A stretch of 64,000 bases of DNA from Pseudomonadota bacterium (lineage in GTDB: Bacteria; Desulfobacterota; Desulfobacteria; Desulfobacterales; RPRI01), in NCBI GenBank assembly GCA_018817425.1, contig JAHITX010000123.1, positions 1 through 64,000 on the forward strand. Reading direction: 5' to 3'. The stretch's first letter is position 1. Each line of letters begins with the position of its first letter. The notes beneath the pieces were generated by a model. It was not told where the DNA came from, made no database searches, and saw nothing but the letters and a program-made list of their open reading frames with translations. Positions 1 to 64,000 of the stretch are shown here, piece after piece. Made by a program: the position numbers and the translations under genes.

Positions 1-43
1 ACATAGTCTTTATATATTAATTAACTTAGCACAACCCCCTTTA

Positions 44-63
44 TCCCCCTTTGCTAAGGGGGA
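44..63. repeat. Short C-rich/G-rich hairpin
   Basis: A TCCCCCTT arm pairs perfectly with AAGGGGGA across a four-base loop. A second CCCCCTTT block lies just to its left. Neither strand has a clear T-run after the stem, so this looks more like a dispersed hairpin repeat than an intrinsic terminator, although it lies beyond the stop of the first kinase gene. Confidence 0.5.
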
Positions 64-90
64 ATTTGCAAGAAGCATTTGACTTCCGAA

Positions 91-236
91 CCACTTTCAA
101 AACGTTTCAGTTTGGTCAAGCTCAAGGCCGGAGAAAATTTCTACCTCAAAAATACATTTAGTATTTCGAGGATAACGCTAAAGGTTAGTGCTGATGCTTC
201 ACTACTTGTAACTTCGTGCGAAATTTGAGTCCAACG
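91..236 (+). repeat. Dispersed 146-bp repeat, copy 1
   Basis: This stretch matches the stretch at 45586-45731 nearly base for base and with the same overall length. Shared blocks include TTTGGTCAAGCTCA, GGAGAAAATTTC, AGTATTTCGAG, GCGCTAAAGG-like and CTTCGTGCGAAATTTGAG. No open reading frame is conserved between the copies. Both copies lie just beyond the 3' end of a minus-strand gene. It could be a non-autonomous mobile repeat or a structured RNA element; its function is unknown. Confidence 0.8.
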
Positions 237-290
237 CTTAAGATCGGCCAAAATGGGGCGTTTTGGAAATGGCTCCCTATTTTGGTCATT

Positions 291-352
291 ACAATTTGTT
301 TGTGATTTGTATTTTGTTATTTGTTATTTATGACTTGTGATTTGTCATTTCC
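291..352. repeat. ATTTGT-word repeat at kinase 3' end
   Basis: Imperfect tandem words of the form TTTGTGATTTG, TTTGTTATTTG and ACTTGTGATTTG. Read on the minus strand they encode the last residues of the neighbouring kinase (NDKSQVINNK) and supply its TAA stop. The same word family recurs at 7318-7445, 9521-9588 and 9995-10112. Confidence 0.75.
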
Positions 353-3010
353 CCCACAAAGTACTTCAAACAATACCTTGCTCAATGATTGGGCTTCAAA
401 AGGTTTAGGCATTATACCCTTAAAACCGTATTCCTTAAAATTCGACAAAACTGTATCTTCGGAATAACCGCTGGAGACAATAGCTTTAACTTCAGGATCT
501 ATCTCCAGCAATTTCTTAATCGCCTCTTGTCCGCCCATTTGGCCTGGAATTGTCAAATCCAGGATAACGGCATCATAAGGCTTTTTGGATTCTTTGGCTT
601 TTTTATACATCTCAATAGCTTCAGTACCATCTTTTGCGAATTCCGGTTCGTAACCCAATTTTTGCAGAATTTTCCCAACTGTTTTTCTTAATGACTCATC
701 ATCATCCATTACCAGAATCCTGCCATGACCGGTTATTAGCCTGGCTTCCTCTTTTTCGGGCACAGATTTTTCAGAGGCCGGCAGATAGATGTTAAATGTT
801 GTGCCAACTCCCAACCGGGATTGTACGGTAATATAGCCATCATGCTTTTTGATGATGGAATAGGTCGTGGTTAACCCAAGGCCGCTTCCCTCCTGTTTTG
901 TGGTAAAATATGGATCAAATATATTTGAATAATACTTTTCGGCGATACCTACTCCCTGGTCTTTGATGGATAACCTGACATACCTGCCCGGATTGAGCGG
1001 CAAGCCATGCGTTTCGTTTATTATTACATTCTCCGCCGCAACTCTGATAATCCCGCCCTCCGGCATGGCCTGATTTGCATTAATCACAATATTATTGATG
1101 ACCTGACTGATCTGCCCAACATCAACTTCAACCACCCAGAGGTCTTCTGCCATAAAAAACTCGCAACTTGATTGTGAGCCTCTCAATACAAAGAGTGAGG
1201 ATTCTTCTACAATTTCTTTTATCGAAGCAATCTCTTTTAAAGGGGCACCCCCCCTGGCAAAAGTCAGTAGTTGTTTGGTCAGTGCCTGAGCCTTTGCAGA
1301 AGCTGCCTCAGCTTCACTTAACAGCTCAAATCTTTCATCATCACGCTTTGTCTGCATTCTGGCCAAGGCAATATTGCCGATAATCGAGGTCAGGATATTA
1401 TTGAAATCGTGTGCAATGCCTCCTGCAAGAATTCCAATGGATTCAAGTTTTCGGGATTTTAAAAGTTCCTCTTCTATTTTCTTCCGTTCTGTAATATCCT
1501 GCACAATGGCTATCAGATATTGTTCGCTCTCTATTTCAAAACATTCAATCGACAAAAGAACATGCCGGGCTTCGCCTGACTTACGCCACAAATCTATTTC
1601 GTAATTACGTAGTGAGCCTGTTTCCTGTAGTTTTTGCATTGCTTTTTTGCGATTTGCCGGATCTCCCCAGATACCAAGTGAAACCGAAGTTTTACCAACC
1701 GATTCGGCCCGGCTGTGGCCAAAAGTTTCTATCCAGATTTCGTTAACCTCAATAATTGTGCCGTCTGCCATCCTACTGATCGTCATGGGATTGGGGCTGG
1801 CACGAAATGCTTTGGAAAAGCGTTCTTGTTCAACGTGCAGCGCCTCCTCCACAATTTTTTGTTTGGTAATGTCACTTATCGTGGACATTAGATAAAGAGG
1901 TTTTCCTTCCCTGTCCCTTCGTAATGTTGTGCTTACATCAGCCCAGATAACGGAACCATTCTTGTGAAAATATCTTTTTGATAATCGTTCGGAATCCTTT
2001 TTACCGGAAAGAAGTAAATCAACAACTTTTTTGGAAAATTCAACATCATCAGGATGGGTAATATCTTGCCATCTCAAGTTTTTTAATTCATCCTGTAAAT
2101 AACCAAGCAACATATTGAAAGCCTTGTTTGCCTGCATTTCACCGGAAGGAAACGTTATTGATTGCCCAATAACTGAATGTTCAAATATATGCTTAAATTT
2201 GTCTTCGCTCTCCCGCAGGGCATCTTCCGCCTGCTTACGTTCATCAATAACATCAAATATAACCACAAAGTGCTCTTTTTTCGGGCTATAAACTGAGATA
2301 AAAAACCACTTTGATAATGTTCGTATATATATTTCAAAGGCCTCAGGTATGCCGGTCAGTGCAACACGGCCTAAACGTTCAAACAACTCAGGATCGGCCT
2401 CACGTAAGCCCGGAATAACTTCAGATACCCTTTTTCCCAAAGCCTTTTTTAGACCTGTCAATGTTTCAAAAGCCCTGTTAACATCAAGATAAATATAATC
2501 CTGCGGCCTGCTTTGCTCAAATATCATCCTGCAATAAGCATATCCGTTCATCATGTTCTCGAATAAGGATCGGTATTTCTTCTCGCTTTCCTTTAGAAAG
2601 AATTCGGCTTTCCTGCGCTGTTCTTCCAGAGTCTGTTTTTCGATTGCGGCAAAAATGGTTTGCGGCAATTTCCGGATATGCTTGGGGCGCTTGATTACAT
2701 AATCGGATGCACCCTGTTTAAGCGCCTTAACTGCAATTTCTTCGGAGCCTGTTCCGGTAACGATAATGACCGGAATGCCTGAATCATGTGCCTGGACAGT
2801 CTCTAAAACCTCAAGCCCCTCAAACCCGGCAATGTTAAAATCGCTTAAAACAAGATCAAACTCACGATTTTTTAACAGCGCCTCAAATTCATGCTTATCG
2901 GAAGCTTCCGTGACTTCAAATCCGCCATGCTCCTTTTCCAGAACATCTTTGACCAATTCACGATCAAGTTCGTAATCATCGATGTAAAGTATTCTGATTT
3001 TGTTGTTCAT
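317..3010 (-). CDS. Hybrid histidine kinase REC-PAS3-HisKA-HATPase-REC
   Basis: An 897-residue cytoplasmic hybrid sensor kinase with no membrane segment. An N-terminal receiver (about 4-125) has the phospho-acceptor Asp57 in VLSDFNIAG. Three PAS domains follow at roughly 140-260, 268-390 and 395-515. The HisKA box reads GGIAHDFNNILTSIIGN near residue 540, and the HATPase shows NANQAMP, DQGVGIA and GSGLGL. The C-terminal receiver (about 770-885) has VILDLTIPG and a KPF motif. Input through the first receiver and output to the last imply a phosphorelay; the stimulus is unknown. The last ten residues are encoded by short-word repeat DNA, so the native C-terminus may have been altered by repeat insertion. 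Confidence 0.9.
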   Translation of the reverse strand: MNNKIRILYIDDYELDRELVKDVLEKEHGGFEVTEASDKHEFEALLKNREFDLVLSDFNIAGFEGLEVLETVQAHDSGIPVIIVTGTGSEEIAVKALKQGASDYVIKRPKHIRKLPQTIFAAIEKQTLEEQRRKAEFFLKESEKKYRSLFENMMNGYAYCRMIFEQSRPQDYIYLDVNRAFETLTGLKKALGKRVSEVIPGLREADPELFERLGRVALTGIPEAFEIYIRTLSKWFFISVYSPKKEHFVVIFDVIDERKQAEDALRESEDKFKHIFEHSVIGQSITFPSGEMQANKAFNMLLGYLQDELKNLRWQDITHPDDVEFSKKVVDLLLSGKKDSERLSKRYFHKNGSVIWADVSTTLRRDREGKPLYLMSTISDITKQKIVEEALHVEQERFSKAFRASPNPMTISRMADGTIIEVNEIWIETFGHSRAESVGKTSVSLGIWGDPANRKKAMQKLQETGSLRNYEIDLWRKSGEARHVLLSIECFEIESEQYLIAIVQDITERKKIEEELLKSRKLESIGILAGGIAHDFNNILTSIIGNIALARMQTKRDDERFELLSEAEAASAKAQALTKQLLTFARGGAPLKEIASIKEIVEESSLFVLRGSQSSCEFFMAEDLWVVEVDVGQISQVINNIVINANQAMPEGGIIRVAAENVIINETHGLPLNPGRYVRLSIKDQGVGIAEKYYSNIFDPYFTTKQEGSGLGLTTTYSIIKKHDGYITVQSRLGVGTTFNIYLPASEKSVPEKEEARLITGHGRILVMDDDESLRKTVGKILQKLGYEPEFAKDGTEAIEMYKKAKESKKPYDAVILDLTIPGQMGGQEAIKKLLEIDPEVKAIVSSGYSEDTVLSNFKEYGFKGIMPKPFEAQSLSKVLFEVLCGGNDKSQVINNK

Positions 3011-3259
3011 GATGGTAACTCCGTTTAGTATTGAATATTGTATATTGAAAATTGAATAATTGTAGTATCGCTCCGTTTTAAATTGTATATTGAAAATTTG
3101 TGGTGTCGCTCCGTTTAATATTCAATATTGAAAATTGTATATTGAAAATTTGCGGTGTCGCTTCGCTCCATTCCTCGTCTTTCATTTTTCAATTTCCAAT
3201 CTTCATTATTCAATCTTCAATATTCAATTTTTCATTATTCATTTCTCCTTGTTCATTAT
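3011..3259. repeat. AT-rich repeats with three ~35-bp units
   Basis: Contains three imperfect units beginning TTGTATATTGAAAATT at 3038, 3083 and 3135. Each ends in a block resembling GGTGTCGCTCCGTTT. They are followed by TTCAATATTCA-type words. The region fills the space between the kinase start and the broken four-helix-bundle gene, and supplies the latter's stop codon (AATTGAATAATG on the minus strand). No gene is visible in it. Confidence 0.7.
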
Positions 3260-3612
3260 TCAATTTCTTCTGGCTGTTTTGCGACTGGCATAAAAAATTG
3301 CTGTCAGTTCCTTTGACTCATTCAGAAGTTGTTCAACACGATCAGATTTCTCCAGTCTTTCATCGACAATAAATTCCAGCCAAAATGAAGCCTCGTCCGA
3401 TTCTTCCAGAACTATGCTGATCTTTGCTATAAAACTTGCCTTGGATTGCGCTAAGCAGGATGCTCTGTAGTTGGGGCAGCTACAGATGTAGAGCAACGGA
3501 TTAACTGGCCGGCAATATGGTTCTCCAGTCGGCCCTTCGGCAATGCCAAAGCCAATTTAACACATCTATGGGCAAACTCCTTTGTTCTGTTTTTCAAATC
3601 CTCGTCTTTCAT
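3260..3612 (-). pseudogene. Frameshifted four-helix-bundle (S23/IVP-like) gene
   Basis: The minus strand from an ATG at 3612 encodes a start resembling the intact copy at 9580-9945: KNRTKEFAHRCVKLALALP, then RCSTSVAA. The frame then breaks. The intact copy reads AANYRA, whereas here two extra C residues in GCTGCCCCAACTAC shift the frame into a stop. The remaining frame continues as SKASFIAKISIVLEESDEA and FWLEFIVDERLEKSDRV to its stop. The family comprises small four-helix-bundle proteins related to those encoded in 23S rRNA intervening sequences; its role is unclear. It is bracketed by repeats on both sides. A sequencing error of two bases is the alternative explanation. Confidence 0.85.
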
Positions 3613-3783
3613 TTTGCCTCAATTTTCAATATTCATTATTCAACTTTCAATATTCATTATTCAATATTCAATATTCAATTTTCAATATTCATTATTCATT
3701 ATTCAATTTTCATTATTCATTATTCATTATTCATTATTCATTATTCATTATTCAATATTCATTATTCAATTTTCTATTCCCCA
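3613..3783. repeat. ATTCATT-word tandem repeat
   Basis: About 170 bp made almost entirely of permutations of TATTCATTATTCAATATTC. The three plus-strand reading frames through it are open but low-complexity, and are not believable genes. It separates the broken four-helix-bundle gene from the receiver gene to its right and abuts that gene's stop codon. Confidence 0.85.
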
Positions 3784-4227
3784 TTACTCCATCGGCGGCT
3801 CCACATTTAGCGTTAGCCAGTAATCGGAAACTTTTTTGACTACTTCCAAAAACTCTCCAAAAGAAACCGGTTTTACAAGATAGCTGTTTGCACCATTGTC
3901 ATAGCTCATGGCTCTGTCTCCTTCGTCCCTTGAAGAAGTAAGAATAATTACAGGCAGGCGTTTTAGTTTTTCGGTTTCTTTAATCGTCTTTAGTACTTCA
4001 TGGCCGTCAATTCCCGGCATCTTTAGATCCAGCAAAATGATATCCGGCAATGGATATTGATTGCGGTCAGAATATTTTCCTTCGCCAAACATAAATTCAA
4101 GCGCTTCTTTTCCGTTCCTGACCACCTGAATTTTATTCCCCAATCTGGCCTCTTTAAACGCATCAACGATCAGTTCAACATCCATCGGGTTATCTTCCAC
4201 CAGAAGTATTGAAGCAGGTTTTATCAT
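3784..4227 (-). CDS. Single-domain response regulator, Rcp1-like
   Basis: A 147-residue stand-alone receiver. It shows the acidic pocket (LLVEDNP), the phospho-acceptor in DIILLDLKMPG, TSS in the switch strand and VKPV near the C-terminus. The long insertion between strands 2 and 3 (FMFGEGKYSDRNQYPLPD) is typical of Rcp1-type regulators that partner bacteriophytochrome-like kinases. That fits the adjacent kinase, whose HisKA region reads YSISHDLRAPLRSIGGF. It has no output domain, so it probably acts as a phosphate shuttle or by protein interaction. An inverted-repeat element separates the two genes. Confidence 0.9.
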   Translation of the reverse strand: MIKPASILLVEDNPMDVELIVDAFKEARLGNKIQVVRNGKEALEFMFGEGKYSDRNQYPLPDIILLDLKMPGIDGHEVLKTIKETEKLKRLPVIILTSSRDEGDRAMSYDNGANSYLVKPVSFGEFLEVVKKVSDYWLTLNVEPPME

Positions 4228-4259
4228 TGCGGTCTTCTCCTAATTCATTCGGTTATTGT

Positions 4260-4387
4260 AACTACTCAGGTTGTTTGGTTCACGGTTCACAGTTCACGGT
4301 TGATTGCCTTGAGGTCTTCAAAATGTTCAATTCTAACCGTTCTCTAACCTTGAACCGTGAACCCTTGAACTGTGAACCTGAGTAGTT
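4260..4387. repeat. Inverted-repeat element with GTTCACGG words
   Basis: The outer arms AACTACTCAGGTT (4260-4272) and AACCTGAGTAGTT (4375-4387) are perfect inverted complements. Inside, GGTTCACGGTTCACAGTTCA on the left mirrors TGAACCGTGAACCCTTGAAC and CTGTGAAC on the right, so most of the 128 bp could fold into one long imperfect hairpin. It has no coding capacity. It resembles a MITE-like or REP-like unit inserted between a receiver and a kinase gene. Confidence 0.8.
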
Positions 4388-4396
4388 GCCAGTTAT

Positions 4397-6916
4397 TTAT
4401 GTGCTTATTGGCTTTAAAAGTTTTATCTTAAAAACGCTTCCTTTGTCCGGCTCCGATTCAACCCAGACCCGTCCATCCATAATCTGAAGCGCTTTTTTAA
4501 CAGCAGCCAAACCAATACCCGTTCCCGGATAATCTGCCTGGCTATGAAGTCTCTGGAATATATTAAATATTTTTTCATGATACTCCGGTGCAATACCTAT
4601 TCCGTTGTCGGCAATTGATAGCACAATGTATTGATCGCTAACTTCCAGCCCAACATCAATAATCGGTGTTTCATCCGGTTTATGGTATTTTATGGCATTT
4701 TCCAGAAGGTTGATAAAAACATGGGTTATTAGTTTAAAATCACCCTGAACAGCCGGCATCTTTTCAGGAAGAAGGATACGAGTGTCTGTTTTATTTATTT
4801 GATCTGCAAGTGTCTCAATTGCTGCTTTAAAAGCTTTGTCAAGCAAAACACTTTCGGATTTTATAGCCTTACGTCCCAAACGGGAAAATTGAAGCAGATC
4901 ATCAATCAACCCATCCATTTGCCTGCTTGCCTTCACAATATTACCGAAATAGTGCTGGCCTTCTTCATTTAAAGACGCTTTATGCCTGCGGTCAATGATT
5001 TCGGCAAAACCGCCGATGGAACGCAGGGGCGCCCGCAAATCATGGGATATGGAATATACAAAATCTTCAAGCTCCTTGTTAACATCTTCAAGCTGGGCAG
5101 TACGCTGCCGAACACGCAATTCCAGATCCCTGTTTAGTTTATGAATCTCCTCCTCTGTTTTTTTGCGGTCGGTAATATCCTGGAAAGTGCCATACACTTT
5201 AATACAGCAACCTTTCTCTCTTATTGCCCGCCCGATTGCACGGCACCATTTAATATTGCCCTTTGCAGTTTGCAACTGCGCTTCAAAATCCAATGGCCGA
5301 TCATCTTCAATCAGCGCCTGCATTGCATCAGAAACCAGAGACCGGTATTCGGGAAGATAATACTCAATGTGTTCATCCGGGCCGGGAATGGGCTGATCAT
5401 AATCAATTTCAACAATATCGTAGGTACCCTGTGTCCATTTGGACATGCTGGTAGTAAGATCCATTTCCCAACCACCGATTTTTGCAATTTTGCCGACTTC
5501 GGTTAAAAGTCTTTCGCGTTCTTTCAGCGCTTCTTCAGCAATATATCTGTCAGACTCATCTCTGTAAACGGCTACAATCTCTCCTGAGGGCAGTTTGAAA
5601 ACCGTATTGTCTACCCATTGGGAAATCCTGCCATCCATATAATGAGCCATCGGCAGCCGCTCTGTTTTTCCTGTCCGGTACACACGCTGTAAAACTTCAA
5701 AAAGGCCCAATTCCCTGATACCCGGAAACAAACTGGTTATTGATTTGCCGATGGCATTTTCCTTTTTAACCTTGGAAAGTACCTGGCCGGATAGATTAAT
5801 ATCAACAAACCGAAAATCCTTCCCATCATTTTCAACCGCATAAACAGCAACACCATCATAAAGGTTTTCAAACAATTCCCGAAATCTTGATTCGCTTTCC
5901 TTTAAGCTAAGCTCAACATGCTTCCTATCTGTAACATCCCAAACGGTCGATATCATCAATGACTTATTTGGAACCGGCACATTTTGCGCAGAAATAAAAG
6001 AGGTCTCTTCACCTTTACGGGTAATCGGCACATCTTCCCAATGTAACTGCGCCGGGTCACCACTGGCGTAATCATCCATTACCCTCTTTTTGATTTCTTC
6101 CCTGAACTCATGGTCCTCATAAGCGGCAATCCAAAAAGCGTCAGGGTCGGCAAGTGCTTCTCTTGTTGTTCGGTGTAACTTGAAAAAGTTGTCGTTCATA
6201 TATTCAAACTTTACGGCAGGAAGTTCAACTGAATGCACAGCTATTCCTATCGGCAGGTTGTCCATGACCGACTTGATAAAGGATTCGCTGTCCCAATGCG
6301 CCTTTTCCGTCCGCTTGCGTTCACAAATTTCCTTTTCAAGTTGTATGTTAACGGAACCAATTCTGGAAATATATTTAGTAAACTTAACTAAAAACTGCAT
6401 AAGATAATTAACGGTTTTCCGGTTAATCCTTGGCACACGTCGTAATGCATCCAAATAGAGATCTTTGTCAAATCCGCATGTTTCTGCCTGTTTGATAAAA
6501 AACTCTTCATCGATTTCTTCATCATCATAAAAAAATTGCCCGGTATATATATTTCCTAAATGATTCTCCCCAACATACAAAGGTGTAACAACATCCCATA
6601 AACCGTTTTTGCATTTATAATTGATATATTCTCCGGGTTTTAGATTTTTAGCTAAAAAAAGATCGCTTTCGGTGCAATTGCAAGCTGTTTTGGGATATAT
6701 TCTATGAAATTTGGTACATATATCCTGCCATCCAGTAGCTTCGATTACATTCCCTTTCAGATCAAGTACGGCTGTCGCCATATGAGTCAGATTATAAAAA
6801 TCTTCCATGATCGTTCGGAGTTCTTCAACATTGATGATAGAACATAGGTCAAGCTCAGCAATATTTTGTTCTGATTCTTGATAGGTTGGTTTTGTTGTCG
6901 TCATAAAAGACTCCAT
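4397..6916 (-). CDS. PocR-PAS3 sensor histidine kinase
   Basis: An 839-residue kinase. The N-terminal ~25-190 region resembles the PocR ligand-sensing domain: FYNLTHMATAVLDLKGNVIE, a CNCTESD cysteine pair, then a YKCKNGLWDVVTPLYVG-like segment and GQFFYDDEEID. Three PAS domains follow (about 210-335, 345-465 and 470-595). The HisKA box is DFVYSISHDLRAPLRSIGGF, and the HATPase has NLLENAIKYH, DNGIGIAPEYHEKIF and GTGIGLAAVKK. No membrane segment or receiver is present, so it probably phosphorylates the Rcp1-like receiver next door. PocR domains are known to bind small organic ligands in some proteins; the ligand here cannot be inferred. Confidence 0.88.
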   Translation of the reverse strand: MESFMTTTKPTYQESEQNIAELDLCSIINVEELRTIMEDFYNLTHMATAVLDLKGNVIEATGWQDICTKFHRIYPKTACNCTESDLFLAKNLKPGEYINYKCKNGLWDVVTPLYVGENHLGNIYTGQFFYDDEEIDEEFFIKQAETCGFDKDLYLDALRRVPRINRKTVNYLMQFLVKFTKYISRIGSVNIQLEKEICERKRTEKAHWDSESFIKSVMDNLPIGIAVHSVELPAVKFEYMNDNFFKLHRTTREALADPDAFWIAAYEDHEFREEIKKRVMDDYASGDPAQLHWEDVPITRKGEETSFISAQNVPVPNKSLMISTVWDVTDRKHVELSLKESESRFRELFENLYDGVAVYAVENDGKDFRFVDINLSGQVLSKVKKENAIGKSITSLFPGIRELGLFEVLQRVYRTGKTERLPMAHYMDGRISQWVDNTVFKLPSGEIVAVYRDESDRYIAEEALKERERLLTEVGKIAKIGGWEMDLTTSMSKWTQGTYDIVEIDYDQPIPGPDEHIEYYLPEYRSLVSDAMQALIEDDRPLDFEAQLQTAKGNIKWCRAIGRAIREKGCCIKVYGTFQDITDRKKTEEEIHKLNRDLELRVRQRTAQLEDVNKELEDFVYSISHDLRAPLRSIGGFAEIIDRRHKASLNEEGQHYFGNIVKASRQMDGLIDDLLQFSRLGRKAIKSESVLLDKAFKAAIETLADQINKTDTRILLPEKMPAVQGDFKLITHVFINLLENAIKYHKPDETPIIDVGLEVSDQYIVLSIADNGIGIAPEYHEKIFNIFQRLHSQADYPGTGIGLAAVKKALQIMDGRVWVESEPDKGSVFKIKLLKPIST

Positions 6917-7014
6917 CCCAAAAATTCAAAATTTCAATTTGTGTTATAATCAAGCAAATACCATTGCCGTGCAGCACTTTTTATCAATTTCAGGTAAAAC
7001 TTAAGATGAAGGGA

Positions 7015-7140
7015 AACGTTTGAAGCTAAATATTAAATCCCAAATAACAAGCATCAAGTTACAATGAAAATCCAAACTCCAAATCCTAAAAATCAATAAC
7101 CAAGTTACAATGAAAGCTCAAATAACAAGGGGGGCTGACA
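7015..7140. repeat. Degenerate AAATAACAA-word repeat
   Basis: Diverged words such as AAATCCCAAATAACAAG and a duplicated CAAGTTACAATGAAA (near 7049 and 7101). On the minus strand they read as TTGTTATTTGG-type words, the same style as the other repeats of this array. The preceding 6917-7014 upstream of the kinase holds no recognisable gene. Confidence 0.55.
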
Positions 7141-7154
7141 ATCAATGATCTTAA

Positions 7155-7310
7155 CTATTTGCTTTTCTCAAGTATTGATGAAAGAATCTTTTTCAGTTCG
7201 TTTGCTTCCTGCATCAAATTTAGGGCTTCATTTGCATTCTTTATCTGATTGGATTCATGAATTAACCTGAGCCAGTAAGCGCTTTCTTTTGCTTCCTTTC
7301 TGCTTAAAGA
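7155..7310 (-). pseudogene. Truncated four-helix-bundle gene, 3' part only
   Basis: The minus strand encodes 51 residues beginning SLSRKEAKESAYWLRLIHES, continuing through EALNLMQEANELKKILSSIL and ending EKSK. The A-Y-W-L-R-L-I element corresponds to the conserved third helix of the four-helix-bundle/S23 family (compare SEFWLEFIMDE in the intact copy). A TGA lies directly upstream in frame, and no N-terminal half is present before repeats begin. It differs more from the other two copies than they do from each other, so it is probably a separate, older insertion. Confidence 0.75.
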
Positions 7311-7317
7311 TCATATA

Positions 7318-7445
7318 CAGGTTTATTATCTGTCATTTGTTATTTGTGTTTTCCCCTTGTTTGTTATTTGCGATTTGTCATTTGTGATTTTTTTGTATTT
7401 TGTATTTTGAAATTTGTTATTTATTTGTTATTTGTTATTTGCGAT
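7318..7445. repeat. TTATTTGTGATTTG-word tandem repeat
   Basis: A run of TTTGTTATTTGTG, GTTATTTGCGATTTG and TCATTTGTGATTT words. On the minus strand it supplies the last codons (GCA AAT AAC AAA TAA) of the kinase to its right, as in the first kinase of the array. It sits between that kinase and the truncated four-helix-bundle gene. Confidence 0.8.
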
Positions 7446-9503
7446 TTCTCCCTGAAGCACTTCTCTCACTTTACGTCCCAAAGACTCGGGTGAAAAGGGT
7501 TTAGCTATAAATGTTTTTCCAGGATCAAGAACCCCATGATGTACAATACTATTATCCATGTAGCCTGACATATAAATGACCAACACTTCCGGCCTACAGG
7601 CTTTTAATTTTTGCTCCATGTTCAGGCTGCTTATTCCCGGCATGATAACATCCGTTAATATGAGGTGAATGGGGCCCTTATAATCTCCGGAAACTTTAAC
7701 AGCTTCTTCTCCGTTTGCGGCTGCCAGAATTTTATAACCATAGCCATGGAGAACTTTTACTATAAAATTAAGTACCAACTCATCATCCTCCACAACAAGA
7801 ATAGTTTCCGAACCGGTCAGGGAATCTGTTGTTTTAGCCTTCCGCTCTGTTTTAGATGACGGTTTCCCGACCCGGGGCAGATAAATCTTGAATGTGGTTC
7901 CTTTTTCAGGCTCGCTGTAAACCCATATATTTCCGCTGCTTTGCTTTATTATACCGTAAACGGTGGAAAGACCCAGCCCGGTTCCCTTCCCTTTTCCCTT
8001 TGTTGTAAAAAACGGCTCAAAAATATGGGCTTGATTTTCTTTTGGGATACCTACTCCCGTATCGCTTATACTTAACAATACATAAGAGCCTGGTTTTACT
8101 GCCACATGAGCGTTTGCATATTCTTCGTCTATATATATATTTTCCGTCTCTATGGTAATCTTTCCACCCTTAGGCATGGCATCCCTGGCATTTACCACAA
8201 GATTCATTATAACCTGCTCGATCTGACCCTTATCGGCCTCTACATGCCCTAAATCAGGGGTAAGTAATGTTTTCAGTTCAATATCTTCTCCAATCATCCG
8301 GCAAAGCATTTTTTTCATATCCAAAGCTATTGCATTAAGATTGATTACCGCGGGTTGAAGAACCTGCTTCCGGCTGAAAGCTAAGAGTTGACGGGTCAAT
8401 GTGGCGGATCGTTCCCCGGCAGCTCTGATCTGCTCAATATTTTCACGCAACGGATCATCCTCCGGAATGCCAATAAGGACCAGATCCGAATTTCCTATAA
8501 TCGTTGTGAGAAGATTGTTGAAGTCATGGGCAATTCCTCCTGACAGAAGGCCGACAGCCTCAAGCTTCTGAGATTGCAGGAGCTGCTGTTCCAAACTCTT
8601 TCGATCTTCTTCAGCTTGCTTCCGCTCCGTAATGTCCTGAACCGTTGCAAAAATTTCGGGTTTTTTCCCCGGCCTTTGCCTGATATTGCCTACAGTACGG
8701 ACAAATAAAATCTCACCGTCTTTGCGAATGATCCGGTACTCATGTGGAAGCAGTTTGTCCTGACCGGATGCAATACAGTTATTAAGCCATTTAGTCACAT
8801 GTGCCAGATCATCCGGATGATGGATTTTCTCGTTGACTTTGACATAATCGAAAGCATCGGATTTATCGTAGCCAAGCAGATCAAACAGCGCATCGGACCA
8901 GGTGAGTTTTCCGGTTTCCACGTCCCAGGTAAAATCACCCATCCTTGCCAATCTCTGTGCTTCAATCAATCTTGCTTCGCTTTCGCGAAGGGCTTTTTCG
9001 GCCTCTCGCCGCACCTGGACTTCTCTTTCCAATTCCATCATCTTCTGTTCAAGCTTTCTTACTAAACGTTCACTGTAAAGCTTGAACATTTCATCTTCAT
9101 CCACCGGAACCGGCGCTAAAGCAATACTACAACTCCTGGCGGTCATCATTACATCACGAATAGCCTCCATAAATACATCCGGCTCACATGGCTTTAAAAT
9201 GAACCTGTCCGCACCGATCCTGATGGCAAATTCCTGATCCTGCGGGCCGGTGTATGTGGCAGTATAAATGATGAACGGAATATGACACAAATTCTCATCT
9301 GTTTTGACTATTCGGCATAACTGAAATCCGTCCATTACAGGCATGAGAATATCGCTGATGATCAGCTCGATCTCCCCGGCATTGAGCTTTTCAAGCGCCT
9401 CTGCACCATTTGCCGCCGCCTCGACATCATGGCCGTTACCCTTGAGCAGTACTTCCAGGAGGTAAAGGTTTTCTTCCATGTCATCTACGATGAGAATTTT
9501 CAT
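7428..9503 (-). CDS. Hybrid kinase REC-PAS-HisKA-HATPase-REC
   Basis: A 691-residue cytoplasmic hybrid kinase. The start at 9503 is chosen because GGAGGAAAAT lies just upstream and the protein then begins directly with the receiver sequence MKILIVDDMEENLYLLEVLL; a longer in-frame extension to 9629 would be read from repeat DNA. Domains: receiver (1-120), coiled linker, PAS (about 180-300), HisKA with GGIAHDFNNLLTTIIGNSD, HATPase with NARDAMP and GKGTGLGLSTVYGI, and a C-terminal receiver with ILTDVIMPGI. From the HisKA to the end it is nearly identical to the 1275-residue kinase at 12567-16394, at both protein and DNA level, indicating duplication or gene conversion of the output module. Confidence 0.9.
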   Translation of the reverse strand: MKILIVDDMEENLYLLEVLLKGNGHDVEAAANGAEALEKLNAGEIELIISDILMPVMDGFQLCRIVKTDENLCHIPFIIYTATYTGPQDQEFAIRIGADRFILKPCEPDVFMEAIRDVMMTARSCSIALAPVPVDEDEMFKLYSERLVRKLEQKMMELEREVQVRREAEKALRESEARLIEAQRLARMGDFTWDVETGKLTWSDALFDLLGYDKSDAFDYVKVNEKIHHPDDLAHVTKWLNNCIASGQDKLLPHEYRIIRKDGEILFVRTVGNIRQRPGKKPEIFATVQDITERKQAEEDRKSLEQQLLQSQKLEAVGLLSGGIAHDFNNLLTTIIGNSDLVLIGIPEDDPLRENIEQIRAAGERSATLTRQLLAFSRKQVLQPAVINLNAIALDMKKMLCRMIGEDIELKTLLTPDLGHVEADKGQIEQVIMNLVVNARDAMPKGGKITIETENIYIDEEYANAHVAVKPGSYVLLSISDTGVGIPKENQAHIFEPFFTTKGKGKGTGLGLSTVYGIIKQSSGNIWVYSEPEKGTTFKIYLPRVGKPSSKTERKAKTTDSLTGSETILVVEDDELVLNFIVKVLHGYGYKILAAANGEEAVKVSGDYKGPIHLILTDVIMPGISSLNMEQKLKACRPEVLVIYMSGYMDNSIVHHGVLDPGKTFIAKPFSPESLGRKVREVLQGEIANNK

Positions 9504-9520
9504 TATTTTCCTCCTTCCTT

Positions 9521-9588
9521 TGGTATTTTTGATTTGCGATTGTTGATTTAAAAGCTGTTTCCCAATCGCAAATCCTAAATCACAAATC
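9521..9588. repeat. GATTTGCGATT-word repeat
   Basis: Short repeat containing GATTTGCGATTGTTGATTT and, inverted, AATCGCAAATCCTAAATCAC. The two halves are partly complementary and could form a hairpin. It supplies the CAC GAT TTG TGA end of the four-helix-bundle gene and spaces it from the next kinase start. Confidence 0.65.
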
Positions 9589-9945
9589 GTGTTGCTTTCG
9601 ATTCTGTGAGGTCTTTCTAGTTGCAACAAATATTGATGTCAATTCATGTCCCTCTTTGAAAAGAGGCAAAACCTTTTCCTTTGTCATCAATTTTTCATCC
9701 ATTATAAACTCGAGCCAGAATTCGGATTCATCTGACTCTTCTATCACGATGCTTATCTTGGCAATGAATGCTGCCTTAGACTGTGAGTGTAGTGTCGCCC
9801 GGTAGTTTGCCGCAACGGAAGTGGAACACCGCGTCAACTGACGCTCTAAATGTCTTCCGAGCGTCGTTTTTGGCAAGGCAACAGCAAGCTTCACACAACG
9901 ATGAGCAAACTCTTTTGTTCTCTTTTTCAACTCTTCGGAATCCAA
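9580..9945 (-). CDS. Four-helix-bundle protein (S23/IVP-like), intact
   Basis: A 121-residue protein of the small four-helix-bundle family related to proteins of 23S rRNA intervening sequences and to Avd accessory proteins of diversity-generating retroelements. Characteristic segments are RTKEFAHRCVKLAVALP, RCSTSVAANYRATLHSQSKA, FIAKISIVIEESDESEFWLE and LTSIFVATRKTS. A TTG start at 9945 is preferred because AAGGAGG sits at ideal spacing; an upstream in-frame ATG at 9999 would extend it into repeat DNA. It is the only intact copy of three in this 10-kb array, and is flanked on both sides by repeats. There is no 23S rRNA or reverse transcriptase nearby. Function unknown. Confidence 0.85.
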   Translation of the reverse strand: MDSEELKKRTKEFAHRCVKLAVALPKTTLGRHLERQLTRCSTSVAANYRATLHSQSKAAFIAKISIVIEESDESEFWLEFIMDEKLMTKEKVLPLFKEGHELTSIFVATRKTSQNRKQHDL

Positions 9946-9994
9946 ACAACCCTCCTTATAGATTGATGCTTTTCGATTTATGGATTTCACAAGC

Positions 9995-10112
9995 AACAAT
10001 CACAAATCGCCAATCACATATCAACAATCACATATCGCCAATCACAAATCAACAATCACAAATCAACAATCACAAATCGCCAATCACAAATCGCCAATCA
10101 CAAATATCTCCT
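9995..10112. repeat. AATCACAAATCGCC-word tandem repeat
   Basis: About 118 bp of alternating AATCACAAATCGCC and AATCACAAATCAACA words. On the minus strand the repeat reads GATTTGTGATTGGCGATTTG. It begins inside the last codons of the receiver gene to its right (TATTTGTGA gives the stop) and runs to just upstream of the four-helix-bundle start. The words lack the fixed-length unique spacers of a CRISPR array. Confidence 0.85.
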
Positions 10113-10460
10113 GATTTCTTCTGCAAAAGTCTCAGGATCAATCGGTTTTTCGATGTAACCTGCGGCACCGGCCGCCAGGATCTGTTCCCGATCCCCAACC
10201 ATGGCATAAGAAGTAACCGCAATAATGGGCACGTTCTCCAGTTCTTTGTGTTTCTTGAGTTCAGTGGCGACAGCATATCCGTCCATTTCAGGAAGCTGAA
10301 TATCCAGCAATATTGCTTTGGGCTTGTGTTGCAGAGCCTTGTCAATACCCTTCCGGCCGTTTTCAGCACCAATTACCGTAAAACCGTTTTTTTCAAGCAG
10401 AAAACGCATCATGTAAAAATTCTGCTGATTGTCTTCAATAATCAACAAAGTATTGCTCAT
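10098..10460 (-). CDS. Single-domain response regulator (CheY-like)
   Basis: A 120-residue stand-alone receiver: LLIIEDNQQN acidic pocket, phospho-acceptor in AILLDIQLPEMDG, TSYAM switch and IEKPIDPETF at the C-terminal Lys. The start at 10460 is chosen because it overlaps the upstream kinase stop as ATGA, with GGAGG upstream; longer in-frame starts would lie inside the kinase. The overlap implies translational coupling, so the adjacent BvgS-like kinase is its likely phosphodonor. The stop codon falls at the boundary with the short-word repeat. Confidence 0.9.
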   Translation of the reverse strand: MSNTLLIIEDNQQNFYMMRFLLEKNGFTVIGAENGRKGIDKALQHKPKAILLDIQLPEMDGYAVATELKKHKELENVPIIAVTSYAMVGDREQILAAGAAGYIEKPIDPETFAEEIRRYL

Positions 10461-12556
10461 GGTAAACCTCCAGCCTGTTCCGGAAATCGTATGGTGAAAA
10501 TGCTGCCCTTGCCCCATTGGCTCCGGACATCTATAGTTCCACCCATCATATCCAGCAGTTTCTTGCATATGGAAAGCCCCAGACCTGTACCCTCGTGTTT
10601 GCGTGTAAGCCCGGTATCGATCTGGTGGAAAGGTTGAAAAAGGCCGGAGAGTTCTTCAGGCCGCATGCCGATGCCGGTATCTGAAACAGACAGAAGATAT
10701 TTATCATTTTCAATGCGGCATGAAATACTGACATATCCTTTTTCTGTAAATTTTACTGCATTGTTTAGCAGATTAAGTATTATCTGTTCCAGACGACGCT
10801 GATCCGTTGTTGCGGTTTTGATATCATCTGCAATGTCAACCCTTAGATCAAGCCCCTTCTTTTCGGCCATAGGCAAAACCAATTTGACCATTTTTTCAAT
10901 GGTCGGCTTCAATTCAAAGGATGCAACGGAAAGCTCCAATTGACCTGCCTCGATTTTAGAAATGTCAAGCACATCGTTGATCAAAGACAGAAGATGGCGG
11001 GAACTGCTTTGCACCATTTTCAATTGCTTATACTGCTCTTCGTTGATAGGCCCTGCCAGTTCCTGGAGCATAATACCGGTAAATCCGATGATGGAATTAA
11101 GCGGCGTACGCAATTCATGGGACATGGTAGCCAGAAAGGCGGATTTGATCCTATCGGAGGATTCCGCCCGTTCCTTGGCAATAAGCAACTCTGCGGTGCG
11201 ATCGGCCACACTTTGCTCGAGGACCTCAGCGTGCAGTCGCAATTCATCATTGAGCCTGTGAATTTGTTCCTCAGCTTGCTTTTGGTCGGTTATGTCGGAG
11301 CCAATGCTCAAAACCTCTTTTATCTGTCCCTGCTCATCGAACACCACTTTGTTTGTCCAGTCAATCCATACCCGTTCGCCATTGCGGCGCATGTTCTCAT
11401 TGATATTACGCTCAAATTTTTGCGGATCAGATAGAATCTCTTCCATCAGCGGGCGTAAATCTCTGCCCGTACTCTCATTTTCCGGTACTATGGTTCCTAT
11501 CACATGCCGGCCAAGAATCTCCGTTTCCTTATAGCCGAAAAATTTCAGGCCGAAATCATTTAAAAAAGAAATATGCCCATCGCACGACCAGCGCAGGATG
11601 ATACTGTTAGCCAGCATCACCAGTTCGCGATATTTTTGTTCATTTGCACGCAATTCCCGGGTACGGGCATTCACTTGATATTTCAAAACTATGCTTCCCG
11701 CCAGACTTATGAGCAGAACAATGGCCGCAACAAGACCAATGACTTTAACCCAATCCGGCAATTTTAACCGCACCTCTTCAGAAATCCATTGTTTAAGGGA
11801 CTGGTAGTATATCGACTGTGTGTCTTTTTTCAGATTTATGAGATGAACATCAATAGCGTTCAATATTTTTTGGTTAGTAGCTTTGGGTGCTGCAAAAAAG
11901 AGATTGGAGGGATAGAAAATAACCGCTGTATCTTCAAGACCATATTCCTTTGCATGCATAAGCCCATAGAAGCTATTAGATATGGCAGCATCAGCCTCAC
12001 CTTCGGCAACCTTCTTAAAAACGGTTTGGTAATCAGGCAGTGAAATTATAGTAGTATTTAACCCGAAACCGGAAGCAAGCTGATTAAACACATCCTGCTG
12101 AACCGAACGCTCCAAAACCGCAACCCGCTTACCGTTCAGATCCAGTATGGATCGGATCTTGCTGTCTTTGCGGGCATACACCTGAAACCATGAGGACAAA
12201 ACCGGAACCTTGTGAAAGGAAAAGATTCCTGCACGATCCGCCGTATAGGCAACATCAGGCATAAGATCGATTTCCCCCTTTTCCAGGCGTTTCAAACCCT
12301 CGCCCCAGGTACCGTGTACATAGCGGAGATGCCAACCTTCACTATTTGCAATATGCTCTATTATATCAATAAATATACCGGAAGGTTTGCCGGACTCTGA
12401 AATGAAAATTTTGGGCGCATTTTCATAGACCCCGACAGTCAGGACTTGATCATCTGCCACTGCAAGCGAATACCCAAAACATATAAAAAACAAAAATATG
12501 AACGCCACATACAACCCGAATTTGTGGGCAGCATATGCTATTTTAACTTTTTTCAT
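10457..12556 (-). CDS. Periplasmic-binding-domain sensor kinase (BvgS-like)
   Basis: A 699-residue membrane sensor. An N-terminal signal segment (FGLYVAFIFLFFICFGYSLA, ending near residue 35) precedes a family-3 solute-binding domain (about 38-260; GVYENAPKIFISESGKPSGI, then GKRVAVLERS and EGEADAAISNSF). One transmembrane helix near 272-292 leads to a PAS domain (about 310-430). HisKA follows (FLATMSHELRTPLNSIIGF), then HATPase with NLLNNAVKFT, DTGIGM and GTGLGLSICKKLLD. It lacks its own receiver and overlaps a CheY-like gene by four bases. The family-3 domain suggests sensing of an amino acid or similar small solute in the periplasm. Confidence 0.9.
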   Translation of the reverse strand: MKKVKIAYAAHKFGLYVAFIFLFFICFGYSLAVADDQVLTVGVYENAPKIFISESGKPSGIFIDIIEHIANSEGWHLRYVHGTWGEGLKRLEKGEIDLMPDVAYTADRAGIFSFHKVPVLSSWFQVYARKDSKIRSILDLNGKRVAVLERSVQQDVFNQLASGFGLNTTIISLPDYQTVFKKVAEGEADAAISNSFYGLMHAKEYGLEDTAVIFYPSNLFFAAPKATNQKILNAIDVHLINLKKDTQSIYYQSLKQWISEEVRLKLPDWVKVIGLVAAIVLLISLAGSIVLKYQVNARTRELRANEQKYRELVMLANSIILRWSCDGHISFLNDFGLKFFGYKETEILGRHVIGTIVPENESTGRDLRPLMEEILSDPQKFERNINENMRRNGERVWIDWTNKVVFDEQGQIKEVLSIGSDITDQKQAEEQIHRLNDELRLHAEVLEQSVADRTAELLIAKERAESSDRIKSAFLATMSHELRTPLNSIIGFTGIMLQELAGPINEEQYKQLKMVQSSSRHLLSLINDVLDISKIEAGQLELSVASFELKPTIEKMVKLVLPMAEKKGLDLRVDIADDIKTATTDQRRLEQIILNLLNNAVKFTEKGYVSISCRIENDKYLLSVSDTGIGMRPEELSGLFQPFHQIDTGLTRKHEGTGLGLSICKKLLDMMGGTIDVRSQWGKGSIFTIRFPEQAGGLP

Positions 12557-12566
12557 AGTTTCTTTC

Positions 12567-15500
12567 TCAAGTTTCTATTTTCTTCAATACTTCTCTCACT
12601 TTGCGTCCCAAAGACTCGGGTGAGAAGGGTTTAGCTATAAATATCTTTCCCGGATCAAGCACCCCATGATGTACAATAGCATTATCCGTGTAGCCGGACA
12701 TATAAAGTACTGACAATTCAGGTCTATATGATTTTAATTCTTCCTCCATGTCCCGGCTGTTTATTCCGGGCATGATAACGTCCGTTAATATAAGGTGAAT
12801 GGGGCCATGATAGTCTTCGGAAACTTTAATAGCTTCTTCCCCGTTTAAAGCTGTCAGAACTTTATAACCATATCCCTTGAGTACTTTTATTATAAAATTA
12901 ATCACCATCTCATCATCCTCCACAACAAGAATGGTTTCCGAACCGGTCAAGGAATCTGTTGCTTTAGCCTTGCGTTCCATTTCCGATACCGGTTTTTCAA
13001 CACGGGGCAAATAAATTTTGAATGCGGTTCCTTTTCCAGGCTCGCTGTAAAGCCAGATATTACCATTACTTTGCTTTATGATACCGTAAACGGTGGAAAG
13101 ACCGAGGCCCGTTCCCTTCCCTTTTCCCTTTGTTGTATAAAACGGTTCAAAAATATGGGCTTGATTTTCTTTTGGGATACCTACTCCCGTATCGCTTATA
13201 CTTAACATTATATAAGAGCCTGGTTTTACAGACACGTGAGCGTTTGCATATTCTTCGTCTATATTTATATTTCCTGTTTCTATTGTAATCTTTCCGCCCT
13301 CCGGCATGGCATCTCTGGCATTTACCACAAGATTCATTATAACCTGCTCAATCTGACTCTCATCAACCTCAATTTGTCCCAAATCCGGAGATAAAATTGT
13401 TTTCAGTTCAATGTTTTCTCCAATCATCCGGCAAAGCATCTTTTCCATATCCAACGCTATTTCATTGAGGTTTACTACCGCGGGTTGAAGAACCTGCTTC
13501 CGACTAAAAGCTAAAAGTTGCCGGGTCAGTGTAGCGGCACGTTCACCGGCAACCTTGATCTCTTCTATCTCTTCCCGCAATGGATCACCCTTTGGAAGAC
13601 CCATAAGAATCAACTCTGAATTTCCCATTATCGTTGTAAGAAGGTTATTAAAGTCATGTGCAATTCCCCCGGATAGAATGCCGATAGCCTCAAGCTTCTG
13701 AGACTGCCGCAACTGCTCTTCCAGATTCTTTCTTTCTGAAACATCCCTGGCAACACCCATCACCATTTTCCGGCCTTTTATTTCCAGAGGGAACGTCCTG
13801 AATTCAGCATAATTCTGCTTTCCGTCTTTTCGATTGGTAATAAATTCTTCCGGCCCGGCAGGAAGACCCTGGGCATTTTTATCTAAAAATTTTGCTGCTT
13901 TTTCGGCTGATTCCTGTGGAATCAGCGATAATTCCGCTAAAGACTTCCCTATGAGTTCTTCTTTGCTGTAACCTATCATCTTCTCTGCAGCCAAGTTGCA
14001 GTCAATAAACCTGCCTTCAAGATCATGCAGGTAAATAGCATCGGGTGCATATTCAAACAGAATCTTAAACCGCTCTTGGCTCTCTTTGAGTGCATCATCG
14101 GATTTCTTTCTTTCTGTAACATCTGTAATAAAACCCACATTGCAAGGGATTCCATCGATCGATGTAAGTGTTGTATTAAAATCTGCATAGATGATTGCCC
14201 CATCTTTTTTGATACATGGGATATTTTTTACCATCCCCCCACTCTTTCTCTCCAGCTCTGTAAATTCCGGAATAAAACTGTCAAAGTCATTTTGGGGGTG
14301 AATGTCCATAACATTCATTTTTTTTAATTCATCCTGCGTATATCCCAGCATCTTGCATATAGCCGGATTAGCATACTGGAATTCCCTGTTTTCCATATCA
14401 ATTATTAAAATACCTTCGGCTGCACCTTCAAACAGGGTTCTGTATCTTGCTTCAGAATAGCTTAACTCTTTGACTATTTCCCTTTGTTTTTCTTCCTGCT
14501 CAATATTGTAAAGACCGAAGGCAATGTCATCTGCAACCTCGTGAAATAAGGCCTGTTCTTCCTGATCCAGGGAAAAGGATTGAGGCACTAAATCTGTAAG
14601 AATCCCATAGACTTTTCCGCCGTACTCAAGTTTTACACAAAAAGATGCATTACCTGTATAAATGGGTAAAATGGGGCAATCCGAACATTCAATGGGCCTG
14701 TTTGTTGTGATCACAACTTCGCTTTGGGCCAGAGCTTTTCGTATGCATTGGGGAAATTGACTCCTTTTAAGAAAATTTTTCAATTGCCCGAATTTTTCCC
14801 CGAGGCCTGACTCTGCAATATGTATGGGTTTTCCGGATGAGTCCAAAAGTAAGATCCATGCGCTTGCGAAGCCACGGGTTGCAACAAGATTCTCACATGC
14901 ACCTTTTACCAGAAGGTCACGATCTTTCTCCTTGGTTATGAGCTGGTTGACTTTTCTAATCGCTTTGATTATAGCGTTTAAATGATTTGCCCGCTCTTCA
15001 GCCTGTTTTTTTCCCGTAATATCCATTGAAAGCATAAAGATTCCTTCTGGAACAGGCTGGATGCTCATATAAAACCATGCCTTATCACCATCAGGATAAG
15101 TAAATTCATTTTCCATGGAAACAGAACTGCCGGCATCCATACATTTTTTCATAACAGCAAACGCCTTAGTATCTTTGATACCGGGAAACACATCCATTAT
15201 TGTATGACCAAGCAATTCATCTTTAGTGCGGCGGCATTGTCTGACAGTTTCTTCGTTTACATAAAGATAGCGCCAGTCAAAACCTACAATCTCGCAACCT
15301 TCCATCATACTATCAAGTACGCTGCGATAGCGATCTTCACTTGCCCGCAAAGCCTCTGCTGCTTCATATTTCTCCTGATAGAACCTGGACTGCCTGCGAC
15401 GCCAGATCAGACCTATTCCAATACCGGTTCCGGCAAGCAAAGAACCGATAAGGATAATTATTACCCATAATTGTTCTTTTAGTGGCGCATATATTTCAGT

Positions 15501-16394
15501 TTTATCCATTTTTGAGACAATAAACCAGGGGGAATCGGGTATAGACCGCACAAAAGCAACCACCGGTACTCCGCGGTAGTCTATTCCTTCAACTATTCCT
15601 TCAATTCCCAAAGCTGCTTTAGAAGCAGGCAAATCACTTTTTGGGTTTATGGGAATTCTCAGGTTAAGACTTGTTTTTTTTTGGAATCTTAGCTCGTTTA
15701 AGAATAGCACATCACCTGCATCTCTCCTGATTAAAAGAGTTTCAGCAGTTAGACTGTATACTGGCCATGATTGAATTAAAGGATAAAGATATGTATCAGG
15801 ATTTATTCGAAAGACAAGAACGCCCAAAGGAAGATTACCATTTTCTTCATATAAGATAGGAACAAGGATCGATTGGTAAATAGGACTCCCTGGCGAATCC
15901 CGATGGAAACCAAGAAAAGTCACTTTACCTGAGTCAAGTACTGCAGTAATATCCCGCAGAAGATGGGGAGAAATCGGTTCTATTGATTCCGGATCAGACG
16001 CACGCACTATACCACTGACATCTGTTAAAAATACCCGGTTATACTGATAGGAAGTCCGAATCTTGCTAAGCCATGTCTTCAGTCTCTTTTTTGCATCAGT
16101 GTCAAGGGGTTTTTCAAGATATTTACTTACCAGAGAGGCAAAATTGTCATTTTTATAATATACAGAGGCATCTCCCAGACGTTCCTTTCTCCAATTCACA
16201 ATTTCCGACACTTTCAAATCCGCAATAGAAGAAAGCTGGCTTTCCACACCGGCCCGGAAATTTTTCTCCTGATTGCTATAGTAAAAATATCCTGCTGCGA
16301 TAATGCCTATTGTAAGAATTATATAAAGTAAGATAGGAATATATGAATAATATTTCCCAGTGCGATCCATAGTTTTTGATGTGTCAACTATCAT
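12567..16394 (-). CDS. Membrane hybrid kinase Cache-PAS-GAF-PAS2-HisKA-REC
   Basis: A 1275-residue hybrid kinase. A transmembrane helix (about 20-38), a large extracytoplasmic Cache-like sensor (about 45-305) and a second helix (WVIIILIGSLLAGTGIGIGL) are followed by PAS, a GAF domain with DSSGKPIHIAESGLG, two more PAS domains, HisKA (GGIAHDFNNLLTTIMGNSE), HATPase and a C-terminal receiver (ILTDVIMPGINSRDME). From the HisKA onward it is a close paralogue of the 691-residue kinase at 7428-9503, while the sensory parts are unrelated, so the transmitter-receiver module was duplicated. Its stop lies ten bases from the next gene's start, suggesting one transcript with the BvgS-like kinase and its receiver. 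Confidence 0.9.
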   Translation of the reverse strand: MIVDTSKTMDRTGKYYSYIPILLYIILTIGIIAAGYFYYSNQEKNFRAGVESQLSSIADLKVSEIVNWRKERLGDASVYYKNDNFASLVSKYLEKPLDTDAKKRLKTWLSKIRTSYQYNRVFLTDVSGIVRASDPESIEPISPHLLRDITAVLDSGKVTFLGFHRDSPGSPIYQSILVPILYEENGNLPLGVLVFRINPDTYLYPLIQSWPVYSLTAETLLIRRDAGDVLFLNELRFQKKTSLNLRIPINPKSDLPASKAALGIEGIVEGIDYRGVPVVAFVRSIPDSPWFIVSKMDKTEIYAPLKEQLWVIIILIGSLLAGTGIGIGLIWRRRQSRFYQEKYEAAEALRASEDRYRSVLDSMMEGCEIVGFDWRYLYVNEETVRQCRRTKDELLGHTIMDVFPGIKDTKAFAVMKKCMDAGSSVSMENEFTYPDGDKAWFYMSIQPVPEGIFMLSMDITGKKQAEERANHLNAIIKAIRKVNQLITKEKDRDLLVKGACENLVATRGFASAWILLLDSSGKPIHIAESGLGEKFGQLKNFLKRSQFPQCIRKALAQSEVVITTNRPIECSDCPILPIYTGNASFCVKLEYGGKVYGILTDLVPQSFSLDQEEQALFHEVADDIAFGLYNIEQEEKQREIVKELSYSEARYRTLFEGAAEGILIIDMENREFQYANPAICKMLGYTQDELKKMNVMDIHPQNDFDSFIPEFTELERKSGGMVKNIPCIKKDGAIIYADFNTTLTSIDGIPCNVGFITDVTERKKSDDALKESQERFKILFEYAPDAIYLHDLEGRFIDCNLAAEKMIGYSKEELIGKSLAELSLIPQESAEKAAKFLDKNAQGLPAGPEEFITNRKDGKQNYAEFRTFPLEIKGRKMVMGVARDVSERKNLEEQLRQSQKLEAIGILSGGIAHDFNNLLTTIMGNSELILMGLPKGDPLREEIEEIKVAGERAATLTRQLLAFSRKQVLQPAVVNLNEIALDMEKMLCRMIGENIELKTILSPDLGQIEVDESQIEQVIMNLVVNARDAMPEGGKITIETGNINIDEEYANAHVSVKPGSYIMLSISDTGVGIPKENQAHIFEPFYTTKGKGKGTGLGLSTVYGIIKQSNGNIWLYSEPGKGTAFKIYLPRVEKPVSEMERKAKATDSLTGSETILVVEDDEMVINFIIKVLKGYGYKVLTALNGEEAIKVSEDYHGPIHLILTDVIMPGINSRDMEEELKSYRPELSVLYMSGYTDNAIVHHGVLDPGKIFIAKPFSPESLGRKVREVLKKIET

Positions 16395-16731
16395 TGTGCT
16401 TTCCCCCGTTAGCCATACGAAATAGCTTTTTGATCGCTTGAATTAAAGAAAAAGAGCATAATATAGTTAAGTATTCTCCTTAGTAATTAACTATTTGTCA
16501 AGAATAATTGTGGTTTTATGCAATAATTATTTATATTTAAAGCCATTGGAATACGGTTGCCTGATAGTTAGTTAATTGAAGATGCTTAGGCTCTATGAAT
16601 TGAATAAAAGAGTGGACCGATAAGTGTCCTATCAAAAAAAATGTATGAGGAGATGTTTTAAGTCCTACTTAGAAAAACCCTGGTTTGATAAGCTTTTTAT
16701 CAGTATCAAGGTTTTGAAAAACAAAAGCTGT
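16395..16731. other. Intergenic region, no gene seen
   Basis: An AT-rich spacer of about 340 bp between the start of the large hybrid kinase and the hairpin behind the dual-receiver gene. No coding frame with family similarity was recognised. The right half contains GATAAGTGTCCTATCA and a weak inverted pair around TTTGATAAGC and TTATCAGTATCAA. It presumably holds the kinase promoter, which could not be assigned. Confidence 0.5.
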
Positions 16732-16770
16732 TTTTCAGAAGGCCCCTAAGCTAAAGGGGCCTTCTGAAAA
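16732..16770 (-). terminator. Strong hairpin after the dual-receiver gene
   Basis: The arms TTTTCAGAAGGCCCC and GGGGCCTTCTGAAAA are perfectly complementary over 15 bp around a nine-base loop. The hairpin starts four bases after the stop of the dual-receiver gene. No T-run follows immediately on the minus strand (AACAGCTTTTGTTTTTC is next), so it is an atypical intrinsic terminator or an mRNA-stabilising hairpin. Confidence 0.65.
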
Positions 16771-16773
16771 TAG

Positions 16774-18438
16774 TTATGCTGCGATACGTAACGCTTTTTC
16801 GGTTGCGGTTCTCAGTTCGGCAGGAGTAAATGGTTTGGCTATGTAATCTACAGCACCGAATCTGGCAGCTTCAACAGCAGTTTCTATGCTTGCATAACCT
16901 GTAACGATTATCACTCTTGCATCAGGCTGATTAGTTCTTACAGCCTTTAAAAGCTCAAGCCCTTCAACACCAGGTATTCTAAGATCAAGCAGAACCAGAC
17001 CGTAGTGACCTGAGCTGATTTTTTCAATAGCCTGATTCTTGTCCGAAGCCTGATCAATCTTATAACCTTTTTTGGCCAAAATCTTACGCATATTGTTATT
17101 TACAGCAACTTCATCGTCTATGATAAGAACGGTGTTTGACAAATCAGCATCTATTTGTTTGATACGATCTGCCTTTTCGCTTTTTTCAAGAAGAGCAGCA
17201 ACATTCTTTTTAAGTTGTTCATAAGGTATCATAGAAGTGCCATCCGGCTGGAGGTTCATGGCATATTCAACACCTGCAGCCTGGGCAACTTCTTCAAATT
17301 CAAACGGCATATCAATACCAATCAACTTTTTGATATCCTGCTTTGGTGCTACATCTCCCGAAACCTTTTTGGCTTTTTTCTTCTGCGGGCAAAGGTTTGA
17401 TTTTACTCCTGCCTTGCAGGTATTTCCCAGCTTTTTAAATATATCGCAAACCATCTCTCCAAGAAGGCAGTAATTCTCTACAGGTTGCTCCATTTTCACC
17501 TCAACTACAGGAGTGTCAGAACGCCCAAGGGTTTCGACATATTCTTTGCCGGTTGCCTTTTCTACTTCATTTCGGTCAAATGGCATGTCAACATCAATCA
17601 TCCCACCATTTTTTAGTTTGAGACCTGCTACTGTTTTCTTTAATGTTTCATACGGTACAAAAGAAAGCCCCTCATGATGAAGATTGGTTACATATTCAGG
17701 TCCGGTGACAGATATTACTTCATCATAATTAAAAGGCATATCAACTCCAATGAGTTGGGATGTATCTGTTTTCCTGGTTTTCCCGGATGATTGTTTTTTC
17801 TTTTTCTGTGGGCATGCACTTGTTTTTACACCTGCTTTACAGGTTGCTCCAAGCTTCTTGAAAATCTCGCACACCATGTCACCAGTCTTGCAATAATGCT
17901 CCAGCGTTTCAATAGGCTTAGCCTCAACAACAGGCATATCTGAAGGCCCAAGACTTTTCACATATTCTTCACCGGTATATTTGGCTACTTCCTCTGCTTC
18001 AAAGGGCATATCAAAATCAATTACATCTATGGTTTCAACTTCTTCAGCAGGTGCCTGAACCTTTGGCAGATCGCCTTTCAATGCATGGGAAACAGTGCTT
18101 CTCAGTTCATCAGGAGTAAAAGGTTTAGGCAGATAGTCAAGTGCGCCCAGCCGGATGGCTTTCATGGCCGTGTCGGTAGAAGCATAAGCTGTCATCATTA
18201 AAGACTTCATTTCCGGATAATCTTTTTTTACCTTTTTTAACAGCTCCAGTCCGTTCATTTCAGGCATTACAAGATCAGAAATAACAAGCGAATAGGACTC
18301 TTCAGACATTTTATCCAGGGCTTCTTTGGCACTAAGTGCACAAGACACATCATAATTATTTTTGGATAATATTTTTACTACATTCTGGCAAATGCCTTGT
18401 TCATCATCAACAACCATAATTCTTGGCATAGGTTCCAT
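16774..18438 (-). CDS. Dual-receiver protein with Cys-rich DMPF repeat domain
   Basis: A 554-residue protein with receivers at both ends: about 5-122 with Asp55 in VISDLVMPEMNG, and about 436-552 with Asp485 in VLLDLRIPGVEG. Between them lie four short modules, each opening with a D-M-P-F box (143, 233, 284, 377) followed by an EV...TGxEYVxxL pattern. Modules 1 and 3 continue with a cysteine section (Cys183/190/200/209 and Cys324/331/341/350: YC, MVC, TCKAGVK, CPQKKK). Modules 2 and 4 end with a PYExLKKxVAxL helix. I do not recognise this middle domain; four regularly spaced Cys per module suggest metal or redox chemistry. No DNA-binding output is present. A sigma-54-like promoter lies upstream. 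Confidence 0.85.
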   Translation of the reverse strand: MEPMPRIMVVDDEQGICQNVVKILSKNNYDVSCALSAKEALDKMSEESYSLVISDLVMPEMNGLELLKKVKKDYPEMKSLMMTAYASTDTAMKAIRLGALDYLPKPFTPDELRSTVSHALKGDLPKVQAPAEEVETIDVIDFDMPFEAEEVAKYTGEEYVKSLGPSDMPVVEAKPIETLEHYCKTGDMVCEIFKKLGATCKAGVKTSACPQKKKKQSSGKTRKTDTSQLIGVDMPFNYDEVISVTGPEYVTNLHHEGLSFVPYETLKKTVAGLKLKNGGMIDVDMPFDRNEVEKATGKEYVETLGRSDTPVVEVKMEQPVENYCLLGEMVCDIFKKLGNTCKAGVKSNLCPQKKKAKKVSGDVAPKQDIKKLIGIDMPFEFEEVAQAAGVEYAMNLQPDGTSMIPYEQLKKNVAALLEKSEKADRIKQIDADLSNTVLIIDDEVAVNNNMRKILAKKGYKIDQASDKNQAIEKISSGHYGLVLLDLRIPGVEGLELLKAVRTNQPDARVIIVTGYASIETAVEAARFGAVDYIAKPFTPAELRTATEKALRIAA

Positions 18439-18523
18439 ATCGCTCCTCCTTATCTTGTGGTGTGTTTTATATATAAATTGATATTAAATTTTAAAATTGA
18501 ATTAAATTTTTACTTTATTTTAA

Positions 18524-18540
18524 AGCAGAATATATGCCAA
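18524..18540 (-). promoter_or_regulatory. Sigma-54-type promoter for dual-receiver gene
   Basis: On the minus strand the sequence reads TTGGCATATATTCTGCTT. The GG and GC dinucleotides are separated by exactly ten bases, as in -24/-12 promoters, and the -24 box TTGGCA is strong; the -12 box CTGC is one off TTGC. It lies about 85 bases upstream of the start codon. The gene encoding a sigma-54 activator lies directly upstream. Confidence 0.6.
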
Positions 18541-18693
18541 AAAATCATAAACGCTGTTTTGCATAGCATTTCAATTATTTATATGATTTGCTTGTGATGT
18601 GATTTTTTAAAAAGTGTATAGAAAAGATATACGAAATTTATAAAACAATGGGAGGAATTTGTATGTTCTTATAGAAATATATTGTAATCAAGT

Positions 18694-18725
18694 GTGTACA
18701 AAAAAAATATACAGTGTACAAAAAA
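18694..18725. promoter_or_regulatory. Candidate activator site: GTGTACAAAAAA direct repeat
   Basis: GTGTACAAAAAA occurs twice with a 20-bp period (18694 and 18714), which places both on the same face of the helix. Each contains the palindrome TGTACA. The pair lies about 155-185 bp upstream of the sigma-54-like promoter, a normal distance for an enhancer site of the NtrC family. A GTATA-N6-TATAC inverted pair lies nearer the promoter at about 18616-18632. Binding is inferred only. Confidence 0.45.
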
Positions 18726-18737
18726 CGAGTTGGTTAA

Positions 18738-20189
18738 TTAAGAAAGGTTCTTTTTAGGCTGCCTGAGAATTTTATGTTTTTTCATCAGGGCCTGAAAATT
18801 CGTACGCTGAATACCGGTTTTTTCCGCCGCAAGAGTTACATTCCAGTTATGTTGTGTTAGTGCGTTTAATATAAAATTTCTTTCAAGCTGTTGTGAAACC
18901 TGTTGTCTTAGTTCTTGCTTTTTTTGTTTTAACTCTTCATTGGTCACTGGCGTTACAGCAAGCAGGTTCTCCGGATTGATGATTATAGATTCCGGCTCAT
19001 TGCTATCAGCAAAAACTTCTATCTCAGGAAAATGATTTGATTCAAGGATTTCTCCTTCACAAAGAATTACCGCCCTTTCTATAACGTTTTTCAGCTGGCG
19101 TACATTTCCAGGCCAGTTATATGACATAAGCCTCTGCAACGCTTCAGGTGCAATAGCTTTAACCAATTTATTAATTTGTTCGCTAAAAAGCTTTAAAAAA
19201 CGTTCCGAAATTTCCGGAAGATCTGAAAGTATCTCGCGCAATGGTGGAGTATTTATCGGATATACCATAATACGGTAGTAAAAGTCTTTGCGGAATATTT
19301 TATCTTCAACCATTTTTGCAAGATCCTGGTTAGTAGCAAAAATCAAGCGTATATCTACTTTTTGAACTTTATCTCCGCCTACAGGAATAAACTCCCTGTT
19401 TTCAAGGAACCGTAAAAGTTTCCCCTGAATTTCATAACTGATGTTGCTGATTTCATCTAAAAACACAGTACCTTTATTTGCACGCTTAAATATGCCGTCT
19501 TTATCCTGATATGCACCGGTAAAGGCCCCCTTCACATGACCGAATAATTCACTGGATAAAAGATTGTCAGACAAAGTTCCGCAATCCACTGCAAAAAACA
19601 CTTCTTCCTTCCGATTGCTGTTGGCATGTACTGCACGGGCAACAAGCTCTTTTCCTGTACCACTTTCCCCGTAAATCAGAACCGTTGAATCAGTTGGAGC
19701 TACTTTCTGTATCATTGAAACTACCTGCCGGATTTTGGGATTTTTTCCTATAAGCTGGTGAGAAAGTCTTTTGATCTGTCCGGCTGATTCATGTATGGGT
19801 TGTTTTGTATGTATATGTCTTGCAGAAAGCGCCTGCCGGACAACCGAACGAAGCTCAACAGGAGTAAAAGGTTTAGGCAGGTAATCAAAAGCTCCAAGTT
19901 TCATAACCTCAACAGCCGATGAAATCGATGCATATCCGGTAATGATAATCACTTTTGTATCAGGGTATTTCTCTTTTATACTTCTTAATAATTCCATACC
20001 TCCCATACGGCTCATCTTAAGATCCGTTATCACTACATCAAAAGGGACTGTTTTCATCATAGCAAGTGCATCATATCCATTTTGGACATAATGGACTTCA
20101 AGATCATTTTTTGCCAGAATCTTTAAGCAGGCATTGCCGATATTTACTTCATCATCAACAATCAATACCCTGGGAAGTTTATCATTCAT
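18738..20189 (-). CDS. NtrC-family sigma-54 response regulator
   Basis: A 483-residue regulator. The receiver (about 6-122) has VVITDLKMSRMGG. The central AAA+ domain (about 140-375) has Walker A GESGTGKE, the sigma-54 contact loop GAFTGA, a GTVFLDEI Walker B region and the W-P-G-N-V-R-Q motif. A Fis-type helix-turn-helix lies at the C-terminus (LAAEKTGIQRTNFQALMKKH). Its ATG overlaps the stop of the upstream kinase as TAATG, so the two form a two-component pair. The next gene downstream has a sigma-54-like promoter and direct repeats in its long leader, making it a plausible target. Confidence 0.93.
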   Translation of the reverse strand: MNDKLPRVLIVDDEVNIGNACLKILAKNDLEVHYVQNGYDALAMMKTVPFDVVITDLKMSRMGGMELLRSIKEKYPDTKVIIITGYASISSAVEVMKLGAFDYLPKPFTPVELRSVVRQALSARHIHTKQPIHESAGQIKRLSHQLIGKNPKIRQVVSMIQKVAPTDSTVLIYGESGTGKELVARAVHANSNRKEEVFFAVDCGTLSDNLLSSELFGHVKGAFTGAYQDKDGIFKRANKGTVFLDEISNISYEIQGKLLRFLENREFIPVGGDKVQKVDIRLIFATNQDLAKMVEDKIFRKDFYYRIMVYPINTPPLREILSDLPEISERFLKLFSEQINKLVKAIAPEALQRLMSYNWPGNVRQLKNVIERAVILCEGEILESNHFPEIEVFADSNEPESIIINPENLLAVTPVTNEELKQKKQELRQQVSQQLERNFILNALTQHNWNVTLAAEKTGIQRTNFQALMKKHKILRQPKKNLS

Positions 20190-21655
20190 TATTTTTCCTT
20201 CAAACCTGTAGGAAGTACTATGGTAAATGTAGTTCCATGCCCCGGTTTGCTGCTCACATCAATAGCACCGCCATGCTGCTCAATAATACCGCTTGTGATG
20301 GATAAACCAAGCCCGGTACCATCCTCTTTTGTAGAGAAAAAAGGATCAAATATTTTATCTATTACTTCAAAAGGTATCCCATTACCTGTATCGCTGACCA
20401 TTATTATGACTTGATCTTTAGCTGATTTATACGAAACGGACAAAGTTATACTTCCTCCGGGATCTACTGCATCAGTAGCATTTAATACCAGATTGATAAC
20501 CGCCTGCTCAATTTGCCCTTTGTCAAAAAGCAGCTTTGGTATTGAATCAGTACAATTAAAATTAATTGTGATATTTTTAAAAGCAGCTTGTTTCCTGGTA
20601 AGCAAAGCGCACTCTTCCATAATCTCACAGATATCATATTGCTTTTTTTCTGGTTTGGATTGGCGGGCAAAATTTAAAAGGCTGGTAACAATTTTACGGC
20701 AACGCAAAGTCTCACTGGAGATAATGTCCAGTTCCTGATAAATGGGGTTGTCTTTTTGAAGATCTTCCTGAATCAGCATGGCTGTCGTCAAAATGGTTGT
20801 AAGAGGATTGTTTATTTCATGTGCCACACCTGCTGCAAGCCTGCCTATGGAAGCCAGTTTGTCCTGTTGCAGCATGGATTTCTGAGTCTTTACATCACGG
20901 GTAACATCTCTTGACAATTCAATTACACCAGTTACTTTTTCATTTTCAATCAAAGGATAGCAGGATATCAGACAATATATTTCATTACTATCTTTATCCA
21001 GATGAATATGAGTTGCCTGAGAAGAGCTTCTATTCTCAATAGATTCTACAAGCGGACAGGGATGTTCAAAACCGGAGCACGGAATATCGCGGTGATGAGT
21101 AATTTCATAGCAAAACTTTCCTATGGCATCTTCCCGATTGATTCCTAGCTTGTTTAACATCGCGTTATTTATATCCTGAATCTTGTAGTCCGGAGCAATC
21201 TTTATTACTTCTTCATGAATCATCTGGTTAATAAGGACATCGCACATTATTTCATTATCATTGTAAAATTTAAGATTCTCACGCAATCTGACTAGTTCTA
21301 CCGCTCTTTTTATTGAAATTATCAGTAATTCTATATTTACCGGTTTGATTAAAAAATTTGAGGCGCTATTCTTAAGACCCTTTAAGGCCGCTTGAAGATC
21401 ATCATTTTCCACAATAAACAGAAATTCAGCATCGGGAAACTTTTTTTTCATCTTATCAATCAGTTCAATGCTTTTTGTATCCGACATTATAATATCGGCA
21501 ATAACAATATTAAGCTTTTTTCTGCCTATAAGATCAAAAGCAGTTTCCATGTTTTCGGCAGCAACAAACTTGTAGCCGACACCGGCAAGTGATTCACCAA
21601 GTACTTTATGGATATCCTCATCGAAATTAATCAGAAGAATAGTATAATTGATCAT
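20189..21655 (-). CDS. REC-PAS histidine kinase, partner of NtrC regulator
   Basis: A 488-residue cytoplasmic kinase. An N-terminal receiver (about 4-120; VIADIIMSD) is followed by a PAS domain whose variable region carries a Cys pair (IPCSGFEHPCPL). HisKA reads GRLAAGVAHEINNPLTTILT, and the HATPase has NLVLNATDAVDPGG, DTGNGIPFEV and GTGLGLSITSGI. It overlaps the sigma-54 regulator gene by one base. The Cys-containing PAS type recurs in other regulators of this window, suggesting redox or metal responsiveness, but this is inference. Confidence 0.9.
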   Translation of the reverse strand: MINYTILLINFDEDIHKVLGESLAGVGYKFVAAENMETAFDLIGRKKLNIVIADIIMSDTKSIELIDKMKKKFPDAEFLFIVENDDLQAALKGLKNSASNFLIKPVNIELLIISIKRAVELVRLRENLKFYNDNEIMCDVLINQMIHEEVIKIAPDYKIQDINNAMLNKLGINREDAIGKFCYEITHHRDIPCSGFEHPCPLVESIENRSSSQATHIHLDKDSNEIYCLISCYPLIENEKVTGVIELSRDVTRDVKTQKSMLQQDKLASIGRLAAGVAHEINNPLTTILTTAMLIQEDLQKDNPIYQELDIISSETLRCRKIVTSLLNFARQSKPEKKQYDICEIMEECALLTRKQAAFKNITINFNCTDSIPKLLFDKGQIEQAVINLVLNATDAVDPGGSITLSVSYKSAKDQVIIMVSDTGNGIPFEVIDKIFDPFFSTKEDGTGLGLSITSGIIEQHGGAIDVSSKPGHGTTFTIVLPTGLKEK

Positions 21656-21734
21656 ATCATCATTTCCGTTTCATCAAGTTTGATTTAATAATATTTTTTA
21701 ATCAGGAACAGGGAATAACCAATAACATACAACA

Positions 21735-23123
21735 TCAGGAGGTTTCAACATGTCGGGTGGCGTTGATGCCATATCGCTTCATCCGGTTATAGATGGTGAC
21801 CCGGGAAACCCCCAGCAGGTCTGCGGCTTTGGACTGGTTGCTGCCGGTTTTATTAAGTGCTTCAATAAGTTCCTGCTTTTCAATTTCCCGCATGTTGAAA
21901 GAGGTCCGTCTGGGTTCGGGTCTGCCAGGGCCCTTTTCCCGATAAATAGCCGGTGGCAGATGGCCGGGTAGAATCAGTTCGTCGTGGCAGGCCACAAAAG
22001 CGTATTCAAATGCACTTTTCAGCTCCCGGACATTGCCCGGCCAGTCATAGTACATCAGGACATCCATCGCCTGTTTGCTGATTCCTTTGATGTTCTTATC
22101 GCTTTTCAACCGGATTTTCTGAAAAAATGTTTCTGCCAGAAGCGGAATGTCTTCCATGCGATCGCGTAAGGGAGGCAGATGAATCGGAATTACATTAATG
22201 CGAAAAAAGAAATCCTTTCGAAATTTGCCCAGTTCCACCAGCTTGGGCAAATCCCAGTTAGTCGCTGAAATGATTCGTACATCAACGGGAATCGGGGCGT
22301 TAGTGCCCACCCGTTCAACGCTTTTCTCCTCCAGTACGCGCAACAGTTTGATCTGGGTTATCAACGGCAGATCTCCGATCTCATCCAGAAAAATATCCCC
22401 TCCGGATGCGGTTTCAAACCGGCCTACACGATCCCGGATTGCCCCCGTATAGGCGCCTCGAACATGCCCGAACAGTTCACTTTCCAACAGGGAATCTGTC
22501 AGGCTGGCGCAGTTGACCTTGACAAACGGACCATTGCGGCGCTCTCCTATTTCATGGATGGCCTGTGCTACCAGCTCTTTCCCGACGCCGCTTTCTCCGT
22601 AAACAATGACCGGTGCATCTGAGAATGCAGCATTTTCAATCATATCAAAAGTCTGACGCATGGACGGACTGACTCCGATAATGCCGTGAAATCCATCCCG
22701 GGATCGCAATTCCTGGCGGAATGCCTCGATCTGGATATCTTTTTCAATTAAATCGGAAATATCCGTAAGTGTGCCCACAGCGCCGATCACGCTTCCGGAG
22801 CTGTCTTTCAAAAGCGATGCATTCTGCACCACATTAATAATCCGTCCGTCTCTGGCGCGGATGGTGCATTTACGCGTGTTCAACTCTCCAAAACGAAACA
22901 AATCACACCATGGTTTGTCCGCAGAATAATTTTGCCCCTTGCATCCGTTGCATTCCAAAATGCCGCACTCCCTGCCAAGCAGCTCATCCTGATTGTAGCC
23001 TGTCATTTTTTCGAAGGCACGGTTTACAGAGACAATGGCACCGCGGGTGCTGACGATCATTATACCATCTTGAATGGTGTTCACCACCGTTTTCCAATAC
23101 CGGTCCAATTCCTGTTCAGACAT
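21735..23123 (-). CDS. PAS-sigma-54 activator divergent from met/hdr operon
   Basis: A 462-residue enhancer-binding protein without a receiver. An N-terminal PAS domain (about 10-125) carries four cysteines in ECGILECNGCKGQ and PWCDLFR. The AAA+ domain has Walker A GESGVGKE, GAYTGA and GDIFLDEIGDLP, and PGNVRELKSAFEYAF. A Fis-type helix-turn-helix follows (KAADLLGVSRVTIYNRMKRY). It is divergently transcribed from the tusA-like/metF/hdrA operon, which has a sigma-54 promoter, so it very probably activates that operon in response to a signal sensed by the Cys-containing PAS domain. Confidence 0.92.
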   Translation of the reverse strand: MSEQELDRYWKTVVNTIQDGIMIVSTRGAIVSVNRAFEKMTGYNQDELLGRECGILECNGCKGQNYSADKPWCDLFRFGELNTRKCTIRARDGRIINVVQNASLLKDSSGSVIGAVGTLTDISDLIEKDIQIEAFRQELRSRDGFHGIIGVSPSMRQTFDMIENAAFSDAPVIVYGESGVGKELVAQAIHEIGERRNGPFVKVNCASLTDSLLESELFGHVRGAYTGAIRDRVGRFETASGGDIFLDEIGDLPLITQIKLLRVLEEKSVERVGTNAPIPVDVRIISATNWDLPKLVELGKFRKDFFFRINVIPIHLPPLRDRMEDIPLLAETFFQKIRLKSDKNIKGISKQAMDVLMYYDWPGNVRELKSAFEYAFVACHDELILPGHLPPAIYREKGPGRPEPRRTSFNMREIEKQELIEALNKTGSNQSKAADLLGVSRVTIYNRMKRYGINATRHVETS

Positions 23124-23136
23124 AACTGTAAAACAT

Positions 23137-23161
23137 CCTGTAAAGGTTTAACACATGTAAA
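23137..23161. promoter_or_regulatory. Candidate activator site: TGTAAAGG direct repeat
   Basis: TGTAAAGG occurs twice within about 20 bp (CTGTAAAGGTTTAACAC then ATGTAAAGGAC), some 130-150 bp upstream of the sigma-54 promoter and just beyond the activator gene start. The position fits an upstream activator sequence shared by the divergent genes. The evidence is position and repetition only. Confidence 0.3.
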
Positions 23162-23286
23162 GGACAAATTTTTATCAGTTTAACAATTTCAGAGCAAGCA
23201 GTTTATATGATTCACCTTGGTAATAATTTAGTTAACCTAATGATATCAGATAAAAACAGATAAAAGCTAAAAAGTATTTTTTGGAA

Positions 23287-23302
23287 TGGTCCGAATCTTG
23301 CT
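23287..23302 (+). promoter_or_regulatory. Sigma-54 promoter of tusA-like/metF/hdrA operon
   Basis: TGGTCCGAATCTTGCT matches the -24/-12 consensus, with GG and GC separated by exactly ten bases and a perfect TTGCT -12 box. It lies 32 bases upstream of the first start codon, leaving room for a start site near 23313 and the AGGAGG ribosome site. A sigma-54 activator gene is transcribed divergently. Confidence 0.75.
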
Positions 23303-23333
23303 CTAACCGCTGTAAAATAGGAGGAACTTCAGA

Positions 23334-23603
23334 GTGAAGGGACAAGTCGACTACATGCTGGATGTTCGAGGAATTATCTCCCCATTCTCTTTATTGAAGG
23401 TGTCTTTGATATATCAGCAGATGAAACCCTGCCAGATCATGGAAATCACCGGATGTGATCCGGACATGCAGAGGGACCTGCTTCGAATATTGCCTGATGC
23501 ATCCTACGAAGTTATTTGCAGGGAACATCAAACAACAGACATGGAAAACATGAAAGTACGTTTGGAAAAAAGAAACCCGATAGACGTCAAGCCGTTGAAA
23601 TAA
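23334..23603 (+). CDS. TusA/SirA-like protein lacking the catalytic Cys
   Basis: An 89-residue protein with a GTG start chosen for the AGGAGG ten bases upstream. The fold signature is that of the TusA/SirA/YedF family: MLDVRGIISPFSLLKVSLIY followed by KPCQIMEITGCDPDMQRDL. In active TusA sulfur carriers the motif is R-G-x-x-CPxP; here the Cys position is Ile (GIISPF), so persulfide transfer at that site is not possible. Cysteines elsewhere (KPCQ, GCD, ICRE) might substitute. It is the first gene of a metF/hdrA operon; TusA-like proteins also accompany Hdr-type sulfur systems in other bacteria. Its role here is unknown, possibly regulatory or scaffolding. Confidence 0.75.
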   Translation: MKGQVDYMLDVRGIISPFSLLKVSLIYQQMKPCQIMEITGCDPDMQRDLLRILPDASYEVICREHQTTDMENMKVRLEKRNPIDVKPLK

Positions 23604-23616
23604 GAAGGGAAAAAAC

Positions 23617-24489
23617 ATGACTATTCAAAAACGATTACAAAACGGAGAATTCGTCGTTCTGGCGGAAATGAACACACCGAAAGGCGTTGACATTTCGCGG
23701 TTTATTACTGACGCCAAGCGCATTAAGGGACGTATTGACAGCATTGTTGTCCCTGACATGGACAACGGCGTGATGCGAATGAGCGCACTTGCCGGCGCTG
23801 TTCTGATTCAACAGCAGGGAATAGAGGCAATCATACATATCTATGGACGGGACCGAAACCGGATGGCCCTTCAAGGCGATTTGTTGGCCGCCCATGTTCT
23901 GGGTATCAAAAATCTCATCGTGGTCCAGGGAGATGACATGGCTAATAGCGACCATCGGACGGCGATTCCGGTTGATGATCTTGATGAGCTGGGTTTGCTC
24001 GCCGCAATCCGGTCCCTTCAGGCCGGAAAAGACCTGGCAGAGTTTGATCTGGACGGACAGCCCGAATTTCATACCGGCTGCCGGCTCTCGCCGTTTGCGG
24101 ATGATGCCGGGATGAACAGCGAACTGAATATGGCAAAGGATAAAATTGCCGCAGGAGCAGAATTTATCATAACACCGCCGGTGTTTGACATAAATGAGTT
24201 TAAGAAATTCATGCAGAAAGCCTCAGATCTCGGTGTACCGGTGATTCCCACAGTCTTTTTGATCAAATCGGTGGCGGTTGCCAGGTATATCGCAACTAAT
24301 GAACCTGGTGCGCATATTTCCGAAGAGATCATCCGACGCATTCGAAAATCGCCGGACCGTGAAATGGAAGGCATCAAAATCGCCGGAGAAACCATTGCTC
24401 AGCTTCGAAAAATGGCGCAGGGCGTTCTTATTCAGGCCATGGGATGGGAACACCGCCTGTCAGCCATTCTGGATGCGGCAGGTATTTGA
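23617..24489 (+). CDS. MetF-like methylene-tetrahydrofolate reductase family protein
   Basis: A 290-residue TIM-barrel protein of the MetF family. It shows the N-terminal acidic segment (VVLAEMNTPKG), an RDRNRMALQGDLLAA helix matching the TRDRNRLAMQSDI of the second MetF in this operon, and VVQGDDM. It is less canonical than the second copy: the segment after VVQGDDM lacks the usual GDxP. It is 13 bases downstream of the TusA-like gene and precedes a double-length HdrA. Two different MetF-type proteins in one operon suggest either a heteromeric reductase or a second folate-dependent C1 reaction. Confidence 0.8.
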   Translation: MTIQKRLQNGEFVVLAEMNTPKGVDISRFITDAKRIKGRIDSIVVPDMDNGVMRMSALAGAVLIQQQGIEAIIHIYGRDRNRMALQGDLLAAHVLGIKNLIVVQGDDMANSDHRTAIPVDDLDELGLLAAIRSLQAGKDLAEFDLDGQPEFHTGCRLSPFADDAGMNSELNMAKDKIAAGAEFIITPPVFDINEFKKFMQKASDLGVPVIPTVFLIKSVAVARYIATNEPGAHISEEIIRRIRKSPDREMEGIKIAGETIAQLRKMAQGVLIQAMGWEHRLSAILDAAGI

Positions 24490-24490
24490 C

Positions 24491-27400
24491 ATGCAACCCT
24501 CAAAAAAGAAAAAGAGAAATATGAAAAAAACAGACCCAATTCAAACTATTGACAGGGTTCTGGTGATCGGCGGCGGGGTCGGGGGTATTCGCACGGCGCT
24601 GGATCTGGCTGAAGCTCGGAAAAATGTAGTTCTGATCGATAAGGCAAATGCTATCGGAGGACTGATGACGCTTCTGGACCGGACTTTTCCGACCAATAAC
24701 TGCGACCTTTGCACCCTCTCTCCGACTCTGTCAGAGAGCAGTCGAAACCAGTATATTCAATTGATGACCCTGACAAAAATCGTAAGCCTGGACGGTGAGC
24801 CCGGAAATTTTACCGCAACACTGGTAACATCTCCCCGTCATATCGACATGGATAGATGCACCGCCTGCGGGGAATGCCGCAAGCAGTTTCCTGAGTGTGT
24901 GGATTTCAATCCGGGCCTTGATCATCGGGCACCAACCTGTATGCGCTATCCCCAGGCCACCCCCCAGGCATTTTCTATTAACATGAGCCGTTGTTCCAAT
25001 CCTCAGGCAGTTATTGCATGCTGTCCGGCAGGCGCCATTCTTGCTGATGATCCGGAACGTGAAGTCAGGCTCCAGGTGGCGTCAGTAGTACTTGCACAGG
25101 GCGCAGAAATATTTGATCCGGCCGGATTAGACAGTTTCAGTTATGGCCATGATCCCGATGTAGTGACAAGCCTGGAATACGAACGCATTCTGTCGGCTTC
25201 CGGGCCTACTCAGGGCAAGCTGGTCTGTCCTTCAGACGGCCGGATTCCAGCTAAAATCGCCTGGATTCAGTGTGTGGGATCCCGGGGGCTTCAAAAAGGC
25301 GCCGTGTCCTATTGCTCAGGCGTTTGCTGCATGTTTGCACTTAAAGAGGCCATGGTGACCAAAGAGCGCTTTGAAGACAGTATTGATACTGCGATATTTT
25401 ATATGGACATCCGAACTTTCGGCAAGGACTATGAACGCTATTATGACCGCAGCCGTAACACATCCGGTGTGCGGTTTGTTCGAAGCCGTCCGCACAGCGT
25501 ATTCCGAAAAAACGGACAGGATCAGCTCAGCATCACCTTTGCGACTGAGGATTCCAGCACGCTTAAGGAAGAGTTGTTTGATATGGTGGTTCTGTCCACC
25601 GGCTTTCGGATAACAAATGACCTCCGGCAGACTGCCACTTGCCTTGGAATCGAGCTGAATGGACACGGATTCGCGCAAACCGACGGTTTCGATCCGGTTG
25701 TCACATCCCGAAGCGGTGTTTATGTCTGTGGTATGTTTGAAGGTCCTAAGGATATTCCTGAAACCATGATTCAGGCCAGCGCCTCAGCCTGCATGGCCGC
25801 AACTCATGTTCCGGCAGCAGCGGCAATCTCCGAGGGCGACAGCGAATTTGTTTCCGAAAGAAATGTGACCGAAGAAGATCCACGGGTAGGAGTGTTTATC
25901 TGCGACTGTGGAGAAAATATCGGCGGCGTGATTGATGTTTCCGAACTGGGGGCATTTGCCGCAAAGCTTCCGGGAGTTGCCATTGCGGAGGGTGTAGGAC
26001 ACGGGTGCAGCCGTGAATCCATGAAGCATATCGAGGAGGCGATTGTCAGATACAAACTCAATCGGGTGGTAATCGGCGGATGTTCGCCCCGAACGCACGA
26101 AACGCGGTTTCAGGATTTGCTTCGGCGCAGCGGGCTGAATAAATACCTGCTGGAAATCACCAACCTTCGGGATCAGGATACATGGGTTCATAAGGATATG
26201 CCAAAAGAAGCCACTGCCAAGGCCAGGCAGTTGATATGGGCATCGGTTCAGTCGGTGAAAAAGGCCAGGGCCCTTGCGGATAACCGCTTGCCAGTCAACC
26301 GGGATATTCTGGTCGTGGGCGGAGGCGTAGCGGGCATGAGCGCATCTATGAGATTGGCCGATCAAGGATTTAAGGTTTTTCTGGCAGAGCGGCATTCCAT
26401 GCTTGGAGGCGTAGCCAATCTTGTACGAAAAACCCTGGACGGCAAAGATGTTCAGCTATTTATTCAGGATCTGATTCAAAAAACTTTGTCCCATCCCAAT
26501 ATTCAGGTGATACTTAATGCATTTATCGTTGATCACAGCGGCATGCCGGGTATGTTTAAAACCGGAATGCAGGTCGGAGCCCGGATGTTTTACCGGCAGA
26601 TCAGCCATGGCATAACGATTCTGGCAACAGGCGCGCTGCCCAACCGTCCGGAAGGATATTTGCTCGGCCGTCATGCGGCAGTAATGACCCAGCTGGATGC
26701 TGATGCGCTGCTGGAGGACATGCCTGCTAAGGTGTCCGACTGGAACAATGTGGTTATGATTCAGTGTGTGGGCTCCCGACTGCCGGATAACCCCAACTGC
26801 TCCAGGATCTGCTGCCAGACAGCTATCAAAAATGCTCTCAGGATTCTGGATATCAATCCCGAAGCACGTATTTTCATTCTGTATAGGGATATGCGAACCT
26901 ACGGATTTCAGGAAGACTATTATCAGACCGCCAGGGAGCGTGGTGTTATCTTTGTCCGGTATGAAGCAGCCCAACCTCCCGAAGTCAGAGAAGCGGAAAA
27001 ACTCGTGGAAGTCGCCTTTACCGACCCGATACTGGGGCGCCGTATTGAGGTGACTGCTGATGTATTGCTGCTGAGCACCGGCTTTATCAGTGATGATGAA
27101 TCAAGCGAAGATCTGGCAGCAATTTTTAAAATTCCCCGAACCCCGGATGGGTATTATCTGGAAGACCATATCAAGCTGCGGCCCGTTGATTTTTCCAAGC
27201 CCGGGTTTTTCATGGCCGGAACCGCGCATTCTCCACGGTCTATCAGGGAAAGTATTGCTCAGGCTGAGGCTTCGGCTGCCAGAGCCCAGACACTTCTCAG
27301 CCGTGACAGCATCAGCATCGGAGCAGCTATTGCCCGGGTCGATTCCAAAAAATGTGCGGCCTGTCTTGTTTGCGTACGGGCCTGTCCGTTTGGGGTTCCA

Positions 27401-27562
27401 TTTATCAATGCGGACGGCTATTCGGAAATTGATCCGTCCAAATGTCATGGCTGCGGCGTGTGCGCCTCTGAATGTCCGGCCAAGGCTATTCAATTAATGC
27501 AGTTTGAAGATGACCAGATTCTGGCAAAAATATACGGATTGCTGGAAAGGATGGTGGCATAA
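24491..27562 (+). CDS. Double-length HdrA-like flavin/iron-sulfur protein
   Basis: A 1023-residue protein made of an HdrA-like FAD half followed by a complete HdrA. The first Rossmann box is VLVIGGGVGGIRTALDLAEA (about 23-42), with a cysteine cluster CTACGECRKQFPEC and CCPAGAI. An HdrA N-terminal-type segment (GVFICDCGENIGGVID) occurs near 465, a second FAD box ILVVGGGVAGMSASMRLADQ near 606, and two C-terminal [4Fe-4S] motifs (CAACLVCVRACP, CHGCGVCASECP). Start 24491 follows the metF stop directly; 24521 (MKKTDPIQ) is an alternative. HdrA is the electron-bifurcating flavin subunit of heterodisulfide reductase-type complexes. It overlaps mvhD, implying a MetF/V-HdrA-MvhD complex; separate HdrB/HdrC are absent from this operon. 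Confidence 0.88.
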   Translation: MQPSKKKKRNMKKTDPIQTIDRVLVIGGGVGGIRTALDLAEARKNVVLIDKANAIGGLMTLLDRTFPTNNCDLCTLSPTLSESSRNQYIQLMTLTKIVSLDGEPGNFTATLVTSPRHIDMDRCTACGECRKQFPECVDFNPGLDHRAPTCMRYPQATPQAFSINMSRCSNPQAVIACCPAGAILADDPEREVRLQVASVVLAQGAEIFDPAGLDSFSYGHDPDVVTSLEYERILSASGPTQGKLVCPSDGRIPAKIAWIQCVGSRGLQKGAVSYCSGVCCMFALKEAMVTKERFEDSIDTAIFYMDIRTFGKDYERYYDRSRNTSGVRFVRSRPHSVFRKNGQDQLSITFATEDSSTLKEELFDMVVLSTGFRITNDLRQTATCLGIELNGHGFAQTDGFDPVVTSRSGVYVCGMFEGPKDIPETMIQASASACMAATHVPAAAAISEGDSEFVSERNVTEEDPRVGVFICDCGENIGGVIDVSELGAFAAKLPGVAIAEGVGHGCSRESMKHIEEAIVRYKLNRVVIGGCSPRTHETRFQDLLRRSGLNKYLLEITNLRDQDTWVHKDMPKEATAKARQLIWASVQSVKKARALADNRLPVNRDILVVGGGVAGMSASMRLADQGFKVFLAERHSMLGGVANLVRKTLDGKDVQLFIQDLIQKTLSHPNIQVILNAFIVDHSGMPGMFKTGMQVGARMFYRQISHGITILATGALPNRPEGYLLGRHAAVMTQLDADALLEDMPAKVSDWNNVVMIQCVGSRLPDNPNCSRICCQTAIKNALRILDINPEARIFILYRDMRTYGFQEDYYQTARERGVIFVRYEAAQPPEVREAEKLVEVAFTDPILGRRIEVTADVLLLSTGFISDDESSEDLAAIFKIPRTPDGYYLEDHIKLRPVDFSKPGFFMAGTAHSPRSIRESIAQAEASAARAQTLLSRDSISIGAAIARVDSKKCAACLVCVRACPFGVPFINADGYSEIDPSKCHGCGVCASECPAKAIQLMQFEDDQILAKIYGLLERMVA

Positions 27563-28029
27563 TGGAAAAATTTGAACCGGTTATTATAGCATTTTGCTGT
27601 CATTATTGCGCATATACTGCTGCGGACATGGCCGGAAGTCTGCGATTATGTTATCCGGCCAATGTTAAAATAGTCCGCGTTCCGTGCTCCGGAAAAGTGG
27701 ATACGATCCATATTCTGAAGGCATTTGAAGGCGGCGCTGATGGCGTCTATGTGGCAGGATGCCTGGAAGGAGACTGTCATTTTAAAAACGGTAATGTCCG
27801 GGCAGCCAAACGGGTGGCATATACCCAAAAATTGCTGGACGATATCGGCATCGGCGGCCAAAGGCTGGAAATGGTCAATCTGTCCGCCGGGATGGGGGAG
27901 CGTTTTGCTGAAATTGCCCGGCAAATCACTGAAAAAATCCGGAAGTTGGGACCCAACCCAATCCGAAATTTGACCCGGCCGTTGTCCGAGGCCTCGGTCC
28001 ATATATCAAAGGAGTTACCATTACAATGA
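27562..28029 (+). CDS. mvhD: MvhD-like hydrogenase/Hdr iron-sulfur subunit
   Basis: A 155-residue protein of the MvhD (hydrogenase delta) family: FCCHYCAYTAADMAG, VRVPCSGKVDTIHILKAFEG and VAGCLEGDCHFKNGN carry the conserved cysteines of its [2Fe-2S] cluster. MvhD transfers electrons between a donor (hydrogenase, formate dehydrogenase or other) and HdrA. It overlaps the hdrA-like stop as TAATG and the metV start as ATGA, so all three are translationally coupled and probably form one complex. Confidence 0.92.
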   Translation: MEKFEPVIIAFCCHYCAYTAADMAGSLRLCYPANVKIVRVPCSGKVDTIHILKAFEGGADGVYVAGCLEGDCHFKNGNVRAAKRVAYTQKLLDDIGIGGQRLEMVNLSAGMGERFAEIARQITEKIRKLGPNPIRNLTRPLSEASVHISKELPLQ

Positions 28030-28694
28030 TTACAGCGGAACCTAAACCCCTGGAGGAAATCATTGAATATATCCGGCCTTTTCAGAAAATTCTGCTGGTC
28101 GGATGCAACGAGTGCGTAACGGTTTGTTCTGCCGGTGGTCGCAAGGAAGTCGGCATACTGTCCTCATTGTTGCAGATGTCATTTCTCAAGCAGGGAAAAA
28201 ATTTGCAGATTCGGGAGCACACCCTGGAACGTCAGTGTGATCCGGAATATATTGAAGAACTTACGCCTATGATCGATGGTGTGGATGCCATAATGTCCAT
28301 GGCCTGCGGGTGCGGTGTACAAGAGATAAGCCGCCGGTTTAAGGATAAACCGGTGTTTCCCGCGATCAACACAAAATTTATGGGCGCATCGGAACGGCAG
28401 GGAGTGTGGGCCGAACGGTGCCAGGGATGTGGTGACTGCCTGCTGGGCATTACCGGAGGCATCTGTCCGATCAGCAGGTGTTCAAAGCAGTTGATGAACG
28501 GTCCCTGCGGCGGTTCCACGACCGGGAAATGTGAAATCAGCCCGGACGTTGACTGTGCCTGGCAGTTGATCTGGGATCGGCTCAAGGCGCTGGGATTGGA
28601 AGACCGGTATGAACGGATCATCCCGGCCAAGGATTGGAGACCTGGACGGGGCGCCGGCCCCCGCAAAATTATCAGAGAGGATTTGGCAGAATGA
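28026..28694 (+). CDS. metV: MetV-like methylene-THF reductase subunit
   Basis: A 222-residue cysteine-rich protein matching the MTHFR C-terminal (MetV) family. It has LLVGCNECVTVCSAGGRKEV, MACGCGVQE, CQGCGDCLLGITGGICPISR and the signature CSKQLMNGPCGGSTTGKCE. In acetogens MetV couples MetF to HdrA/MvhD-type electron carriers through Fe-S and Zn centres. It overlaps both neighbours by four bases (ATGA). Together with metF and mvhD this indicates an NADH-independent, Hdr-linked methylene-tetrahydrofolate reductase of the Wood-Ljungdahl pathway. Confidence 0.9.
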   Translation: MITAEPKPLEEIIEYIRPFQKILLVGCNECVTVCSAGGRKEVGILSSLLQMSFLKQGKNLQIREHTLERQCDPEYIEELTPMIDGVDAIMSMACGCGVQEISRRFKDKPVFPAINTKFMGASERQGVWAERCQGCGDCLLGITGGICPISRCSKQLMNGPCGGSTTGKCEISPDVDCAWQLIWDRLKALGLEDRYERIIPAKDWRPGRGAGPRKIIREDLAE

Positions 28695-29620
28695 AAACCG
28701 AAAGCGTACTCGAAAAAGTTTTAAAATCCGGCAATCTTGCAGTAACATCGGAATGCGGCCCACCGCGGGGAGCAGTGCCGGAAAAGGTCCGACAAAAAGC
28801 CGAATTACTAAGAGGTTATGTCGATGCGGTCAATGTCACGGATAATCAAACCGCCATGGTTCGCATGTCCAGCTTTGCAGCCGGTGTTATTTTACGGCAG
28901 ATGGGTCTTCACCCGATTCTTCAGATGGTTACGCGTGATCGAAACCGGCTGGCTATGCAATCCGATATTATCGGAGCGTATTCCCATGACATCAATAACA
29001 TGATTTGCCTTTCCGGTGATCATCCGAAATTTGGCGATCATCCCATGGCTGCAAGCGTTCATGACATCGACTCCATCCAGTTTGTACAGATGGTGAAAAA
29101 AATGCGGGATGAAGGAAAATTCCAGGGCGGTGCGGATATTGAAAATGCACCAAAAATGTTTATAGGTGCGGCTGCTAATCCCTTTGCCGACCCTTTTGAA
29201 CTCCGGGTTGCCCGTCTGGCCAAAAAAGTGGCTGCCGGTGCAGATTTTATTCAGACCCAGTGCATTTATAATCTGGACAAGTTTGAGAAATGGATGGAAG
29301 GGGTTCGAAGCCGCGGCCTCCACGAAAAAACTTATATTCTGGCCGGTGTTACTCCTATTAAAACTGTAGGTATGGCCCGGTATATGAAAAACAAAGTGCC
29401 GGGCATGGATGTTCCTCAGGAAGTAGTGGACCGCATGGCCGGTGTTCCCAAGGAAAAACAGGCTGAAGAAGGCATTAAAATCTGTGTGGAAACCATCGAA
29501 CGCCTTAAACAGGTCAAAGGTGTCGCAGGATTTCATATCATGGCTATCGAATGGGAGCAGAAAGTGCCGGAAATTGTGGAACGGGCAGGGCTTTATCCCC
29601 GCCCGGATATTGGGGTTTAA
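28691..29620 (+). CDS. metF: Methylene-tetrahydrofolate reductase MetF
   Basis: A 309-residue MetF flavoprotein (5,10-methylene-THF to 5-methyl-THF). The start at 28691 is used because it overlaps the metV stop as ATGA; an upstream in-frame start would run through metV. Diagnostic segments are SECGPPRG near the N-terminus, NVTDNQTAMVRMSSFAAGVI, MVTRDRNRLAMQSDIIGA, LSGDHPKFGDHP, GADFIQTQCIYNLDKFEKW and AGVTPIKT. It closes the tightly packed tusA-like/metF/hdrA/mvhD/metV/metF operon. Confidence 0.93.
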   Translation: MKTESVLEKVLKSGNLAVTSECGPPRGAVPEKVRQKAELLRGYVDAVNVTDNQTAMVRMSSFAAGVILRQMGLHPILQMVTRDRNRLAMQSDIIGAYSHDINNMICLSGDHPKFGDHPMAASVHDIDSIQFVQMVKKMRDEGKFQGGADIENAPKMFIGAAANPFADPFELRVARLAKKVAAGADFIQTQCIYNLDKFEKWMEGVRSRGLHEKTYILAGVTPIKTVGMARYMKNKVPGMDVPQEVVDRMAGVPKEKQAEEGIKICVETIERLKQVKGVAGFHIMAIEWEQKVPEIVERAGLYPRPDIGV

Positions 29621-29624
29621 GAAG

Positions 29625-29653
29625 TATCCGAACTTCAAACAAAGTTACGGATA
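29625..29653 (+). terminator. Possible terminator after metF
   Basis: TATCCGAAC and GTTACGGATA can pair with one bulged base across a ten-base loop. A T-rich stretch (ATCATATCTTTTTAATA) begins some 15 bases later. The stem is weak and the T-run distant, so read-through into the downstream signalling operon is likely. Confidence 0.35.
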
Positions 29654-29713
29654 ATTGAAAATCATATCTTTTTAATACTGTTTAACATTGGATTATAAAA
29701 CGGAGATAAAAAC

Positions 29714-30100
29714 ATGAGTGACAAAAAACTTATTCTTGTAGTGGACGATGATCCGGATCTGGTCGAATCCCTGGCTATGAAGCTGGAAAGCGAAAATTTC
29801 CGGGTGGCAAAAGCCTATGATGGTGTGGAAGCAATGGATCAGATCAAAAAAGATCGGCCGGCTTTAATCATTCTCGATGTCATGATGCCGAGAAAAACCG
29901 GTTATCAACTTTGCGAAGAGCTGAAGAAATCCGAAGAAACCAAAGGCATTGTTATCCTTCTGCTTACCGCAGTGGCTGAGGCTGTGACTTCCACCAGCTA
30001 TACCCACTGGGAAGGTAAAAGCACACTGGCTGATGACTATATCCCAAAACCGGTCGATCTGGAAAAGCTGATGGAAATTGTCAGGGATTATCTTTCTTAA
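29714..30100 (+). CDS. Single-domain response regulator
   Basis: A 128-residue stand-alone receiver with LVVDDDPDLVES, the phospho-acceptor in LIILDVMMPRKTGYQLCEEL, and the IPKPVDLEKL lysine motif. It has an unusual insertion between the switch Thr/Ala and the final Lys (EAVTSTSYTHWEGKSTLAD). It starts a signalling operon with two ACT-like proteins and two kinases, directly after the Hdr/Met operon. Confidence 0.9.
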   Translation: MSDKKLILVVDDDPDLVESLAMKLESENFRVAKAYDGVEAMDQIKKDRPALIILDVMMPRKTGYQLCEELKKSEETKGIVILLLTAVAEAVTSTSYTHWEGKSTLADDYIPKPVDLEKLMEIVRDYLS

Positions 30101-30103
30101 GCA

Positions 30104-30604
30104 ATGAATCCGACCCTATCCAAATTGCCCATTGGCGGCCTTAAACTGAGTTCGGAGCTGGTCCAGATTCGTCTGCTTCCGAACTCTGATTTTTCCGTAA
30201 ATGAGATGTTCAGCCGTCTGGCTGAACATAAGATCAATGTAACGATTGTGTCCCTGGATGCCACGGATGATCAACTGACGGGAATCGGCTGTATTTTAGC
30301 CGAAGACCGTGCGCTGGCCGAACGCGCGCTTTTGCCGCTTGCAGCCGCCATCGACATGCTTTCACCGGTCGGTGCGATAACAATTTTCCCTCATCAGTCC
30401 AGGCTTTTGCTCATCGAAAAAATCTTATCTGCCATGGTTCAGGATGGATTGCCGGTTTATGGCATCGCATCCTCCCATTCGGCTCTGACACTAACCACCG
30501 ATTACCGCCAGCTCGACAATGCGGTTTCCGCTGTTAGCCGTATTGTATCGCTGCCGGAAAACCATGCGCCGTTTCGGCCTGAATTCAGGGTAAAGCAAAT
30601 CTGA
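30104..30604 (+). CDS. ACT-domain-like protein, first of a pair
   Basis: A 166-residue protein starting three bases after the receiver stop. The sequence VQIRLLPNSDFSVNEMFSRL, then HKINVTIVSLDATD and a later LPVYGIASSHSALTLTT segment resemble the paired ACT folds at the C-terminus of aspartokinases. No catalytic domain is present, so it is a candidate small-molecule (amino-acid-type) binding regulator. It overlaps the next ACT-like gene by one base. The family assignment rests on pattern resemblance. Confidence 0.6.
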   Translation: MNPTLSKLPIGGLKLSSELVQIRLLPNSDFSVNEMFSRLAEHKINVTIVSLDATDDQLTGIGCILAEDRALAERALLPLAAAIDMLSPVGAITIFPHQSRLLLIEKILSAMVQDGLPVYGIASSHSALTLTTDYRQLDNAVSAVSRIVSLPENHAPFRPEFRVKQI

Positions 30605-31170
30605 TGGAAACTTTTGCAGTTTACTGGGAACCCATTATAAAGACTTACGATATAACCGAACGCACCGGACTGAGTTTGATCTCTTTCGATTTGGAATTTA
30701 ACCGGATCTGTGATAAAGAGAGCTGGCTGACTAAAATCGCATCCAGGTTAGATGGTTCGCTGATATTGATTTTTTCAAGACCGGCATTGCCGTCAGGTCT
30801 TCGTCTTCATCTGCTTTTTGATAGATCCCTTAAAAGGGTTGAGAAAATTAACTCGGTTGAGGATAAAATGCAGACTGCTCAATCTATGGATATAAATCTT
30901 GATAATTCTGACGGTGTCTTTTCAGGACTGCGGATTGATAATCCGGTGGAACTAGTTTATTTTCAGGGCCCGCATTACGGGGACCGCTACGGCATTGTGA
31001 ATGCGGCAATAACAGTTCTGGCTGAACGCAAAGTGCCTCTTATTGCCGCTGTCTGCACCGGTGCATCGGTATATCTGATCACCCCCGCAGGAAAGGCACG
31101 CGAAGCCAAAAATGCCCTCGGACAAGCGTTCAGCACACCAAAAACCGGCAAAAGTGAACCCAAAAAGTGA
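30604..31170 (+). CDS. ACT-domain-like protein, second of a pair
   Basis: A 188-residue protein whose C-terminal part (YFQGPHYGDRYGIVNAAITV, then PLIAAVCTGASVYLITPAGK) matches the aspartokinase-type ACT pattern of a G-D-R-x-G-I turn followed by a helix and an I-s-T-G-A-S strand. The N-terminal half (about 1-110) is unrecognised. It overlaps the preceding ACT-like gene and the following kinase (GTGA), so the two ACT proteins are probably made stoichiometrically with the kinase and may sense a metabolite for it. Confidence 0.6.
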   Translation: METFAVYWEPIIKTYDITERTGLSLISFDLEFNRICDKESWLTKIASRLDGSLILIFSRPALPSGLRLHLLFDRSLKRVEKINSVEDKMQTAQSMDINLDNSDGVFSGLRIDNPVELVYFQGPHYGDRYGIVNAAITVLAERKVPLIAAVCTGASVYLITPAGKAREAKNALGQAFSTPKTGKSEPKK

Positions 31171-32678
31171 ATTTGAAACTGCCACAGAAAATTGACTGGA
31201 GACCACGGGTCTTTGACTCACTGTCTTTCCCTACCCTGATTATGGACTGTAACGGCACTGTTGTATCAGTCAATCAGAAACTGCTTGAAAAATATCATAT
31301 TTTAAAATCCCAAGTCGTTGGAAAATCCTGCAAGGAAATTTTTCGCAATTTATTTGATGATCCTGATCTTCCTTGCCACCAGGAAACGTGCCCCCTGGAT
31401 AAAACCATTGCCGAGGGTGTGGGCCACTCCGTTTTGAGACAGATTGAGAGGCAAAATGGTAGCAAGTATTGGGAGGATCGGGTCTTTTCCCCCATTCTGG
31501 ACGATGCCGGAAATGTTATATATGTGATAGAGTCGATTCGGGATGTGACCCGGACCAAGGCGCTGGAAAATGTTCTACACGACATTCGGGTATTCATGAA
31601 CCGGCTCGTTCAAAGCTCAGCCAGTGCGATATTGTCTGCGGACCGGTCTGGACGTATTCTGCTGATGAATGAAGCTGCTGAGGAACTGTTCGGCTATGAC
31701 TTCGATCATACCGCAAATATCAGCGTCGTCGATTTGTACCCTCAGGGAGTAGCCCGGGAAATTATGAAGAAACTGCGGGATGATGATTACGGGGGACGCG
31801 GAAAACTCCCGGCAACCCATGTCCACATCCTGACAGCCAGGGGAGAAGCTGTTCCTGTGGAAATGACCGGGGCAATTATTTATGAAGGAGACAATACTGA
31901 AACAGCGACCATGGGGATTTACAATGATATCCGGGAACGATTGGCCCTGCAGGACGCCCAGTCCCAGTTGGATCAATCCGAAAAAATGGCGTCTCTGGGC
32001 AGGCTGGCGGCCGGGGTTGCGCATGAAATCAACAACCCTTTAACCGGCATCCTGATGTACGGCAACCTGATGAAGGAAAAGATGGAACCGGATCACCCGT
32101 TACAGTCAAACATCACCTATATTCTGGAGGACGCGGAACGATGCCGGGAGATCGTGAAGAATCTTTTGGCCTACAGCCGTCAATCCGGTACATCGCAGGA
32201 ACGTTTTTCAATAAATGTCATGGTAGAAGAAAGCCTTCGCCTGATTCGGGATCAAAGCCTGTTTATGAATCTCACTACTCAAAAAGAGTTTTCTGATGAG
32301 TGTATGATGGTTAAGGCGGACCAGAACAAAATGTGCCAGGTTGTTATAAATCTTGTAATAAACGCTATTGATGCCATGAATCCAAACGGAACTCTGACGC
32401 TGAAAACATACCGAAGTGACGATCAGAAAAGAGCATGCCTGGAAATAACAGATACCGGGTGCGGCATTCCGGCTGAAGATCGTTTACGGATATTTGATCC
32501 GTTTTTTACGACCAAAGACCCTGGTAAGGGAACCGGTTTGGGACTGAGCACCGCGTATGGCATTATTAAAGACAACAAAGGTGACATCGTCATCAAAGAA
32601 ACCGGTCCCGGAGGAACTACCTTTCTGGTGGAGTTGCCGCTGGACACGGATTCAATGGAATTGATGTCGATTGGATAA
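31167..32678 (+). CDS. PAS-PAS histidine kinase
   Basis: A 503-residue cytoplasmic kinase starting with GTG in a GTGA overlap with the previous stop. The first PAS domain (about 15-130) carries a Cys pair in DLPCHQETCPLDKTI, a second PAS spans about 145-265, HisKA reads GRLAAGVAHEINNPLTGILM, and the HATPase has NLVINAIDAMNPNG, DTGCGIPAED and GKGTGLGLSTAYGI. With no receiver of its own, it likely signals through the receiver at the head of this operon or the REC-kinase that follows. The DLPCxxxxCP motif resembles that in the PAS domain of the kinase at 20189-21655. Confidence 0.9.
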   Translation: MNLKLPQKIDWRPRVFDSLSFPTLIMDCNGTVVSVNQKLLEKYHILKSQVVGKSCKEIFRNLFDDPDLPCHQETCPLDKTIAEGVGHSVLRQIERQNGSKYWEDRVFSPILDDAGNVIYVIESIRDVTRTKALENVLHDIRVFMNRLVQSSASAILSADRSGRILLMNEAAEELFGYDFDHTANISVVDLYPQGVAREIMKKLRDDDYGGRGKLPATHVHILTARGEAVPVEMTGAIIYEGDNTETATMGIYNDIRERLALQDAQSQLDQSEKMASLGRLAAGVAHEINNPLTGILMYGNLMKEKMEPDHPLQSNITYILEDAERCREIVKNLLAYSRQSGTSQERFSINVMVEESLRLIRDQSLFMNLTTQKEFSDECMMVKADQNKMCQVVINLVINAIDAMNPNGTLTLKTYRSDDQKRACLEITDTGCGIPAEDRLRIFDPFFTTKDPGKGTGLGLSTAYGIIKDNKGDIVIKETGPGGTTFLVELPLDTDSMELMSIG

Positions 32679-32702
32679 AAAGTAGAAAGCATAAGGATTG
32701 GA

Positions 32703-34178
32703 ATGACAACTGAAGCACTAGTTCAAACAAATTATACACCCGGAATCCTGGTTGTGGATGACGAGGTCAGAATCCGGGATGCATGCAAGCTGGTTCTGGA
32801 AGATTGTGGGTACGGAGTATGTGTTGCTGCTACCGGTGCAGAAGGTCTTGAATTGATACGGGACCGACATTTCGATATAATTCTTCTGGATCTGATGATG
32901 CCGGAGATGTCCGGCTTTGATGTATTGGCCAAGGTTAAGGCTTTACATCCGGACACCGTGATAATTGTAATTACCGGATATGCAACGCTGGAGCACTCGC
33001 TTGATGCCATGAAAAAAGGGGCGTTTGATTTTATCCCTAAACCTTTTACTCCGGAACATCTTCGTGCCACCATTGCCAAAGCTATCTATTATACACAAAC
33101 TCTTCGTGATATTTCAGATTCCCGTTCACGGCTTCGAACCCTTGTGAACCGGATTTCGGACGGCGTGATGTGCACCAATCACGAGCATCAGGTTGTGCTG
33201 GCCAATCCGGCATTTTTACGGATGGTTGGATGCGCTGCCGAATCGGTGATCGGGAGGTGTACGAACGAATTCATCAACATTTCAAGGATTCGGGAGATGA
33301 TTCAGGAAACGCTTAACATGAACGATTCAAAATCCATGGAATTGGCAGAAGAAATCCCGGTTTATGGTGATAGAAAGTCCGAAGAGATGATCCTGAATGT
33401 CCGGTGCGCCCCATTTCGGGATCGCACCGGCAGAAACATAGGCGTCATTACCGTACTGCACGACATCACCACGCTCAAAAAAATGGACCGTATGAAATCG
33501 GAATTTGTGTCCATGGTGAGCCATGAGATTAGAAGCCCGATGAACTCGGTATTGATGCAGATTCAGGTCATTCTGGACGGACTGGCAGGGGAACTGACCG
33601 AAAAGCAGCGGGACATTTTAACACGGGCTCATATGAAAATTGAAAACCTATCCAATATGACAACCGAACTGCTTGACCTGGCGCGGATCGAGTCCGGCTT
33701 GATCACCCTGGAGCGGGAGTCCGTTGGTATGGCAGACGTTATCCGGGATCAGATCACTTTTTATCTCCCCTTGGCTGCATCCGCATCCATCGAGATGGAT
33801 ATAGATATTCCTGAAGAGCTGCCGCCTGTACTGGCGAACCGTCGGAACATGGAAGAAGTTCTGTCCAACCTTATTACAAATGCGATTAAGTACAGCCCCG
33901 GCGGCTGTCGGATCACGGTTTCAGCATCTATCGCCAACGACTATCTGCATATTCGGGTAAAAGACACCGGCATGGGTATCAGCGCTGAAGATCAACACCG
34001 GATTTTTGATCGGTTTTACAGAGTAAAAGATAAAAAAACCAGGTATATTAACGGCACAGGTCTGGGCCTGGTAATCGTCAAAAGTATTTTGGAATCCCAC
34101 CAGGGTCGTATCAAAATCGAAAGTCAGGAAGGAGAAGGCAGCACTTTTTCTGTTTTTCTGCCGATTCTGACCGGCTGA
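32703..34178 (+). CDS. REC-PAS histidine kinase
   Basis: A 491-residue protein with an N-terminal receiver (about 14-130; ILVVDDEVRIRDACKLVLED, IILLDLMMPEMSG, IPKPFTPEHL), a PAS domain (about 140-255), HisKA (FVSMVSHEIRSPMNSVLMQI) and HATPase (NLITNAIKYSPGG, DTGMGISAEDQ, GTGLGLVIVKSILE). It begins 24 bases after the upstream kinase, and its receiver is a likely phosphate acceptor from that kinase. It is the last gene of the receiver/ACT/ACT/kinase/kinase operon. Confidence 0.9.
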   Translation: MTTEALVQTNYTPGILVVDDEVRIRDACKLVLEDCGYGVCVAATGAEGLELIRDRHFDIILLDLMMPEMSGFDVLAKVKALHPDTVIIVITGYATLEHSLDAMKKGAFDFIPKPFTPEHLRATIAKAIYYTQTLRDISDSRSRLRTLVNRISDGVMCTNHEHQVVLANPAFLRMVGCAAESVIGRCTNEFINISRIREMIQETLNMNDSKSMELAEEIPVYGDRKSEEMILNVRCAPFRDRTGRNIGVITVLHDITTLKKMDRMKSEFVSMVSHEIRSPMNSVLMQIQVILDGLAGELTEKQRDILTRAHMKIENLSNMTTELLDLARIESGLITLERESVGMADVIRDQITFYLPLAASASIEMDIDIPEELPPVLANRRNMEEVLSNLITNAIKYSPGGCRITVSASIANDYLHIRVKDTGMGISAEDQHRIFDRFYRVKDKKTRYINGTGLGLVIVKSILESHQGRIKIESQEGEGSTFSVFLPILTG

Positions 34179-34237
34179 TCTTTCTGCCATGATCAGTGGC
34201 ATCGGGGGTGTTTTTTAAAATAACTGTTCCGATGTCA

Positions 34238-34266
34238 TTGACTTAAGGCAAATTTTCCCCTTATAT
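34238..34266 (+). promoter_or_regulatory. Putative sigma-70 promoter of the hmc-type operon
   Basis: TTGACT and TTATAT are separated by 17 bases, a good match in sequence and spacing to a housekeeping promoter. The predicted start near 34273 leaves an 80-base leader before hmcA. It is the only convincing promoter pattern seen between the signalling operon and the cytochrome operon. Confidence 0.5.
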
Positions 34267-34354
34267 TGTCTTTTGGTAAAGGCTCATGTTTTAGTTGTTA
34301 ATTTACATATTGTTTGAATTATTTAAAACTAATATTTTTAAGGAGTGGCGGAAT

Positions 34355-35941
34355 ATGAATAAGGGGAAATATCTGCTGGGTTTTGTCTGTATTTTAGCGG
34401 TTTCCATTGTTTTTATATACAGCACCCGCATCCTTGGGTCAGGGCAGATTTCAGATGTTTCATCCCGGTCAAGGTCAGATGTAATTCAAATCGATAAAAT
34501 GACTGCTTTTGGCAGACTTGAAAAACCGCCTGTTGAATTTCTTCACAACGCTCATACCGAAGCCCTGGCCAAAAAGAAAATGGATTGTACAGCCTGCCAT
34601 TTAACCGATAATGACCGGATTTTTCTCAAATTTAAGCGAATCAAGGATACTGACAGGATAGAGGTGATGAATATTTATCATAAAGGATGCATTTCCTGTC
34701 ATGGAGAAATGAAAGCAGCAGGGGAGAAAGCCGGGCCGGTTGAATGCGATGGCTGCCATAAGGAAAAAACACTATATTCATCTTCCGGACAGCCGATGGG
34801 CTTTGATAAATCCCTTCATTTCCGTCATTCGGAGGTGCAGGATAAAAAATGCGAACGGTGCCATCATGAATATGACGAAAAGGCAAAAAAACTTTTTTAT
34901 GCAAAAGGTAAAGAAGGAACTTGCCGGTATTGCCATCAGACTGAAACAAAAGATAATTTGATTTCAATGCGCCTGGCTTCACATATTGCCTGCATAGATT
35001 GCCACAGGAAAAATCTTTCCAAAAAGATAGCTGCCGGTCCTGTAAACTGTTTGGGGTGCCATGATCGTGAAGCACAACAAAAAATTAAAAAAATATCTCC
35101 GGTTCCTCGAATGGATATGAAACAGCCTGATATTGCTTTGCTCAAGACCGCCAAAAAAGGCAGCGGTGTCGATACCATGAGCTTAAACAGGATGAATTTT
35201 GTTCCTTTTGATCATAAGGCTCATGAGTCCTATAACGATTCCTGCAGGATCTGTCATCATGAAAGCCTCAAGCCGTGTAATGAATGCCATACTCTTGCCG
35301 GAATAAAAGAGGGCAAAGAGGTAAATCTTGAAAAAGCCATGCACCAGGTTAACACAGGCAGAAGCTGTCAGGGTTGCCATGTTTTAAAGCAGGATGATGA
35401 AAACTGTGCAGGTTGCCATGCCTTCATGGGAAAGACAAGCAGGACAGAAGATGAGTTATGCCTTCAGTGTCATATGGTACCGGTGTCTGAAAAGAAAAAA
35501 TTATTAAAACCGGACGACGAAAAAATGTTGGCAACTGCAAAGCTACTTTCAAGAACCCCTGTTACCGGCACTTATAATGAAAACGATATTCCGGAAAAAG
35601 TTATTATAAAGAATCTTTCCAACAAGTATGAGGCGGTTGATTTTCCGCATCGCAAGATTATTAATACTCTTGTAAGCAATATCAAAGATAACAAACTTGC
35701 AGGATATTTTCACAGCCAGGAAGGAACAATTTGCCAGGGATGTCATCATAACAGCCCTGTTTCCAAGAAGCCGCCTCAATGCGGAAATTGTCATGGCAAA
35801 GCCTTTGATGAAAAGAATCCATTAAAACCCGGAATAATGGGTGCATATCATCTGCAGTGCATAGGTTGCCATAAAGAGATGGATATCAAAAAACCTGCCG
35901 GGTGTACTGATTGTCATAAAAAAATTAAAGATAAAATGTAA
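34355..35941 (+). CDS. hmcA: HmcA-type 16-heme cytochrome c
   Basis: A 528-residue membrane-anchored multiheme cytochrome. The start at 34355 is used because AAGGAG lies upstream and the protein then opens with a signal/anchor helix (YLLGFVCILAVSIVFIYS); an ORF extension to 34295 lacks this support. Sixteen CxxCH motifs can be counted, several as CxxCHH (CERCHH, CRICHH, CQGCHH), the same number as HmcA of Desulfovibrio. HmcA sits on the periplasmic side and exchanges electrons with small type I cytochromes c3 and the membrane Hmc subunits. It is followed by hmcB, hmcC and hmcD homologues in the classical order. Confidence 0.92.
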   Translation: MNKGKYLLGFVCILAVSIVFIYSTRILGSGQISDVSSRSRSDVIQIDKMTAFGRLEKPPVEFLHNAHTEALAKKKMDCTACHLTDNDRIFLKFKRIKDTDRIEVMNIYHKGCISCHGEMKAAGEKAGPVECDGCHKEKTLYSSSGQPMGFDKSLHFRHSEVQDKKCERCHHEYDEKAKKLFYAKGKEGTCRYCHQTETKDNLISMRLASHIACIDCHRKNLSKKIAAGPVNCLGCHDREAQQKIKKISPVPRMDMKQPDIALLKTAKKGSGVDTMSLNRMNFVPFDHKAHESYNDSCRICHHESLKPCNECHTLAGIKEGKEVNLEKAMHQVNTGRSCQGCHVLKQDDENCAGCHAFMGKTSRTEDELCLQCHMVPVSEKKKLLKPDDEKMLATAKLLSRTPVTGTYNENDIPEKVIIKNLSNKYEAVDFPHRKIINTLVSNIKDNKLAGYFHSQEGTICQGCHHNSPVSKKPPQCGNCHGKAFDEKNPLKPGIMGAYHLQCIGCHKEMDIKKPAGCTDCHKKIKDKM

Positions 35942-35956
35942 GTTGAGGTGTTTAAT

Positions 35957-36997
35957 ATGTCGATATCACGAAGGAAGTTTCTGGGCTGGATTGGTGCGGC
36001 AGGTATAGGTTCTACTGTGGGCAAATCGGCTCTTGCTTCCGGCAATAAACATTTTGAGGGCTATCCCGGGAGTTTCGGTGTGTTGCATGACATTAGCCGA
36101 TGTGTCGGATGCCGGAGTTGCGAGGCGGCCTGCAACAAGGTAAATGATCTTCCTGTTCCCGATAAAGCATTTACGGATATTAGCGTTTTGGATGAAAAAA
36201 GGAGAACAACCTCAAAGGCATACACAGTGGTTAATAGATATGATGTTGCTGGTAAAAAAGAACCGGTTTTCAGAAAAAATCAGTGTAATCATTGCCTTGA
36301 GCCTGCCTGTGCATCCGTATGTTTTGTCAGGGCTTTCAAAAAAACGCCAACAGGCGCTGTTACCTATGATCCCAACGTGTGCGTGGGATGCCGTTATTGC
36401 ATGATAGCCTGCCCTTTTGAGATTCCGGCATATGAATACAATAAAGCGCTTGAGCCGCGTGTAATGAAATGCACCATGTGCTATCCCAGGATATCCAAGG
36501 GGCAACTTCCCGGATGTGTCGAAGCCTGTCCGGTTGAAGCACTGACTTTTGGGAAACGGGAGGATTTGCTTATGATAGCGCGTGAACGTATCCGAAAATA
36601 CCCGGACAGATATATTAATCATATATATGGCGAGACCGAAATGGGTGGCACAAACTGGCTGTATATTTCAGGCGTAGCCTTTTCAGATATCGGGATGCGT
36701 GAAGACCTCGGTGTTACGCCTGCTCCCGAGTTGACTTCCGGAGCTCTTGCGGCTGTTCCTGTTGTTGCCGGCTTATGGCCTGTGCTTTTGATGGGAATAT
36801 ACGCCATATCAAAACGCAAAGAAAGTATTTCGCAGCAGGAGATTGAAGATGCCGTCCGGGCTGTTTCGGATAAGGCTGATTCAGAACTGGCCCAAGCCCT
36901 GGCAAAGGCTCGGAAAGAACAAGAGGCTGCCGTTAGAAAAGAGGTCAGGAAAGCTCTTGAAGAGGCTGCCCGGTCCCGAGACAAGGAGGATATCTGA
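35957..36997 (+). CDS. hmcB: HmcB-type periplasmic ferredoxin subunit
   Basis: A 346-residue protein with a Tat signal ([20 protein letters not shown]) and ferredoxin-type cysteine motifs: [37 protein letters not shown] and [16 protein letters not shown]. That gives four [4Fe-4S] sites of the DmsB/HmcB type. A hydrophobic helix ([19 protein letters not shown]) follows near residue 260-280, then a charged, coiled-coil-like tail. The ATG at 35957 is used because TTGAGGTG lies upstream; a GTG three codons earlier overlaps that ribosome site. Its stop overlaps the hmcC start (TGATG). It passes electrons between the cytochrome and the NrfD-type subunit. Confidence 0.9.
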
Positions 36998-38166
36998 TGT
37001 CTGACAAAGCTGCTAATGATGCCAAAACATGGTTTACACCCTTTAATGTCATATCCGGTACTATCATCATAATAGGTATTGTAATCACCATCTTAAGGTT
37101 TACCCGCGGATTGGGAGCAGTTACAAATCTTTCCGATAATAATCCATGGGGGATATGGATCGGCTTTGATCTGCTTGTAGGTGTTGCCCTTGCGGCAGGA
37201 GGATATGTAACATCGGCAGCCGTGTATATTTTCGGAATGAAAAAATACCATTCTGCGGTAAGACCTGCGGTGCTTACGGGGTTTCTCGGTTATGCGCTCG
37301 TAGTTGTAGCTCTTAACTATGATGTGGGCATACCCTGGCGCCTTCCATATCCCTTTATTTATCAGGGAACAACTTCATTTTTGTTTGAAGTGGCTGCATG
37401 CGTTGCTTTATATCTGACCGTTTTATTTCTCGAATTTATGCCTGCTCCGCTGGAATGGCTTGGTTTGAAAAAAGTAAGAGAACTTGCCGTAAAGCTGACT
37501 ATGGTTCTGACTGTATTAGGCGTTATAATTTCCACATTACATCAGTCATCTCTTGGCGCAATTTTTCTTATTGCGCCTTCAAAGCTTCATCCTCTGTGGT
37601 ATTCTCCCTATCTGCCGACCTTTTTTTTCATATCAAGCATTATAGCCGGATTATCCATGGTTATATTTGAAAGTACTCTTTCGCATCATTATTTTGCGGA
37701 CAAAATGGACGAAGTGCATATCAAAGAAAATGAAGGCGTGACGCTGGGCTTTGGTAAAGCAGCGTCTTTGGTTCTTGCAGGTTATTTTATGATAAAGATT
37801 ATCGGGATAGCCGGAGGAAACAACTGGAATCTGCTTGGAACCTCGTATGGACTCTGGTTTCTTGTCGAATTGTTGGGGTTTGTTGCTTTGCCGTCATTTT
37901 TATATGCAGTTGGAGTTCGCAATAAAGATTTAACACTTATTAAATGGACTGCTGTATGGACGGTGCTTGGCGTTGTTATCAACCGTCTTAATGTTTCTCT
38001 TATAGCATTTAACTGGCAGCTTCCTTCCAGCCAAAGATATTTTCCAAGCTGGATGGAAATAGCTATTTCTGTTTTTGTAGTAACTGTCGGTATTGTTGTT
38101 TTCAGATTTATCGTAACAAGAATGCCTGTTTTTTATGAACATCCGGATTACAAAGATAAGCACTAA
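36997..38166 (+). CDS. hmcC: HmcC/NrfD-family membrane quinone subunit
   Basis: A 389-residue polytopic protein of the NrfD/PsrC/HmcC family with about ten hydrophobic segments. Examples are FNVISGTIIIIGIVITILRF, FDLLVGVALAAGGYVTSAAV and FFFISSIIAGLSMVIFE. The early NNPWGIWIGFD motif and the middle TLHQSSLGAIFLIAPSKLHP segment are typical. The family forms the quinone-interacting or proton-translocating membrane part of such complexes. It overlaps hmcB by one base. Confidence 0.92.
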   Translation: MSDKAANDAKTWFTPFNVISGTIIIIGIVITILRFTRGLGAVTNLSDNNPWGIWIGFDLLVGVALAAGGYVTSAAVYIFGMKKYHSAVRPAVLTGFLGYALVVVALNYDVGIPWRLPYPFIYQGTTSFLFEVAACVALYLTVLFLEFMPAPLEWLGLKKVRELAVKLTMVLTVLGVIISTLHQSSLGAIFLIAPSKLHPLWYSPYLPTFFFISSIIAGLSMVIFESTLSHHYFADKMDEVHIKENEGVTLGFGKAASLVLAGYFMIKIIGIAGGNNWNLLGTSYGLWFLVELLGFVALPSFLYAVGVRNKDLTLIKWTAVWTVLGVVINRLNVSLIAFNWQLPSSQRYFPSWMEIAISVFVVTVGIVVFRFIVTRMPVFYEHPDYKDKH

Positions 38167-38191
38167 TACTATGTAGAAAGGCAGGAATTTT

Positions 38192-38338
38192 ATGGAAACT
38201 ATATTTTATACCTATCAGGATTTTTATACACATACCAAAGGAGTTAGCTATCTTCTGATGATTGCTGCCCTGATCGGCATTGCTTTGTTCTGGAATTTTC
38301 TGACCGGAAAAGATGACGAGAAAAAAAAGAAACCATAA
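38192..38338 (+). CDS. hmcD: HmcD-like 48-residue membrane protein
   Basis: A short gene of 48 codons lying between hmcC and the cytochrome b fusion, with a plausible ribosome site (AGGCAGGAA). The protein METIFYTYQDFYTHTKGVSY is followed by a single hydrophobic helix (LLMIAALIGIALFWNFLTG) and a basic tail (KDDEKKKKP). Size, single helix and position match HmcD of Desulfovibrio, a very small subunit placed after HmcC. Confidence 0.85.
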   Translation: METIFYTYQDFYTHTKGVSYLLMIAALIGIALFWNFLTGKDDEKKKKP

Positions 38339-38352
38339 AGGGAATCTGACAT

Positions 38353-39864
38353 ATGTTTTACAATATTGTGCTGTATATTTCTCTTACAGTCTTTGGAATC
38401 GGTCTGATTTATAAAATTTGCAGCTGGTTTCGTTTCAGTATCGGAATCAATAGCCAAACTATTACGGCATCGGAAAGATTTACGACTGCTTTGAAAGGGC
38501 TATTATCTGTCATATTCAGTCAAAAGCTTTTGACGCTGATCAGGGCTTTTGTCGTGGATGTGCTTTTTCAGATGCGGATACTAAAAGAAGACAAGCTTCG
38601 CTGGATCATGCATATGCTCATTTATACCGGTTTTATGTTTCTGCTGTTTATGCATGCTCTTGATAGAATCATAAAGACATCGCTTTTTGACAAGTATTAT
38701 CTGGCGCTCAACCCCTTTTTGCTTTTTTTCGGATTTATGTTGATTTCAGGTATAGCAATCGCTATTTTTCGACGTTTTGTTTTGAAAGTACCGCGCCTTA
38801 AAACCAATGGCATGGATTACTATGTCATCATTATATTGTCAATCGTACTGCTTACCGGCATCACATTGGAATCTACCAAACTCACATCGTATAACCACTA
38901 TCAGAAGATCTGGTATATACATATTCTTGCATGTTTTTTTGGGCTTGCTTATCTGCCGTTCAGCAAAATGTTCCATATATTTACTACCCCGGTAAGCCTG
39001 CTGGCAAATGCCGTCATGGATAATAATTCCGATCCGGCCAATATCATGACCCGCCAGGTAATGGAACTGGATGCATGCATGCATTGCGGAACATGCAGTT
39101 ACCGGTGTTCTGTTGCGGTTGCTTTTGACAGTATAGGAAATGAAAATATACTGCCTTCTGAAAGAATGGTGTTTCTGAAGAACTATATTACCCGAAAGGA
39201 TATCGGCGCACGGGGTCTTGCAGCTATTCAACAGGGCATATATCTTTGCACCAATTGTGATCGTTGTACGGTTGTTTGTCCCGCAGGCATTAATCTGCGG
39301 GATCTGTGGTATAACGTCAGAGAAGAAATGATTCAACGCGGTCATAGTGTTCCTCTGATGCTGACGCCTTTTTCTTATTGCCGGGGGCTTAAGCAGCAGG
39401 AACTTGATCCAAAACAGTATGATATGCCGTTAGAGAAAGCGCAAAAAGCTTTAACAGATCAGTTTGATCTTCTAAACAAAACCGAAGAAGTCATCCCATT
39501 GATATCTGAAAACAAAGAATTTAATAAAACAGCCGGCCTTTCCGTACGCGCCGGCACCTATTCTTATTGTTTTACATGTGAAAATTGTTCGACGGTTTGC
39601 CCTGTGGTCGAAAATTACAAAGATCCGCAAAATCACCTTGATCTGCTGCCCCATCAGATAATACGTTCCTTAGTTTTTGGTCTCAAAGACCTGGCGTTGG
39701 GTTCAAGAATGCTGTGGTATTGTTTAACCTGCTATCAGTGTCAGGAGCACTGTCCCCAGGGTGTGAAAGTGACGGATATATTTTATGAGCTTAAAAACCT
39801 TGCCGTAAAAGAGGCAAACCGTTCTTCAGACGGAACCGTTTCTGAGAAACGTGCCGGCAAATAA
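38353..39864 (+). CDS. Cytochrome b/HdrC-type iron-sulfur fusion (HmcE-HmcF-like)
   Basis: A 503-residue protein. The N-terminal ~210 residues hold several membrane helices of the NarI/DsrM cytochrome b type (MHMLIYTGFMFLLFMHALDR, LNPFLLFFGFMLISGIAIAI, IIILSIVLLTGITLES, IHILACFFGLAYLPFSKMFH), with His residues suited to heme b. The C-terminal half carries HdrC-type motifs CMHCGTCSYRC, CTNCDRCTVVCP, CFTCENCSTVCP and CLTCYQCQEHCP. In Desulfovibrio Hmc the cytochrome b-like HmcE and iron-sulfur HmcF are separate; here they are one polypeptide with twice the usual number of cysteine motifs. It links the membrane to the HdrB-like protein encoded next. Confidence 0.85.
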   Translation: MFYNIVLYISLTVFGIGLIYKICSWFRFSIGINSQTITASERFTTALKGLLSVIFSQKLLTLIRAFVVDVLFQMRILKEDKLRWIMHMLIYTGFMFLLFMHALDRIIKTSLFDKYYLALNPFLLFFGFMLISGIAIAIFRRFVLKVPRLKTNGMDYYVIIILSIVLLTGITLESTKLTSYNHYQKIWYIHILACFFGLAYLPFSKMFHIFTTPVSLLANAVMDNNSDPANIMTRQVMELDACMHCGTCSYRCSVAVAFDSIGNENILPSERMVFLKNYITRKDIGARGLAAIQQGIYLCTNCDRCTVVCPAGINLRDLWYNVREEMIQRGHSVPLMLTPFSYCRGLKQQELDPKQYDMPLEKAQKALTDQFDLLNKTEEVIPLISENKEFNKTAGLSVRAGTYSYCFTCENCSTVCPVVENYKDPQNHLDLLPHQIIRSLVFGLKDLALGSRMLWYCLTCYQCQEHCPQGVKVTDIFYELKNLAVKEANRSSDGTVSEKRAGK

Positions 39865-39871
39865 GGATTCG

Positions 39872-40744
39872 ATGATGAAATTTGCATTATTTATTGGATG
39901 TAATATTCCTGTCAGAGTTCAGCAGTATGAACTCTCCGCTAGAGCTGTGCTGGGTAAACTCGGCGTTGAAGTTGTTGATATTCGTGAATTCAAATGCTGC
40001 GGCAATCCTATGCGAAATACAGACAACAGGACTTTTGTGCTGATGGCCGCCAGGAACCTTGCTTTAGCTGAAAAACAGGGTTTGGATATGATGGTGCTTT
40101 GCAAATGCTGTTTCGGCAGCCTGAAAAAAGCCTTACACCTGATGAAGCAGCAGCCTGAACTTAAAGAAGAAGTTAATGTGTTTCTGGCCGAAGAAGGCTT
40201 AAATTATTCGGGAACGGTTAAAATAAAGCATTTTCTTTCCGTTCTTTATCATGACATCGGTGTAAATGCCCTGAAAGAGAAAGTAACCAGAACATTTAAA
40301 AGCATTAAAATTGCACCTCATTACGGATGTCATGCCTTAAGACCCAGTGATGTCACAGAGTTTGATGATCCGGTTGCCCCCGTTTTGTTTGACGAACTGG
40401 TAACCGCCACAGGCGCCCAAAGCATCGACTGGCCGTTAAAGCTTGAATGCTGCGGTTCTCCGCTTATAGGTGTTAATAACAGTCTTTCCATGGATTTAAC
40501 CAGGAAAAAACTTGCTGATGGTAAACGGGCCGGCGCTGACTATCTGTGTGTTGCCTGTCCGTTTTGTCAGATGCAATTCGGCAGGGTTCAAAAAATGATG
40601 ACAGCTTCAAGTGATATGGACAAATGCCTTTTAAGCATCGTATACCCACAGCTTCTCGGACTTGCTATGGGTATCGGAGTGAATGAATTGGGGATTAACA
40701 TGAATATACTTGATATCAGCAGTATTGAATCCTTTTTGTTGTAG
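39872..40744 (+). CDS. HdrB-like protein (two CCG domains)
   Basis: A 290-residue cytoplasmic protein with both cysteine-rich CCG domains of heterodisulfide reductase HdrB. The first has IGCNIP, FKCCGNPMRN and CKCCFGSL; the second has HYGCHALRP, LECCGSPLIG and ACPFCQMQF. These bind the non-cubane [4Fe-4S] clusters that cleave disulfides in HdrB. The ATG at 39872 is chosen for the AAGGA ribosome site in front of it; a GTG at 39851 is an in-frame alternative inside the previous gene. It lies between the cytochrome b fusion and a double-length HdrA, so the operon encodes a full HdrABC equivalent joined to an Hmc-type membrane complex. Confidence 0.88.
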   Translation: MMKFALFIGCNIPVRVQQYELSARAVLGKLGVEVVDIREFKCCGNPMRNTDNRTFVLMAARNLALAEKQGLDMMVLCKCCFGSLKKALHLMKQQPELKEEVNVFLAEEGLNYSGTVKIKHFLSVLYHDIGVNALKEKVTRTFKSIKIAPHYGCHALRPSDVTEFDDPVAPVLFDELVTATGAQSIDWPLKLECCGSPLIGVNNSLSMDLTRKKLADGKRAGADYLCVACPFCQMQFGRVQKMMTASSDMDKCLLSIVYPQLLGLAMGIGVNELGINMNILDISSIESFLL

Positions 40745-40752
40745 GAGAAAAA

Positions 40753-43700
40753 ATGTCCCAAAAAGAAATTGGCGCTGTGATGGTAGTTGGTGGCGGCATT
40801 GCCGGCATGCAGGCGGCTCTGGATGCGGCCGATTCCGGTTATTATGTTTATCTTGTTGAGAGATCGTCTTCCATTGGCGGGCTGATGCCGCAATTTGATA
40901 AAACCTTTCCTACCAATGATTGCGCCATGTGCATCGTCTCGCCCAAACTGGTCGAGGTCGGCCGGCACATAAATATAGAGTTACTGACATTATCGGAAGT
41001 TCTAAACATATCAGGTGACAAAGGCAACTTTGAGGTATCTCTGAAGCAGTTTCCCCGTTATGTTGATATGGATAAATGTATCGCCTGCGGGCTGTGTGCG
41101 GAAAAGTGCCCAAAAAAAGTTATAAATATTTACGATGGCTCCTTAAGTAAACGCAAGGCCATCTATGTTAAATATGCTCAGGCAGTTCCCCTGAAATACG
41201 CCATTGATCCCGATAATTGCCTTTTTTTAACCAAGGGGAAATGCAAGGCTTGTGAAAAATTTTGCCCTGCCGATGCCATCAATTATGATGATCAACCCAA
41301 AGATATGACACTCAATGTGGGAGCGATTATCCTGTCAGGCGGCTGTGAAACTTATGACCCGAAGCACCATGATGTCTACGGTTACACAAAATCTTCCAAC
41401 ATCGTCACTAGTCTGGAATTTGAACGGATACTTTCGGCGTCGGGACCTTACAGTGGACACATGGTTCGTCCGTCGGATAAAAAAGAGCCTAAAAAAATCG
41501 CATGGCTTCAATGTATCGGATCAAGGGATGTGCATATCGGCGCTAAGGGCTACTGTTCGTCGGTTTGCTGCACATATGCAATCAAAGAAGCCACGCTTGC
41601 TAAAGAACACAGTAAGGAACCTTTGGATGCTGCAATTTTTTATATGGATATCCGCACCCATGGAAAAGACTTTGAAAGATATTACAACCGGGCCAGGGAT
41701 GAATACGGTGTCCGTTTCGTCAAATCCAGAATCACGAATATTGTACCGACGGACAGCGGCGATCAGCTGATCCGGTACCTTGACGAATCCGGTAATCGGG
41801 TTGAAGAAAAATTTGACATTGTAGTTCTTTCTGTGGGTCTGGAGGTGTCTAAGACTCTATCTTCTCTTGCTAACGCTAATAATATTCGATTGGATACTTA
41901 CGGCTTTGTCAAAACCAACAGCTTTGAACCGGTCAGCACATCCAGGCCCGGCATTTTTGTTTGCGGCTCTTTCGAGGCCCCGAAAGATATTCCCTCTTCG
42001 GTCATTGAAGCGAGCGCATCTGCCGGCAGCGCCGGAAGTTGCCTGACCGAATCCCGCTGGACCCTGACCAGGCAGAAAGAGCTTGCCAAAGAGATGAATA
42101 CGCGTGGCGAACCGCCCCGGATAGGTGTTTTTGTTTGCTGCTGCGGCACCAATATTGCCGGTGTGATTGATGTTCCGGCAGTCGTTGAATACGCTAAGAA
42201 CTTGAAATCTGTTGCCTATGCCGAGCAGAACATGTTCAGTTGCTCTCAGGGCACTCAGGACAGCATGTCCGTTATCATCAAAGAAAAGCAATTGAATAGG
42301 GTGGTCGTGGCCGCCTGTACTCCCAAAACCCATGAACCTCTCTTTCAGGAGACCCTCACAAATGCAGGCTTAAACAAGTATGTCTTTGATCTGACAAATA
42401 TCAGAAACCAGTGTTCCTGGGTGCATAAAAGTACCCCTGAAGCCGCAACAGAAAAGGCGAAAGCTCTCGTACGAATGGCAGTTGCAAAGGTTGAACTCAT
42501 GGAGCCTCTCAAAGAAGCCGAACTTCAGGTCAATCAGGCGGCTCTCGTAATCGGTGGCGGCATAGCCGGAATGACAGCAGCAAAAACTTTTTCAGATCAA
42601 GGATACCACACGTTCCTGATAGAAAAAACCGACCGGCTGGGCGGTCAGTCCTTGCATATTCATCAAACCTGGCAGGGAGAGGATGTACAGCAGAATTTAA
42701 GCCGAATGACAGCCGGGATCCAGGCGGATAAAAATATTGATATTTTTACAAACGCTGAAATAATCAAGACGGACGGTTTTGTCGGCAACTTCAAAACCAC
42801 CGTCAGGACAGGAGATAAGACAGAGGAACTGATACATGGCGTTACAGTTATCGCATCAGGGGCGTTGGAACTAAAGCCGGATCAGTATTTTTACGGCAAG
42901 GATGAACGAGTACTTACAAGTCTTGAGCTGGATCGTAAACTGATTGAAAATGATCAGGCCGTATCGCAGAAAAAAACAGCCCTGTTTATTCAGTGCGTCG
43001 GTTCCAGAATTCCCGAAAGGCCTTATTGCTCCAAGGTCTGTTGTACCCATTCCATCAAAAACGCATTAGAGCTTAAAAGGCTCAACCCGGAAATGGGTAT
43101 ATATATCCTTTATCGGGATATGCGCTCTTACGGGTTACGCGAAGATCTTTACCGGGAAGCCAGGGAAAAGGGGATTATTTTCATTCGATATCATGCGGAT
43201 CAGGGCATAGATGTCAGTTCCGATGAAAAAGGTTTGAAAGTCAGGTTTACCGACACCGTCATACGCCGCAAAATGGAAATAAATCCGGATATTCTGGTGC
43301 TTGCTACAGCCATAACACCGCCCACAAAAAATCCGCTGGCGCAACAATACAAGGCTACCCTGAATAACGATGGTTTTTTCATGGAAGCCCACATCAAACT
43401 CAGGCCGGTTGATTGCGCAACGGATGGAGTTTTTATTTGCGGCCTGGCTCACGCACCCAAGCCGATTGACGAATCCATTGCTCAGGCGGTGGCAGCTGCA
43501 ACCCGCGCGATAACCCTGCTTGCACGTAAAACCATTTATACCAGCGGAACCATAGCCGAAGTTGTTCCTGCGGCATGCAGCAGCTGCGGAGTTTGCGTTT
43601 CGATTTGTCCGTACTCGGCTCCTTCTTTTATTGAAGAAACCGCCAGATTCTTCCCCGGCAAAGCCAATATCAATCCGGCGCTTTGCAAGGGATGCGGATT

Positions 43701-43785
43701 ATGCGTGGCATCCTGCCGATCCGGAGCCATCAGGCTTAAAGGTTTTGATAATGACCAGATATTTGCGCAGATATATGCACTGTGA
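40753..43785 (+). CDS. Double-length HdrA-like protein of the hmc operon
   Basis: A 1010-residue paralogue of the HdrA at 24491-27562 with the same two-part architecture. It has an FAD box (VMVVGGGIAGMQAALDAADS), a ferredoxin-type domain (CIACGLCAEKCP and CKACEKFCPADAI) and conserved SSVCCTYAIKEA. An HdrA N-terminal-type segment (GVFVCCCGTNIAGVID) lies near 455, a second FAD box (ALVIGGGIAGMTAAKTFSDQ) near 596, and two C-terminal [4Fe-4S] motifs (CSSCGVCVSICP, CKGCGLCVASCRSGAI). It starts eight bases after the HdrB-like gene. Two flavins plus many clusters suggest electron confurcation or bifurcation between the membrane complex and soluble carriers. Confidence 0.88.
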   Translation: MSQKEIGAVMVVGGGIAGMQAALDAADSGYYVYLVERSSSIGGLMPQFDKTFPTNDCAMCIVSPKLVEVGRHINIELLTLSEVLNISGDKGNFEVSLKQFPRYVDMDKCIACGLCAEKCPKKVINIYDGSLSKRKAIYVKYAQAVPLKYAIDPDNCLFLTKGKCKACEKFCPADAINYDDQPKDMTLNVGAIILSGGCETYDPKHHDVYGYTKSSNIVTSLEFERILSASGPYSGHMVRPSDKKEPKKIAWLQCIGSRDVHIGAKGYCSSVCCTYAIKEATLAKEHSKEPLDAAIFYMDIRTHGKDFERYYNRARDEYGVRFVKSRITNIVPTDSGDQLIRYLDESGNRVEEKFDIVVLSVGLEVSKTLSSLANANNIRLDTYGFVKTNSFEPVSTSRPGIFVCGSFEAPKDIPSSVIEASASAGSAGSCLTESRWTLTRQKELAKEMNTRGEPPRIGVFVCCCGTNIAGVIDVPAVVEYAKNLKSVAYAEQNMFSCSQGTQDSMSVIIKEKQLNRVVVAACTPKTHEPLFQETLTNAGLNKYVFDLTNIRNQCSWVHKSTPEAATEKAKALVRMAVAKVELMEPLKEAELQVNQAALVIGGGIAGMTAAKTFSDQGYHTFLIEKTDRLGGQSLHIHQTWQGEDVQQNLSRMTAGIQADKNIDIFTNAEIIKTDGFVGNFKTTVRTGDKTEELIHGVTVIASGALELKPDQYFYGKDERVLTSLELDRKLIENDQAVSQKKTALFIQCVGSRIPERPYCSKVCCTHSIKNALELKRLNPEMGIYILYRDMRSYGLREDLYREAREKGIIFIRYHADQGIDVSSDEKGLKVRFTDTVIRRKMEINPDILVLATAITPPTKNPLAQQYKATLNNDGFFMEAHIKLRPVDCATDGVFICGLAHAPKPIDESIAQAVAAATRAITLLARKTIYTSGTIAEVVPAACSSCGVCVSICPYSAPSFIEETARFFPGKANINPALCKGCGLCVASCRSGAIRLKGFDNDQIFAQIYAL

Positions 43786-43907
43786 TTGTTTGTTGGTTGA
43801 TACAATAATATCTTATATTGATTTTTGATAAACAAGCTGCTTTTTGATATACTTCTTTTAAATAATAGAAGGCAGCTTCCTATTTTTATACCAAAGAGGA
43901 GGTAGCT

Positions 43908-45032
43908 ATGAAAACTTTTTCCGATCTGATTGAGGAAGTTCAAAAACAGGGACTCTGCCAGCGCTGTGGCGGCTGTGTGGCATTTTGCACTGCCCTCAAC
44001 TACGGGGGTCTGGAGTTGGATGAAGAAGGCAACCCCCGGTATAAAGCTGAAGGAAAAGAAAACTGTATAGGAGGCGGAATTTGCTATTCTATATGCCCTG
44101 AGACCCACGAACTTGATGAGGAAGTCAAAAATCTCGTGAACTGGGAGGCGCCTATGGGCCGCACTCTTTGCTCCCTGGTGGCCAGAACTACAAACCCAGC
44201 CATTAAGGAACGTGCCACCGACGGCGGGGTGGTAACTGCGCTGCTGCTCAATTTGTTTGAAAAGGGCCATATTGATGGGGCCATCGTCACCAAAGAGTCA
44301 GGATTGTTTCAGCGGAGACCTTGGCTTGCCCATAGCAAAGAGGAAATCATTGGATCTGCCGGCTTCCATTTTGATGCTTCTCACGGCCTGCAGCTCTTTT
44401 CGGAACTATATTCAACCTATTCCCCTTCCTTTGTTAAAGTCGGCTACATTAGCTCTAAACGTTTAGACCGGGTTGCCTTTGTGGGAACCCCCTGCCAGGT
44501 TAATACTATCAGGAGAATCCAGGCCCTGGGGATTGAGCCCGCTAACGCCATTACAATCATTTTCGGACTTTTCTGTACAGGTAATTTCATTTTTGGTCCC
44601 GAACAGCAGCACCAACTGGAAAAGATCGGCGGTTTCCGATGGAACGAGGTTAACAAGATCAACGTTAAAGAGCATCTCATGATACATCTGCGCAATAAGG
44701 AGATACGTCACATCTCCCTTGATCAGCTTGATTTCATGAAGCGCCATGCCTGCCACTACTGCTTTGATTATAGCGCTGAATTTGCGGATCTTTCTTTTGG
44801 CGGCTTAGGCTCGCCGGAAGGCTGGACAACCGTAATAACGCGTTCTCTTCAGGGGCAGGCTGTGTTAAACGATGCTTTGGGAGGAGCTATTGAGACATAC
44901 GGGCACAATGATCCCCCCATTCTGGCCACTGAAATTCTCGCAAAAGTCATGGAATTGTCCGACAGAAAAAAGCAATCGGCTGCAAAAAATCGTATGAGAG
45001 AAGTACAACAGCCTGAGAGAACAGGAGACTAA
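43908..45032 (+). CDS. FrhB/FdhB-family F420-type dehydrogenase beta subunit
   Basis: A 374-residue protein with the coenzyme F420 hydrogenase/dehydrogenase beta-subunit pattern. It has an N-terminal ferredoxin part (CQRCGGCVAFC and CYSICPETHELDEEV), then TDGGVVTALLLNLF, VAFVGTPCQVNTIRRIQAL, LFCTGNF and CHYCFDYSAEFADLSFGGLG. FrhB proteins carry FAD and reduce F420; in sulfate reducers, relatives next to HdrA-type genes may move electrons to ferredoxin or other acceptors. A strong AGGAGGT ribosome site precedes it. It sits 122 bases after the HdrA gene and is probably part of the same redox operon. Confidence 0.88.
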   Translation: MKTFSDLIEEVQKQGLCQRCGGCVAFCTALNYGGLELDEEGNPRYKAEGKENCIGGGICYSICPETHELDEEVKNLVNWEAPMGRTLCSLVARTTNPAIKERATDGGVVTALLLNLFEKGHIDGAIVTKESGLFQRRPWLAHSKEEIIGSAGFHFDASHGLQLFSELYSTYSPSFVKVGYISSKRLDRVAFVGTPCQVNTIRRIQALGIEPANAITIIFGLFCTGNFIFGPEQQHQLEKIGGFRWNEVNKINVKEHLMIHLRNKEIRHISLDQLDFMKRHACHYCFDYSAEFADLSFGGLGSPEGWTTVITRSLQGQAVLNDALGGAIETYGHNDPPILATEILAKVMELSDRKKQSAAKNRMREVQQPERTGD

Positions 45033-45112
45033 CAGGGCCAATATTCACCATTTTTTCACCTATTCTCATTTTAAACTTATTACCAAACAGATAATAAAAT
45101 ATTTGCCACGCC

Positions 45113-45466
45113 TTACCCTATTGTTCTTTTGAGTATTCCAAGCAGTTTATCCGGATCAAAAGGTTTAGGAAGATAAGCAACAGCATTTTTAATTGAAAGG
45201 TGCCTGCCCGCAAGACCGCTTATTACTAAAACAGGAATATCTTTGAATTCTTCATTTTTTGAAATTTTTCTGTAAAAATTTGTTCCCCATTCTTCATGCA
45301 TCTGAAGATCAAGAGTTATAAGATCAGGTTTTACCTTTTTTAAGGCTTCGCACCCTTCAATTCCGCTCGATGCGGTTAATGTTTCATAGCCGTTATCATT
45401 AAGAATGCTTACAATATATTTTACAATTACAGGATCATCATCAATTACAAGAATTTTTTTTGCCAT
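45113..45466 (-). CDS. Single-domain response regulator
   Basis: A 117-residue stand-alone receiver beginning MAKKILVIDDDPVIVKYI, with the phospho-acceptor in DLITLDLQMHEEWG and LPKPFDPDKLL. The start at 45466 is preferred over 45487 because CGAGGT lies upstream and the protein then begins at the first strand. It is oriented against the FrhB gene with only about 80 bases between their stops. It has no obvious kinase partner nearby on this strand. Confidence 0.88.
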   Translation of the reverse strand: MAKKILVIDDDPVIVKYIVSILNDNGYETLTASSGIEGCEALKKVKPDLITLDLQMHEEWGTNFYRKISKNEEFKDIPVLVISGLAGRHLSIKNAVAYLPKPFDPDKLLGILKRTIG

Positions 45467-45585
45467 GGTATACCTCGTTTTTTTCATTAAGAAATATTAA
45501 GAATTCGAGTTAGTATATTAATTATACACTATTTTAATTTCATAAATAGCATACAACGTCAAAATAATAAATAAAGTTGTAGGAG

Positions 45586-45731
45586 CCACTTTCAAAACGT
45601 CCCAGTTTGGTCAAGCTCAGGGCGGGAGAAAATTTCAACCACAGGAATACATTAAGTATTTCGAGCATAGCGCTAAAGGCAAGCGCTATACTTCACTACG
45701 TGTCACTTCGTGCGAAATTTGAGCCCAACCC
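45586..45731 (+). repeat. Dispersed 146-bp repeat, copy 2
   Basis: Same length and largely the same sequence as the repeat at 91-236, starting CCACTTTCAAAACGT and ending CGAAATTTGAG plus CCCAACCCT. Internal conserved blocks include TTTGGTCAAGCTCA and ACTTCGTGCGAAATTTGAG. In both copies the repeat lies just past the 3' end of a minus-strand gene. The rest of the surrounding intergenic DNA (45467-45742) shows nothing else. Confidence 0.8.
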
Positions 45732-45742
45732 TGAGTACCAAT

Positions 45743-46459
45743 CTATTTCCCATAAGGACAAAAATGGGAAAGCCCCAGGAGGCGGGCAGGTCCTGCAATG
45801 GAGACCCCAAAAAAAATAACGGGCTTTTGTTTCATAAAAGCGCCTATCGTGTCATTAATAAGTGTAGTTCCTGTGACAATTGCAACATCGCACCAGTTTA
45901 GATTTGCTTCCGTCTCTTCCGGGGAATCTATCATCACGCCAAACTTTTGTTTGCCGATATTTTCCGAATCCAGATCAGTAGCCCGCACCTCAAACAGGCC
46001 GGACAGCGCCTCCAGCATCCTGGGCTGGAGCCCTACCAGAGCAACTTTGGGTTTTCCAAATTTATTTTGGACATATGCAACCAGTTCACCGGCGCAAAGA
46101 ACAGGATCATGATCCCGGCAGTGTACAGTTTTTTCAACCATCCCCAGATGTCTCATCACAGCATTAACAGTAGCAACAAATATTGCCCGCCTGAAATTGT
46201 TGGTAGGCTCCATTTGAATAACCTGTGAAAGGCTACCGGTAAAATCGCCGAATCTATCCGTAAATGCCTGCCCCAGGGCGCCTTTAAATTCCGCCTGCAT
46301 TACCCGTTCTTTTCCCTTCTGTATGGGATAATCCTGTTCTTCGGGATTTCCTATCGCCTCTTCCGGTGTGAGAGTTCTGGCAACAACTCTGATCTCTTCG
46401 GAACCTAATCCTCTTTTATCAATTATTTCCGAAAATTTATTTCTGATTTTTTCGTACAT
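45743..46459 (-). CDS. DUF364/DUF4213-like Rossmann protein
   Basis: A 238-residue protein whose C-terminal half resembles the DUF364 (putative heavy-metal chelation) family: KVALVGLQPRMLEALSGLFE, then VRATDLDSENIG and CDVAIVTGTTLINDTIGAFM with VIFFGVSIAGPARLLGLSHF. The start at 46459 is chosen because GGAGAT precedes it; a 46495 start lacks a ribosome site. Family members often sit near metal-cofactor or molybdenum genes, but none is recognised here. The 3' end abuts the dispersed repeat. It is divergent from the following kinase, with about 300 bp between them in which I see no gene. Confidence 0.7.
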   Translation of the reverse strand: MYEKIRNKFSEIIDKRGLGSEEIRVVARTLTPEEAIGNPEEQDYPIQKGKERVMQAEFKGALGQAFTDRFGDFTGSLSQVIQMEPTNNFRRAIFVATVNAVMRHLGMVEKTVHCRDHDPVLCAGELVAYVQNKFGKPKVALVGLQPRMLEALSGLFEVRATDLDSENIGKQKFGVMIDSPEETEANLNWCDVAIVTGTTLINDTIGAFMKQKPVIFFGVSIAGPARLLGLSHFCPYGK

Positions 46460-46755
46460 GTTTATCTCCCTGCATTTTATAATATTCTGATCCATTTAAG
46501 CTTAAATGTCAAAATAACAATGCTGCCTTTTTCCAGTCCCATTTCATAAAAGTCTTTCGGGTTAAGTTCGGCAAGAAAAAGGAAGAGATACATTTATCAG
46601 TATTTTTATAACAGACATTATTGTCAATACTTTTTGTAAATATGCGGCTTTATCTGCACTTATAAACGTGTTATATTAACTTTAAGCACTAAGATTTCAC
46701 ATCATCTCTTCACAAGGTTGCTAAGCTAATGAAATAATAACTGTGGATAAATCTA

Positions 46756-47874
46756 ATGCCTGATAATAATTCATGGACAGTTGTTGTAATAGATGACGAA
46801 GAAGATATCCGGGATGTCATGGCTATGATGCTAAAAGATTCCGGTTACCTGGTTAAAACTGCTTCCGATGGTATCGCAGGAGTGGATCTGTGCAATAAAA
46901 TACTTCCGCAGATTGTAATAACCGATATCCGTATGCCGGGTATGGATGGTATAAAGGTGCTTGAAACTCTTAAAATAAACATCCCCGATACAGAAGTAAT
47001 TGTTGCTACCGCATTTGGTGAGATGGATATTGCAATACGGGCTCTACAGCTTGACGCTTCAGATTTTATAACAAAACCGATTGGCCATGATGCCTTTTTT
47101 ACAGCTTTAACCCGGGCAAAAGATCGTTATACGGCAAGAAAGAAATTAAAAGACATCCAGCATCAGGACAAGATGATGTCGCTTGGACGACTTGCAGCAA
47201 GTGTGGCGCATGAAATCAATAATCCTCTTTCCGGTGTTTTAAATTATATAAAACTGATGCATAAGACTCTGGCAAAAGGAGCTTTATCGGAAGAAAGCAG
47301 AATAAAATTCATATCTCAGTTAGAGCTTATCGAAAGTGAGCTTGGCCGCTGTACCCAGATAGTATCCGGTCTTTTAACATTTTCCCGCAAGTCTGATCCG
47401 GCTTTTATAAAAATCAATATTGAAAATCTTTTAAACCATTGTGTGCTTTTAAGCCGACACAAAATGGAGCTTGGCAAAATTGATCTAAAATTATATACAA
47501 GCCCTTATTTACCTGAAGTAAAAGGTGACTTTAACCAATTGCACCAGTGTATCATTAATTTATTATTTAATGCTGTTGATGCAATGCCTGACGGCGGCAC
47601 TCTTGAGCTAAGCGCTGAAAATGACCCAGATAAAGGTTTTGTGGCAATAAGCGTAAAAGATACAGGACACGGAATTAGCGAAAAAAATCTTGCTCATATT
47701 TTTGAACCTTTTTTTACAACCAAAAGAAATGGATATGGTATAGGCCTCGGCCTTCCAACAGTATATGGAATAATAAAGCGACATAAGGGCAGCATTGATG
47801 TAAAAAGCCGGCCTGACAAGGGCTCGGTTTTTACTCTTAGGCTACCTTCAGATAGTAAATTACCGGAAAGTTAA
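46756..47874 (+). CDS. REC-HisKA-HATPase kinase, partner of sigma-54 activator
   Basis: A 372-residue protein: receiver (about 7-125; VVVIDDEEDIRDVMAMML, IVITDIRMPGMDG), HisKA (GRLAASVAHEINNPLSGVLN) and HATPase (NLLFNAVDAMPDGG, DTGHGISEKN, GIGLGLPTVYGI). It has no PAS or membrane sensor. The signal presumably enters by phosphorylation of its own receiver. It ends one base before the sigma-54 activator gene, which it likely controls. Confidence 0.9.
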   Translation: MPDNNSWTVVVIDDEEDIRDVMAMMLKDSGYLVKTASDGIAGVDLCNKILPQIVITDIRMPGMDGIKVLETLKINIPDTEVIVATAFGEMDIAIRALQLDASDFITKPIGHDAFFTALTRAKDRYTARKKLKDIQHQDKMMSLGRLAASVAHEINNPLSGVLNYIKLMHKTLAKGALSEESRIKFISQLELIESELGRCTQIVSGLLTFSRKSDPAFIKINIENLLNHCVLLSRHKMELGKIDLKLYTSPYLPEVKGDFNQLHQCIINLLFNAVDAMPDGGTLELSAENDPDKGFVAISVKDTGHGISEKNLAHIFEPFFTTKRNGYGIGLGLPTVYGIIKRHKGSIDVKSRPDKGSVFTLRLPSDSKLPES

Positions 47875-47875
47875 A

Positions 47876-49624
47876 ATGTCTCAAAAAACACAAAACAAAA
47901 ACGACAGGAATATCGAAAGCGATCAGTTGCTGGAATTATTGGATGAATTGAATGTCGGCGCTTTCACAGTAAATATTCACCGCAAAGTATCGTCCATGAA
48001 CCTAACCGCACAGGCGCTTATGGGGCTTAAAGAAGACGAAGCCGAAAACCAGGATTGCCGGGAAGTATTTTGCGGTGTTCCATGCATGATAAAATGTCTT
48101 TTCAAAAGCGGTAAGGCATGGGATGATGATCCGACTACCAAAGTAACTGAAGCCCCGCACAGACTCGTTACCCGCCTTGCAACGCCAATATATGATTCCA
48201 AACAGGAACTGGTTGGTTGTTTAACCATTTTGCAGGATCATTATCCTATTACAGATCTGATTAACCGGGTTCATTTTGAAGAAAGAAGCCTTAAAATGAT
48301 CCTGGAGAATCTTGATATAGGCATTTTCACTGTTAACCGCGGAGGACATATCACTTTTTTCAATAATACGGCGGAAACGATTTCAGGATATGCCAGAAAT
48401 CAGGTTCTTGGAAAACCATGCGCAACACTGTTTGAAGGGGCAGGAAAAATCGATCTTGAAATGCTGAAGGATTCCATAGAAAACGGCAACACACGCAGCA
48501 ACCGTAATGGCCGTATGAGAACCAATAACGGTGATATCATACCGATACGCGCAAGCTTTATGGCTCTTAAAAACGAAAAAGGATATATTGTCGGAGGACT
48601 TTCAACTTTTTATGATCTTACGGTAGTTTATCAGCTTAACAAGGCTATCAGCGACCGCTATACGTTTCATGACATGATCGGCAAAGATCCTTCAATGCAA
48701 AAGATATTTGATATTACGCGTGTTGTTTCAGGTACAAACTCAACTGTTTTAATAGAAGGCCCTACCGGAACCGGAAAGGATCTTCTGGCAAAAATAATAC
48801 ATTCCGAAAGCACTAGAGCCGGCAAACCTTTTGTTAAAGTAAATTGCGCAGCCCTTCCTGAAAACCTGCTTGAATCGGAGATGTTTGGCTATGTAAAGGG
48901 TGCTTTTACCGGTGCAGACCGCGATAAACCCGGAAGATTCCAGGAAGCTTCCGGAGGAACAATTCTGCTTGATGAAATTGGCGATCTTCCGCTGTCTCTT
49001 CAGGCAAAAATGCTGCATGTGTTAGAAGATAAAAAATTTTATCCTCTTGGCAGCAGGCGTCCCGTTAAAGTGGATATCCGCATTCTATCGGCAAGTAACC
49101 GCGGCCTTAAAAATCTTGTTGATAAACATCAGTTTCGCGAAGACCTCTATTACAGGTTAAATGTTTTGCAGATAGAAATTCCTCCTCTTAAAGACAGAAG
49201 ATCCGATATTCCGCTTCTTATCCGGCATATCATGAGAAAACATTTCGGGCCAAGTATGCACCTTACAAAAGATATTTCGGAAAAAGCAATGGAAGTACTT
49301 CTTAATTACAATTATCCAGGTAATATAAGAGAACTGGAAAACATACTTGAACACGCATTGATCATAAGTCAGGAAGAACGAATAGAATTGCACCATCTGC
49401 CCAATTATATACTAAAGGATTTTAAATCTTCGTGTACCAATTTTGATGAGAACCAGGATCACAAAAAACCGGCAACAGCAAATAAAGAAAGAGAGACCAT
49501 TCTAAAAGCCCTGCAAAACAATAAATGGAACCGCACACAAGCAGCAAATGCTTTAAAAATGGAGCGCACCACGCTTTGGAGAAAAATGAAACGTTATAAT
49601 ATTATAAAGCAACTGCCAGAATAA
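47876..49624 (+). CDS. PAS-PAS sigma-54 activator
   Basis: A 582-residue enhancer-binding protein. The first PAS domain (about 20-130) has a dense cysteine set (DCREVFCGVPCMIKCLF), and a second PAS spans about 140-255. The AAA+ domain has GPTGTGKD as Walker A, GAFTGA, GTILLDEIGDLP and YPGNIRELENILEHA. A Fis-type helix-turn-helix follows (QAANALKMERTTLWRKMKRY). It has no receiver, so the upstream kinase probably acts on it by contact or it responds directly through the Cys-PAS. Its target promoter is not evident; of the two sigma-54-type promoters beyond its own neighbourhood, the one near 58.1 kb is the nearest. Confidence 0.9.
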   Translation: MSQKTQNKNDRNIESDQLLELLDELNVGAFTVNIHRKVSSMNLTAQALMGLKEDEAENQDCREVFCGVPCMIKCLFKSGKAWDDDPTTKVTEAPHRLVTRLATPIYDSKQELVGCLTILQDHYPITDLINRVHFEERSLKMILENLDIGIFTVNRGGHITFFNNTAETISGYARNQVLGKPCATLFEGAGKIDLEMLKDSIENGNTRSNRNGRMRTNNGDIIPIRASFMALKNEKGYIVGGLSTFYDLTVVYQLNKAISDRYTFHDMIGKDPSMQKIFDITRVVSGTNSTVLIEGPTGTGKDLLAKIIHSESTRAGKPFVKVNCAALPENLLESEMFGYVKGAFTGADRDKPGRFQEASGGTILLDEIGDLPLSLQAKMLHVLEDKKFYPLGSRRPVKVDIRILSASNRGLKNLVDKHQFREDLYYRLNVLQIEIPPLKDRRSDIPLLIRHIMRKHFGPSMHLTKDISEKAMEVLLNYNYPGNIRELENILEHALIISQEERIELHHLPNYILKDFKSSCTNFDENQDHKKPATANKERETILKALQNNKWNRTQAANALKMERTTLWRKMKRYNIIKQLPE

Positions 49625-49857
49625 TGTTCCGATTGCAGCTGGTTTGAATTGTTTAAATACAGACTTATCAAAGGTTTTATGGCTGGTAAATATCCTGTGG
49701 TTATTGAAAGGTATCTGGGAAAATAAATTTCTATGTTAAGCTTTATTTACAATCATGAATATTAGAAACTTAAGTGTAATTTATTCTGCTTCTAATATCC
49801 CCATAGTTTTAACTCATTTATGATAAGTTAACTCATCAAAATAACCGGATAAAACGT
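49625..49857. other. Intergenic region, no gene seen
   Basis: AT-rich DNA between the sigma-54 activator and the defence-like cluster. No coding frame with recognisable similarity and no clear terminator was found. It marks the boundary between regulatory genes and the restriction-type island. Confidence 0.5.
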
Positions 49858-49887
49858 TTGACAATATATTGTCCGCAAATATATTGT
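49858..49887 (+). promoter_or_regulatory. Promoter with palindromic operator before restriction cluster
   Basis: TTGACA and TATATT are 16 bases apart, a close fit to a housekeeping promoter. ACAATATATTGT, a perfect 12-bp palindrome, overlaps the -35 end of the spacer, and its right half AATATATTGT recurs at the -10 position. Such overlap suggests a repressor site. No repressor gene is visible nearby. Confidence 0.5.
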
Positions 49888-50028
49888 AACGCTGTTCTTT
49901 TTGGTTTATTAATGAACAACAATTCATTCTTGGGCTTAAAGATAAGGCAACTTTGAAAATTTGAGAACGACAGAGTAAATAAATTGGTTAAGGCTATCGT
50001 TGCACGAAACATAAAAGGATTCGAAGAA

Positions 50029-51753
50029 ATGATAACGGGCTATCATGCAAAGTATTATGCGCATGAACTAAGCCGGGTTGGTGGAAGTGGCATTGTCAGG
50101 CTTGGCCGTGCATTATTCGATGCATGCGTTGATTTGAATCCTTACCAGATTGAGGCTGCTCTTTTTGCGCTTCGCTCTCCTATTTCAAAAGGTGTTATGC
50201 TTGCTGATGAAGTAGGTCTTGGCAAAACAATTGAAGCAGGCTTGGTGCTTTGCCAGTACTGGGCTGAACGTAGAAGACAAATTCTTATTATATGCCCGGC
50301 ATCGATACGGAAGCAATGGGCACTGGAATTATCTGAAAAATTCAATCTGCCTTTAATTATACTTGATGCCAAGACATTTAAGGAACAGCAAAAAAACGGA
50401 ACTCATAATCCTTTTCGGGATAACAAAATAATAATCTGTTCAATGCATTATGCGTCAGGCAAAGCTGAAGAAATCAAAGAAATCGCCTGGGACCTTGTCG
50501 TTATCGATGAAGCTCACAAATTGCGCAATGCATACCGGCAAAGTAACCGGATAGGACAGCATATCCGATGTGCTACTGAAGATCGAAAAAAAATCCTCCT
50601 GACTGCAACACCGCTCCAAAATTCCTTGATAGAGCTTTATGGCCTGTCAACCCTTATCGATGATCGGCTTTTCGGAGATCTGGCTTCGTTCAGAACCCAA
50701 TTTATAAATTATAGCGGAGATATCTCTGAATTGCGAGATCGTCTGTCAACTTTCTGCCAGCGCACGCTTAGAAGTCAGGTAACTGAATTCGTACGTTATA
50801 CTGAACGAAAGCTTATAACTCGCCCTTTTAAACCAACCGAGCAGGAGCATAAACTGTATGAGGCCGTATCAGCTTATCTCAAACGGGACAATAGCTACGC
50901 AATACCATCCGGCCAAAAACATCTGCTTATCCTTATAGTCCGTAAGGTACTTGCTTCTTCTCCGCATGCAGTCGCCGGCACTTTGGAAATCATGCGGGAC
51001 CGGTTGCTTAAACTTAAGGAAGAAACTAAAAAAAGTTTGAATGCTTTGGAGGTTCTAATCTCCGGTGAAGAGCTTGACGACGATCTTATGGATGAACTTC
51101 TCGAAGATGAGGAAGATAGCCTTATTGGAAGTGCTTCACAATCAACTGAATTGCCATCTGAAACGGCTTCAAAGCAGGTTGACCTGAAAAAGCTTGAAGC
51201 TGAAATCAGCGAACTGAATGATTATATCCGTTGGGCCAGAAGTATCGGTATAGATACCAAGACCAAAGCGCTTTTGAAAGCACTGGAAATCGGCTTCAGC
51301 AAGATGGAAGAGTTGGGAGCAAGCAAAAAGGTTATCATATTTACTGAATCGAGGCGTACGCAGAGTTGGTTGAAAGATTTTCTTGAAAGCAAAGGGTATG
51401 CCGGACAAGTTCTGACTTTTAACGGCACCAACAAAGATGACACATCAGGACTGATTTACCAGGAATGGTTAACCGCAAACAAAGATAAGGACCCAGCCAA
51501 TCCCAATAACGGGCAGCGCGAGAAGGTATTGATTGTCTGGCGCAAGCTTACCGGCGATCTTGAGAAAGATAATGCCATGCTGGATGAGTGGTTTCAGAAA
51601 AACCGCATCAGCACCCGCGATTTCGAATTCAATACCATCTATGTGAATGGCAGCAATAACCTGCCGAACCTGAAACTGGATGACGAAAACTGGAAGGTGC
51701 GTCTCATTGAAGAAGAATTTATGAAACGCATGTGGGATGTGGAGGAAGTGTAA
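50029..51753 (+). pseudogene. Chimera: SNF2 helicase N-part fused to type III Mod C-end
   Basis: A single open frame of 574 codons from an ATG at 50029 (MITGYHAKYYAHELSRVGGS; an upstream TTG at 49984 is less likely). The first ~495 residues are an SNF2-type helicase: LADEVGLGKTIEAGLVLCQY (motif I), VVIDEAHKLRNA (motif II), LLTATPLQNSLIELYGLSTL (motif III) and KVIIFTESRRTQSWL. It then breaks off before motifs V and VI. From about 51517 (REKVLIVWRKLTGDLEKDN) to the stop (RLIEEEFMKRMWDVEEV) it matches the C-terminus of type III DNA methyltransferases; the DPPY and SAM-binding motifs are missing. An in-frame deletion between two adjacent genes explains this. Neither activity is likely to survive. 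Confidence 0.8.
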
Positions 51754-52847
51754 TGACTAAACACGATACCCGCAAAAAGCATGAAATGGATACCTCTAAA
51801 GGCGAAGTGCTCGTTTATCAGACTGACGACGGTCGGATAAAATTGGATGTGCGTCTGGAAAATGAAACTGTATGGCTGACCCAACAAATGATGACGGAGC
51901 TTTTTCAAACAAGCAAGCAGAATATAAGCCTTCATATTCAAAGTATTTATGAGGAGGGCGAGCTGCTTCCGGAGGCAACTGTCAAGAAATACTTGACAGT
52001 TCGTTTTGAGGGAAACAGGGAAGTTCGACGAGAGCTTGATTATTATAATCTCGATATGATTATTTCGGTTGGCTACAGAGTGAAAAGCCTGATCGCAACC
52101 CGGTTTAGAATCTGGGCAACCCAGCGGCTGAAAGAGTATATTATCAAGGGGTTTGTTATGGATGACGAACGGCTGAAAAATCCTCCCGTGAAGGGTTCCG
52201 CCGTTCCGGATTATTTTGATGAAATGCTGGCGCGTATCCGCGATATCCGTGCCAGTGAGCGAAGAATGTATTTACGGGTGAAGGAAATCTTCGCTATGGC
52301 ATCTGATTACGAACCGTCATGGTCGGAGACAACGAAATTTTTCAGCATAATTCAGAACAAGCTGCATTTCGCTGCTACTGGTATGACCGCTGCCGAGCTG
52401 ATCCAATCGCGCGCGGATCACCTGCTTCCCAATATGGGTCTGACCATCTGGAACGGAAGCGCAGTTCGTAAGACCGATGTTGGTATTGCGAAAAACTACC
52501 TGAAAGAAAATGAAGTCGATGAGCTGAACCGGATTGTCGTTATGTGGCTGGATTTTGCCGAAGATCAGGCCAAACGCCGTAAGCAGGTGTTTATGAAAGA
52601 CTGGGAGCAAAAACTGGATGAGTTTTTACGCTTCAATGAGCGAAGAGTGCTTCCTAATGCCGGGAAAATAAGCAAACAATCGGCCGAGGATCATGCCGGA
52701 GCGGAATATGAAAAGTTTGAAGTGCGGCGCAGAGAATATAAGGAGTCTTTGGGAGAGTCGGAATACATAAAACAACTGGAAGAGGCGGCCAAACAATTGC
52801 CTGCCGGAGGCAAAAAAAAGGGAGACAAGAAGCATGGCAAAGCGTAA
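51753..52847 (+). CDS. RhuM-family protein in type III restriction cluster
   Basis: A 364-residue protein of the RhuM (virulence RhuM/Fic-related) family, recognised by VYQTDDGRIKLDVRLENETV, the WLTQQMMTELFQTSKQNISL helix-turn-helix-like region and YYNLDMIISVGYRVKS. The ATG at 51753 overlaps the previous stop as TAATG and has GGAGGAAG upstream; an upstream GTG at 51732 is unsupported. RhuM-type genes frequently sit between mod and res in type III restriction clusters; their role there is not settled. It overlaps the original start of the Res gene by 14 bases. Confidence 0.88.
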   Translation: MTKHDTRKKHEMDTSKGEVLVYQTDDGRIKLDVRLENETVWLTQQMMTELFQTSKQNISLHIQSIYEEGELLPEATVKKYLTVRFEGNREVRRELDYYNLDMIISVGYRVKSLIATRFRIWATQRLKEYIIKGFVMDDERLKNPPVKGSAVPDYFDEMLARIRDIRASERRMYLRVKEIFAMASDYEPSWSETTKFFSIIQNKLHFAATGMTAAELIQSRADHLLPNMGLTIWNGSAVRKTDVGIAKNYLKENEVDELNRIVVMWLDFAEDQAKRRKQVFMKDWEQKLDEFLRFNERRVLPNAGKISKQSAEDHAGAEYEKFEVRRREYKESLGESEYIKQLEEAAKQLPAGGKKKGDKKHGKA

Positions 52848-55800
52848 CGCCAAAAGCATCAAAAACATGCCTTCCGCAACAAACTGCTGCTCAACCAGTG
52901 GCTTATAAGTCTGTTTGGTATCGATCCTCTTGCCGAGCATAATCTGTACGGTCAAAAATTGCGACCATTCCATTTACTTTCTGATCCAATCAGGAACCAG
53001 ATAACGGAGGGAGTGGACCATGACAATCTTCACCACTTCTACCATTCACTTGTGGACAGCAATCTTTTCTGGAATGATACTTGCTCATTGAGCAAGGATC
53101 AAATACTGCTCTACGAAGAAAACATTGTCCGGCAGACCAAAACCATCAATGAAAAACGTCATCGCCGGATAGTCTGGAAGTATTACCAGTGGCTCACATT
53201 GCTTTTTGTTGAAATATACCTTGATCGTTTCTTTAGCAACCGGGAAGGTTTGTTGAATGAACTTAATGAATTTGTTGAGCGTTTCAACCGGCATTGGAAC
53301 GATTACGCCGATGTACCTTTTTATAACGAGGATGACCTGAACAAACTTTGTCTGCAAAATGCAACCGGCAGCGGCAAGACTTTGCTTATGCATGTAAACC
53401 TTTTACAGTACCGTCATTATGCAAAGATGCATCGCAAGGATAAGGATCTTTCCCGCGTCATTCTGCTAACTCCAAATGAAAGACTTTCGGAACAACACGT
53501 TTCCGAATTCCAGGATAGCGGTTTTGGGTTTGTCGAAAGGCTTCAGCCTCAAAAATCAGGTTCTTTAAGTAAAATAGATGTTGTAGAAATCACCAAGCTG
53601 GCCGACCAGGAAGGCCCTAATACTATAGCCACCCGCAGTCTGGGCGACCAGAATCTGCTGTTGGTGGACGAAGGCCATCGCGGAATGAGCGGAAAGGAAG
53701 AAGGTGTTTGGTTTACGCGGCGCGGTGATCTTTGCGCAAAAGGGTTCACATTTGAGTATTCAGCGACCTTTGAACAAGCTGTTAAGGCTTCAGGAAATTC
53801 CGACTTTGAAAACAGTTATGCCAAAACTGTTGTTTTCGACTATTCCTACCGCTGGTTTTATGAAGATGGATTCGGAAAGGATTATCAGATTCTTAATCTA
53901 CCCAAATCCTTTGAAGAAACCTATGCAATATATATGACCGCATGCCTGCTCAAGTTCTACCAACAGCTTCGCATTTACGAAGAAAAGACAAAGGAATTCG
54001 AAGCATTCAACCTGGAAAAACCGCTTTGGATCTTTGTAGGAAGTACTGTTTCCTCCGGAAGGATGACAAAGGACGACCAGATCGTGGCTACCGATGTGGC
54101 ATTGATCATTCAGTTTATTGCCGACTTTCTGGATAACCGGCAAACAGCAAAACGCCGGATACATGAAATCCTTACAGGCAAGGGTCAGGATACCGGGCTT
54201 CTGGACAAAGACGGCAACGATATCTTTGCCGGAGCTTATACATATTTGGCCCGATCCTTAAATGCCGGTGAAAACGAAGAAGATCTTTATCGGGATATTC
54301 TCTTGCGCCTGTTCAATAACTCCGCAGGTGGAAACCTCACTCTTGAACGCATCAAAGGAGAATCCGGCGAAATAGCGCTGCGTGTAGGTACATCAGAGAT
54401 TCCTTTTGGCCTGATTAATGTCGGTAATACAAAAAGCCTCTGTGATCATGTAGCCGGGGTCGCCGCTCAAAATGACACCCGTCTTACCGTTGCAGACACT
54501 GACTTTACCGAGGCTATGTTTGCATCCGTTAAAAATTCCACATCCCCGGTCAATCTTCTGATTGGTTCAAAAAAATTTGTCGAAGGTTGGGACTGTTGGC
54601 GTGTCAGCACTATGGGCCTTATGCACGTAGGCAGATCCGAAGGTTCGCAGATAATCCAGTTGTTTGGCCGTGGTGTCCGCCTGAAAGGTTATGCTTGGAG
54701 TCTGAAACGCAGCGGCAAATCCCATGCTCTTATCCATCCTGCATTCATTGAAGAACTTGAAACACTTAATGTATTCGGCATTGAGGCTGACTTCATGGAG
54801 AAATTCCGTGAATTCCTCAAAGAAGAAGGTCTTCCGGGTAATGAACGCCGCAAGGTCATCACCATACCTTTGAACGTGACCTACGATTTTGGCAAGAAAT
54901 TAAAAATGTTGCGCCCCAAACGAAAAGCATCTGATGGCAAGGAATATGATTTCAAAAAAGATGCGCCGGTGCCATCTGTTGGCGCTGTTCCTGATTATAT
55001 GACGCATAATACGGTCGTAGCAGATTGGTATCCGCGTATTCAGGCCGTACAGTCGCGGGGAACAATGCTTGCGACCAAAAAAGACAGTGTTTTGCTGCGT
55101 GAACAGCATCTCACTCTTCTGAATTACGATGAACTTTTTTTTGAACTTGAGCAGTTCAAACGTGAAAAAAGCTGGTACAACTTAAATATTTCCAAAGAAG
55201 GCATAAAGGAACTACTGTCCCGAAATGACTGGTACACCCTTTACTTGCCGGAGGCCAGACTGAATCCGGAAGATTTTGATGGTGTTATGCTCTTACAGCA
55301 AATAGTTACAGAACTGCTGAAACGATATTGTGAACATTTCTATAACTATTGCAAACGCGAGTTTATTGAACCGCGCTTGGAACTGCGGGAATTGACACCT
55401 GATGATGACAACTTGCCAAAGGAAGAGTTTTATCAACTAATCGTTGACGGTGATGAGGAACAGGTTATTCAGGGAATTCGGCAAATCAAAAAAAACCTGG
55501 AAGAGAAAAAGGATGAGCTGCTTAAGATAGGTGATTTAAACGCATGTAATTTTGGCAAGCATCTTTTTCAGCCTTTGTTTCATGTCCGGGCTGGCGGAAA
55601 GGTTACCGTTTTACCTGTAGCTCTGAATGAAAGCGAATATAGATTTGTAACCGATTTAAAAAAATGGTGTGGCAACCATAAGACCGGATTGGATAAGGAT
55701 GGTATTGAACTCTTTCTTCTCAGAAATATGAGCCGAGGCAAAGGAGTAGGTTTCTTTGAGGCCGGTAATTTTCACCCCGACTTCATACTATGGATTCTGA

Positions 55801-56087
55801 CCGGAAAAAAACAATATGTCACCTTCATCGAACCACATGGACTTTTGCACGAAGGCCCTGCAAGCGATAAGATATTATTTCACAAGCGCATTAAAGATGT
55901 AGAAAAACGCCTGAACGATCCATCTGTAATTTTAAACAGCTTTATACTCTCCTGGTCGAGATATCCACAATTGAAATGGGGCAGCACTCAGGAGGAGCTT
56001 GAAAAAATGCATGTCCTATTCATGACTGATGACCCGGACGGTTATATCGATAAGCTCTTAAACGAATTAAGGAGGCTGGCGAAATGA
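52834..56087 (+). pseudogene. res: Type III restriction subunit Res, frameshifted near start
   Basis: A type III Res helicase-nuclease. The natural start appears to be the ATG at 52834 (GGGAGA upstream), giving MAKRNAKSIKN. The reading frame then slips at an A-run near 52863 (five A where six would give KKHAFRNKLLLNQWLISLFG). The rest continues uninterrupted: NATGSGKTLLMHVNLLQYRH (Walker A), LLVDEGHRGMSGKEEG (motif II), SKKFVEGWDCWRVSTM and IIQLFGRGVRLKGY (motif VI), with a nuclease-like region near the C-terminus (NFHPDFILWILTGKKQYVTF). A fallback TTG start at 52959 would lose about 40 residues. A one-base sequencing error or slippage is possible. Without an intact Mod it should be inactive. 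Confidence 0.8.
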
Positions 56088-56110
56088 ATATCCAACAGGC
56101 ATCTTTATAA
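56084..56110 (+). pseudogene. Eight-codon remnant of a lost downstream gene
   Basis: GGAGG lies eight bases before an ATG that overlaps the res stop as ATGA, the typical arrangement for a coupled next gene in this cluster. The frame reads MNIQQASL and stops. The following DNA to about 56326 is AT-rich without a gene. This looks like the 5' stub of a gene removed by deletion or early nonsense mutation. Confidence 0.5.
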
Positions 56111-56326
56111 AAGCGCTGATATTGGCATTAGATTTAGAATATGTAATAAAAAAAATTTATTTTGAATAGATTGAGCAATAACATATCAATTTATAAAATA
56201 GGAATATTTTATAAATATCACAGTTTCACCCAAGCCTTTGATAAGAAGAATCAGTAAAGCCCGTTCGCAAAAACCGATTTTCTGCTCTTTCAAACAGAAG
56301 CAGGCTGCACTACATCCGCCTATTCG

Positions 56327-56521
56327 AATTACCTTCCACCAAGGTGCAGCAATTACGCGCCGGGTAAGCGGAAAGGTTTGGTCACAGCAATGCAGAAGCA
56401 TGCACCATCCATAAGGTCGGGGTATTCGTCAAGGAAAGTCCAGACCCCTGGCATCAGAAGTCGTAACACGAGAGGTAGTCTTGTTGATAGCATCCAGCGG
56501 CAGTGCGAATTCAACGAGTTT
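56327..56521 (-). pseudogene. Degraded duplicate of the ATPase 3' end
   Basis: Across two frames the minus strand encodes pieces matching the C-terminus of the neighbouring ATPase: LVEFALPL, SRVTTSDARGLDF, a shifted DEYPDLMDGA-like stretch and DQTFPLTRRVIAAPWWKVI (compare DQTFPLTRRVMAVPWWKVI). The 5' part of the gene is absent. It is either the remnant of a second ATPase gene or a partial tandem duplication. Confidence 0.75.
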
Positions 56522-56551
56522 TTTCTTATATATCATGTCCTCTCCATTTAT

Positions 56552-57796
56552 TCAGATCACCTTCCACCAAGGCACAGCCATTACGCGTCGTGTAAGCGGG
56601 AAAGTTTGATCACCGCCATACAAAAGTAACGCTCCATCCACAAGATCGGGGTATTCATCAAGAAAAGATTCCAAACCTTTGGCGTCGGCGGTTGTAACAC
56701 GGGCGGAGGCATTGATCTCTATGGGCAGCAGCTTGTCCGGTGTTTCGATAACAAAATCCACCTCAATCCCAGTGGCCGTTCGCCAGTAGAGCACTTCGGG
56801 ACGAATTGCCTGCAGATCACGCCATGCTAAAAGGTCCGTAAGTACCATATTTTCCAGGTGAGCCCCCCTCGGTTCAATTTCCCCGGCCAGGAAAAGAGCA
56901 AGTCCGGTATCACTCCAGTAGAGCTTGGGCGATTTGATGAGCCGACGGGTTCGATTAACGCCATAGGCGGAAAGGCGCACAGCCTGATAGCTTGCTTCCA
57001 TGAGGTTGAGAAAGCGGTGAACCTGGGGTTGGGCGATACCTACATCACGCCCCAGTTCGGTCTGATTGACAAGATTACCAATACGCAGACAGGCCGCCCG
57101 CATGAGGCGGCGAAAATCAGCAAGGTTTTCCACTGCACGCAGGGCTTGCAGATCACGTTCCAGGTAAGTCTGCACATAACCGGAAAACCAGAGCGCACGA
57201 TCCTCTCTGTTGGTGAGGCGGTGAGCCGGAACAGGCAATCCGCCCAGAATGGCTGCGTCTTTCCACCCTTCAGGATAGCTTGGCTGAGCATCCAGCATCT
57301 CGCGCCAGCCGGAATAGGGTGTTGTCAGCAGCTCACTCCATATCCCGGCGCAACCCAGCCCCAATCGTTCGCGCCTGGTGAAGGGCCAAAGGGTTACATA
57401 CACCGCCCGCCCAGCCAGTGTTTCTCCGATTCTTTCCAGCATTAGCAGGTTGGCCGACCCGGTGAGAATGAAACGGCCAGGAGTGTGTGCCGGATCGGTA
57501 TCAACGGCACGTTTAACTGCTATCAGTAGCTCACGGGCGCGCTACACTTCGTCAAGCACCAGACTGTGGGCCCTTGCCACTACAGCTTCGGGTTCCGTCT
57601 CAGCCTGAGTGCGCAGGTCAAAGTCGTCCAGTGTGAGGTAAGGTCGTCCTTGCAACAGTGGCAATGCATGCAACAACGTTGTTTTGCCGGTCTGTCGGGC
57701 GCCAAGCAGAACCACCACCGGGGCAATACGTGCCGCCCGCTCGATTGCGGAAGCTGCTGCACGTGGTAAAATTGAATCAGGTATTATGGTTCCCAT
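56552..57796 (-). pseudogene. AAA ATPase/DUF4143 gene with internal amber stop
   Basis: A single gene split by one nonsense codon. The N-terminal 84 residues carry Walker A (LLGARQTGKTTLLHALPLL) and Walker B (AHSLVLDEV), then TAG at 57542-57544. The same frame continues immediately with RARELLIAVKRAVD, FILTGSANLLMLERIGETLA, the DUF4143 region (YWRTATGIEVDFVIETPDK) and PWWKVI at the end. The family consensus has Gln after DEV, so a CAG-to-TAG change is the simplest explanation. Such ATPases are common accessory-genome proteins, often thought to be linked to toxin-antitoxin or defence functions. The gene is markedly richer in G+C than its flanks, consistent with recent transfer. Confidence 0.88.
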
Positions 57797-57882
57797 GCAT
57801 GTATGATAATCATACTTTTAAAGAATATGCAACTTGTTCATATTTTACGATTCACTATTAAAAGAAATATTAATAAATTTTA

Positions 57883-57908
57883 AAATAGTGTTGCATGCAA
57901 CACTATTT
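57883..57908. promoter_or_regulatory. 26-bp perfect palindrome, candidate activator site
   Basis: The half-site AAATAGTGTTGCA is followed directly by its exact complement TGCAACACTATTT. It lies about 180-200 bp upstream of a sigma-54 promoter, the usual position of an enhancer for a sigma-54 activator. It could alternatively be an operator for the divergent ATPase gene. The rest of the 380-bp intergenic region is AT-rich without a gene. Confidence 0.6.
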
Positions 57909-58002
57909 ATGTTGCATCTTTTTGCAATATTATTTTATTTTATAATTATATATAATATTTATATGGTATTCTTTAATAATTAATGTTGCATATTATGTTG
58001 CT
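57909..58002. promoter_or_regulatory. Cluster of TGTTGCA half-sites
   Basis: Further copies of the palindrome's core occur as TATGTTGCATCTTTTTGCAATA (an inverted pair with a six-base gap), AATGTTGCATA near 57982 and TATGTTGCTT near 57994. Together with the perfect palindrome they make a cluster of four related sites between the ATPase pseudogene and the sigma-54 promoter, suggesting cooperative binding of one regulator. Confidence 0.45.
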
Positions 58003-58084
58003 TTAACTTGACACCCCTTTTCCGGTTTTCCTTTCATAAACAATATCCCATTGAAATTAATAGATATCTTACTACCACCCTTTT

Positions 58085-58101
58085 TTGGCACAACCTGTGC
58101 T
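58085..58101 (+). promoter_or_regulatory. Sigma-54 promoter of receiver/HdrD-like/HdrA operon
   Basis: TTGGCACAACCTGTGCTG has a perfect -24 box (TTGGCAC) and a -12 GC exactly ten bases after GG. It lies about 75 bases upstream of the first start codon. The palindromic TGTTGCA sites upstream are candidate enhancers. No cognate activator gene is adjacent within the window. Confidence 0.72.
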
Positions 58102-58176
58102 GTTTATTTCCATATTAAATACGTAGAACATGATTTTTTATAAACGGAGCATTTCAGTTCGCCGAGGAAAACATTT

Positions 58177-58602
58177 ATGGAACATGGAAATAAAATCAAA
58201 AAAATATTAGTTGTAGCTGATGAATTGGATATACTGATTTTTCTTTCAAATCTTTTGCGGGCTGAAGGCTTTGAAGTAGTTGAAGCCAATAATGGTGAAC
58301 AGGGTTTAGCAAAAGCACGAAAGAATTTGCCTGCTCTTATAATACTTGATGTTATGATGCCTGAAGAATCCGGGATTCAGACTTATCAGGCATTAAAGTA
58401 TGACAAACGGCTCCAGCGCATCCCGGTTATAATGCTTTCGGCAATAAACAAAGAAACTTTTTCCCATTACCAAAAATTTGAAAGTATAAAGGCAAGGCAA
58501 GGCATTCCGGAACCGGAAGCTTTTCTGGAAAAGCCGCCGGAAGCAGAAGAACTTATAAATACCGTGCTCAAATTAATGCCAACGGATAGATGTCATGATT
58601 AA
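58177..58602 (+). CDS. Single-domain response regulator of Hdr operon
   Basis: A 141-residue receiver-like protein. The phospho-acceptor region LIILDVMMPEESG and the C-terminal LEKPPEAEEL are present. The acidic pocket is altered: the usual DD pair at the end of strand 1 is replaced (VVADELDILIF), leaving one Asp-like position, so metal binding and phosphorylation may be weakened. It overlaps the HdrD-like gene by eight bases and is the first gene behind the sigma-54 promoter, suggesting it tunes or is read out by the redox complex rather than DNA. Confidence 0.82.
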   Translation: MEHGNKIKKILVVADELDILIFLSNLLRAEGFEVVEANNGEQGLAKARKNLPALIILDVMMPEESGIQTYQALKYDKRLQRIPVIMLSAINKETFSHYQKFESIKARQGIPEPEAFLEKPPEAEELINTVLKLMPTDRCHD

Positions 58603-60898
58603 TAATTCTGTCGATCCAAAACTTTACAATGAAGTTGCAAAATTCGGAGCAATGGATATGGAAATCTGCATGCAGTGCGGAGCATGCAGTGCATCATGCC
58701 CTTTATCTGAAGGAAATAATCCCTTTCCCCGAAAAATATACCGGTATCTCCAGCTTGGTTTAAAAGATAAGCTGCTGAAATCATCCGTACCCTGGCTTTG
58801 TTATTACTGCGGTGAATGCAACAAGGAATGCCCCAGAGGAGCAGAACCTGCAGAAACCATGATGGCTGTCCGGCGCTGGTTGACTACTCAATACGACTGG
58901 ACCGGACTTGCCAAAAAGCTTTACCTGTCTACAGCCTGGGAAATCGGCGCATTAGCCTCAGTGGCACTTTTTATTGTATTACTTTTTGTTTTTTTTCACG
59001 GCCCCATAATTACCGATCATGTTTCGGTAAATACATTTGCACCGGTTATCTGGATTGAAATCGGTGATCTTTTGATGGCAACAATACTTTCCACTTTTCT
59101 TCTTTCCAATGCATTCAGGATGTTTCGATATATAATGGGGGACACAAATGCACCCTTTATTCTTTATATTAAGGAAGCAAAAACATTTATTTTAAACTTT
59201 GCCACACAAAAACGCTGGAGTAAGTGCTCAGATGATAAAAGCCGATGGGTGAAACACTTCATCCTTGTAACCGGCTATCTTACCATGATGACGCTTATCA
59301 TTATTTGTATACGATGGTTTCAGGTAGATGACAGCAGCTGGCATTTTACAAGTATTTTCGGCTACTATGCCACAGCTGTTCTTCTTTTTATAACAGTGGA
59401 AATGTTTTTAAGCCGTATGAAAAAGCAGGAAACAATACACCGTTATTCAGAGCTTTCCGACTGGCTTTTTCTGATACTTCTTTTTCTTACAACTTTAACC
59501 GGAATAATGATGCATATAGTACGTCTTGCCGGATGGCCCATGGGAACATACGTAATATATGTTATACATTTAGCAATTGCAGTACCTATGCTTGTGATTG
59601 AAGTTCCTTTCGGAAAGTGGTCCCACATGTTCTACAGACCGTTGGCTCTGTTTTTATCTGCTGTAAAAGATAAGGCATCAAAGGCATCCGATATAGATAT
59701 TGAAGAATTAATTGAAAAAGCCGGCGAAACATTTATGGTATGCCAGCAATGCGGAACATGTACCAGCGTATGTCCCGTTAATTTAGTTTCAGATTACAGC
59801 CCCCGCCGTATTTTGCGCAAACTTGCATTTAATAACGGAACACAGGAGTCGGTCGAAAATGCCGCATGGGATTGTCTTACATGCAACACATGCGGCATAA
59901 ACTGCCCGCGGGGGATAGACATAATAGAAGTCATACGTGCTGTAAGAACCCTCAATATATCTTCCGGCAAAATTCATGAATCACTTAAAGCGCCTCTTGA
60001 CAGCTTGAAAATAAACGGCAACCCATGGAACGAAGATCCTAAGAAGCGAATTGACTGGACAGACGATTTAAGTATCGCATCCTTTACACCCGATAATAAA
60101 TACTGCCTTTTCACATGTTGCACAACGGCTTATACTGCCGAAAACCAAAAAGCCGGACGTGCTTTATCGCAACTTATGGATCATGCCGGAGTTAATTTCG
60201 GCACACTCGGCAATAAAGAAAATTGCTGTAGTGATATCGCCCATAAGGCAGGTGCAGATGATACATTTAGTAAGCTTATCACAAGAAACACCGAAATGTT
60301 TTTGTATGAAAACGTAAAAACAATACTTGCAACATCACCTCATTGTTTAAACTCCTTTAAAAACAATTACCCTGGTTTAAAGGGCCAAGTAAACTGTGAG
60401 CATTATACCGAACTTCTCGAAAGACTGATTTTAAAGGGCCGTTTAACACCTTTTGGAAAAATCGAATCAACGGTTACTTATCATGACCCCTGCTATCTGG
60501 GTCGATACAATAATATTTACGAAGCGCCGCGGCGTATACTGCAAAGCATTCCGGGTCTTAAGCTCGTTGAAATGGGAAATAACAGAGAAGGCAGCATTTG
60601 CTGCGGCGGATTTGGCACAGACGCCTGGAATAATTACTACAATAGTGGCCGGAAAAGCAATCAGCTTGGTATGTTGCGAATAGAAGAAGCGCTTGATACA
60701 GGCGCTGAAATGATTGTAACCGCATGCCCGTTTTGTGTTCTTACGCTAAATGACGCTGTAGAAAAACTAGGTGTAAAACACCGGATAACCGTTACTGATC
60801 CGGCACAATTGCTGCTGCAATCAGTTAATACAGTATACGAAGTTGATATTACAAATAACATCAAGCCGAGTTATAATAAAGAGGTAGTTTATGCCTGA
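58595..60898 (+). CDS. Membrane HdrC-cytochrome b-HdrC-HdrB fusion
   Basis: A 767-residue fusion. An N-terminal HdrC-like domain (CMQCGACSASCP near 25-36 and CYYCGECNKECPRG) is followed by about six membrane helices between roughly 110 and 345 (e.g. GALASVALFIVLLFVFFHG, DWLFLILLFLTTLTGIMMHI), resembling the QmoC/NarI cytochrome b domain. A second HdrC-like domain follows (CQQCGTCTSVCP, CLTCNTCGINCPRG). The C-terminal HdrB-like part has CCG-type motifs (FTCCTTAYTAENQ, DPCYLGRYNNIYEAPRRI, CCGGFGTDAWN, TACPFCVLTL). It is a one-chain HdrBC anchored in the membrane, suited to exchange electrons between menaquinone and the HdrA-like protein encoded next (eight-base overlap). Confidence 0.88.
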   Translation: MINNSVDPKLYNEVAKFGAMDMEICMQCGACSASCPLSEGNNPFPRKIYRYLQLGLKDKLLKSSVPWLCYYCGECNKECPRGAEPAETMMAVRRWLTTQYDWTGLAKKLYLSTAWEIGALASVALFIVLLFVFFHGPIITDHVSVNTFAPVIWIEIGDLLMATILSTFLLSNAFRMFRYIMGDTNAPFILYIKEAKTFILNFATQKRWSKCSDDKSRWVKHFILVTGYLTMMTLIIICIRWFQVDDSSWHFTSIFGYYATAVLLFITVEMFLSRMKKQETIHRYSELSDWLFLILLFLTTLTGIMMHIVRLAGWPMGTYVIYVIHLAIAVPMLVIEVPFGKWSHMFYRPLALFLSAVKDKASKASDIDIEELIEKAGETFMVCQQCGTCTSVCPVNLVSDYSPRRILRKLAFNNGTQESVENAAWDCLTCNTCGINCPRGIDIIEVIRAVRTLNISSGKIHESLKAPLDSLKINGNPWNEDPKKRIDWTDDLSIASFTPDNKYCLFTCCTTAYTAENQKAGRALSQLMDHAGVNFGTLGNKENCCSDIAHKAGADDTFSKLITRNTEMFLYENVKTILATSPHCLNSFKNNYPGLKGQVNCEHYTELLERLILKGRLTPFGKIESTVTYHDPCYLGRYNNIYEAPRRILQSIPGLKLVEMGNNREGSICCGGFGTDAWNNYYNSGRKSNQLGMLRIEEALDTGAEMIVTACPFCVLTLNDAVEKLGVKHRITVTDPAQLLLQSVNTVYEVDITNNIKPSYNKEVVYA

Positions 60899-63800
60899 TA
60901 GAATCGGATTTTATATCTGCCATTGCGGCATTAATATAGCCTATAGGGTTCGCGTGAAAGAAGTTGCCGAATATGCGGCTACCTTACCAAATGTTGTGGT
61001 TTCACGTGATTACCTGTTTATGTGTTCAGATCCCGGACAGGAACTTATAGAAAAGGACATTCGCGAACATAATTTAACCCGTGTGATAGTGTCATCATGC
61101 TCACCCAGGATGCATGAAAAAACGTTTCGCGCCGCATGTCAAAGGGGCGGCCTTAATCCATACAAAGCATTTCATATGGTATGTGTTCGCGAGCATGTTT
61201 CATGGGTAACCGAAAACGAAGATGAAGCCACCGAAAAAGCAAAAACCCTTGCAAGAGCCGGCATTATGAGAGTTGTAAATCAGCATATACTTACTCCTGC
61301 TACGTTTCCGGTGTGTACAAACACCCTTGTGGTAGGCGGTGGCATTGCAGGCATGCAGGCATCTCTTGATATATCCAAAGCAGGATATAAAGTATATCTT
61401 GTAGAAAGACAGCCTACAGTAGGCGGGCATATGCTGCAATATGACAAGACATTTCCTACCCTTGACTGTGCGGCCTGTATCGGCACGCCGAAGATGGTTT
61501 CAGTAGGCCAGGAGCCGAACATCAAATTACTCACTTATAGCGAGGTTGAAGATGTTAGCGGTTTTGTAGGTAATTTCAAGGTAAAGGTCAGAAAAAAATC
61601 CCGTTTTATTGAAAAAAACTGCACCGGCTGCGGTGAGTGCGAAAAAGTATGCCCGGTTGAATTTACAAATGATTGGGATGTAAATACTAAAATCAGAAAG
61701 GCTATATACCGCCCGTTTCCCCAGGCAGTTCCTATTACTTATTGTATCGATAAATATGACAGAGCCCCTTGTGTCCAGACCTGTCCGGCAGGCACAAATG
61801 TGCAGGGATATGTAGCATTAATTAAATCAGGGAAGTACAAAGAAGCCCTGAATCTGATTATGGAACGACTGCCTTTGCCGGCAACACTGGGACGTGTTTG
61901 CCCTGCCCCGTGTGAAAAAGCCTGCCGCAGAGGCGAAGTAGATAGCGCTGTTGCTATACGTGACCTGAAGAGATTTGCGACAGATCAAACGGATATTTCC
62001 ATGCTGCCCACACCTGATATCAAAGATCTTGACGACAAAGTGGCGGTTATAGGATCAGGTCCTGCAGGTCTATCGGCAGCATATTACCTGCGCTTAAAAG
62101 GTTACCAAATTACTATCTTTGAAGCCCTGCCGGTCTTAGGAGGCATGCTTCGTGTAGGTATACCGGATTACCGGCTTCCGCCTGATATACTTGATAAGGA
62201 AATCAAAAACATCCTGCGGCTTGGTATAGAAGTTCAAACGGAGAAAAAATTAGGAATTGATTTTAGCCTTGATGATTTAAAAAACCAGGGCTTTAAAGCG
62301 ATTTTTCTCGGAATCGGCGCTCATAACAGTCTTAAACTCGGCATTCCCGGTGAAGAAGGTTTAGAGGGTGTTATCGATGCTGTCAAGTTTTTAAGAAATG
62401 TAAATCTGGGTATTATAAAAAAACCCGGTGACAAGGTCGTAATTATCGGTGGCGGCAATGTGGCTATTGATGCTGCAAGATCTGCATTGCGAATAGGTTG
62501 CAAACAGGTAAATATTATTTATCGCCGCAGCCGCGAGCAGATGCCGGCTTATCATGAAGAAATCAGGGATGCGCTGGAAGAAGGAATTAAAATCCATTAT
62601 CTTACAGCGCCAATTTCTATTCATGGAAATAACGGGCAAGTTGATGCTGTTGAGTGTATCAAAAACGAACTTGGTGCGTCTGATGCAACCGGCCGTAGCC
62701 GGCCCGTGCCCGTTTCAGGATCGGAGTTTGTCATTAAGTGTGATGCGGTAATTCCCGCAATAGGACAAAAAACGGAAGTAAAATGGCTTGTCGAAGATAA
62801 ACTTGTGCAAGTTTCAAAACGAAATACCATACATGTAAATCCGCATACCATGCAGACAAATATTTCTTACATATTCGGAGGAGGCGATGCAGTCAGCGGG
62901 CCTGCAACTGTTGTTGAAGCTGTATCCGCAGCCCGGAAAGCAGTTGATGCTATCCACTGTTATATTTGCGGAGATGATCTTGATATATTGAGCGCAAACT
63001 TAGCTTCAAAGGGTACACCGGGTCAAAACTGGGCTGAAATACCCCAATTTATCCAAAAAAATGACAGGGTAAACTTGCAGCATCGGGAGGTCAGGGAACG
63101 CATTACTTCTTTCAAAGAAGTCAGCTTAAGATTAGCGGAAACAGAAGCAATAAATGAAGCTTCGCGTTGCATAAATTGCGGCGGATGCTGTGAATGCAAG
63201 CTTTGCGTATCTTCATGCGAAGCAAAAGCAATTAATCATTTAATGAAAGATGAGATAGAAGAAATCGATGTCGGATCAATAATTGTCGCAACCGGTTTCG
63301 ATCCTTTAAACCCAAGTCCCATGCCTCAGTACGGTTACGGTAAGTATCCAAATGTATTTACCAACCTGGAGTTTGAACGTCTTTCAAATGCTACGGGACC
63401 AACAGGCGGAAAAATCCTTAAACGAAACTCTTATGACCGTTTGAAGTTTACGGAACCTCCCAAAAGTGTCGCAATTTTACATTGCATAGGAAGTCGCGAC
63501 ATCAATTTTCACGAATACTGTTCACGTACCTGCTGTATGTATGCGCTTAAATATGCGCATCTTATCAAGGATAAATGCGGGCATGATACCGAAGTATATA
63601 ATTTCTATATTGATATGCGCTGCTTCGGCAAAGGGTATGAAGAATTTTACAAACGCGTTCAAAGTGAAGGTGTACGCATGGTTCGCGGCAAAGCTTCACG
63701 GATTGAAGAAAAAAACGGTCTCCTCACAGTAACAGCCGAAGACACACTTTCAGACAGAATATTAAAAGTTCCTGTTGAAATGGTTATCCTGTGTACTGCT

Positions 63801-64000
63801 ATGGAACCGCGTCCCGATACAAACGAGGTATCGCGAACATTTGGAATAAGTGTTGGAGGTGACGGCTTTTTTCTTGAAGAACATCCGAAACTCGAACCGG
63901 TTTCTACTGCTACAAGTGGTATTTTTCTGGCGGGAACATGCCAGGGCCCAAAGGATATTCCGGATACCGTTGCACAGGCAAAAGGAGCTGCCGCCGAAGC
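60891..64000 (+). CDS. HdrA with inserted GltD/NfnB NAD(P)H module (partial)
   Basis: At least 1036 residues; the frame is open to the right edge, so the C-terminus is missing. The start has AGAGGT upstream and overlaps the HdrD-like stop. The order is an HdrA N-terminal domain (GFYICHCGINIAYRVRVKEV), an FAD box near 144 (TLVVGGGIAGMQASLDISKA) and Fe-S CTGCGECEKVCP. A GltD/NfnB-type insertion then spans about 285-740: CVQTCPAGTNVQGYVALIKS, CPAPCEKACRRGEV, VAVIGSGPAGLSAAYYLRLK and the nucleotide site VVIIGGGNVAIDAA. After the insertion the HdrA sequence resumes (CINCGGCCECKLCVSSC, CSRTCCMYALKYAH). The insertion should give direct NAD(P)H coupling to the HdrA flavin. Confidence 0.88.
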   Translation, partial: MPDRIGFYICHCGINIAYRVRVKEVAEYAATLPNVVVSRDYLFMCSDPGQELIEKDIREHNLTRVIVSSCSPRMHEKTFRAACQRGGLNPYKAFHMVCVREHVSWVTENEDEATEKAKTLARAGIMRVVNQHILTPATFPVCTNTLVVGGGIAGMQASLDISKAGYKVYLVERQPTVGGHMLQYDKTFPTLDCAACIGTPKMVSVGQEPNIKLLTYSEVEDVSGFVGNFKVKVRKKSRFIEKNCTGCGECEKVCPVEFTNDWDVNTKIRKAIYRPFPQAVPITYCIDKYDRAPCVQTCPAGTNVQGYVALIKSGKYKEALNLIMERLPLPATLGRVCPAPCEKACRRGEVDSAVAIRDLKRFATDQTDISMLPTPDIKDLDDKVAVIGSGPAGLSAAYYLRLKGYQITIFEALPVLGGMLRVGIPDYRLPPDILDKEIKNILRLGIEVQTEKKLGIDFSLDDLKNQGFKAIFLGIGAHNSLKLGIPGEEGLEGVIDAVKFLRNVNLGIIKKPGDKVVIIGGGNVAIDAARSALRIGCKQVNIIYRRSREQMPAYHEEIRDALEEGIKIHYLTAPISIHGNNGQVDAVECIKNELGASDATGRSRPVPVSGSEFVIKCDAVIPAIGQKTEVKWLVEDKLVQVSKRNTIHVNPHTMQTNISYIFGGGDAVSGPATVVEAVSAARKAVDAIHCYICGDDLDILSANLASKGTPGQNWAEIPQFIQKNDRVNLQHREVRERITSFKEVSLRLAETEAINEASRCINCGGCCECKLCVSSCEAKAINHLMKDEIEEIDVGSIIVATGFDPLNPSPMPQYGYGKYPNVFTNLEFERLSNATGPTGGKILKRNSYDRLKFTEPPKSVAILHCIGSRDINFHEYCSRTCCMYALKYAHLIKDKCGHDTEVYNFYIDMRCFGKGYEEFYKRVQSEGVRMVRGKASRIEEKNGLLTVTAEDTLSDRILKVPVEMVILCTAMEPRPDTNEVSRTFGISVGGDGFFLEEHPKLEPVSTATSGIFLAGTCQGPKDIPDTVAQAKGAAAE

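Follow-up and report, generated by a model that had tools for sequence, protein, structure and literature searches.

A tandem-receiver protein family with cysteine-bearing repeat modules, candidate effectors of a sigma-54-dependent two-component system

The 64,000-nucleotide stretch of DNA analyzed here (the window; contig JAHITX010000123.1 of assembly GCA_018817425.1) carries a minus-strand gene at positions 16774-18438 whose product, as judged from profile comparisons, is a member of an undescribed family in which two receiver (REC) domains enclose units made of two small modules, A and B. We put at about one half the probability that this REC-AB-REC protein is not a conventional response regulator but an effector that a two-component system induces and that phosphorylation then tunes, holding a metal on a set of four cysteines (Cys4) and acting on redox partners. 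The same layout was recovered in 71 distinct two-receiver relatives and is thus not a product of chance. Nearly all of these belong to the class of the window, anaerobic Desulfobacterales being among the hosts, and one is from an Aminicenantes MAG (L039). The relatives were collected by profile, without a cysteine filter. Positive genomes numbered 16 of 59 among near relatives, 81 of 390 in the class, and 9 of 395 in the phylum, two of the nine falling outside the class; the GTDB species collection yielded 20 loci.

The gene is a real open reading frame of 554 amino acids, with AAGGAGG directly 5' of an ATG start codon at 18438, and the domain order of the encoded protein is REC-A1-B1-A2-B2-REC. 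Pfam places the receivers at residues 7-116 (18091-18420, minus strand) and 437-546 (16801-17130, minus strand), with a combined E-value of 3.9e-61. Both score above the Pfam cut-off and have intact phospho-acceptor residues, namely D11, D12, D55, T83, and K105 in the first and D441, D442, D485, T513, and K535 in the second; the DD, D, T, and K positions are retained in both receivers in at least 53 of 55 aligned relatives. The neighboring histidine kinase would be the phosphodonor of these domains. Pfam and NCBIfam searches of the window protein detected no helix-turn-helix (HTH) or other DNA-binding domain outside the receivers, in agreement with the initial annotation of this DNA, which had been made from the sequence alone.

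Between the receivers, the tetrapeptide DMPF recurs at about residues 143, 233, 283, and 376, marking four modules in the order A-B-A-B, all encoded on the minus strand. Module A1 (17794-18027) consists of a DMPF half and cysteines 183, 190, 200, and 209, and module A2 (17368-17598) has cysteines 324, 331, 341, and 350; each A module follows the pattern C-x6-C-x9-C-x8-CP. Modules B1 (17611-17757) and B2 (17182-17328) contain DMPF and end in PYETLKK and PYEQLKK, respectively (general form PYExLKK). These motif positions confirm the alternation of Cys4 and PYExLKK forms that the initial annotation had described, and the cysteine spacing it had given as about 7, 10, and 9 residues is exactly 7, 10, and 9 in both A1 and A2. 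The B profile hits the first half of A as well, indicating that the four DMPF halves are homologous; by this comparison they represent a single repeated element, with the Cys4 segment distinguishing A. The linkers are rich in lysine. The Cys4, DMPF, and PYExLKK residues are kept across very distant relatives, and the constancy of the Cys4 argues for a metal site, such that the A-B unit most likely holds an iron-sulfur cluster or zinc. The spacing C-x6-C-x9-C-x8-C is unlike any metal site known to us.

The middle region had been described as unplaceable in a known family, and this held when a confident match was sought in Pfam, NCBIfam, and PDB sequences. Searches of the region against Pfam, NCBIfam, and PDB sequences (phmmer and hmmsearch) gave no acceptable match, nor did 100 A-B units consistently match any Pfam or NCBIfam entry. 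OAM_dimer (PF16554) resembles the first half of A1 weakly (E-value 0.0034; 18.2 bits against a cut-off of 25 bits) and was found in only 2 of the 100 units at E-values up to 1; being rare, below the cut-off, and not reproduced across relatives, it was treated as a chance match and rejected. A match within the same genome, at C80, that covered the linker and B2 (E-value 0.3) was also dismissed as chance. An AlphaFold2 model of the A-B unit built with 100 sequences reached a pLDDT of 72 and a pTM of 0.31, with the B part best ordered (about 85), and with a pTM this low the model yielded no Foldseek match in the PDB at E-values up to 10. In the full-length model the receivers are confident (blocks near 90) and the middle is weak (40-80), with no Cys4 site visible in this low-confidence region; Foldseek retrieved receivers and PleD, the latter via its receiver part.

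At least one Cys4, in the exact spacing or a near variant, is present in all 66 complete proteins, with two Cys4 units in 36 and one in 30. Homologs in which the cysteines are not conserved, which the initial annotation had named as evidence against its proposal, were not found among these 66. The one relative without a Cys4 (L040) is cut by a contig end and lies outside the complete set. Cys4 was likewise found in 100 of 100 units, although that set was chosen by motif and is not independent evidence. Variant spacings are 6-9-6 (L077-L079), 6-8-3 (L039), and 6-10-8 (L120), and L074, L075, L076, L080, and L017 are among the proteins with additional B or B-like copies that lack a Cys4. In one further genome a family member contains several stops (G294:C173:3337-4088) and is likely a pseudogene or an assembly error. 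The A-B-A-B order had been taken to imply an ancestral A-B unit that duplicated. A-B does behave as an evolutionary unit, yet a single ancestral duplication is at odds with the widespread single-unit forms and with a tree of 100 units, in which first, second, and single units are intermixed and units of the same lineage often cluster (L068, L114, and the L065/L116/L112/L089 group). The well-supported branches of this tree, which has few columns and is resolved only in part, require a minimum of seven changes per two-unit label. Judged from the tree, A-B duplication is recurrent or the copies have been homogenized; gene conversion could mimic the pattern.

The order histidine kinase, NtrC-type sigma-54 activator, REC-AB-REC gene is found in nearly all loci with enough flanking sequence. 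The initial annotation had overlooked this cassette, of which the gene is the third member, as well as the use of B outside receiver proteins. In the window, the presumed cognate kinase (20189-21655, minus strand) comprises a receiver-like N-terminus, a PAS domain with a Cys/His motif, HisKA, and HATPase, and the presumed activator (18738-20189, minus strand) comprises a receiver, a sigma-54 AAA+ domain, and a Fis-type HTH. The recognition helix is well conserved among the adjacent NtrC-type activators. The gap between the activator gene and the REC-AB-REC gene is mostly 250-390 bp (300 bp in the window) and contains, by sequence, a sigma-54 -24/-12 site, TGGCATATATTCTGCT (18524-18539, minus strand), whose placement is conserved in 60 of 69 genes of the family. 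Such a site within 500 bp upstream characterizes these 60 REC-AB-REC genes versus 0 of 78 kinase, 1 of 28 nuoE, and 0 of 32 hdrA genes, and in a scored search that included the genes for B-containing GcvH-like proteins (described below), about 70 of 78 scored higher than the 99th percentile of shuffles. Upstream of the site is a conserved palindrome, TGTATA-N7-TATACA, present with at most one mismatch at 63 of 69 REC-AB-REC genes versus 3 of 78 kinase, 0 of 28 nuoE, and 0 of 32 hdrA genes; in 55 of 65 regions the best copy departs from this sequence at no more than one position, versus 0.4% of mononucleotide shuffles. Most proximal copies lie 72-76 bp from the -24 element, often with a further copy at about 140-240 bp. 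The window has a proximal CGTATA-N7-TATACA (18615-18633; one mismatch; 75 bp upstream of -24) and a distal TGTATA-N7-TGTACA (18695-18713; one mismatch), both on the minus strand and both presumed sites of the activator. Because the palindrome was discovered and counted in the same sequences, from loci that are related and not independent, what lends these counts weight is the comparison with the control gene classes, together with the fixed spacing. Across the 5.1-Mb genome of the window, half-site and promoter combined occur once, at the REC-AB-REC gene; by itself, and with up to one mismatch, the palindrome occurs at 28 sites versus 30 for a reversed control. It is the combination and its spacing that are special, not the palindrome alone. 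With a -24/-12 promoter and upstream sites at conserved spacing, the gene looks like a sigma-54 target of the adjacent NtrC-type activator, which would bind the palindromes. Scans of the region for sigma-70 promoters and terminators stayed at chance level. In the Aminicenantes locus (L039:9500-9664) there is a perfect sigma-54 site, TGGCACGCTCTTTGCT, and the palindrome differs (TGAATA-N7-TATTCA) at a similar spacing; an NtrC gene was absent from the flank examined.

Downstream of the gene, many loci encode NuoE-NuoF and a large HdrA-like flavoprotein, and hdrA and metV are present in L077 and L078. A transcript shared with nuoE under the same promoter was considered and rejected, given a gap of mostly 500-1050 bp and the lack of promoter and palindrome at nuoE and hdrA, whose link to the gene is therefore by position only. 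The window has a divergent cluster, metF-hdrA-mvhD-metV-metF (23617-29620, plus strand), in which hdrA-mvhD-metV is flanked by two methylenetetrahydrofolate reductase genes; by context, it is a candidate for the process served. Such neighbors suggest that the process involves NADH/ferredoxin electron-transfer enzymes. Elsewhere in the window (34295-38166, plus strand), genes for a multihaem class III cytochrome, a 4Fe-4S protein, and an NrfD-type membrane protein are consecutive and preceded by two histidine kinase genes, a row that likely encodes a transmembrane redox complex.

The B module alone opens GcvH-like proteins (PF01597, E-value 2.6e-18) in four loci (L071:6116-7210, L071:7434-8240, L072:125-2042, L073:5603-7266, and L085:6297-8182). 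Where upstream flank is present, these genes also lie behind a Rossmann-type kinase and an NtrC-type regulator. The B profile search returned no contexts other than receiver and GcvH-like proteins, and the sharing suggests that the two may have a partner in common, served by B. The GcvH-B genes are usually tandem pairs behind the kinase/NtrC pair and an archaemetzincin-like gene. Inspected by eye, the proteins seemingly lack the usual lipoyl-lysine motif, and some have further cysteine clusters (CVWMRAGVINFRLCDYDYDCYNCPF... and CIHFLSGRIES...C..C).

The model that best fits these observations begins with the upstream kinase, which would phosphorylate the NtrC-type regulator; the regulator would then bind both palindromes within the gap of 300 bp and switch on the sigma-54 promoter of the REC-AB-REC gene, apparently its main target. 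The product, having no DNA-binding domain, would hold a metal (iron-sulfur cluster or zinc) in its one or two Cys4 modules, with the B module that follows each acting as a putative docking element, and its two intact receivers would allow a kinase, probably the same one, to tune its activity after synthesis. Nearby genes encode its likely partners, NADH/ferredoxin electron-transfer proteins such as those of the HdrA/NuoEF/MetF type. A more specific form of this model, in which A-B is a new metal or iron-sulfur output module and the phospho-gated protein directly controls electron-bifurcating HdrA/NuoEF/MetF enzymes by contact and not through DNA, is tentative and, on balance, doubtful.

The main rival to an induced redox effector is a feedback phosphate sink, in which the receivers drain the shared kinase and so turn the NtrC activator off, with A-B as a structural, zinc-bound linker. 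A protein that has two complete receivers but no output domain, and that the same system induces, would close a natural negative feedback loop, and phosphate-sink receivers are known, as in the receiver domain of FrzE (PMC4546325). The middle of the protein nevertheless seems to be more than a linker, as Cys4, DMPF, and PYExLKK are kept over great distance and B is also present without receivers in the GcvH-like proteins, and we regard a sink as unlikely. Both A and B could instead be strings of short motifs for docking, borne by a flexible scaffold whose geometry is set by the receivers, with cysteines that only stabilize the fold. Low predicted order, small helical motifs, lysine-rich linkers, variable copy number, and recurrent duplication would all fit such a scaffold, but low model confidence may merely reflect a shallow and taxonomically narrow alignment, and this reading is considered improbable. 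Quite improbable, too, is a metal-free thiol-disulfide switch, in which oxidation of the four cysteines alters phosphorylation or binding. The cysteines are widely spaced with no CxxC pairs, the redox-gene setting is anaerobic, and single-cysteine redox control is known for the response regulator RitR (PMC5965902); against this, the four cysteines are kept together even in very divergent members and the last is followed by proline in all, which favors a four-ligand site.

Comparison with known systems helps delimit what is new about the induced effector proposed here. FrzZ of Myxococcus xanthus acts in a chemosensory pathway and, unlike the window protein, is not known to have Cys4 A-B modules between its receivers or an NtrC/sigma-54 cassette. 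It is a dual response regulator that, like the window protein, has two receivers and no DNA-binding or enzymatic output (PMC4546325), and tandem-receiver proteins without DNA-binding output are therefore a kind already known. PleD (REC-REC-GGDEF), the best full-length Foldseek match, shares the tandem receivers through which it was matched but is a diguanylate cyclase, whereas the window protein has no enzymatic domain and has modules between its receivers. NtrC-type systems with a dedicated sigma-54 target also combine a kinase, a REC-AAA+-HTH activator, palindromes, and a -24/-12 promoter; the target here differs in being a tandem-receiver protein, a second response-regulator-like layer. The genome paper of Desulfobacterium autotrophicum HRM2 gives only response regulator and histidine kinase labels around its Hdr loci (PMC2702500), and no description of a REC-AB-REC protein was found in the literature searched, mostly papers available without subscription. 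Three features appear to be new: the A-B module, the sharing of its B part with GcvH-like proteins, and a gene that looks like the sigma-54 target of its own cassette.

Together, the kinase, sigma-54 activator, palindrome, promoter, and tandem-receiver effector define a complete and testable circuit that is present in about one-fifth of the class genomes sampled. Should the Cys4 unit bind a cluster and touch HdrA/NuoEF, the protein would be a point at which phosphorylation, and not transcription, adjusts flavin-based electron bifurcation, the regulation of which in sulfate reducers has, to our knowledge, been little studied.

The kinases themselves offer further candidate redox sensors. In most loci (L037:6379-7812, L031, L071:1675-3192, and L077:10632-12068, among others) the kinase N-terminus is Rossmann-like, similar to NAD(P)-binding folds, with the motif IAIVGGGxxC...DxDLIIELTG; in other loci, including the window, the kinase starts with a receiver-like domain. 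Kinases with the recurrent Rossmann-like N-terminus are a possible family of direct NAD(H) sensors. NAD binding was not accepted as a result and is kept as a lead, matches to GFO_IDH_MocA being sub-threshold (E-values 6e-4 and 7.5e-4) and those to the PDB having E-values of 0.02 or worse. The PAS domain of the kinase usually carries C-x4-H(H/R)-x4-PC-x6-C, in the window (20189-21655) as in relatives, and this motif is possibly a metal or cofactor site of its own.
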